From positions 1-32,693 of the forward strand of contig JAPWVK010000092.1 in NCBI GenBank assembly GCA_029241965.1: a stretch of 32,693 bases of DNA. Direction: 5' to 3'. The stretch comes from Candidatus Methanophagales archaeon. Lineage in GTDB: Archaea > Halobacteriota > Syntropharchaeia > Alkanophagales > Methanospirareceae. The notes below the pieces were generated by a model, which was given only the letters and a program-made list of their open reading frames with translations, searched no databases and was not told where the DNA came from. Numbering within the stretch: position 1 is the first letter of the stretch; every line of letters begins with the position of its first letter. Shown piece after piece: positions 1 to 32,693 of this stretch. The position numbers and the translations under genes are program-made.

Positions 1-90
1 AATCAAACTCTTATAATCCTTGTTACAATCGCTCTTTTGATGAATACAGAAAATATCAGGAGGATAGTGGTTCTAGATAAAAATGGATGA
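1..90 (+). CDS. C-terminal end of an unidentified upstream gene (partial)
   Basis: Frame 1 is open from the window edge to a TGA at 88-90. It reads as a short hydrophobic stretch (LIILVTIALLM) followed by a polar tail ending LDKNG. It would overlap the next gene by 8 bases, which is typical of translational coupling. The AGGAGG at about 60 lies inside it. There is too little sequence to name a family, and it may be a chance open frame. Confidence 0.3.
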   Translation, partial: NQTLIILVTIALLMNTENIRRIVVLDKNG

Positions 91-649
91 TATTGATTGT
101 GTAAAAAAGAAGATGGAATGGATCATTAAAAAATCTCAGGTTCCTGAAGACCCAATACACTCGAAAAATACTCTGGAGTGGCTGCTTAAATTAAAACCTG
201 ATGCTGATGATTCCTTAAGAATAGCTGCTTTGGGTCATGATATAGAAAGAGCCATTGAGGAACGGAAAGTAAGGCGCGAAGATTATAAAGATTACGATGA
301 GTTTAAAGAAGCCCATGCTTCAAACAGTGCTAAGATCCTGGCGGAAATAATGAAAGAGTGCAGCATAAGTAAAAAATTAGCCGATGATGTCTTTTTTCTG
401 GTGCGCCATCATGAAACGGGAGGCACGAGACGCATTGATATTTTAAGAGATGCCGACAGCATCTCATTTTTCCATGTAAATCTGCCCTATTACTTCATCC
501 GAAATGGTGTGGAAGAGACAAAAAAGCGGTGCTTATGGGGGTACAGGAAGTTACCCGATAACCTGAAAAGGGTTGTGGCTGAGTTCGATTACCAAAATAA
601 AGAACTTGAGTTACTGGTAAGGACTTGTATAGGTCAGAGTGAACAATAA
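83..649 (+). CDS. HD-domain metal-dependent phosphohydrolase, small stand-alone type
   Basis: This 188-aa protein carries a full set of HD-superfamily metal ligands: His26 in DPIHSKNT, the His52-Asp53 pair in LGHDIERA, His78 in EAHASNS, a His-His pair at 109-110 in VRHHETGG, and Asp123 in LRDADS. HD proteins hydrolyse phosphate esters, often of nucleotides, using a bound divalent metal; no substrate can be read from this sequence. It is soluble, with no signal peptide or membrane segment. An AGGAGGAT lies about 18 bases before the ATG, which is farther than usual, but no better in-frame start is present. The gene converges on the ribosomal protein unit. The family assignment is solid; the specific function is unknown. 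Confidence 0.8.
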   Translation: MDDIDCVKKKMEWIIKKSQVPEDPIHSKNTLEWLLKLKPDADDSLRIAALGHDIERAIEERKVRREDYKDYDEFKEAHASNSAKILAEIMKECSISKKLADDVFFLVRHHETGGTRRIDILRDADSISFFHVNLPYYFIRNGVEETKKRCLWGYRKLPDNLKRVVAEFDYQNKELELLVRTCIGQSEQ

Positions 650-675
650 TTTTACCTAAACTTCACTAAAAGAAA

Positions 676-703
676 ATGTCTAATTATGGTTCTTTATTTT
701 TTT
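676..703 (+). terminator. T-rich stop signal between convergent genes
   Basis: After the HD gene the plus strand reads TTCTTTATTTTTTTTC at about 690-705. Archaeal RNA polymerase stops at runs of T without needing a hairpin, so this probably ends the HD transcript just before the convergent uL30 stop codon. Confidence 0.4.
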
Positions 704-1171
704 TCACCTCATCTTATGCAACAACTCATTTATTTTCTCTGCGTGATAACCAAGCTCACCGCCCTGTTTAACAGCCCGTTTAATACCTTTATGCCCTTTT
801 CGCGGAGGATGCAGCCTGAATAGCGGTTTTATTTTATATTCCCTCAAATCCTTCATCGCAACTTCGCCCGAATACAGTGCATGAGCTAACTCTTTTATCG
901 TGCCATAAGGTGTCTGTTCCTGTACATATACATCCGTCAATCTCTTACCTCCCTCTAATCTTCCTCTCGTGATCAACAACTCCTCAAGTTCCTCTTCAGA
1001 AATCTCACCCCAGCCTACATAAGCATTTACTACTGTTATCATCCCTCGGTAATACGCATTCTCTTCCACTACCGCACAGTGATTGACTTTATGCAACCGA
1101 AGCAGCCCTAACGTATGTTTTATCTCTGGTCTTAATCCTACAATTCCCCTTAGCATTATTATTGCATACAT
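704..1171 (-). CDS. rpl30: Large-subunit ribosomal protein uL30 (L30P)
   Basis: This is an archaeal L30, 155 aa from the chosen start. The N-terminus reads MYAIIMLRG followed by GLRPEIKHTLGLLRLHKVNHCAVV, the L30 signature. The archaeal C-terminal extension ends in a basic segment (HPPRKGHKGIKR). The start is the ATG at 1171, because an AAGGTGAT Shine-Dalgarno site sits six bases upstream. The in-frame GTG at 1180 lies inside that site and is not a start. It is the last gene of the reverse-strand ribosomal unit, 11 bases after rps5. In most euryarchaea L15 and SecY would follow; here the operon ends and an unrelated HD gene converges. Confidence 0.95.
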   Translation of the reverse strand: MYAIIMLRGIVGLRPEIKHTLGLLRLHKVNHCAVVEENAYYRGMITVVNAYVGWGEISEEELEELLITRGRLEGGKRLTDVYVQEQTPYGTIKELAHALYSGEVAMKDLREYKIKPLFRLHPPRKGHKGIKRAVKQGGELGYHAEKINELLHKMR

Positions 1172-1182
1172 AAAAATCACCT

Positions 1183-1812
1183 TTATGACATTGTCTTTAT
1201 CGTAGAAGTCGCCTTCAAAGCGTTAAAAGTAGCCATAGAAAGATTTAACGTAGTTCGTGTCTTTCCTTTTGTTTTTGTCCAGATATCTTTAATACCTGCG
1301 AACTCCAGAATTTTCTTCGGTGTATTGCCAGCAGCAAGACCCAGACCTTTCGGCGCTGGTTTAAATGTTATAGAAACCCCGCCTGATTTACCTGTCACTG
1401 AAAAAGGCACAGAATGCATCTCATCACAATTGCATTCCCAAGAGCCGCAACCTCTATCTATGTACGTTAGGTTCAGTTCAGCAGCCCTTATCGCTTTTGT
1501 TATCCCGTTACGAACAAGAGCATCTTTGCCCGTGCCTATGCCAAGGTATCCATCCTTGTTACCTACAATCACACATACCCTGAACTTTATTCTCCGGCCC
1601 GAATCTGTCATCCGCTGCACCATGTTTATATCCAGAACTTCTTCTACAAGGTCTGGAATAACGGCTTCTACAATTTGAAATTCTTTTAATGGATGTCTTG
1701 AACTAAGAACTTCTTCTATCGTTTTTATTTCTCCACTCTGCACCAACTTACCCAATCTTGTTGACGGTACCCATACCTCTTCTTCTCTCTTCCACCCTGC
1801 TGCTTTAGTCAT
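1183..1812 (-). CDS. rps5: Small-subunit ribosomal protein uS5 (S5P)
   Basis: This 209-aa protein is an archaeal S5. It has the double-stranded RNA-binding half with GYLGIGTGKDALVRNGITKA, the archaeal cysteine-containing stretch RGCGSWECNC, and the C-terminal S5 domain with SVTGKSGGVSITFKPAPKG. The length is normal for archaea. S5 sits at the mRNA entry side of the 30S subunit and contributes to decoding accuracy. Its ATG overlaps the rpl18 stop codon as ATGA at 1809-1812, so the two genes are translationally coupled. Confidence 0.95.
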   Translation of the reverse strand: MTKAAGWKREEEVWVPSTRLGKLVQSGEIKTIEEVLSSRHPLKEFQIVEAVIPDLVEEVLDINMVQRMTDSGRRIKFRVCVIVGNKDGYLGIGTGKDALVRNGITKAIRAAELNLTYIDRGCGSWECNCDEMHSVPFSVTGKSGGVSITFKPAPKGLGLAAGNTPKKILEFAGIKDIWTKTKGKTRTTLNLSMATFNALKATSTIKTMS

Positions 1813-2372
1813 GTTTCGTTAGTTTCCTCTTTATCTACTGCCCTTCCTGCCTTTATATTCTCCTTTACCATCTCAAAATTGTCTGTTATAGTTGTGTCAT
1901 TCAAGAACGCTGCAATATGTTCTCCCCTAATACGTTCATCAGATGGAAAAACAACACTGTCATGAGGAACTTCCATACCAGAATCAATCACACCTTTAAG
2001 CACCGCATACACTTTAGACCCATGAACCGGTGTTAGCAGTCCAATATCAAATATTCCTTCATCAAACCCTGCCTTCTTTGCTTTTTCACCAAACAACAAT
2101 CCTGTAAGATACGCCGCTGGTAGGTTGCTCTTTCCTCCTTTATATCCATACCGATCCAGCTCTGATGAGATTACAGATACTAAAGTTTTATCGAAGGCAG
2201 TATCAGTCGAAACCAACTGCATTTTTACGTATTTATTGCTTCTTCTTACTACTACACGAGGTTTCCTGCTAAACAAAAGCCGTAACCTCTTACGATAATC
2301 CGTCTTACCTTCTCGCCGCCTTCTGAAAGGAACGCGATATGTGGGACCGCTTGCACTTGTTCTTTTTGTCAT
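1809..2372 (-). CDS. rpl18: Large-subunit ribosomal protein uL18 (L18P)
   Basis: This 187-aa protein matches archaeal L18, the 5S-rRNA-binding protein. It has a basic N-terminus (YRVPFRRRREGKTDYRKRL), then RKPRVVVRRSNKYVKMQLV, and a core containing AYLTGLLFGEKAKKAG and LKGVIDSGMEVPH. The acidic tail ends KEETNET. It begins with ATG 17 bases after rpl19e and overlaps rps5 by four bases. Confidence 0.95.
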   Translation of the reverse strand: MTKRTSASGPTYRVPFRRRREGKTDYRKRLRLLFSRKPRVVVRRSNKYVKMQLVSTDTAFDKTLVSVISSELDRYGYKGGKSNLPAAYLTGLLFGEKAKKAGFDEGIFDIGLLTPVHGSKVYAVLKGVIDSGMEVPHDSVVFPSDERIRGEHIAAFLNDTTITDNFEMVKENIKAGRAVDKEETNET

Positions 2373-2389
2373 TCTACATTGCCTCTTTA

Positions 2390-2827
2390 TTATAAGTTGT
2401 CTACAATATCATTTAAATGTGAAATATTTCTTATTTCTCCACCTTTCGCCTTCATGTATAACTTATGATATATGGTTTTATCTACGGAACCATCATCCCT
2501 AAGCTCTTTTAATCTACGCCGTAACGCTCTTATTTTTGTTATCCACCTGCGCTTCTTACCACCTCTCGCACCTTTTGCGCCTTTCCGTGATCCTTGCCCC
2601 TTTCGGCGTCCAAGTGCTTTTTTAATTGCTAACTCTCTAGCTCGTCCCCTGCTTACACCTATCTTATCCTTCTTCTTTATTATCCCATCTTCAATCAAAC
2701 CGCGGATATCCTCTCGCGTTATAGCACCCATGACATCTTCAGTAGCTTCTGGATCTATCCATACCCGACCCTTTCCTACTTTCATTACCTGAGCTGCTAT
2801 CCTCTTCTGTTTCGCAAAATTTGTCAT
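2390..2827 (-). CDS. rpl19e: Large-subunit ribosomal protein eL19 (L19e)
   Basis: This 145-aa protein is an archaeal/eukaryotic-type L19. It has [41 protein letters not shown], the basic stretch [18 protein letters not shown] and the C-terminal [11 protein letters not shown] motif. An AGGTGA site six bases before the ATG supports the start. Its upstream neighbour is larA, 33 bases away, rather than the usual rpl32e. It may therefore be co-transcribed with larA, although no separate promoter can be excluded. Confidence 0.95.
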
Positions 2828-2860
2828 TCCTATTCACCTATCACTTCTCCTTCTACTATT

Positions 2861-4132
2861 TTAACTTTTAATTAATAAAGTATCTAAACCATTTTTTAAT
2901 ATACCTATTTTAATATTATCTTTTGTAGCATCTTCTACCTTACTCGTTATACTATGTCCTATCTCGCTCTCCACTGCTTCCGCAACGGATTTATAACTGT
3001 TTATCCCCCATTTCGTTAGCGTGTTACTATCCAGTCCTGAGACAATAGACAACCGGACTCTATTCATCGTTCTTCGTACATAGTACGCTTTATGCCCCCC
3101 GAGCACAAAACTTGTCTTGATTGCGGCTGCCGCTGCTTCATAGCTTGCATATTTGTTCATCCATTCTTCGAAATATGTGTCGCCAATACCTTCCCTGCAT
3201 TCCGCAATGAGAATAAACTTACCTCCTGGGGCTAAACTGCGATAGCAATTCTCAACTGCTTTTGATGCCTGATACAAGGTTCTATCTTTTGGAAAACCTC
3301 CGGCACTTACTACTAATACATCGAACAAATCGTTATTTTCGATGCAGAACAAATCCTTTGCGACCTCAACTCCCTTAAGAAACACGGTGTGCATCTCGCC
3401 TGCATAGGCATCCACCAGATTACCGTTATTATCGGAAACCGTATTTATTACGAAATCAGGGGGTACGAAAGAGCCAGCTTCGCACATGTCCAGATGCACA
3501 GGGTTATTATCTAAATTTGCGGTTCTTGCATGTTTATCAACTAAAAGCGCATGGTTCCTTTTTATCGCCTCTCGCGATGAAATCCCCGGAAGTATGCTCT
3601 TCCTTCCACCACCGAACCCAGCGTAGTAGTGTAGGGTTATGTCCCCAGTTAATATTTTCATATCGGCTTCTACGTAGATCTTGTTTATGCTTACGGGCGT
3701 CCCTCTACTTGTCGTCCCTAAATAAATCAAATCTTTCGCATCGCAATTATGTATTTTTATATCAAACCGAGAAAAGCATTTACCGAGCATCCTCTTTAAA
3801 TCTTCCTCCGTAGGTCCCTCATGGGTACCACAAGCTACGAGCAGGGTGATATTAAGCTCATCTCCTATTTTCTCTGCCAGAGCGTCAAGCATTTTCTCCG
3901 TCGGTGCGTTTCGTGTATGGTCGTCAATAACAACAACGATTTCTGCTGCTTTTTTGGTGGCCACTATCTCGCGAAGCTTTTTTGTCCCGATAGGGTTTTG
4001 AAGAGCATGTCTTATCACGTCATATTTTTTGTTCTCTTTATTACTCCTCCTGCTGCTATCGAGGTTTAACAATTTACCTTCTATGTTCAACTCTATCTGT
4101 TCCGAACCGTAGGGTATCTGTACTTTTGTCAT
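2861..4132 (-). CDS. larA: LarA-family nickel-pincer racemase (DUF2088-type)
   Basis: The 423-aa length matches LarA, the lactate racemase that uses a nickel-pincer nucleotide cofactor. Family hallmarks are present: DDHTR at 71-75, and the cofactor region DITLHYYAGFGGGRKSILPG at about 164-183. There His168 and Lys178 correspond to the nickel ligand and the cofactor-linking lysine, and His194 in KRNH is the second catalytic histidine. I chose ATG 4132 because MTKVQIPYG is the typical LarA N-terminus; a GTG at 4153 would add seven residues. The larB/larC/larE maturation genes are not in the window. Archaeal members may act on other 2-hydroxyacids, so the substrate is uncertain. The gene lies directly upstream of the ribosomal protein block. 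Confidence 0.85.
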   Translation of the reverse strand: MTKVQIPYGSEQIELNIEGKLLNLDSSRRSNKENKKYDVIRHALQNPIGTKKLREIVATKKAAEIVVVIDDHTRNAPTEKMLDALAEKIGDELNITLLVACGTHEGPTEEDLKRMLGKCFSRFDIKIHNCDAKDLIYLGTTSRGTPVSINKIYVEADMKILTGDITLHYYAGFGGGRKSILPGISSREAIKRNHALLVDKHARTANLDNNPVHLDMCEAGSFVPPDFVINTVSDNNGNLVDAYAGEMHTVFLKGVEVAKDLFCIENNDLFDVLVVSAGGFPKDRTLYQASKAVENCYRSLAPGGKFILIAECREGIGDTYFEEWMNKYASYEAAAAAIKTSFVLGGHKAYYVRRTMNRVRLSIVSGLDSNTLTKWGINSYKSVAEAVESEIGHSITSKVEDATKDNIKIGILKNGLDTLLIKS

Positions 4133-4153
4133 GGTGCTACGAATGTTTCTCAC

Positions 4154-4632
4154 AATAACTTCATATAATTTTTAAGTAAATAAGTTTTTAGGCAGTTAAC
4201 AGCCGGTATGGATAGCTATAGCGCGTATCTTGCTGTATATAAAGTATAAACTTCTACCTATTTAAGACGCAGATTTACACAGGTTTACACGGATTTAATT
4301 TCTTCTGTGCTAATCAGCGTTAATCTGTCTCAATAATTAATTTTAGTTGGATATTATGCTTTATTGCTCCTGTTCTTGCAAAAACTTTTGATTTACCGGG
4401 ATATGTTCAAAGAGGGTTTCCAGAAGGATTGGGTATTCCTCTCTTTTCTAATGTTTTACATGAGTGGGTTTTTTGTGAAGTGAAAACTATGGCAAAGGTC
4501 GGACCGGTTTTTAGCGGTTTGGGTATAAGGGTACACATCGACCGAAATGTGAGTTCCAGTGGAAATGTACGGGTGTCCGGGTATTTCTATTCGCCTTTCT
4601 TTAGTACTCTAATCTATTAGAAACTAAACAAA
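4154..4632. other. Intergenic region upstream of larA and queC
   Basis: This gap separates the divergent larA and queC genes. The larA side is A/T-rich, with a TATA-like AATTATATGA on the reverse strand near 4160-4175. It contains the imperfect inverted repeat at 4266-4331. From about 4330 to 4620 one plus-strand frame stays open for about 95 codons but lacks a ribosome-binding site and any recognisable motif, so I do not call it a gene. No riboswitch was recognised before queC. Confidence 0.5.
4266..4331. repeat. Imperfect inverted repeat of a widespread CAGATT-rich type
   Basis: Two 28-base arms (4266-4293 and 4304-4331) are inverted copies matching at 19 of 28 positions, separated by a 10-base spacer. 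The left arm has the ACAC(A/G)G-TTTACACGGA pattern. Similar sequences of the form CGCAGATTAACACAGATTAACACGGA are known to me as dispersed repeats in many prokaryotic genomes. It may be a fossil of a small mobile element; no gene is attached. Confidence 0.45.
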
Positions 4633-5331
4633 ATGACAAAAAAAGCAGTTTGTGTATGCTCCGGCGGAATAGATTCCACACTCGCAACAGCCATAGCATC
4701 GCAAGAAGGTTACGAATTGCACCTCTTCCACGTTTCTTACGGACAGCGAGCGGAAGCGAGTGAAAAAGAAGCGATAGAAAAAATAGCTGCTTACTTAGAT
4801 GCGAAGACGATGAAGTTCGTGGAAATACCCTTCCTGAAGGAGCTTGGCGGGTCTTCTCTGACCGACCTCGAGAGAAAAGTTCCGATAGGCGAAGCTGTGA
4901 ATTTAGATAAAGAAAAAGCGACGCCGTCTACCTGGGTGCCATGCCGAAATCTGATTCTCTTAGCCCATGCGAGCGCTTATGCAGAAGTTATTTCCGCAGA
5001 TGCTATCTTCGTGGGGTTCAATGCAGAGGAGGCTATGTCGTATCCCGACAACGAGAAGGAATTCGTTGAACGGTATAATGCAGTATTAGAGAAAGCAGTG
5101 GCTTCTTATTGCCAGCCGCCAACAGTAAAAGCGCCTTTAGTTGATTTGTTTAAAACAGATATAATAAAGAAGGGAATAGAACTAAAAACACCTCTACATT
5201 TGACTTATTCATGCTATTTAGGTGAGGAGAAGCATTGTGGGGTTTGCGAGTCGTGTTTGCGTCGGCGACGTGGGTTTGAAGAAGCGGGTGTGGACGACCC
5301 AACGGTATATTCACAAGTAGAAGTAACATGA
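4633..5331 (+). CDS. queC: 7-cyano-7-deazaguanine (preQ0) synthase QueC
   Basis: QueC converts 7-carboxy-7-deazaguanine to preQ0 using ATP and ammonia. In archaea preQ0 is inserted into tRNA and becomes archaeosine. The 232-aa protein has the PP-loop ATP motif SGGIDST at 10-16, the VPCRNLIL segment at 102-109, and the C-terminal zinc site formed by Cys194, Cys202, Cys205 and Cys208 in CYLGEEKHCGVCESC. The length is typical. The ATG has no clear Shine-Dalgarno site, so translation may be leaderless. No other archaeosine gene is adjacent. Confidence 0.93.
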   Translation: MTKKAVCVCSGGIDSTLATAIASQEGYELHLFHVSYGQRAEASEKEAIEKIAAYLDAKTMKFVEIPFLKELGGSSLTDLERKVPIGEAVNLDKEKATPSTWVPCRNLILLAHASAYAEVISADAIFVGFNAEEAMSYPDNEKEFVERYNAVLEKAVASYCQPPTVKAPLVDLFKTDIIKKGIELKTPLHLTYSCYLGEEKHCGVCESCLRRRRGFEEAGVDDPTVYSQVEVT

Positions 5332-5360
5332 GTTTCGGTATCGTTAGGCGGTTCTAACCC

Positions 5361-5537
5361 CTATATTATCTTCTCTGACCTACCCTCTATGTCATATCTA
5401 CTTTTAATTTGGATTTGTATATCTTTTTGCCTCTTCAAGTTATAATCCGCTTCGCTTCCCTTTATTTTTCTGGCAGCTATACTCAGCACCTGCATAAACT
5501 GCGCTTTTTTATTGGCAGAACCATGAACCGATATCAC
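5361..5537 (-). CDS. Possible 58-codon ORF or remnant C-terminus of a lost gene
   Basis: A reverse-strand frame runs from a GTG at 5537 to a TAG at 5361. The peptide contains ANKKAQFMQVLSIAARKIK and ends RYDIEGRSEKII. It is charged, has helix-like spacing, and composition like coding sequence. There is no convincing ribosome-binding site, and an in-frame stop lies immediately before the GTG, so it may be the tail of a decayed gene. I do not recognise the family. Confidence 0.3.
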   Translation of the reverse strand: MISVHGSANKKAQFMQVLSIAARKIKGSEADYNLKRQKDIQIQIKSRYDIEGRSEKII

Positions 5538-5554
5538 CTATAAACAAGGACGCA

Positions 5555-5800
5555 GGTCTTTACTCACACTACGGTTTCAGAGGTTTGAAAAAGCTCAATC
5601 TGTGGCGGTGTGGAGTAGATATTCTCATAAATACATCGAAACTTGTTAAAGACCCATGTGGTAGATGAGCAGGTCTTGTATCTTTTTCTTTATCCCCAAA
5701 TCTAAAACATCATTCGCGCAATTCCATAAACTCCTAAAGACATCAGATAAAAAAGGAAGAGGATTTGTAAAGGGCTTGTTTTTAGTGAATCATATTGCTG
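5555..5800 (-). pseudogene. Decayed ORF, possibly a transposase C-terminus
   Basis: On the reverse strand one frame reads a hydrophobic, aromatic helix (LFLFYLMSLGVYGIARMMF), two in-frame stops, then FNKFRCIYENIYSTPPQ and a terminal TGA. A hydrophobic LLxYNLW-like helix near the C-terminus is typical of IS4-superfamily transposases, so an IS remnant is plausible. No terminal inverted repeats were found and the resemblance is weak. The rest of 5332-6010 shows no other gene before the promoter of the next operon. Confidence 0.25.
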
Positions 5801-5930
5801 TTAAGCCTGAAAAATAGTCGTGTTAAAGGGCAGAGAGGATAGATGAAAATGCTAAAAAAAAGGTTCTAAAGGGCTCTTTAGTTAAGAAACGCAAAGTTAA
5901 GATAAGTGCTTTTACTTTCTGATAATTATA

Positions 5931-5948
5931 TACTTAAATATTTAAGTA
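5931..5948. promoter_or_regulatory. Perfect 18-bp palindrome upstream of the wHTH operon
   Basis: TACTTAAATATTTAAGTA is a perfect palindrome about 80 bases before the regulator gene and about 30 bases before its TATA box. It could bind a dimeric regulator such as the encoded winged-helix protein. The region is very A/T-rich, so chance occurrence is possible. Confidence 0.4.
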
Positions 5949-5971
5949 AAAGGTAAATGTCTTAACTTAAT

Positions 5972-6016
5972 CGAAAACTTTAAATACTCATAATTATCAA
6001 TAATATATTTATGAGT
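5972..6016 (+). promoter_or_regulatory. BRE/TATA promoter with overlapping inverted-repeat operator
   Basis: CGAAAA followed by CTTTAAATA (about 5972-5986) matches an archaeal BRE plus TATA box. Initiation about 25 bases downstream falls at 6005-6010, essentially on the ATG at 6011, implying a leaderless mRNA. Arms ACTCATAA (5986-5993) and TTATGAGT (6009-6016) form a perfect inverted repeat covering the start site, a natural place for repression by the first gene's product. Confidence 0.5.
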
Positions 6017-6232
6017 AAAATAAAAGATAAAATTATGCAGTTACTTCAAGACGGTACGGACAGGTTTACCGCGGAAATCGCACAAAATTTGGGGATTTCT
6101 TCTACTACAGCATCAAAATATCTTGGCATCCTAGAAGCGGAAGGTAGAATAGAGTGTTATCAAAAAACTCCGTATAAATATTGGAAGGTGAAGAAGGTAA
6201 GTAACAAGGTGAAATATAATGGCGAGCGATAA
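6011..6232 (+). CDS. Small winged-helix transcriptional regulator
   Basis: This 73-aa protein is a bare winged helix-turn-helix domain. Residues 18-33 (RFTAEIAQNLGISSTT) form the helix-turn-helix, the recognition helix continues as ASKYLGILEAEGRIE, and the wing is YQKTPYKYWKVKK. It resembles ArsR/MarR-like archaeal regulators that act as dimers. It is the first gene of the 6011-9518 operon and overlaps the next gene by 14 bases. Inverted repeats in its own promoter suggest autoregulation. There is no effector domain, so any signal must bind the wHTH itself or a partner. Confidence 0.75.
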   Translation: MSKIKDKIMQLLQDGTDRFTAEIAQNLGISSTTASKYLGILEAEGRIECYQKTPYKYWKVKKVSNKVKYNGER

Positions 6233-6680
6233 TGGAAAAAAGGCGGAATTGGGGAAGGGAGAGATTGAAATAATTTTACAGGATCTTGACCAGTTTGCCG
6301 AAAAGCTAGGAACTGGTGAGGTTAAATATTTAGGTAAAATTCGAACGCTTGTAGTAGATTTAGATCTCGTTGATATAGCTTCAGTGGTAGATGAAAAATC
6401 TCTCTCGGTTTTATATTTAGTTAAAAAATTAATTAACGATTTTTGGTATAATTTTGCAACAGATGCCTCCTTTGGTTTTCCTCGCGAGTCTCCTACTATC
6501 ACTTTGTTTTCAAAAGAGTTAGGCTCGTTTATACAGCAAACCCTCCATTCAGAAGATAAAAAAGCTAACATGGACAAAGCATTAAATTACTTATTTAAAG
6601 CCATTAATGATTATTATTCATGCCTTTTGGAAAGCGACAAAAAAGCAGAAGAAGTATATATAGGGGGGAATAGATATTAA
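6219..6680 (+). CDS. Unknown 153-aa helical protein of the PRTase/OMPDC-like operon
   Basis: I do not recognise the family. The protein is soluble and mostly helical by its residue pattern, with no signal peptide, membrane segment or cysteine motif. Notable stretches are EIEIILQDLDQFAEKLG near the N-terminus, KYLGKIRTLVVDLDLVDI in the middle, and a C-terminal helix MDKALNYLFKAINDYYSCLLE. The ATG at 6219 lies inside the end of the regulator gene, and its stop TAA shares an A with the ATG of the next gene (TAATG). The tight coupling implies it acts with its neighbours. Confidence 0.65.
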   Translation: MASDNGKKAELGKGEIEIILQDLDQFAEKLGTGEVKYLGKIRTLVVDLDLVDIASVVDEKSLSVLYLVKKLINDFWYNFATDASFGFPRESPTITLFSKELGSFIQQTLHSEDKKANMDKALNYLFKAINDYYSCLLESDKKAEEVYIGGNRY

Positions 6681-7312
6681 TGAATATTGTAGATAAGGGC
6701 GAAATGGCTTTAATATATGAAAGAGCAGGCAAATATTTTAAAAAGGAAGGAGTAATTAAGCGAAGCTACCACTTTTTTAGGGTTGGATTTGAGGAGTCAT
6801 ATTACATGGATTTTGATGCCATAGTAAATGATCCAAATCAATGTGAAGATGTCACTCTTTTATATAGGGATAAAATTAGGGATATAGCACGACAGCAACA
6901 TATCGACTTTCTAGCACCTATTGAGAAGTCTAGCGGTGGAACAATTGGGATTATAAGACTTGCGGGAGCAATTTCTATCCTTACAGGAATACCGAACGTC
7001 CCGATTAGACTAACCAAAGAAATCAAGTCCGAAAAAGTTAAAATTCCACCTATCGAAGGTAAACCTATAAAAGGTAGGTTACATGGGGCAAACGTAATAA
7101 TTCTTACTGACCATTGCACAACGGGTGCTGAAGTTTTAGATGCGGTTGACGCAGTTGAATATAGTGGGGGAATAGTAACAGATGTAATATCATATTCATA
7201 TAGACCCGATAAATTTAAATGGAAACGATTCAAGGAAGGAGAAATAGCGTTTCATTTTTTTTACATGCTTCCAGATGAATTGAAAGAGGGTGATACTCTC
7301 AAAAACATTTAG
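6680..7312 (+). CDS. Orotate phosphoribosyltransferase-like protein (type I PRTase fold)
   Basis: Type I PRTases transfer ribose-5-phosphate from PRPP to a base; PyrE makes OMP from orotate. This 210-aa protein has the PRPP-binding loop at 139-151 as VIILTDHCTTGAE, flanked by EVLDAVDAVEYSGG, and the upstream pyrophosphate-contact region LAPIEKSSGGTIGIIRLA at 79-96. The usual second acidic residue of the loop (DD) is replaced: the loop reads TDHCTTG. The N-terminal hood is longer than usual. The following decarboxylase-like genes suggest an OMP-to-UMP-like step. Whether orotate is the substrate is uncertain, given the altered loop and the unknown partners. Confidence 0.7.
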   Translation: MNIVDKGEMALIYERAGKYFKKEGVIKRSYHFFRVGFEESYYMDFDAIVNDPNQCEDVTLLYRDKIRDIARQQHIDFLAPIEKSSGGTIGIIRLAGAISILTGIPNVPIRLTKEIKSEKVKIPPIEGKPIKGRLHGANVIILTDHCTTGAEVLDAVDAVEYSGGIVTDVISYSYRPDKFKWKRFKEGEIAFHFFYMLPDELKEGDTLKNI

Positions 7313-7323
7313 AGGTGATCTTT

Positions 7324-8022
7324 TTGTCATCAGTATTCTATACAGAAGTTGATTGGGTTGTTGAAATAGATAGTAATGGGAACGCTAAACATAAATTGGC
7401 AATTAAACTTTTACATCTTTTATCGAGAATTCCAACGGTAGATGAGACTATTTCAATAGAATTACCAGCTAATCACCCTTTTGGGGAGTTTAGAACTAAA
7501 ATTAAGAACTCCGATCTACCCGAGGGATATGGATACATTAGGGGCAAATATGTATTAAATTTTGATGATATAACTCAATTTATTAACAAATCATCCAGGG
7601 AAAATACGGTAAATGTTTCCTTTAATCAAGGAAGAATAGAGCATAGGATGCATGATGTTCACATTGTAGAGCTGGGGACATTCGTTCCTCACTTAAAAGC
7701 ATCCAAAATCAATTTTAAAATCACATTACCAGAAATTACCAACCGTTGGGAGAAGTTTTTGCTTCATTTTTTAGCGATGAGAAAGGATAGGGAAGGCATA
7801 TATAGTATAGTTCCTAGAGGTGAGACACCACAAGATATAACTCAAACGAAAGGAGAAATCTTTTATCAATTAATGGAGAATTACTTTCCCCTAGATTTTG
7901 GGATAGCATATCGATCCATTGGAAAATTGCATGTGATATCTTTAATAGTTGGAGTACTTATCGGATTGCCAGCATCAATAATGGGGAATTGGCTTTATAA
8001 TTATTTAGCAGGGGGTCTATAA
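7324..8022 (+). CDS. Unknown protein with C-terminal membrane anchor
   Basis: The product is about 232 aa. I chose the TTG at 7324 because GAGGTGATC at 7312-7320 is an excellent Shine-Dalgarno site just upstream; the in-frame GTG at 7315 is part of that site. The body has no signal peptide and includes IELPANHPFGEFRTKIKNSDLPEGYGYIRG, rich in beta-type segments. The C-terminus carries one hydrophobic helix (HVISLIVGVLIGLPASIMG) followed by NWLYNYLAGGL, so it looks like a tail-anchored cytoplasmic domain. It lies 11 bases after the PRTase-like gene and one base before the decarboxylase-like gene. Family and function are unknown. Confidence 0.65.
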   Translation: MSSVFYTEVDWVVEIDSNGNAKHKLAIKLLHLLSRIPTVDETISIELPANHPFGEFRTKIKNSDLPEGYGYIRGKYVLNFDDITQFINKSSRENTVNVSFNQGRIEHRMHDVHIVELGTFVPHLKASKINFKITLPEITNRWEKFLLHFLAMRKDREGIYSIVPRGETPQDITQTKGEIFYQLMENYFPLDFGIAYRSIGKLHVISLIVGVLIGLPASIMGNWLYNYLAGGL

Positions 8023-8023
8023 C

Positions 8024-8761
8024 ATGTCACTATTTTTCTCGAAGCATGGCATCATACCTGCCTGTGATGTCAGTGACATTGCCGATTTAGCCGACCTTGT
8101 TGAAGTGACGAATGACTTGGATTTTATTCAAGGTTATAAAATTGGGATGGACCTCGTAGTGTCTCATGGAATAAACAAAGTCACTGAACTCATCCGTGAA
8201 TATACCGACCTACCTATAATTTACGACCACCAAAAATTTGGCACTGATATTCCCGACATATGTAGTGGAAAGATACTAGATACATTAAAAACTGCAGGCA
8301 TCAATGGCGTTATTATCTTCCCTCAATCAGGGATAGAAACATTAAAAGCAACTGTTAAAGCATGCAAAGAAACGTTTTTATCACCGATTGTCGGTGGTGA
8401 GATGACTCATAGAGGATATATAGTCAGCGAAGGGGGCTACATTGCGGATGAAGCACCTGAAAGAATATATTTAGATGCTGCAAGGTTAGGTGTTGAGTAT
8501 TTTGTTATACCGGGTACGAAGTTGGAGAGCATGAGAAAATATCACTCTAAATTACAAAAAATCATCAAAGAGCCAAAATTCTTATTCCCTGGTATAGGCA
8601 AGGGTCAAGGTGGAGATATAGCTGCAGCGTTTAGTGCTGTTCATCCATATGATAGTTATGCAATAGTTGGGCGAGGGATTTATGGTGAAAAGAACAGGGG
8701 CGAAGCTGCAAAGAAACTCTGGGAAAATGTACAGCGTCAAATTGGCAAATCTGATGTTTAA
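8024..8761 (+). CDS. OMP decarboxylase/HUMPS-superfamily protein with variant active-site spacing
   Basis: This 245-aa TIM barrel matches the OMP decarboxylase superfamily. It has the strand-1 Asp in IIPACDVSD (Asp15), the strand-2 Lys in GYKIGMD (Lys39), a glycine-rich phosphate site FPGIGKGQGGD, and the final AIVGRGIYG. The catalytic motif reads YDHQKFGTDIPD, so Asp68, Lys71 and Asp75 are spaced three and four apart rather than the canonical DxKxxD. It could be a pyrF variant or a decarboxylase/aldolase acting on another ribonucleotide. It starts one base after the previous stop and overlaps the next gene by eight bases. Confidence 0.75.
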   Translation: MSLFFSKHGIIPACDVSDIADLADLVEVTNDLDFIQGYKIGMDLVVSHGINKVTELIREYTDLPIIYDHQKFGTDIPDICSGKILDTLKTAGINGVIIFPQSGIETLKATVKACKETFLSPIVGGEMTHRGYIVSEGGYIADEAPERIYLDAARLGVEYFVIPGTKLESMRKYHSKLQKIIKEPKFLFPGIGKGQGGDIAAAFSAVHPYDSYAIVGRGIYGEKNRGEAAKKLWENVQRQIGKSDV

Positions 8762-9518
8762 CTGTGAGAGCAGAGATAAAGAAAATAACGAAATATCATG
8801 CGAAAAATGGTTAGACCAGAAATTAGGGGATATTCCAAATACAAATTTCCAGGCGGCGGATATTCTTTATAAATTAGGGTTCGATGCCGTACATGTATTA
8901 CCTCTGATAGGTCCTGACTGCGCGGGAGCGCTTCAGATAGCAGCCGAAAGAAACGATATGGCTGGGGTTATCCACGTCATCAACATGACGCATGACGGCT
9001 ATAAAGAAGCGAAGCAGGATTATTTTAAGGCGGATGTAATGGACAAACTACGAGAACGTACGCTTGGTACTTATACATATCCCGTGAAAACGGGTAAAGA
9101 AACGACACAAATCAAAATCCGGGCGATTGGTACCATTGAGCCAGCAAATAGACCTTATGAGCTGTTTGATGGCTATAAAAGAATTTACAATGACAAAATC
9201 ATGATACTATCAATCGGGATAGGTATTCAGGGAGCATTGCCCGGAAGCGCATTATATGCGGGTGCGACCTGCGAAGGCATCGGTAGATTTATTTTTAACG
9301 CAGACTCAGGGATAGACAATGCGGGCAACATGGCAAAAAAAGCAGAATTATGTACACAATCTGCGTTACTCGCTCTTTCAGCACGATACTCTAATGCGCC
9401 GTATCCTTTAGAAAACATAAAAAGTATTCTAAAAGAATTCAATCCCAAAATCTCAGAAAGCACGAGAGAAGGGCTAAACAGGGTATATCTCGCAAGGACT
9501 GAAGCTGCTAATCGTTAG
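8754..9518 (+). CDS. OMP decarboxylase-like protein lacking the N-terminal barrel strands
   Basis: A second OMP-decarboxylase-superfamily protein, 254 aa from the ATG at 8754, which overlaps the previous stop by eight bases. The canonical DxKxxD motif is present very early, as LDQKLGDIPNT at 20-30 (Asp21, Lys23, Asp26), followed by LYKLGFDAVHVLPLIG. The last strands read GIGIQGALPG and GIGRFIFNA. Ordinary OMP decarboxylases have about 60 residues before this motif, supplying the strand-1 Asp and strand-2 Lys; here only about 20 exist. In-frame sequence extends upstream to 8667 but does not resemble the missing part. The protein may be truncated, or it may work with the full-length neighbour. 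Confidence 0.65.
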   Translation: MFNCESRDKENNEISCEKWLDQKLGDIPNTNFQAADILYKLGFDAVHVLPLIGPDCAGALQIAAERNDMAGVIHVINMTHDGYKEAKQDYFKADVMDKLRERTLGTYTYPVKTGKETTQIKIRAIGTIEPANRPYELFDGYKRIYNDKIMILSIGIGIQGALPGSALYAGATCEGIGRFIFNADSGIDNAGNMAKKAELCTQSALLALSARYSNAPYPLENIKSILKEFNPKISESTREGLNRVYLARTEAANR

Positions 9519-9928
9519 CTGGCTGCGTTACTTTCGGTGTCTTTTATATAAATTACGTCCTCCACACCTTTAAAAAGCTCATCACCTGTCAAGACAGGTT
9601 TCATATATTATCGCATCGGCCAATCCGAAATTTGGATAGTTTTTTCTCAACTTCTTTTTCGTTTTTTTCCCCCCCCTAATTGCAATCTCTTTTGTCAAAC
9701 AAATAATTTTTGCCTTATCAAGTATGAATTCTAAATCTTCTCTCAGAATTTCCCTCCTTCTCGCTGATATCTATCTGATAGCTCGACCAAAACGATTGTG
9801 GGTGTGGCACAGTTACCATCATCTATGTATTTCTTTGCCATTTTCCAGTATTCAGACCCCTTGAAATATTCAATCCATGCGTTAGCATCAATCACTGCAT
9901 CCCCGCTCTCCAATGAATATGACCTCAT
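9515..9928 (-). pseudogene. Frameshifted PIN-domain (VapC-like) toxin gene
   Basis: The reverse strand encodes a PIN start (AVIDANAWIEYFKGS, then IVLVELSDRYQ) that hits a stop after 61 codons, near 9743. The rest continues in another frame as REILREDLEFILDKAK, KEIAIRGG, and YPNFGLADAIIYET. It then shifts again near 9605 to PVLTGDELFKGVEDVIYI and ends at 9515. All PIN acidic motifs are still recognisable across three frames, so this is a recently broken toxin gene. A G run and an A run (about 9659-9678) lie in the middle segment. Its start overlaps the end of the intact vapC, and its end overlaps the preceding plus-strand gene by a few bases. Confidence 0.75.
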
Positions 9929-10319
9929 TTGTATTAATTTTGTTTCGAAATACCTTATCCGCAGTAATAAGATTACATCTTTTGAATCTACCGACTGCTA
10001 AATATACGTTATCATAAATTGTTGTATCCGTATCTAATGCGGAATCCATTGCCTCTGATATGATTTCCTTAGTAGATGATACTACCTCAAAATCTGTTGA
10101 GTATATATCTTCAATCAGTTCAAGTTTTTCTTCCAGTGACAGTACCATATTATATCTTATTGCATTTGAGACTTCGTAAAACATTAAATCAGGAACGACA
10201 ACATCAAGTTCTTGCCCAAAAAATCTATCTCTTATTCTCAGCGCAATATCTGTATACTCTTCTTCGCAAAACCACTTCACGATTATCGATGCGTCTAATA
10301 CTACTGTTTCTTTCGCCAT
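9888..10319 (-). CDS. vapC: VapC-family PIN-domain ribonuclease toxin
   Basis: This 143-aa PIN protein has the first catalytic Asp in VVLDASIIVKWF (Asp9), the conserved Glu in FYEVSNAI, and the C-terminal acidic cluster in TIYDNVYLAVGRFKRCNLITADKVF. VapC toxins cleave RNA, usually tRNA or rRNA, and are held inactive by the partner VapB. It overlaps the upstream vapB by 19 bases. No frame defect is seen, so the toxin should be functional. Confidence 0.88.
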   Translation of the reverse strand: MAKETVVLDASIIVKWFCEEEYTDIALRIRDRFFGQELDVVVPDLMFYEVSNAIRYNMVLSLEEKLELIEDIYSTDFEVVSSTKEIISEAMDSALDTDTTIYDNVYLAVGRFKRCNLITADKVFRNKINTNEVIFIGERGCSD

Positions 10320-10522
10320 TCTATTATCTCTTTAGCCATATTTATGTTCTTACCTGCAGTTTTCTTTCTAATCAAATCCATATGTTCAACTATTTTTACC
10401 CTCCGTAAATTTTTTATTTTCTCATCTATGGATTCTCTGACATACTCCGACCAATTCACTCCAAATTTCGCCATCTCTGCCTTTAAATCCTCAGATATCT
10501 TTATATCAATTATCTCAGACAT
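10301..10522 (-). CDS. vapB: VapB-type antitoxin
   Basis: This 73-aa protein precedes and overlaps vapC. Its N-terminus (EIIDIKISEDLKAEMAKFG, then NWSEYVRESIDEKI) has the ribbon-helix-helix pattern of archaeal VapB antitoxins. The C-terminal charged tail (MAKEIIEWRKKQ) would wrap the toxin active site. VapB normally represses its own operon. The assignment rests on pattern and gene order. Confidence 0.8.
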   Translation of the reverse strand: MSEIIDIKISEDLKAEMAKFGVNWSEYVRESIDEKIKNLRRVKIVEHMDLIRKKTAGKNINMAKEIIEWRKKQ

Positions 10523-10584
10523 TTTTAAAACCTTTTTCCTTCCTTTTGATAATCTTTACCCCAACCCAATTTTTCTTTTAGCAC

Positions 10585-10615
10585 AGGTTTTCTTTTTTTG
10601 AAAAAGAAAAAGTGT
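10585..10615. terminator. A/T hairpin and T-tract downstream of the S-layer-type gene
   Basis: GTTTTCTTTTTTTGAAAAAGAAAAAG can fold on itself and supplies T-runs on both strands. It lies about 70-100 bases beyond the reverse-strand S-layer-type stop codon and upstream of vapB, so it can end S-layer transcription. Confidence 0.4.
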
Positions 10616-10683
10616 TAAAAAAACAAAAAAGGGGATAAAAAAAACACCCCACAAATCCTTTTAGTTTGAGTTTTCGTTTGTCT

Positions 10684-12882
10684 TTACTTTCGTCTTCTGA
10701 GTACAAGGTAAGCAATCGCTAACAAGCCTGCAATGGCAAATATGCCTCCGAATCCTGGTGTTGTCGGTTCTTCAGCAGGTTCCTCAGCAGGTTCCTCAAC
10801 TACAGGTTCCTCAACTACAGGTTCCTCAACTGGTTCCTCCGCTTTGCCTGCTCCTATATTTACCGTCGTTTCATATGTATTACCATCACCATCGTCTGCC
10901 TTCACTATGTATGTTCCTATTTTCGCATCTGTTGTGTCGAATGTTGCATTGAACGTACCGTTTTCTGCAGGGACTGTCGCCGGCGTTAGCTCTGTCGGTC
11001 CTTTAACCGTGACGACAATAGTAAATCCTTCCTCTCGGTTGGTCGTTCCTGATACGTCCAGAGGTTCTCCACTGGCCACATCTGCTACTGGATTAAGTTC
11101 TACATATGGTGATTCTACATTTACCATGTCCATCCATAAGAGGTCATCACTTAATGACATTATATCCAGTATTACCTCCAGTATCTCGTCCTGTGTCCTG
11201 GTCTTGAGCGAATAGTCCGCTAAAGCCTTTTCAATTGTAGTCCAGTCCTTACCGCTGCCATACCACTCATTTGCGCCTTTGGTGAGCACCATAACGAGAT
11301 ATCGTCCAGTATCAGAGTTATCGTCAACGGTGATCTTCTTGTAGAATGAATCATCGCTTGTCGTAACCGAGGTTTTCCCTATATACATCTCCTTCTTCGA
11401 GCTATATTCTATGTTTGTACCACTGTAACCCTTGGGTGCTACTATTAGTATATCTACGTCCTTTGATCCCTTGGCAGTACCGGTGATCGTGAAATCATCG
11501 CCCTGCGCTACACTATTGGTTGATAGCTCTGCCGTCAAATCGCCTCTTGTCATTAATATCGCAATCGAACCATCGTCTTTTTCGTCGTCCTTTATGTCAC
11601 CTTTTCCTTCATCTCTGTCTATATACGCTCTCAATCGCACGGAACCCGGAATTTGGAATGCCGCAGGCGCCGTCTCTGAGCTTGTATCTATCTCCTCCTC
11701 AAATTCGCCATTCTCATCTATTACGATAGCATCCAGTTTCTGGACTACCTCGTCATCTACTGCAATAGTCACTGTGTCACCCGTATTTGAGGTACCCTTA
11801 ATATTAAACCGCTGCCCTATTACTACTGTACCTGGGATGTCAAATATAACTGCTTTGTCTGTTACTGTTATGTCAACGGTATCATACGATCCCTCTTCAT
11901 CATTATCATCCACTCTAATCGTAAATGCGCCTGTATCGTTGAATTCAACCGCGTAGGTCCTCATACCGTCATCGTCTATTGTGTCATTGAACTTATTAGT
12001 CGTTTTATCTCTTGGGTTGTTATCAATCCCCGCAGGGAAATATACATTTTTAGTTAAAGGGTCTGCTTTCACCGTGACCTCATGACCGGCTACACCCGTT
12101 ACTGTGAGTTTTACAACTTCGAGTTCAGGTACTTCTGTCGTATCCGCTTTTATGGCTACCGTCCCTTTTATCATGTTCAGCTCCCTTTTGGGGCTCTGTT
12201 CATCCAAGTTACATGCGTTTTCCGGTTTAGTCTTCACCTGGAATGTGTAATGACCTACATCCCAGCCTGTGGTGTCAATGGCGCCGTCACCTGTAAAACC
12301 AGCCAGAGTACTCACTTTTATGCCTTTGAAGTTATAAGTTTTGCCATTCACCTTCTTAGTTGTTATCTGTCCTTTAGGACCTATTACAACGAGATCAACA
12401 ATGTCATCCTCAAACAGGTTTATCCCACCAACATCTATGGTAAGTGGAGTAGTCCTGGCAATTGACGACACTGTTTTATCCTCTACTTTCAGTTTCAGTG
12501 GCATATCTGGGTCCGAGAATGAAAGCTGTGCATCTTTCGTCCCTGCTCTTTCTTTGTAATTCACATAAAAAGACCCATCTTTCTTCCACTCACTTCCTGA
12601 TATTACAAGCCGGTTGTTGGCATCTGCCATTTTCGTCCATTCCACTGCTTCCTTCACTCGATATATTGTTACTTTATCTGCTCCCCAATTAGTACTGAAA
12701 TCCAACTCTTGACCGATTAACGCTGATTGCACTGTTACCCCTGCATCATTTTTGATGATATTGTATTTTCCACCATCGCTGTAAGCACCAGTACTTCCGA
12801 TCATCGCGACCATAACAGAAGCCACCATAATCGCTGCCAGTGCAATGCCTATAATCGCTTTTCCTCTCTTTCTTGTTTCCAT
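10684..12882 (-). CDS. S-layer-type surface protein with PGF-CTERM sorting signal
   Basis: This 732-aa exported protein has a long signal peptide (KAIIGIALAAIMVASVMVAMI, ending near GSTGA). The mature start, YSDGGKYNIIKNDAGVTVQSALIGQ, is typical of a euryarchaeal surface-protein family, and several beta-sandwich/Ig-like segments follow. Near the C-terminus is a low-complexity EEPVVEEP/EEPAEEP linker, then the archaeosortase signal PGFGGIFAIAGLLAIAYLVL with a basic RRRK end. PGF-CTERM proteins are cut by archaeosortase A and attached to a lipid. The linker spaces the protein from the membrane. A strong AGGAGGTGA site precedes the ATG, consistent with high expression. It could be the main S-layer protein or one of several paralogues. 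Confidence 0.88.
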   Translation of the reverse strand: METRKRGKAIIGIALAAIMVASVMVAMIGSTGAYSDGGKYNIIKNDAGVTVQSALIGQELDFSTNWGADKVTIYRVKEAVEWTKMADANNRLVISGSEWKKDGSFYVNYKERAGTKDAQLSFSDPDMPLKLKVEDKTVSSIARTTPLTIDVGGINLFEDDIVDLVVIGPKGQITTKKVNGKTYNFKGIKVSTLAGFTGDGAIDTTGWDVGHYTFQVKTKPENACNLDEQSPKRELNMIKGTVAIKADTTEVPELEVVKLTVTGVAGHEVTVKADPLTKNVYFPAGIDNNPRDKTTNKFNDTIDDDGMRTYAVEFNDTGAFTIRVDDNDEEGSYDTVDITVTDKAVIFDIPGTVVIGQRFNIKGTSNTGDTVTIAVDDEVVQKLDAIVIDENGEFEEEIDTSSETAPAAFQIPGSVRLRAYIDRDEGKGDIKDDEKDDGSIAILMTRGDLTAELSTNSVAQGDDFTITGTAKGSKDVDILIVAPKGYSGTNIEYSSKKEMYIGKTSVTTSDDSFYKKITVDDNSDTGRYLVMVLTKGANEWYGSGKDWTTIEKALADYSLKTRTQDEILEVILDIMSLSDDLLWMDMVNVESPYVELNPVADVASGEPLDVSGTTNREEGFTIVVTVKGPTELTPATVPAENGTFNATFDTTDAKIGTYIVKADDGDGNTYETTVNIGAGKAEEPVEEPVVEEPVVEEPAEEPAEEPTTPGFGGIFAIAGLLAIAYLVLRRRK
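10769..10839. repeat. Minisatellite encoding the EEPVVEEP linker
   Basis: Tandem copies of GGTTCCTCA(A/G)C(T/A)(A/G)CA units encode the acidic, proline-rich linker before the PGF-CTERM anchor. Such units expand and contract easily, so linker length may vary between strains. Confidence 0.7.
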
Positions 12883-12894
12883 TTTTTCTTTCTC

Positions 12895-12945
12895 ACCTCC
12901 TAAGTTCTTTCATCAAAAAGGGGATATATAAAACTTTGCCCATTT
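12895..12945 (-). promoter_or_regulatory. Promoter and strong ribosome-binding site of the S-layer-type gene
   Basis: On the reverse strand GGCAAAG then TTTTATATATCCCC (about 12921-12940) forms a BRE/TATA pair. Initiation about 25 bases downstream, near 12900, would leave a short leader holding AGGAGGTGAG just before the ATG at 12882. Confidence 0.6.
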
Positions 12946-13116
12946 TACCCTTCTGATTAGCGTTATCCTTCTCCCTTTCCTTCTTCTTCGCTTTTGCTTC
13001 TCTTGGCATCTCCCCTTTTTCCCCTCTTCTATCCTATTCCTTACCTGCTATATATAACTTTATGCTTTTCGGTTTTGGTGCGCCCGTATATACCATCCCG
13101 CACCGACCGTAGATAC

Positions 13117-13287
13117 TTAGCATTTGAAATAGATGAGCGTGATTACTTTTATTACTTTCGGTTTATAAGTCCTAGTATGTGCGCTTATTTTCTCCCTCAA
13201 TTCTTTTATCTCTTTTAGTATCTTAATTATTTTCGCTTCTTTATCCCTCCGCTTCCTTCTTATTATCAAGTCAATCAACGGATACAC
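13117..13287 (-). CDS. Possible small membrane-proximal coiled-coil protein
   Basis: A 56-codon reverse-strand frame starts at a GTG (13287) and ends at TAA (13117). It reads a short hydrophobic YPLIDLIIRRKRR segment followed by a charged heptad-like helix (AKIIKILKEIKELREKI). The layout mirrors the preceding 74-aa protein, which also ends in ELRELRKELREK. The same frame is open upstream into that gene as GEVIGAFVYP, so a frameshifted fusion or a lost start is possible. There is no clear ribosome-binding site. Confidence 0.4.
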   Translation of the reverse strand: MYPLIDLIIRRKRRDKEAKIIKILKEIKELREKISAHTRTYKPKVIKVITLIYFKC

Positions 13288-13298
13288 GAAAGCCCCTA

Positions 13299-13523
13299 TT
13301 ACTTCTCCCTCAGCTCTTTCCTTAGCTCTCTTAGCTCTACCCTTACATCAAGATATAAACCAAACGCAAAAGCAAAATAGAAAGTATCAATTGGAGGACT
13401 ATCCCAAAAACCGACCCTTACAAGAATCAATCCTATCAATCCATAAAAAATTAATACATACGCCAATATTCTCAGACCACCCTCAAATAATCTTTTTTTC
13501 ATGATCATGCTCTCTTCACTCAT
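13299..13523 (-). CDS. Small two-helix membrane protein
   Basis: This 74-aa protein has two hydrophobic helices (ILAYVLIFYGLIGLILV, and FYFAFAFGLYL) and a charged C-terminal coiled-coil tail (VELRELRKELREK). A GAGGTGAGG site supports the ATG at 13523. No named family was recognised. It is read in the same direction as the S-layer-type gene but separated by about 400 bases, and it may form a pair with the short frame just downstream. Confidence 0.6.
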   Translation of the reverse strand: MSEESMIMKKRLFEGGLRILAYVLIFYGLIGLILVRVGFWDSPPIDTFYFAFAFGLYLDVRVELRELRKELREK

Positions 13524-13597
13524 TTTGCTTTCCTCACCTCTTTTTCATATTAGATTTTCCTTTTGATAAATCTTTTTGTTTCAAAAGAAAAAGTTTT

Positions 13598-13638
13598 CTT
13601 TGGTAAAGCTAATAATTTCTTTCTGAAAGAAAGGTTTA
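13598..13638. repeat. Hairpin element, AAGCT...AAAGGTTT family (copy 1)
   Basis: TTTGGTAAAGCT, then a TTTCTTTCTGAAAGAAA palindrome, then GGTTTATG. It shares its edges with the elements at 14336, 25195, 25611 and 28665. Here it lies immediately before the kinase start codon, so AAAGG may double as its ribosome-binding site. Confidence 0.5.
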
Positions 13639-14198
13639 TGATACTCGCAATCACGGGGACACCGGGCACGGGAAAGACAAGTGTATGCAAAGCACTTGGA
13701 CTTGATTTTGTAGATTTGAACAAAGTAATTGAAGACAAAAACTTCTATACGGGTATAGATACAGAAAGAGGCTCTATTATCGCAGACCTTGATAAACTAA
13801 GTGAATATCTGAGGCATGCGGAAAGAACTTTTTTGCTTATAGAAAGCCACTTAGCCCATCTTCTGTCGCCTGATGTAGCAATCGTACTGCGCACAAATCC
13901 CGCTTTGCTCACTGAACGGTTAACGCAAAGAGGTTTTCCAGCACGAAAAATAAAGGAGAATGTGGAAGCGGAAACGCTGGACGTTATATTAACAGAAGCG
14001 GTTGACCTCTGCAAAGTTGTATATGAAGTTGACACAAGTGATAAGAGCATAGAAGAAGTGGCTTCTATTGTACGTGAAATTATAGACGCAGAGATAGAAG
14101 GAGAAAGTGCCAAAAAGAAAACGCTAAGGGATAGGTATATGTCTGGCTCCGTGAACTGGTCCTGTTTCGTTGATTCGGTCTTCGGGTTCAATGACTGA
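13638..14198 (+). CDS. Archaeal AK6/Fap7-type adenylate kinase
   Basis: This 186-aa P-loop kinase starts at the ATG 13638 (MILAITGTPGTGKTS), with Walker A GTPGTGKT at 7-14. It continues DFVDLNKVIEDKNFYTGID, LIESHLAHLLSPDVAIVLRTNP and LTERLTQRGFPARKIKENVEAE, the pattern of AK6/Fap7. In eukaryotes and archaea these proteins bind uS11 and help mature the small ribosomal subunit; they also have adenylate kinase and ATPase activity. The C-terminus has a short extension (SGSVNWSCFVDSVFGFND) whose meaning is unknown. Longer in-frame sequence upstream contains the hairpin repeat and is not expected to be translated. Confidence 0.88.
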   Translation: MILAITGTPGTGKTSVCKALGLDFVDLNKVIEDKNFYTGIDTERGSIIADLDKLSEYLRHAERTFLLIESHLAHLLSPDVAIVLRTNPALLTERLTQRGFPARKIKENVEAETLDVILTEAVDLCKVVYEVDTSDKSIEEVASIVREIIDAEIEGESAKKKTLRDRYMSGSVNWSCFVDSVFGFND

Positions 14199-14301
14199 GC
14201 TCTAAATATCTAAATCATATAGCGAATATATCTCATCCATATTCAGCATATCAAAATTAGTGAAGGAATTAGAGAAAATCCTTTACGGTAAAATTAATCC
14301 T

Positions 14302-14370
14302 TTTTTTTGCGAAGCAAAAAAACGCGTAAGCGTTCTTTTGGTAAAGCTTTTCTTTCTAAGAAAAGGTTTA
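14302..14370. repeat. Triple hairpin between convergent genes (family copy 2)
   Basis: Three adjacent small stems occur: TTTTTTTGC-gaa-GCAAAAAAA (14302-14322), AACGC-gtaa-GCGTT (about 14321-14334), and CTTTTC-TTTCTAA-GAAAAG, flanked by TTGGTAAAG and GTTTA (14336-14370). Located between the AK6 and reverse-strand 349-aa genes, they probably end transcription in both directions. Confidence 0.5.
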
Positions 14371-15417
14371 TCTGCTACCCCTAATCCTATCCGCAATTGT
14401 CCTTATCTCGTTCGCGAGCTCATTCAAACTCGCCCGTATCTTCAGCAACTCTCTCGCCGCACCCCGTTGCTCTTCATCCGCACTGCGCGCAAACTTCGTG
14501 GATACCGCATTGATTGCGCTCGACTTCTCTGCTATTCTACCCGAAGTATCATCCAACTCTGATGAAATCTCACTCACATCCATGCCCTTTCCGCCACCGC
14601 GCGAAACATACACATACACAAGCCCCGCACCTAATATCAGGCCCAGCATTACCGCTAAGACGACATAAAGTGTAACAGGTTTCGGCTCTGCTCCTACCGA
14701 TAACTCCTTATAATGCTCTGATAACTTAGACGCCCAGCCCGGATGCCCTTCTTCATATAACTCTTTTATATCCTCTTCCAAGCGGTAGTCCCCGATCTTA
14801 GCTTTCGCATCTTCCAAGTTCTTATCCATCTCGCTCTTCGCTGCTTTTATCCCTTCATTCGTCGAGAAGAACGTCATTGTAGGCTCCAGCTTCTGTACAA
14901 TTGTCTCTAACGTCGCACCATCTCGTGTCGTCCCTACCGTCAGTTCGACATATACCTCCTCCTCGCCTATTCCATAGACGTCATAAGTCTCGAACCCCGG
15001 CTCTTTTACTTTCCTTATCGGTTTGGGGACCTCGCCCGTCAATATTACCTTTGGTACCATACTGTCATGTGCGTCCTTACCCTTCCAGACAATCCAGGTT
15101 GCAGAATGCGAGAACTCATCGCCGAATTTCCATTCCTGGTCATCCAGGTTTGTCCTCAATTCTAACACATAATCATCTAAAATCGGACTCCCTGCTTTAC
15201 TCACATACATGTGGAATTCAAGCATATCACCTTCTAATTGCTCACTATCCACAAAATCCGTATAGTTCTGCTCAATTCCACTATCTAAATTGCGGACATA
15301 CGACTTCTCCCCATCCAGCTTCAGCACTTCCTGAACCGCAGCAGTACCAATTCCTACGGCTAAAAACAAACCTGCAACTGTCAGAACGACAACAAAAATA
15401 CCAACTATGCGTCTCAT
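14368..15417 (-). CDS. Envelope protein with exterior domain, one TM helix and cytoplasmic coiled coil
   Basis: The 349-aa protein starts with a signal sequence (IVGIFVVVLTVAGLFLAVGIG). Residues about 30-245 form an exterior domain, beta-rich first (FHMYVSK, YVLELRTNL) then helical (AKSEMDKNLEDAKAKIGDYRLEEDIKELY). A second TM follows at about 248-270 (LYVVLAVMLGLILGAGLVYVYV), then a cytoplasmic coiled coil of about 75 residues (SSELDDTSGRIAEKSSAINAV to LNELANEIRTIADRI). Its ATG overlaps the stop of the tubulin-like gene by four bases, so the two are coupled. The cytoplasmic coil could dock on the tubulin-like protein. No named family was recognised. Confidence 0.75.
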   Translation of the reverse strand: MRRIVGIFVVVLTVAGLFLAVGIGTAAVQEVLKLDGEKSYVRNLDSGIEQNYTDFVDSEQLEGDMLEFHMYVSKAGSPILDDYVLELRTNLDDQEWKFGDEFSHSATWIVWKGKDAHDSMVPKVILTGEVPKPIRKVKEPGFETYDVYGIGEEEVYVELTVGTTRDGATLETIVQKLEPTMTFFSTNEGIKAAKSEMDKNLEDAKAKIGDYRLEEDIKELYEEGHPGWASKLSEHYKELSVGAEPKPVTLYVVLAVMLGLILGAGLVYVYVSRGGGKGMDVSEISSELDDTSGRIAEKSSAINAVSTKFARSADEEQRGAARELLKIRASLNELANEIRTIADRIRGSR

Positions 15418-18089
15418 TCTTCTTTCCTCCCTATATCCAACGACAAATCAGGTAGTTCTACGCTCTTACCCTTCCGCCCTTCAACAACTACCCCCTCTGC
15501 TTCTTTCCCTTCTGATTCCGTTATACTCTTCAGTTCTTTTAATGCGGATAACAGTGTTGCAAGAGGACTTTCCATCTCTTTTATCCCATTCACCGCTTTC
15601 ATAGTGTTCTCTCGTATCCGCGAAATCTCTGTCTCCGCCTTTGTTATTTGTCTTATCACACTTGAAGAAGTCGCGTCAGAAGGTATATTACCAATAAAAC
15701 CCTTCGCGTTTTCCACGAATACTTCTATGTCGCTACTGAAGCTGTTCGACATATCCTCAATCCGGTCAAGCAATATCTCCATGTTTCGCGTTGAGTCGTC
15801 TATCATCCTCAGCATCTTCCCCGCTTTGTCTTCCGCCGGTCGCCCTGCATCTGTACCTCTCAATCTGGATATTAATTCGTCAAGCTCGTCTTTCAGGTGC
15901 GTAAACCCACGCCCTGCCCCCTTCGTCCACTGTTTTACCTTCTCCATGTTCTTACTCGCATTTTCAAGCTCGTGCACCAGCATCGTAAAATTCGCTATCG
16001 AGTAGCTCTCCGGGTCAGGGACACGCACATTCTTTATATCTCCCGCAATATCCAGCCCGACTAACAAATCATCAAACATCTTCAAGCATTGCGCAAGCAC
16101 GATAGGGATATTATCCCATATTACTTCAGGCTCTATTACCTCGTAACTCTTCCAGTAGCTCGTCACCATATCCCTGTTCTTCTCTTCCGCGCCAGGCGTG
16201 TACGGTATATCAGTGATTAAGGAAAACGGCTTGCTGGTCCCATAAAAGAGCGAATGATGTCTTTGCAGCTTAGAAAAATCACTTTCGTTATACGCCTTTT
16301 CTATCCATTCAAGTTCACGCAGTCGCGGTGGCAGTCCTGGACCTGCAGCCCATGGTTGCAGTCCAATCATAAGCGTATATATAGCAAAACTGTGTGCACG
16401 CGCAGGCGCATCCAGCTTCAGTACGTCTGCGTCTTTTGCAAAACGTTCCGTCACCATGGTCTTGAACGCGCCACCTCCGAGCCGTCCATCATCAAAATTA
16501 TCCGCTCTCGTACTCAATACCGCGATGAAATGCCCGAATTTCTCTTCCTCGTTCACTACATTCCCCTGCGCATCTATCGTCAGGAACCCGTAATCGTTGA
16601 GGATGTCTATATATTTCGATGTCATGGTATTCTCAATCGCATGACGGTAATTTAGCATTGGATTGAATATAACGTCCCCTTCGTTTATCGGTGAATGCGT
16701 CCACCTGAAATACTCGTCCTCTCGATCGAGTTTCTTCATAATCTCTAAGAACGATAGGTTCTTCAGGTCCTCCCTGCTCTTCTTTAACTCGCGTACCTCT
16801 TCTTCTGATAACTCTATCTGATGATAGCTTCGCGTGTTCGTCGGCGTTGTTATCCCACGGAGCAGCTTGTTCTTTAACGCCTCAAGCCGTTCTAATTTCC
16901 GTTCCATCACTCGCTTCTCCTCCTCTGCATCGCTTACTCGTATCTCCAGGTTGAACACGCCTTCTTTCAAATCCGATAATTTCTTCTTCGCTCTATTCAG
17001 TTTCGCCTTGGCATCCGCGGTTGCTCTTGCATTTACATGAGAAAACAGTCCACTTGCCGATTCATATCTATCTATCTCGCGCTGAACCTCTCTTATCCTG
17101 CCATCGAACCGTTCCAATTCACCACGCTGCAAATCTGTTTTTCCCCTTATATCCGCTGTTTTCGCCTCTATCTCTACCAGCCTCTGTCTGACCACCGGTA
17201 TCTCATCCTCAATGTCATAAAAAAGGAACAATTTATCGCTCGGAAATACACACTCGTAATAGCCTAAGGAATCAAACCGATTTTCGTAACCCCTCGCGCG
17301 GTTCTGCAGATCGTTGAGGTCGAGCCACTTACCTTTCGTCTCGACCGTCCCTCCCGGTAGAAATCCAAGATCGAGAAGGAACCTTGGTATTGCCCTTTCC
17401 AGTTCCTCATCCCGATTCTGACCTTGAAGGTCACGCCCTAAAAGGAAGAACAACTTGAAGGGATTCGAATAATTCTTATCCTCTATTATGATGTCTTCGG
17501 TATGTGACATGAGGAAATGAAGCTCTTTCAGCGTACCTAAAGCATTACCAGTTGGGAGCACGGATTCCTTACTCGAAGGCAGAATACCAATCCCAAACAT
17601 CACCGGTTGGGACCCAAACTGTTTTGAAATCCAATCCCGGATGTCTATCGCAACGTCGAGCAGCATACTCGAGCCCGTTCCCCCGCCGAATGCGCAGACC
17701 ATCAGTATGAAGAAGTCCTTACCTCCTGTTCTGTTCCGCAACTCGGATGCGGCTGTCCCTATCGCACTGAATATCCTCTCGCGATGCACGTTATACATCG
17801 CCCTACCGTATATACGATGCTGCCCGCATCCCGCACCGGCAGCCGCAAGATAAGGATCGGGTAACCACCTGTTCGCGTTCTTCATCAATATCGTATCCGG
17901 CCTGTTCAGTACTATCTTTCGCCGCTCTTCTACTTCGGTGCACGCATTTGCTGACGCCTGGTCGGTATCTATAATCAAAAACTCCTCATTCTTCGGCACC
18001 TTACCTGTCTTGGTCTTGAGCATCTTCAACAGGTTGTTTACGATACTGCCTCCTTGCCCTCCTATTCCTATTACTATCCGGTTTACCAT
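15414..18089 (-). CDS. Large tubulin-superfamily GTPase with inserted coiled coil
   Basis: The 891-aa protein begins MVNRIVIGIGGQGGSIVNNLL, a tubulin/FtsZ-type nucleotide-binding start. It has the tubulin T4 signature CAFGGGTGSSMLLDVA at 133-148, followed by FGIGILPSSKESVLPTGNA. This resembles the Pfam Tubulin_2 (tubulin-like) group rather than FtsZ or CetZ. A long coiled coil (about 300-412, RQRLVEIEAKTADIRG to LERLEALKNKL) interrupts the protein, and a helical C-terminal region of over 150 residues follows. The start at 18089 has GGGAGAGG upstream; a further ATG lies at 18107. No membrane segment. Likely a GTP-dependent cytoskeletal polymer; neighbours on both sides are membrane proteins with cytoplasmic coils. 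Confidence 0.85.
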   Translation of the reverse strand: MVNRIVIGIGGQGGSIVNNLLKMLKTKTGKVPKNEEFLIIDTDQASANACTEVEERRKIVLNRPDTILMKNANRWLPDPYLAAAGAGCGQHRIYGRAMYNVHRERIFSAIGTAASELRNRTGGKDFFILMVCAFGGGTGSSMLLDVAIDIRDWISKQFGSQPVMFGIGILPSSKESVLPTGNALGTLKELHFLMSHTEDIIIEDKNYSNPFKLFFLLGRDLQGQNRDEELERAIPRFLLDLGFLPGGTVETKGKWLDLNDLQNRARGYENRFDSLGYYECVFPSDKLFLFYDIEDEIPVVRQRLVEIEAKTADIRGKTDLQRGELERFDGRIREVQREIDRYESASGLFSHVNARATADAKAKLNRAKKKLSDLKEGVFNLEIRVSDAEEEKRVMERKLERLEALKNKLLRGITTPTNTRSYHQIELSEEEVRELKKSREDLKNLSFLEIMKKLDREDEYFRWTHSPINEGDVIFNPMLNYRHAIENTMTSKYIDILNDYGFLTIDAQGNVVNEEEKFGHFIAVLSTRADNFDDGRLGGGAFKTMVTERFAKDADVLKLDAPARAHSFAIYTLMIGLQPWAAGPGLPPRLRELEWIEKAYNESDFSKLQRHHSLFYGTSKPFSLITDIPYTPGAEEKNRDMVTSYWKSYEVIEPEVIWDNIPIVLAQCLKMFDDLLVGLDIAGDIKNVRVPDPESYSIANFTMLVHELENASKNMEKVKQWTKGAGRGFTHLKDELDELISRLRGTDAGRPAEDKAGKMLRMIDDSTRNMEILLDRIEDMSNSFSSDIEVFVENAKGFIGNIPSDATSSSVIRQITKAETEISRIRENTMKAVNGIKEMESPLATLLSALKELKSITESEGKEAEGVVVEGRKGKSVELPDLSLDIGRKEE

Positions 18090-18117
18090 GTCCTCTCCCT
18101 TCTCCATAACTCCGGCA

Positions 18118-18558
18118 TCAAACCTCCTTATCTTTCGATTCGTAATCCGTCATCTTCGTCTTTATCGCATCCATCTCATCGTCAAAATGCTCTATTTCCA
18201 TCTCACTTCCCCTTATATCGCTATCTATACCTGCAACCGCGCTATCAATACTTTTTGCCGCGCTGGCAATCTTCTTCGCTTCCTTCTCCCCTTTGAACCA
18301 TACCACAATCCCAAATACTCCAAATAAAATGCCAACTGCAAGCAACACGTATATCACAACAAGCGCAGCCGACTCGGATAAAGAAATGAGAATCTTATCT
18401 CGGTATTCATTCAATACAAATGCGATAGTGGCGCATATCACACCAATGACTGGCATAAGAAGAAGCCCCTTGTCCACCTTCAACTTTATCAGCATCAACA
18501 CTACTTCCGCAATTATCAGCAGAACAACGACAAGTATTCCTATACTTAATGGTTCCAT
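18118..18558 (-). CDS. Three-TM protein with cytoplasmic coiled-coil tail
   Basis: This 146-aa protein starts at ATG 18558, six bases after AAGGAGGTC; the in-frame TTG at 18564 is not needed. It has three hydrophobic helices (SIGILVVVLLIIAEVVLMLI; LLLMPVIGVICATIAFVL; ALVVIYVLLAVGILFGVFGIVVWF) and a C-terminal helix (KKIASAAKSIDSAVAGIDSDI to DEMDAIKTKMTDYESK) with coiled-coil spacing. Its stop is 28 bases before the tubulin-like start, within the same reverse-strand operon. It plausibly recruits the polymer to the membrane. No named family was recognised. Confidence 0.7.
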   Translation of the reverse strand: MEPLSIGILVVVLLIIAEVVLMLIKLKVDKGLLLMPVIGVICATIAFVLNEYRDKILISLSESAALVVIYVLLAVGILFGVFGIVVWFKGEKEAKKIASAAKSIDSAVAGIDSDIRGSEMEIEHFDDEMDAIKTKMTDYESKDKEV

Positions 18559-18590
18559 AATCAAGACCTCCTTTGCATATTTCTAATAAA

Positions 18591-19862
18591 TTATTGCTTC
18601 GCTTTTATATACTTTAACCTCTCGGAATCATACGCCAGCCGCGAATTCGCATCGGATGCTAAGAGCCTATATCGGCGAACGAAGTCTTTGAGGTCTGATG
18701 TTGTCATTGACTTGAGTTCCGCGATCTCGCTCATCTTATCTCGCGTCCAATATTCCACTGGATATAACTCCGTTGTCGGGTCCGCCTTCAGTATTTCCTC
18801 TTCCGTATTGAATATATTGTTATAAACCGCCTCCAGAGCGGCTATGGACAAAATTATGAGTGCATCGCCATACCCCCTCAGCTTACGCATCTGAGAAGGC
18901 AACATGCACCCCTCTACGCTTCCACGCAACTCCTCTATCTCCTTCTTATCCCCCTCTTCTTCTTCGCCCAAAACTTCAACTACTACGTCTGTCAACGCAA
19001 GCGTGTCCTCTTTATAACGTTCAAACATGCCCTCTAACATCTTGCTCAATCTTACAATCACGCTATTCAATACTTTCGATGCGCTCTCGTAGTTTCCGCT
19101 CTCTATGCTATGCTCAACCATCTTTAGGTCGGTTCGGACTCTGGCGGTGTCTGCATTTGCTGTCTCTCGCCCTTCCGCTTCTAAACCGTGTGCATCATGC
19201 AAACATGCTCTCAACGCTTCTTCTATTATTGATACCACCTCATTCATGAACATGGAAAGTTCAAGAGAGTCCTTCCTCAGGTTCTCCTCTTCCATTATCT
19301 TTGATTCTATCTGCTCTATACTGCCCCGAATATCCTCGTATCCTGCATCTTCAAGCGTTCTTAACTCTTCCAGGTAATTCCGGCATCTGTCTATCACCCG
19401 GGAATAAAGCACGACTTCATGTCGCTCTCTTATCCCCTCAAACATCTTAGTTATCCATTCAACATCAGCAAAAACCACGTTCCTTTGTTTCGCGCTGTCT
19501 ATCCTGACCCAGCCATTTACCTCGCAGCCCAGTTCGATAAAACCTTTTTTTACCTTATCCAGCTCATTTCGGAATTCTTTCGTGCTTATATCGTATTTGT
19601 CTTCGAAATCGTGTAGTATCCGCATCTGTTCTACATACTGATTCGCTATCCCCTCAATGTCCCGCGTCATCACCTTCTCCCTTACGCTTCCCTCCCGTAC
19701 CGTAGCGAGGTACCGAACTAAAAAAGCGGCTCCTATCATCGCGGGGATAAAGATAAGAATAATAGTTATCGCAATGTCCGACCCTGTACTGAAGAGAATG
19801 AAGATACCAAGAGCGATCAATCCTAAAAGCACCAGCGGAACAAGTACATTATATCTCCTCAT
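18591..19862 (-). CDS. Two-TM protein with long cytoplasmic helical domain
   Basis: The 423-aa protein has two N-terminal TM helices (VLVPLVLLGLIALGIFILF, about 6-24; IAITIILIFIPAMIGAAFLV, about 30-49) joined by a very short loop. A helical region of about 370 residues follows, with coiled-coil-like stretches (GIANQYVEQMRILHDFEDKY; EQIESKIMEEENLRKDSLEL). It ends KDFVRRYRLLASDANSRL. The hairpin topology places almost all of the protein in the cytoplasm. Its start overlaps the end of the degenerate tubulin-like gene by 14 bases. I infer a scaffold in the tubulin-like apparatus; the family is unknown. Confidence 0.75.
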   Translation of the reverse strand: MRRYNVLVPLVLLGLIALGIFILFSTGSDIAITIILIFIPAMIGAAFLVRYLATVREGSVREKVMTRDIEGIANQYVEQMRILHDFEDKYDISTKEFRNELDKVKKGFIELGCEVNGWVRIDSAKQRNVVFADVEWITKMFEGIRERHEVVLYSRVIDRCRNYLEELRTLEDAGYEDIRGSIEQIESKIMEEENLRKDSLELSMFMNEVVSIIEEALRACLHDAHGLEAEGRETANADTARVRTDLKMVEHSIESGNYESASKVLNSVIVRLSKMLEGMFERYKEDTLALTDVVVEVLGEEEEGDKKEIEELRGSVEGCMLPSQMRKLRGYGDALIILSIAALEAVYNNIFNTEEEILKADPTTELYPVEYWTRDKMSEIAELKSMTTSDLKDFVRRYRLLASDANSRLAYDSERLKYIKAKQ

Positions 19863-20769
19863 GCGCAGACCCCCTTATATCTCGCAGTCTCCCCAATTGC
19901 TCAAACTTATAAGTGAACAAATTAGTCACCGCCGCCATGTTTCCCGTTGTAGCGGAAACCGCCAGATGACTCTCCTTTGAATAAGTAAGCAAGAACTCTT
20001 CAATTAATTTCTTATCCCCACTCCCGCTTCTGGTATAAAACTTGGGCACACTGAGGAAACAGACGCTCTTCTCACAGCCTATAGGTGCATCAGAAACGCT
20101 AAACTTCTCCTGTGAAACACGAAGAAGCGTTCTGAGGTCAAGCGGTTTGTGCCTTATAAAAGGGACGATATAACCTGGCAATCCCTTTGTAAGCTCCGAA
20201 GCGCGCGATACCGCCACATATCCAGGCTCATTATCGAAAGACAACGCCTGCACTACCTCATCTATATGCAATGATTGTGTCTCAGACTTGGCTGGCGATT
20301 TCTTTACATGAATCCCGGCAAGAATATCCGCGGCGCAAGAGGCGATATATCTGTTATACCGTGGATAAAACTCCTTGTAGTTTGGATGGTGCGCTATCCT
20401 CTGGTTATCCACGATTATAAAAGAATTCACGTACTCTTTTAGCTTCTCCAATGATTGATATGCACTTATTATCGCCTTCTCCTCTTCTCTTCTACTCGCA
20501 GGCAGAACGCCCCAAAAAAGCGTCTTTATGTTTTGCGCAGACAATATTTCTGCTACGTGATGTGATATACTGCTATCGCTAAAACTCGCGAATAGGAAAG
20601 CGAAATCAACGCTCTTTGCACTCTCTAACGGTGCCTCTATCTTCGCATTATCGCTCTCTGACTGAGACATGATAACGATCGGTTTGGCTTTTTTTACCTC
20701 TTTGTATTCCAACAGAGCGTTAAGAATTGCACTTCCAGCGTTTCCTAATCCAACAAATAGATGTGTCAT
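19849..20769 (-). CDS. Degenerate tubulin/FtsZ-like protein lacking the T4 GTP loop
   Basis: This 306-aa protein starts with an FtsZ-like Rossmann strand and glycine loop (THLFVGLGNAGSAILNALL). It preserves the order of an FtsZ GTPase domain, including KTLFWGVLPASRREEEKA, the paired helix LEKLKEYVNSFIIVDNQRI (compare NDRL of FtsZ), and a later CAADILAGI. At the position of the tubulin signature GGGTGTG (about 61-69) the sequence reads ASFSDSSIS, so the phosphate-binding loop is lost. It therefore probably does not hydrolyse GTP and may cap or regulate the large tubulin-like protein. It is the first gene of the reverse-strand operon; a TATA-like GCATATAAA about 20 bases upstream implies a short or absent leader. 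Confidence 0.65.
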   Translation of the reverse strand: MTHLFVGLGNAGSAILNALLEYKEVKKAKPIVIMSQSESDNAKIEAPLESAKSVDFAFLFASFSDSSISHHVAEILSAQNIKTLFWGVLPASRREEEKAIISAYQSLEKLKEYVNSFIIVDNQRIAHHPNYKEFYPRYNRYIASCAADILAGIHVKKSPAKSETQSLHIDEVVQALSFDNEPGYVAVSRASELTKGLPGYIVPFIRHKPLDLRTLLRVSQEKFSVSDAPIGCEKSVCFLSVPKFYTRSGSGDKKLIEEFLLTYSKESHLAVSATTGNMAAVTNLFTYKFEQLGRLRDIRGSAHEEI

Positions 20770-20785
20770 ATCACGCAGCTAAAAA

Positions 20786-20875
20786 ATTTATATGCTATTT
20801 CTATTTTGGTAGGAAACCTCTATAAATATTCCTTTGTTTTCCTTTTATAAGTAAAGAAAAAGTACGAAGGGGAAG
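20786..20875. promoter_or_regulatory. Divergent promoter region of the tubulin-like cluster
   Basis: The 140-base gap between the divergent units holds a reverse-strand GCATATAAATTTTT near 20786-20798. On the plus strand CTATAAATATT (20819-20829) and CTTTTATAAG (20842-20851) are TATA candidates. The two halves of the cluster can thus be expressed from one shared region. Confidence 0.45.
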
Positions 20876-20909
20876 AAAATAAGGAGGAATACGTTTCCAC
20901 CCGAATGAG

Positions 20910-21863
20910 ATGAAGAAGCGAAATTTGATTGCATTAACGTTAATCATAATTAATATCCTGGCGTTCTCCACGCCTGCAGAGGGATCCGATGCACTGAAGC
21001 GGGACCTGCTTGAGGATATTTTATCGCTGAACAAGCCAGATTTATTTGACGACTATGGTGAGTTATCACTTGCAAAGGCAGAGACACAAGCGGTAATTCA
21101 GGGTATGGAAGGCGTGGAAGTTACCTATACAACAAAGGAGTGGGGAACTATCCTTCTCAAAATTGTTGATGAGTTTGAACAGATGGCAACGTTAAGCGAA
21201 AGCCAAAAGCCATCTGACCATAAAGAAGCACTAAAAAAAGCGGATACGATAAATACATCCATAAACTCGCTCAGCCGATACGCCACTGCGGAACGAAATG
21301 GCATACCAATGCTTGCAGAGCGTGCGCTTAAGCGCTTTTACCGGGGCGAGGGGAAAATCTTCGAGGACATGGCTACTAATACGGCAGAGACAAAGGTGAG
21401 GGTTGAATATGAGTATTTAAGTTCAGCGTCATACGGTGAAGGTGGCATGCCCAGTGACGCAAGCAGAATGAAGTTCGAGGCGAGGCGAGACGAAAGGAAA
21501 TATAAAAGGGATATGGAAAGTGCATCGGAATATATAAACGCATCACGGGCGCACCTTGCCAATGCAAGAAACCCTCCTTCGGGATTCTTTGGCACCGCGT
21601 TTATGGCTATAATGAAAGCGAGGAATTCATACGAGAACGCGGAGGGGTTATATCAAAAACACAGCGATAAGGAACTGGAGAATGTAAAAGGGCTTGAAGA
21701 TGAGATAAAAAGTGTTTATCAACGGTTGACGCTTGATACGCTCAAGGTCATTGCGATTTATCTTCTTATCCTTTCCTTCATTACTGTAATAATATGGATA
21801 GATTTCAGAAGATGGGGTGATGAGTTGGATGACACGCGACTTGGCGAGGAGCTTATTGTTTGA
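20910..21863 (+). CDS. Exported helical protein with C-terminal TM anchor and acidic tail
   Basis: The 317-aa protein has a signal peptide (KKRNLIALTLIIINILAFS, cleavage near TPAEG), a largely helical exterior domain of about 250 residues, and a C-terminal TM helix (VIAIYLLILSFITVIIWI). A 20-residue cytoplasmic tail ends ELDDTRLGEELIV. An AAGGAGG lies about 22 bases before the ATG, farther than usual. The last 61 bases are duplicated at 22621-22681. The TGA stop uses one base of the inserted sequence; before the insertion the frame would have ended in TAA at the same codon. It diverges from the tubulin-like operon and is probably part of the same system. Confidence 0.75.
   Translation: MKKRNLIALTLIIINILAFSTPAEGSDALKRDLLEDILSLNKPDLFDDYGELSLAKAETQAVIQGMEGVEVTYTTKEWGTILLKIVDEFEQMATLSESQKPSDHKEALKKADTINTSINSLSRYATAERNGIPMLAERALKRFYRGEGKIFEDMATNTAETKVRVEYEYLSSASYGEGGMPSDASRMKFEARRDERKYKRDMESASEYINASRAHLANARNPPSGFFGTAFMAIMKARNSYENAEGLYQKHSDKELENVKGLEDEIKSVYQRLTLDTLKVIAIYLLILSFITVIIWIDFRRWGDELDDTRLGEELIV
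21801..21861 (+). repeat. 61-bp exact direct repeat, copy 1
   Basis: Identical to 22621-22681 over 61 bases, beginning GATTTCAGAAGATGGGG and ending GCTTATTGTTT. The copies are offset by 820 bases and bound the decayed toxin-antitoxin cassette. This copy encodes the end of the 317-aa protein. Confidence 0.97.
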
Positions 21864-22227
21864 AGTCATATTCTGCTAATTGTCTTTAAATAAATCCAAG
21901 AACAGTTGTGATTGCTTTTTCATGGTCCTAACTAAGCTCATTTTCTTTCACTTCTTTATCCGAGCCATTGTGGAAATGTTCGGGAAATGTGGCCAGCTCA
22001 GGATGATCAGGAGCATTGTCCCAACGATGTATCAAGCCCCTTTGAGCCCGATGTTCCCAGTGAAAGGAGTAGTTCCCTCCTTCAGAGAGCAAAACGTCCA
22101 GAAAGCTATTGTCAATGAAAAAGATTCTCAGCTTATTTGGCGCACCAGTTCTTCCACCGATAAAGTTTGCTGAACTCACAATATCCCTTTCTACGATGAC
22201 TTTAAGTTTGCTATATACCTTATACAT
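21853..22227 (-). pseudogene. TumE-type (DUF6516) toxin gene with premature stops
   Basis: The reverse strand encodes 99 residues from an ATG at 22227. The family core is clear: LRIFFIDNSFLDVLLSEGG, YSFHWEHRAQRG, IHRWDNAPDHPELATFPEH, FHNGSDKEV. The frame then meets TAG at 21928 and, twelve codons later, TAA. Between and after these stops it keeps reading family-like sequence (DHEKAITTVLGFI, RQLAEYDF) up to a stop in the 61-bp repeat. The C-terminus is therefore truncated by two nonsense changes. TAG could be read as pyrrolysine in some archaea, but the TAA argues for decay. The start overlaps the antitoxin end by eight bases. Confidence 0.7.
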
Positions 22228-22505
22228 TACTTGTAGACCTTACCTGCCCCTTTAAATCCTCTATATACTTCTCCTTGTTTTTCCACACGATATAATTCTC
22301 CCAAGCGGGATGGCTTGCTATTTGCTTCGATTTTATCGCTTCATAAAGCTCTTCTTTTGAAAACACCGCGTATCGCTCACGAATATCTGCTAATATCTTC
22401 TTCAGCACACTTTATCTCCCGCTCTACAAACGAAATTAAGCTTTTGTTCATTAAATCCCCTTCGGACATCCCTACGATTTCTCTTAATTTTGTAATCGAA
22501 GCCAT
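22220..22505 (-). pseudogene. Frameshifted antitoxin partner of the TumE-type toxin
   Basis: A reverse-strand gene starts at ATG 22505, after a strong AAAAGGAGGG site, as MASITKLREIVGMSEGDLMN, and reaches SFVEREIKCAEEDI before stopping at 22377. The expected continuation lies in a neighbouring frame as RERYAVFSKEELYEAIKS, then HPAWENYIVWKNKEKYIEDL, ending at 22220. A single indel near 22390-22405 therefore splits it. The order antitoxin then toxin with an 8-base overlap fits a toxin-antitoxin pair. Alternatively the downstream half (ATG 22408) is separately translated. Confidence 0.6.
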
Positions 22506-22587
22506 ATCTCTCCCTCCTTTTGGATCTATGGTTATTGCATTAAAAAAACTTCGCAATAATACAATAATAAACAAAAATAAACTAAGA

Positions 22588-22620
22588 GGCTTTATAAAAT
22601 GAATGAAATTGTAGTGGCTG
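22588..22620 (+). promoter_or_regulatory. TATA-like box ahead of the Ig-repeat membrane gene
   Basis: GAGGCTTTATAAAATG at about 22588-22603 fits a plus-strand TATA box with initiation near 22620. The palindromic TTATAAA could also serve the reverse-strand antitoxin. If active, the inserted cassette brought its own promoter to the gene it separated from the upstream one. Confidence 0.35.
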
Positions 22621-22681
22621 GATTTCAGAAGATGGGGTGATGAGTTGGATGACACGCGACTTGGCGAGGAGCTTATTGTTT
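22621..22681 (+). repeat. 61-bp exact direct repeat, copy 2
   Basis: Second copy of the repeat at 21801-21861. Here it supplies the GGGGTGATG ribosome-binding region and the first 11 codons of the Ig-repeat protein, in a different reading frame from copy 1. Confidence 0.97.
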
Positions 22682-25177
22682 AAGATTGTCAGTATTTCCC
22701 TCATTATTCTTTTAATATGTGTGCAGGTTGTAAGCGCATCGGGAAGCGACGTATTTAATCAACAAAGGGGCGCGGTATACTATAGAACAAATCCGCCTTC
22801 TACGGGGCCGGCGGATATAGATGTGAGGCCTTCTTCAAAAGAGGTGAGTCTCTCATTTGGGCAGTCGGCAGATAATAAAAAGCCGGTAACTTTTACTATC
22901 ACTAATAACGGGAAAAACGAAGTTAAAGGAGATATTGAACCTTCATCTCCATCTCATATAACCATCAGAGGGCCTTCTTCGTTTACCTGCGGCGCTAACT
23001 CAAGTATTCCTGTACAGTTTACCATTGAGGCATCACCATCAGCATCTGGGGCAGACGAAACGCACAATGTTGAGATAAATATAGGCGGGAAACGGGTTAC
23101 CATCACCGTAGCGATAAAATATTATGCAAAGATAGATGTATCTCCCACAGTAATAGATTTAGGTGAGATTCCCAGCAATGTGCCCACCAAAGAATCAGAA
23201 CCAATTAGGATCTGTGAGGAATATGGATACAAAACATTAGAAGGTGTAACGATATCGCCAGCATCAGGAAACGAAAACGCTTGGGTTACAGTAAGTCCAA
23301 ACAAAGGTATTAGAATCTCAAAAAAAGAGTCTGTTGATGTTAAATTTACGCTAACGCCGGGAGCGCCCGATTACGAGAGATACGATAACAAATATACGTG
23401 GAATTTTATCATTGAGGGTGCCGATGCAGACCCAGTTACGATAACGGTCAAAGCACGTATATTGAGACCGCCGAAGTTTGGCAGGCTTGACGATGAAAAG
23501 CTTGAACTAAAATTCGATAAGCCAAAAGGCACAGTTTTAGAATATGATGAATACATTGATGTGCGTGTGAGAAATAAAGGTGATGAGACCCTGCATTTTA
23601 GCAGTATCGTTTCTAAGAAACCAGGTGGTGGAATCGCCATAATAAAACCTTCCTCTGGTATAGTTTCTAAAAAGGACAGTAAAAAAATCAAAGTTCATAT
23701 CACTGTACCTTACAATACCCCCGAAGGAACGTATCAAGGAAAGCTGCATATATACGCAAAAGATGGCGATGACAAGTCCGTGGGAGATGACTCTATGTAC
23801 CTAACCATAACGGTAATATGGCCCGTTGATTTTACCATCTACTCTACCTCTCCCTATTTCAGATCCTCTCCTCTTTCTATTGATTTCGGCTCGTTAGAGC
23901 TGAAAGAGCGCGACTATGATAAGAAAAAACTGGATCTAACATTGACCGAGTACTACCGTTATAAGCCCATAGTGAATTTACGGTTTTCTTCCAGTGATGA
24001 ACACAGTGATTGGGTGAAAGAAGAGCGTGATTTTGTGGAAATCCCTGCTGGCGGTTCAGGGAACGTTATGCTCAGTATCGAACCGGGACTGGAAGCGGTG
24101 CCCAAACACTATTCCTGGAAGTATTACCTGAGTGCCCGTGAGATAAGTGCAAAGAGGATGGATATAACGGCGAAAATCGTGCCGATGAATATCAGTGAGA
24201 TGATAGAACGATTAAAGGCATTCAGAAAGAGCCCTTCATACAAGAGCTATCCTTCTTCAGAGAACATAATATCAAACGGAATAGATATGCTGGTAAAGGC
24301 AGAACAAAGCGAGATAGGAGCAGAGGACTGGAAAAAGATACCTGTTCTGACTAAAGGCTCTCTATCGCTGCTATCATCGCTGAACGATTGTATTATCTCC
24401 AACGAAGAGGGAAACTATAGGCAAGTGGTGGAGGATTTATGGACTGTTTGGGTGTCAACATCTAGAATAGACTCGAATTCTAAACTGAGCAACCGGGAAG
24501 TATCCGGATATGCAAAAGGTATCTCAATAGGTGCGGATAAGACAACAGAAGAGGTGTTGACGTACGAAGCGAAAATGCTTGAATTACGTGGCTGGAACCT
24601 AAAGAAAGCAGTAGAGCACGCAATCCCCACGAATGACATAAGTGTTTTAAACGAGGAAGAGAACGTGCTTGAATCTGCGCTGTCATATCAATACGCCGCC
24701 ACGTTATATGGGCTGCTCAATGATAAGAAAAAGCGGTTGGATTGCGTCTATGAAGAGTCGCGGATGATGGATCAGCATGATGAATTGGTAAACAATGCAA
24801 CCGACCTTCGCATCAGGGCAGAGACTATCGTATTAAATGCTAAGGAGAACGACCTTAATAGACTCTGGTATACACACCTACTTTCAAATCCGTATGACTA
24901 CGATACTGCTTCCGATAGTTATAAAACGGCAGTGGGATATCTGGAGGACGCATCAAAGAAGTACCGGTTCGCAGGCGAGCTGATTATGGCTGAAGATACC
25001 TTAGCAGATTTGAAGGAACTAAGAAGCGAATGGCGTTATATACTATCTCTATTCCTCCTTATGTGTCTTGTGTACGGCGCTGCTGTAATCTATGTGCTAT
25101 ATCGGATTATCCGCGGTACAATGGCTTATATGGATGACATGCGCGAACGCGAGGTAGGGGATGTTGTGGTTTCGTAG
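22649..25177 (+). CDS. Large exported protein with Ig-like repeats, helical stalk and C-terminal TM
   Basis: The 842-aa protein starts at ATG 22649, seven bases after GGTGAT; in-frame GTG 22637 and ATG 22640 lie in or next to that site. The signal peptide is RSLLFKIVSISLIILLICVQVVSA. Residues about 45-510 hold four or so Ig-like/ASH-type beta domains (VTFTITNNGKNEVKGDIEP; ITVAIKYYAKIDVSPTVIDLG; YIDVRVRNKGDETLHFS; LSIDFGSLELKERDYDKKK). A helical region (about 515-790) leads to the TM (LSLFLLMCLVYGAAVIYVLY) and a 21-residue tail with MDDMREREVGDVVVS. It is probably the outermost, ligand- or cell-wall-contacting part of the tubulin-like apparatus. Confidence 0.82.
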   Translation: MTRDLARSLLFKIVSISLIILLICVQVVSASGSDVFNQQRGAVYYRTNPPSTGPADIDVRPSSKEVSLSFGQSADNKKPVTFTITNNGKNEVKGDIEPSSPSHITIRGPSSFTCGANSSIPVQFTIEASPSASGADETHNVEINIGGKRVTITVAIKYYAKIDVSPTVIDLGEIPSNVPTKESEPIRICEEYGYKTLEGVTISPASGNENAWVTVSPNKGIRISKKESVDVKFTLTPGAPDYERYDNKYTWNFIIEGADADPVTITVKARILRPPKFGRLDDEKLELKFDKPKGTVLEYDEYIDVRVRNKGDETLHFSSIVSKKPGGGIAIIKPSSGIVSKKDSKKIKVHITVPYNTPEGTYQGKLHIYAKDGDDKSVGDDSMYLTITVIWPVDFTIYSTSPYFRSSPLSIDFGSLELKERDYDKKKLDLTLTEYYRYKPIVNLRFSSSDEHSDWVKEERDFVEIPAGGSGNVMLSIEPGLEAVPKHYSWKYYLSAREISAKRMDITAKIVPMNISEMIERLKAFRKSPSYKSYPSSENIISNGIDMLVKAEQSEIGAEDWKKIPVLTKGSLSLLSSLNDCIISNEEGNYRQVVEDLWTVWVSTSRIDSNSKLSNREVSGYAKGISIGADKTTEEVLTYEAKMLELRGWNLKKAVEHAIPTNDISVLNEEENVLESALSYQYAATLYGLLNDKKKRLDCVYEESRMMDQHDELVNNATDLRIRAETIVLNAKENDLNRLWYTHLLSNPYDYDTASDSYKTAVGYLEDASKKYRFAGELIMAEDTLADLKELRSEWRYILSLFLLMCLVYGAAVIYVLYRIIRGTMAYMDDMREREVGDVVVS

Positions 25178-25194
25178 TGATAAGAAACAATTAT

Positions 25195-25230
25195 TTTTTG
25201 TCAAGCTTTTTGCGTGCAAAAAGGTTTGGG
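25195..25230. repeat. Hairpin element, AAGCTTTTT...AAAAAGGTTT family (copy 3)
   Basis: TTTTTTGTC, then the stem AAGCTTTTT-gcgtgc-AAAAAGGTTT. It lies 18 bases after the stop of the Ig-repeat gene and probably acts as its terminator. Its reverse complement closely matches the element at 28665. Confidence 0.6.
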
Positions 25231-25357
25231 ATAATCTCATGAGTGGTATTTTATCCACAATACAAATTTACCGCTGAGAGAATTTGTGGATTTATGCACT
25301 GAAAGCTTTTTATGAAGTCAAACTCTGTAATATGTGAAGTATCGGTGAGCTATCAAA

Positions 25358-25612
25358 ATGGTTAACAAATATCTGGTATTGCTGGTGGTCATGGTATCTG
25401 GCATTGTGGTGGTGTACGGGGCGTATAGTTACTACTCGGGTGGAAATAGCGCTGTAACAGACCATAGTGATAACATATCCGCTAGCAAAACGGGTAATAA
25501 TACTACTAATAGCTATAATGATACCGATATATCAGGCTTAAATGAAACCGGAAATAGAACCAATCGTAGTACGATTTCAATAGCGCTTGAGAAACCACCG
25601 TTTATTGAATAA
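25358..25612 (+). CDS. Small membrane-anchored, Asn/Thr-rich surface protein
   Basis: This 84-aa protein has an N-terminal hydrophobic helix (YLVLLVVMVSGIVVVYGAY) and then a polar, disordered exterior rich in Asn, Thr and Ser. It contains several N-x-S/T sites (NNTT, NDT, NET, NRT, NRS) that could carry archaeal N-glycans. A GGTGA site precedes the ATG at suitable spacing. There is no domain signature. It sits alone between two hairpin elements. Confidence 0.5.
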   Translation: MVNKYLVLLVVMVSGIVVVYGAYSYYSGGNSAVTDHSDNISASKTGNNTTNSYNDTDISGLNETGNRTNRSTISIALEKPPFIE

Positions 25613-25641
25613 TCAAGCTTTCTTACACAAAGAAAGTTTAA
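25611..25641. repeat. Hairpin element family (copy 4)
   Basis: AATCAAGCTTTCTT-acac-AAAGAAAGTTTAATC directly after the stop of the 84-aa gene. It has the same AAGCTTT...AAAG(G)TTT layout as the other copies. Confidence 0.5.
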
Positions 25642-25709
25642 TCAAAGAAAGCTATTTGTCTTATTTTGGTGAAGCATCGCGGGTTCATTACAGCTAACAA
25701 ATAAGAAAA

Positions 25710-25730
25710 AAAGCGAAATCTTTATAAAGC
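25710..25730 (+). promoter_or_regulatory. BRE/TATA promoter of the secreted-protein pair
   Basis: AGCGAAAT then CTTTATAAAG fits a BRE plus TATA box, with initiation near 25750 and a GGAGG ribosome-binding site before the ATG at 25777. Confidence 0.55.
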
Positions 25731-25776
25731 CTTTTTGTCAAGAACATGTTGCCTACAAAAAGTGGAGGAATGATAA

Positions 25777-26541
25777 ATGGAACTAAAAAATAAGATTCTG
25801 ATGTGTATGGCGCTCTTCGGTATATTATTTTTATTGTTTACAGGGAGCGCAAGTGCGGCGGTGGACTTCCCCTCGGATGAAGCGGGGATAAGCGCATATG
25901 TGAAGGCGAAATCGAGCATAAATATGATCAGTGTGAAACCAGCTCTTGCAACAATCGAGCGCGAGACCGATGACTACATCATAGGAACTGTTGCAATGAG
26001 TGGACATTCCGAAGAGCAGTATCCACATGTGTATGTCAGCACAGATGGGTGGGTAGTTGCATATTATCTGCGAGATATATCTTCTGGGTGGTTATTACCG
26101 TGGTATTATTACAGCGGTGGACCAATATCAACAACTACGCTGAAAGAAGTTGTGGCGGAGGTATGTACTCAGATAGGAGGAACCACAACTGGTCTAAAAT
26201 ACTATGATTTCAGACATCCGAACGCTACGAAGATGATGATTATCATAGAATCAACCACGGGAACTAACTTTTTCACAGTCACCATACCAACGGATTTCAC
26301 GGTTTATAGGGTAGATTGGTCGCATTGGTGTTCAGTTTGTTCTGAGTACAAAAAAAGTCATAGAAGCGACGTATATCTCGATGGGAGCAGTTTTAATACT
26401 ATTAGCGACTGTAATAATTGTTTCAGTTGTGGCTCTTTTGCTCCTTCCGTAGAATTTATAAATGGAATAGAACATAAAATTGAAATAACCACGAGTAAAG
26501 ATACGCCAATCATTGGCTTGGTAATAGAATATGAGGAATAA
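25777..26541 (+). CDS. Secreted protein with an exterior cysteine cluster
   Basis: The 254-aa protein has a signal peptide (KILMCMALFGILFLLFTGSASA, cleavage near residue 27). A mixed domain follows with HVYVSTDGWVVAYYLRDISSGWLLPWYYYSGG. Near the C-terminus five cysteines are arranged as C185xxC188 and C212xxC215xxC218, a pattern suited to binding a metal or making disulfides outside the cell. No TM anchor is evident. It overlaps the next gene by 11 bases, so the two secreted proteins are probably made together. Family not recognised. Confidence 0.65.
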   Translation: MELKNKILMCMALFGILFLLFTGSASAAVDFPSDEAGISAYVKAKSSINMISVKPALATIERETDDYIIGTVAMSGHSEEQYPHVYVSTDGWVVAYYLRDISSGWLLPWYYYSGGPISTTTLKEVVAEVCTQIGGTTTGLKYYDFRHPNATKMMIIIESTTGTNFFTVTIPTDFTVYRVDWSHWCSVCSEYKKSHRSDVYLDGSSFNTISDCNNCFSCGSFAPSVEFINGIEHKIEITTSKDTPIIGLVIEYEE

Positions 26542-27259
26542 AATTTTATTTTTCCTTATCTTAGGCATCGTTGCACTGTGCCCACAGATAGCACTTGGCG
26601 ATGAGATAATCGTTGAGGGTGCAGAAACAGTCTGGAACTTGGCGTTAGATGATTCTACGGATGTTGAACATCTCGTTGGTGAACCGGGCGTTATGGTTAC
26701 CGAGTACGCAGACACATTTGTGCATTATTTACTTGAAGATACTACGGATATACAAAATCTCGTTGGGGGATCAAGCGTTATGGTTACCAAGTATGCAGAT
26801 GCTTTTACGTACGAAAAACTAACTGCTCCACCTTTTATACAATCTTTTGATTACTTTGATACCGGTGAGGGGTCCTATCCCTGCATAATGGGCACCCACA
26901 ACGGTACAATCAAGCCCACAAATAATATCATCGTTAACACGCTCTACACCTACTCCTGCTCCGGTACCGGCGGTCACACCGAGTACGTAAGAATTTACAA
27001 TGCCACCGAAACATTAGCAACAGGAAACTGGGAAGGCTACAAAAGCGGTGATTATCGTAACATAATGTTTCCAGACCAGTTTACATTGATCGGTGGTCAA
27101 ACGTACAATTACACAATAATAACAGGCTCATATCCGCAGATAATCCATGTACCAAGTAAAGAAGCAGCAGGAGGGACTATTACTTGCACTAAGTTCACCG
27201 ATGCAAACGGTAAAATTTACAATGACTGGATACCTGCTATAAAGTTAGAATACAAATAA
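26531..27259 (+). CDS. Secreted beta-domain protein with tandem N-terminal repeat
   Basis: The 242-aa protein has a signal peptide (KILFFLILGIVALCPQIALG). Two tandem repeats of about 28 residues follow: DDSTDVEHLVGEPGVMVTEYAD and EDTTDIQNLVGGSSVMVTKYAD. The C-terminal domain (IQSFDYFDTGEGSYPCIMGTHNGTI, YTYSCSGTGGHTEYVRIYN, and a final DANGKIYNDWIPAIKLEYK) is of a type I associate with archaeal surface proteins, often beside larger adhesins. N-x-S/T sites are frequent. No anchor is seen, so it is either released or held by a partner, possibly the 254-aa protein it overlaps. Confidence 0.65.
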   Translation: MRNKILFFLILGIVALCPQIALGDEIIVEGAETVWNLALDDSTDVEHLVGEPGVMVTEYADTFVHYLLEDTTDIQNLVGGSSVMVTKYADAFTYEKLTAPPFIQSFDYFDTGEGSYPCIMGTHNGTIKPTNNIIVNTLYTYSCSGTGGHTEYVRIYNATETLATGNWEGYKSGDYRNIMFPDQFTLIGGQTYNYTIITGSYPQIIHVPSKEAAGGTITCTKFTDANGKIYNDWIPAIKLEYK

Positions 27260-27398
27260 AGAGAGGGCAAAATCCCTTTTCTTATATCCCTTTTTCGACG
27301 AAATAAATACGCTAAAAAAATCATGGCCCACCGGAGTGCCCAATGTTATTTCTGAGCACATGAATATATTTCCCTCTAAACTCTTTAAAGAAAGTTAG

Positions 27399-28646
27399 AT
27401 GCACAAGGTAATAAGAGATCCCATACACGGCTACATAGAACTAAACGACCTCGCAATTGCTATATTAGACACCGTAGAGATGCAACGACTGCGGCGGATA
27501 AGACAGCTTGGGTTCTCTTATTTAGTTTACCCTGGCGCGAATCACACGCGGTTTGAGCATTCTCTTGGTACTTATCACCTGATGAATGTCCTGTTAGACA
27601 AGCTGGGAGTAGCGAAAGAAGAAGAGGCAGAGCTTCGGGTCGCTTCGCTCATTCACGATATCGGGCATGGTCCTTATTCGCATGTGACGGAACCGATAAA
27701 CCAAAAGTTCACGGGAAAAACCCACGAAGATATTGAAGACCTATTATTCGAGCATGGAGTCGAGCCAGAAAAGAGCGATGTTGAAGAAGGGTCGTCACAT
27801 ATCGCAGAAATCCTGGAAACTTATCGTCTGGATAAGCATAAAATATTAGGCTATATACACGGCACGGGCAAAAGTACGGGTCGTGATTTCACAAAAATCT
27901 TAAATGGCGAGATAGATGTGGACAAGATGGATTATTTAGTCCGAGATTCCTACTACACTGGAGTGGCGTACGGAGTGCTTGACAATATGCGACTCATTCA
28001 AGGTCTGGATTTCTTCGAAGGCCGCCTTGTAATAACAGAGAAAGGGATATTACCCGCGGAATATCTACTCTTTTCGCGATTCCTAATGTATCCTACGGTT
28101 TATAGACACCACACGAGCAGAATAGCACGGCTGATGTTTGCGCGTGCAGTTGAGCATTACATCAACTCGGAACCATCCTCTTCGCAATACGAACTGGCAT
28201 TACGTAAAATGGACGATTCTGAGATGGATGTTACGCTGAGAACAGCAGAGGGCTATCCGAGAGAGATGATGGAGCGCATAAACGAGCGTAGATTGTTCAA
28301 ACGCGCGGTGTATACCGGCGTAATTAATTTAGAGGAAAGCGTAGTGGAGGACTTAAGTACAGGAAATCGCGTTCGCGAATTAGAGCGTGAAATAAGCAGA
28401 AAGGCTGGCGTGGATGAAAAATATGTCATAATAGACTTCCAGGACGGCAAAGAAGATGTGCTAAAAGAAAGTGAGGCAAGAGTGATTATTCGTGGTGAGC
28501 AAAGCACGAAAAGCCTGAGAGAAGTTTCAGAACTCGTATCCATGCTCAGTCGAGTATTCCTGGAAAATTGTAAATTGGGCGTTTACACACCCGGTAAATA
28601 TAGAGACGCTGTAAAGAAAGCGGCGGAAAGGGTTCTATGGCGTTAA
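27399..28646 (+). CDS. HD-superfamily phosphohydrolase (COG1078/dGTPase-like)
   Basis: The 415-aa protein begins KVIRDPIHGYIELNDLAIAILDTVEMQRLRRIRQLG, the hallmark of the COG1078 family. The metal site comprises HTRFEHSLGTYHL (His54), LIHDIGHGPYSH (His86-Asp87) and IDVDKMDYLVRDS (172-184). Related SAMHD1/dGTPase enzymes cut the triphosphate from dNTPs; archaeal members may act on dGTP or other nucleotides. The C-terminal third is family-specific and lacks a recognised extra domain. The start ATG has no strong ribosome-binding site. It converges on cimA/leuA with a hairpin element in between. Confidence 0.88.
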   Translation: MHKVIRDPIHGYIELNDLAIAILDTVEMQRLRRIRQLGFSYLVYPGANHTRFEHSLGTYHLMNVLLDKLGVAKEEEAELRVASLIHDIGHGPYSHVTEPINQKFTGKTHEDIEDLLFEHGVEPEKSDVEEGSSHIAEILETYRLDKHKILGYIHGTGKSTGRDFTKILNGEIDVDKMDYLVRDSYYTGVAYGVLDNMRLIQGLDFFEGRLVITEKGILPAEYLLFSRFLMYPTVYRHHTSRIARLMFARAVEHYINSEPSSSQYELALRKMDDSEMDVTLRTAEGYPREMMERINERRLFKRAVYTGVINLEESVVEDLSTGNRVRELEREISRKAGVDEKYVIIDFQDGKEDVLKESEARVIIRGEQSTKSLREVSELVSMLSRVFLENCKLGVYTPGKYRDAVKKAAERVLWR

Positions 28647-28664
28647 AAAACGACGAGATTAGCA

Positions 28665-28702
28665 CAAACCTTTCCGCACGCAAAAGGCGTTACCAAAAAA
28701 TA
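28665..28702. repeat. Hairpin element family (copy 5), convergent intergenic
   Basis: AAACCTTTccgcacgcAAAAGGCGTTaccAAAAAAT lies between the convergent HD and cimA/leuA genes. It is close to the reverse complement of 25195-25230. The A/T runs on each side suit bidirectional termination. Confidence 0.6.
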
Positions 28703-28726
28703 TCTATAATCTTGCGATCACAATAA

Positions 28727-30211
28727 TCACGTATACAACCGATTCACACCGTTGATTAGCGCATACACCGATGCAGTGACGATGTCTTCATTCACTCCAC
28801 TTGCTGTTATCGTCTTGTCACCCCTGCTTATCTTCACTACAACATTCACCAACGCATCCGTTCCGCCGGTGATGGCATCCACGTGGTACTCATCAAGCCG
28901 CAAATCGTCCATTTCCATTCCGCCCATCGCTTTACGCAGTGCATTTATCGCTGCATCTACGGAACCGACACCGATACCTGCTTCCACTATCTCCTCTCCA
29001 TCTATCTCCAATCGCAGTGACGCCGTTGGATACACATTCTTCCCGGATACCACTGACAGGTCAATCAGTTTTATCTTCTCTTCACGTTCTATACGCAATA
29101 CGTCATCCACTATTGCCTGGAAATCCGAATCTGTGATTAATTTACCCTTATCGCCAAGTTCTTTCACCATTGCCAGTATTTTCTTCATTTGTCCTTCATC
29201 TGCGGACATGCCCATCTCTTCTAACGCTATCTTCACCGATGCCTTTCCGGTATGCTTTCCAAGTGCGAATCGCCTCTTCCTTCCTAATATCCCCGGGTCA
29301 ATTGGCTCATATAAGCTTGTACCTGCCAGTGTACCATGAACGTGCATTCCAGATTCATGCGTGAAGACATTATCACCCATAAGCGGCTTATTCGGTGCCA
29401 TCGGCATCTTTGTTAAATTTCTGACCAATCGAGAAGTTTCATACATCTTCTTCTTCACAATGTTTGTCTTTACGCCGTAAAGTAGCTCCAAAGCGGTTAC
29501 CACCTCCTCTAAGGGTGCGTTACCTGCTCGTTCGCCCAGTCCATTCACCGTTACGTGTACCACCTGCGCACCCGCCATCACTGCAGCTATGGAATTCGCA
29601 GTTGCCAACCCGAAGTCATTATGGCAGTGTACGGAAACGGGTGTGCCGAAATTGCAAAGGTCCTGAAAGATCTCCTTCGTGCGTTCCGGATACAGCACGC
29701 CAACGGTGTCACAGAAGCTTAAACGGTCTACAATCTGATCCAAATCGGCAAAGAATGATTTTAAAAAATCCATATCTGCCCTGGATGCGTCTTCCGCGCT
29801 GATTTCTACTTTTAAGCCATAACTCTTTACATATTCAGCCATCTCAATTGTCATGCTCCTCAGCGTTTCTCGGTCTATCTTCAATTTCTTCTTTATGTGG
29901 CTGTCAGAAACGGGAGCGACTAAATTAACCGTGCCAACATCGCATTTAATCGCAGCGTCTATGTCCCCTTTCAACAGCCGCGCAAACGAGCTGATTTCGG
30001 CTTTTAATCCTTCATTCGCTATACCCTTTATTGCTCTCTGCTCGCCTTCTGATATTACCGCGGTTCCCGCTTCTATAATGTCAACCCCTATGGTATCCAG
30101 TTGTTTTGCAATTTGCAGCTTCTGTTCCGGCGTTAGCGATACTCCAGGAGTCTGCTCGCCATCTCGTAATGTCGTATCCAGGATTTTTACCGCTTTTACT
30201 TCTTGCATCAT
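28727..30211 (-). CDS. cimA/leuA: (R)-citramalate synthase or 2-isopropylmalate synthase
   Basis: The 494-aa enzyme belongs to the archaeal LeuA/CimA/AksA family, which condenses acetyl-CoA with a 2-oxoacid. The N-terminal barrel has LDTTLRDGEQTPGVSLTPEQ (11-30), EISSFARLLKGDIDAAI, the metal site VSVHCHNDFGLATANS and NGLGERAGNAPLEEV, and later FTHESGMHVHG. The C-terminal allosteric domain follows (LIDLSVVSGKNVYPTASL; ending ASVYALINGVNRLYT). The length is close to archaeal CimA (pyruvate route to isoleucine) and to LeuA; sequence alone does not decide. Two adjacent ATGs (30211, 30208) follow AGAGGT. It stands alone, followed by the convergent HD gene. Confidence 0.88.
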   Translation of the reverse strand: MMQEVKAVKILDTTLRDGEQTPGVSLTPEQKLQIAKQLDTIGVDIIEAGTAVISEGEQRAIKGIANEGLKAEISSFARLLKGDIDAAIKCDVGTVNLVAPVSDSHIKKKLKIDRETLRSMTIEMAEYVKSYGLKVEISAEDASRADMDFLKSFFADLDQIVDRLSFCDTVGVLYPERTKEIFQDLCNFGTPVSVHCHNDFGLATANSIAAVMAGAQVVHVTVNGLGERAGNAPLEEVVTALELLYGVKTNIVKKKMYETSRLVRNLTKMPMAPNKPLMGDNVFTHESGMHVHGTLAGTSLYEPIDPGILGRKRRFALGKHTGKASVKIALEEMGMSADEGQMKKILAMVKELGDKGKLITDSDFQAIVDDVLRIEREEKIKLIDLSVVSGKNVYPTASLRLEIDGEEIVEAGIGVGSVDAAINALRKAMGGMEMDDLRLDEYHVDAITGGTDALVNVVVKISRGDKTITASGVNEDIVTASVYALINGVNRLYT

Positions 30212-30297
30212 ACCTCTAATAAAAGGAAACCTATATAAACAGTAAACTAAAGCATATATTAACTATTCTAACGCTTCCACGCTAACTAAACATTCAA

Positions 30298-30370
30298 AGC
30301 CAAGGCCCGGATTTGAACCGGGGTATAGCTGATCTGCAGTCAGCCGCGTGTGCCTCTCCGCCACCTTGGC
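30298..30370 (-). tRNA. tRNA-Cys (anticodon GCA)
   Basis: The reverse strand folds as a complete 73-base cloverleaf. The acceptor pairs GCCAAGG/CCTTGGC, the anticodon arm is GCTGA-CTGCAGA-TCAGC with anticodon GCA, and the T arm is CCCGG-TTCAAAT-CCGGG. The discriminator base is U, as expected for cysteine tRNA. CCA is not encoded, and there is no intron. Confidence 0.95.
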
Positions 30371-30502
30371 ACTAACACAAATAAACAATTTTTAGAATTA
30401 AAACTTTACCGATAACTTTTAAAAAAGAAGTTATGTATTTATTTAAGTATATTTTGATTAAAGATATAAGAACAAGTAAGAGGCTTTGAGGGACAAGTTA
30501 AG

Positions 30503-31120
30503 ATGGAAGCAGCAGTTTTGGGGGAGGATGTTAAGATGGGAGAAGCAGTTTTTGACGATTCAGAATTCTTAGAAAACGTAAAGGAAATTTGTGTTAACAA
30601 TCGTATTAGGAAGATAAGGAGAGAAGAACTTAGTGAATTCTTAGAAAACGTAAAGGCTATCTTAGTTAATAGACATCCTAACGAGTTCGTCACAATAAGA
30701 GAGATAGCAAACGACAATGCAATAAAAGAGATATTAGAGCAAAAATGGAACTTGTGTAGTGACCCTGATTACGCAGTGAGGTGGTTTCTATGCCATCCAA
30801 TAAGTTTTTTATCGCCCTATACACTTTGCTTAGAATGTCGAGATCACGATGATTATGCACAGTGGGCATTAAAGTATAACCCGGATAGGCAAGGGGACTA
30901 CCAAGAAACAAACGGACATGATGACTCGTATAGAAAGTTAAGACAACTCGGGCAGGAAGCATACGGCTTAACGATAGAAGTAATGGTAGATTTTTTCCCT
31001 GATATAGAACTTGAAGAGGAACGTGAAAGACGCGATAGGCTATTAGATAATTTTCAAGAAACGCAAAGAAGACTGGAAGGGAACCTAATGGCTGAAAGAC
31101 GAGGTGATAGCTGGAGATAG
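30503..31120 (+). CDS. Unknown 205-aa soluble protein with duplicated N-terminus
   Basis: I do not recognise the family. Two tandem duplications are visible. The start region (GTTAAGATGG-AG-AGCAGTTTT) occurs at about 30497 and again 33 bases later, giving candidate starts at 30503 and 30536; the second has the better GGAGGAT site. Inside, SEFLENVK recurs at a spacing of 24 residues. The central part has two close cysteines (YTLCLECRDHDD) and aromatic residues (AVRWFLCHPISFLSPY). The C-terminus is a charged helix (ELEEERERRDRLLDNFQ). No signal peptide or TM. It stands alone between tRNA-Cys and the rRNA region. Confidence 0.6.
   Translation: MEAAVLGEDVKMGEAVFDDSEFLENVKEICVNNRIRKIRREELSEFLENVKAILVNRHPNEFVTIREIANDNAIKEILEQKWNLCSDPDYAVRWFLCHPISFLSPYTLCLECRDHDDYAQWALKYNPDRQGDYQETNGHDDSYRKLRQLGQEAYGLTIEVMVDFFPDIELEEERERRDRLLDNFQETQRRLEGNLMAERRGDSWR
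30563..30656 (+). repeat. In-frame 72-bp-offset duplication within the 205-aa gene
   Basis: A 22-base sequence beginning GAATTCTTAGAAAACG occurs at 30563-30584 and again, exactly, at 30635-30656. The 72-base offset keeps the frame and duplicates a 24-residue helix unit starting with EFLENVK. Confidence 0.9.
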
Positions 31121-31654
31121 CAGGATAATGGAATTAGGTCGAGATGGTGAACCTAAGAACCACATAAATATCAACAATCATACCCGTTATTAGCAAGTTT
31201 TATCACTTCATCCTCACTTGTAACAATCACGCTTTTATAACATGACATTACGAGTTTTATAGGCTACAATATTTTTTTTCTCTAATGAGTCGCGATCTAT
31301 GGAACATTAAGCCACTATAGTCCGTCGAAAGCCATATATCTATGTGGCCTATATATGGGCTACATAGCGAATACGAGAATAAAACGGACAAACCTTTATT
31401 TTTGTAACGGCCCCTGAACTGATGAGTTCTTTTAGGTTGTAGCATATACAACGCTGAAACTCAGGTTATAATGCTCGTTATTATTCTCCCTCTGAATTTG
31501 TTGAACAATATCAAAACAGACCTTTTTTAACGGTCGAGTTCACGGAGAACACTGCTCTGAGTCCTATACGGGCTCTGCGGTAAATAAACTACTTCTTAAA
31601 AACGGGAAAAGCCATAGCACTTTGCAGCTCTGATTTCATCTGAGCCCGGAAAGG

Positions 31655-31655
<1 letters not shown>
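31121..31655. other. 23S rRNA 3' flank; no gene or 5S rRNA recognised
   Basis: About 530 bases lie between the 205-aa gene and the end of the 23S gene. I see no 5S rRNA signature and no tRNA on either strand. The open frames here look like chance. A hairpin with arms CTATGTGGCC and GGGCTACATAG lies at 31340-31367. The part next to the 23S gene probably holds the processing stem of the 23S precursor. Confidence 0.6.

Positions 31656-32693
<1,038 letters not shown>

Follow-up and report, generated by a model that had tools for sequence, protein, structure and literature searches.

A degenerate tubulin/FtsZ-fold protein and its predicted membrane partner in a gene cluster of ANME-1 archaea

Related systems and the gene cluster

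Tubulin-superfamily proteins are generally treated as GTP-driven polymers. Degenerate eukaryotic FtsZ-like proteins with reduced GTPase features, such as plant ARC3 and Misato, are thought to be regulators or adaptors. In archaea, FtsZ paralogues lacking key motifs have already been noted (PMC2875224), so that inactive members of the superfamily are known in outline. According to the portion of the text used here, Halo.Tub (PMC9871819, Santana-Molina et al.) comprises paralogues of the tubulin superfamily in Halobacterota that belong to neither FtsZ nor CetZ, in several quasi-tandem copies; that portion mentions neither a membrane gene between the copies, nor versions from Hydrothermarchaeota and Methanoperedens, nor an ANME-1 member without GTP loops. 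For the FtsZl1/Tubulin_2 family (PF13809; Makarova and Koonin 2010, PMC2875224) a membrane-remodelling context was proposed, and a vWA gene is present in most of its operons.

The window analysed here is a stretch of 32,693 nucleotides from a Candidatus Methanophagales (ANME-1) archaeon (contig JAPWVK010000092.1). It harbours the following genes, with the topology of M, T, S, U and V predicted by hydropathy:

14368-15417, minus strand: S, 349-aa protein with an N-terminal hydrophobic segment, a TM segment at 245-273 and a C-terminal tail
15414-18107, minus strand: F, 897-aa FtsZl1/Tubulin_2 GTPase with an intact GGGTGSS and a long coiled coil
18118-18564, minus strand: T, 148-aa protein with about three TM segments
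18591-19862, minus strand: M, 423-aa membrane protein whose N-terminal end has one long hydrophobic segment (3-55), followed by a hydrophilic remainder that is probably coiled coil
19849-20769, minus strand: P0001 (ZA-deg), 306-aa degenerate tubulin/FtsZ-fold protein
20910-21863, plus strand: U, 317-aa protein, divergently transcribed, with a signal segment and a C-terminal TM segment
22637-25177, plus strand: V, 846-aa protein with Ig-like domains, a signal segment and a C-terminal TM segment

The gene of P0001 overlaps that of M by 14 nt, and the plus strand at 19849-20769 holds no corresponding frame. An earlier note, made from the sequence, had P0001 begin an operon that also encodes an intact tubulin-like GTPase of 891 aa. 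This is in agreement with the gene order, in which P0001 is the first of five minus-strand genes, and with F, which retains GIGGQGG and GGGTGSS and matches PF13809 with 78.7 bits; the protein, however, has 897 aa when started at the first ATG, and the 891 aa of the note correspond to a start at the next Met. Whereas F is a member of FtsZl1, P0001 gave no PF13809 match and belongs to a different clade. The scan of the cluster proteins gave no vWA gene. Weak Sec8_N and SMC matches of F, located within or close to the coiled coil predicted for it, were left unused. The window also encodes a 732-aa PGF-CTERM surface protein near the cluster (10684-12882, minus strand), similar to the MEMAR_RS02690 S-layer glycoproteins (72 bits, under the model cut-off), and a stand-alone PIN-domain (VapC-like) gene (9888-10319, minus strand) with no adjoining antitoxin recognised.

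About 60 loci were retrieved from 295 genomes belonging to the phylum and from 84,980 species genomes. Classes were decided from the position of the gene and from the tree rather than from the iterated Z profile alone, which matches FtsZl1 and further paralogues as well. Loci L071-L101 and L105 (e.g. L082:5555-12607 and L072:5433-15924) are operons with two GTPase genes, ZA and ZB, on either side of M. The order in Hydrothermarchaeota and Methanoperedens is V-U (divergent)-ZA-M-ZB, with a few extra genes inserted in Methanoperedens, and that of haloarchaea is ZC-ZA-M-ZB with U downstream. M possesses hydrophobic segments at its start and a hydrophilic, probably coiled-coil remainder, and U and V possess signal-like and C-terminal TM segments. 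As ZB carries GGGTGNG and the T7 D..D pair, and the ZA motifs are intact, both are probable GTPases. A regular-expression result indicating T4 loss in ZB and ZC was rejected, since the alignments show GGGTGNG and TKGTGCG, respectively. ZC, a third haloarchaeal paralogue upstream of ZA (L083-L101, e.g. L085:4867-6861), has an N-terminal zinc-finger-like CxxC...H stretch, the T1 loop GVGGAGN and the unusual T4 loop TKGTGCG. The intact haloarchaeal ZA, ZB and ZC probably correspond to the Halo.Tub group of PMC9871819.

The order in ANME-1 is V-U (divergent)-degenerate ZA-M-T-FtsZl1-S, the same as in Ca. Syntrophoarchaeum. In both, ZB is gone and the FtsZl1 (Tubulin_2) gene stands in its place. 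As the arrangement is common to the two, the operon change predates their split. Small unrelated genes are inserted in or after the cluster at two ANME-1 loci (L058:3516-3893, L056:4794-5228), where FtsZl1 genes are missing from the position after M. At an ANME-2 locus (L103:8545-16272), intact ZA is found together with FtsZl1-S and with a divergent ZB-like gene that is encoded on the other strand, an arrangement that is possibly a transitional state.

Sequence, fold and descent of P0001

The N-terminus of P0001 (MTHLFVGLGNAGSAI) contains an FtsZ-like T1 loop, GLGNAG, in line with the FtsZ-like start described in the earlier note. GVLP (residues 87-90) and VDNQRI (120-125) are also present, and ASFSDSSIS (61-69) replaces GGGTGTG at the expected place of T4, as that note had read. 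The Pfam Tubulin/FtsZ model PF00091 matches residues 37-127 with 35.6 bits (gathering score 33), or 37.3 bits with neighbours in frame. Assignment to FtsZ was rejected, as P0001 is far below the cut-off of TIGR00065 (18.3 against 295.2 bits) and falls in a separate clade. P0001 lacks the GGGTG[ST]G T4 loop and the catalytic acidic residues of T7. Neither Pfam nor NCBIfam has a dedicated model for ZA or ZB. When the PDB was searched by sequence with P0001 alone, there was no match, and the fold assignment is therefore based on Pfam and the structure model. By its fold and its descent P0001 belongs to the Tubulin/FtsZ superfamily, but it is not classed among the GTPases.

The AlphaFold2 model of P0001, made with 57 relatives in the alignment, reached a pLDDT of 88.8 and a pTM of 0.89. 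Its best PDB matches were Haloferax CetZ2 and CetZ1 and Methanosaeta CetZ (TM 0.72-0.75 over the query), followed by FtsZ and then by phage TubZ and tubulin. The model comprises S1 to S6 in a Rossmann-like GTPase domain, the core helix H7 with 22 residues, and a C-terminal domain, and T4 is reduced to residues 63-65, between S4 and H4. P0001 is thus predicted to have the full tubulin/FtsZ/CetZ fold with an empty and shortened T4 loop. A tubulin N-domain fold with an empty T4 loop is what the earlier note had expected, and its alternative of an unrelated Rossmann fold does not fit these matches. Although CetZ is the nearest solved fold (PDB 4b45, 4b46, 3zid), P0001 differs from it by an identity of 14-16% and by the missing GTP loop. 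Assignment to CetZ was rejected, as the ZA clade is separate at 100/100.

In the maximum-likelihood tree, the ZA clade has a support of 100/100, and the degenerate ZA of ANME-1 and Syntrophoarchaeum are nested at 100/99 among intact members, which are GTPases of 380-430 aa from Hydrothermarchaeota, Methanoperedens, ANME-2 and haloarchaea. FtsZ, CetZ, FtsZl1, ZB and ZC form separate groups, with several long terminal branches and an uncertain placement of the ZB from L103. Because of the nested position, P0001 is a decayed GTPase and not a primitive one. Its monophyly with intact ZA and its linkage with M and the divergent U and V identify it, at the level of sequence, as the ANME-1 descendant of ZA, one of two GTPases of the tubulin superfamily in an envelope-associated system of archaea (ZA-M-ZB, near U and V).

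The loss of active-site elements could be read as that of a decaying pseudogene or an assembly error. This reading is barely conceivable and was rejected: the T4, T2-T3 and T7 losses are common to 22/22 ANME-1 orthologues, the frame is open in all complete copies, and the predicted full-length fold is confident. The dN/dS of close pairs of ANME-1 ZA, about 0.2-0.47 and well below 1, indicates that the degenerate ZA is under selection.

Loss of the nucleotide-binding elements

Column counts were taken from an alignment of 57 rows, comprising 34 intact ZA, 22 degenerate ANME-1 ZA and Syntrophoarchaeum. The elements in P0001 are:

20734-20751, minus strand: T1 loop GLGNAG, residues 7-12, retained, with G7, G9 and G12 in 22/22 degenerate rows
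20656-20661, minus strand: site of a deletion of about 60 aa (T2-H2-S3-T3) at residues 37/38, from alignment with intact relatives
20563-20589, minus strand: remnant of the T4 signature loop, ASFSDSSIS, residues 61-69, from sequence and alignment
20395-20412, minus strand: T6 segment VDNQRI, residues 120-125, retained, with VDN in 57/57 rows
20254-20271, minus strand: remnant of the T7 loop, LHIDEV, residues 167-172, with the catalytic D..D lost
20137-20226, minus strand: S7 and the S7-H9 segment, residues 182-211, the most conserved stretch of the degenerate clade, at the position of the tubulin M-loop

The motifs GGGTG[CS]G (T4), the NS pair of T2, GG.G of T3 and D..D of T7 are each invariant in the 34 intact rows. 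GGGTGxG occurs in 34/34 intact-clade homologues against 0/22 ANME-1 orthologues, a loss that in these alignments far exceeds chance, and in most of the ANME-1 orthologues the T4 loop is about 3 residues shorter. Beyond the T4 loss described in the earlier note, P0001 lacks the segment from T2 to T3 and the Asp pair of T7. The columns NS..D L and V.GG.G are occupied in all 34 intact rows, and all 22 degenerate rows and Syntrophoarchaeum have gaps in the L and V.GG columns. The first Asp of T7 is found in none of the degenerate residues listed and the second in 3 of the 22 rows. The ZA of Syntrophoarchaeum is intermediate, with the same T2-T3 deletion and T7 loss, and with a T4 that is full-length but corrupted (GLGGEIGGT).

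VDN of T6 and the Asn of H7 are unchanged in 57/57 rows. By homology, these positions point towards the guanine base, and a weak or altered nucleotide binding by P0001 is therefore possible. Compared to intact ZA, the degenerate proteins are more variable in T4, H4 and T7 (slightly in S2) and less variable elsewhere, with the strongest drop in T6/H6 and from S7 to the S7-H9 segment.

These losses suggest that P0001 would neither bind nor hydrolyse GTP any more, nor activate the GTP of a neighbour. Since both the phosphate loops and T7 are missing, the usual head-to-tail tubulin contact is unlikely, and P0001 would not polymerise through the nucleotide sandwich.

Genomic partners and proposed role

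Of the 51 genomes of the ANME-1 family, 35 have ZA, and precisely these 35 have M; this adjoining membrane coiled-coil gene is the tightest partner of the degenerate ZA. ZA and FtsZl1 were both found in 31 genomes and both absent from 15, including near-complete ones such as G005 (98%) and G064 (92%, in 5 contigs). The remaining 5 are discordant, four with ZA only (one of intact type) and one with FtsZl1 only. The Fisher p is 2e-8 (2e-9 without the intact-type genome), a guide only as the genomes are non-independent and many are incomplete. ZA and FtsZl1 also co-occur when unlinked, with other genes after M and FtsZl1 elsewhere (L056, L057, L060, L061, L064, L066). No FtsZl1 gene was found in three genomes with degenerate ZA that are 73-87% complete (G108, G240, G250), so the partner of ZA may be M alone.

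ZB never occurs with degenerate ZA, and in the family genomes it is restricted to G284, with an intact-type system; a second match in G133 is weak. The contigs of G284 (L142, L143, L044), an ANME-1-family genome that is 66% complete, are either native or contamination, and G240, which has the same genus code, carries a degenerate ZA. Fifteen genomes were reached through such ZA loci, and Syntrophoarchaeum is the only one of them in which ZA is not intact. A strong Tubulin_2 match over the full length was obtained only in Syntrophoarchaeum and in the ANME-2 genome with locus L103.

The earlier note had proposed that P0001 and the intact GTPase are an active/inactive pair, perhaps like alpha/beta tubulin. 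The tie to the GTPase is borne out by the co-occurrence, even where the genes are unlinked. A filament in which P0001 alternates with the 897-aa FtsZl1, the inactive subunit giving contacts and the active one GTP, is also compatible with their common operon and with the intact relatives, whose operons encode two GTPases, ZA and ZB, so that a heteropolymer is possible for the ancestral module. Such mixing is nonetheless quite unlikely. Alpha-tubulin retains its nucleotide and the catalytic T7 residue, and because P0001 has apparently lost both, an alpha/beta-like pairing is disfavoured. P0001 is also devoid of T3 and T4, which make up much of the longitudinal face on the nucleotide side, and FtsZl1 falls on a separate long branch of the tree, so F and P0001 are not duplicates of one subunit. 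A T7 loop would be available from neither protein, as the FtsZl1 family was reported without recognisable T6-H7 and T7 elements (PMC2875224). For F, the absence of T7 is taken from that report, since its structure model is poor (pLDDT 59).

Subunits with neither nucleotide nor T7 are one-sided, which would make them natural caps. P0001 might thus bind the end of FtsZl1 filaments, or of FtsZ or CetZ filaments, and limit assembly, as has been proposed for some degenerate FtsZ-like division regulators such as ARC3 of plants; FtsZ genes are also present in ANME-1-family genomes, and the co-occurrence with FtsZl1 would fit. However, a purely regulatory cap explains neither the invariant tie to M, and not to FtsZl1, nor the conservation of the entire C-terminal half of the degenerate ZA, and we regard it as unlikely. 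ARC3 and Misato resemble P0001 by description only, in combining a tubulin/FtsZ fold with reduced GTPase features; they belong to a different domain of life and have different partners, and there is no evidence that the losses share descent.

The perfect co-occurrence of ZA and M, and several genomes that have ZA-M with no FtsZl1 nearby, would also be expected if P0001 were merely a cytoplasmic subunit of an M/U/V envelope complex that forms no filament, with FtsZl1 an independent neighbour. This is distinctly improbable, given that FtsZl1 is present in 31/34 genomes with degenerate ZA and absent from 15/16 without ZA.

The conserved surfaces and the invariant partner M suggest that P0001 is a nucleotide-free adaptor on a membrane complex. 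We slightly favour, overall, a conserved pseudo-GTPase that serves as a nucleotide-free adaptor or cap docked on M and links the membrane complex to FtsZl1. For docking, P0001 would use its conserved H6-H7 face and S7-H9 segment, which would contact the cytoplasmic part of M, and it would tie the membrane complex to FtsZl1, now the sole GTPase of the module. The whole may be a membrane-attached cytoskeletal or envelope-remodelling complex.

The chances are about even that, more widely, an archaeal envelope-spanning module in which a membrane coiled-coil protein is flanked by two GTPases of the tubulin superfamily was rebuilt in ANME-1 and Syntrophoarchaeum, one GTPase becoming a nucleotide-free pseudo-tubulin and the other being replaced by FtsZl1. 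Neither the intact-to-dead ZA series nor the ZA-M-ZB module was found described in the literature searched. Intact ZA orthologues, the partly decayed protein of Syntrophoarchaeum and the dead P0001 offer a natural series on how the fold may function without GTP. The intact operon occurs in cultivable haloarchaea, which opens the wider module to genetics, and M would be a concrete membrane-protein partner for the FtsZl1 family described in 2010.
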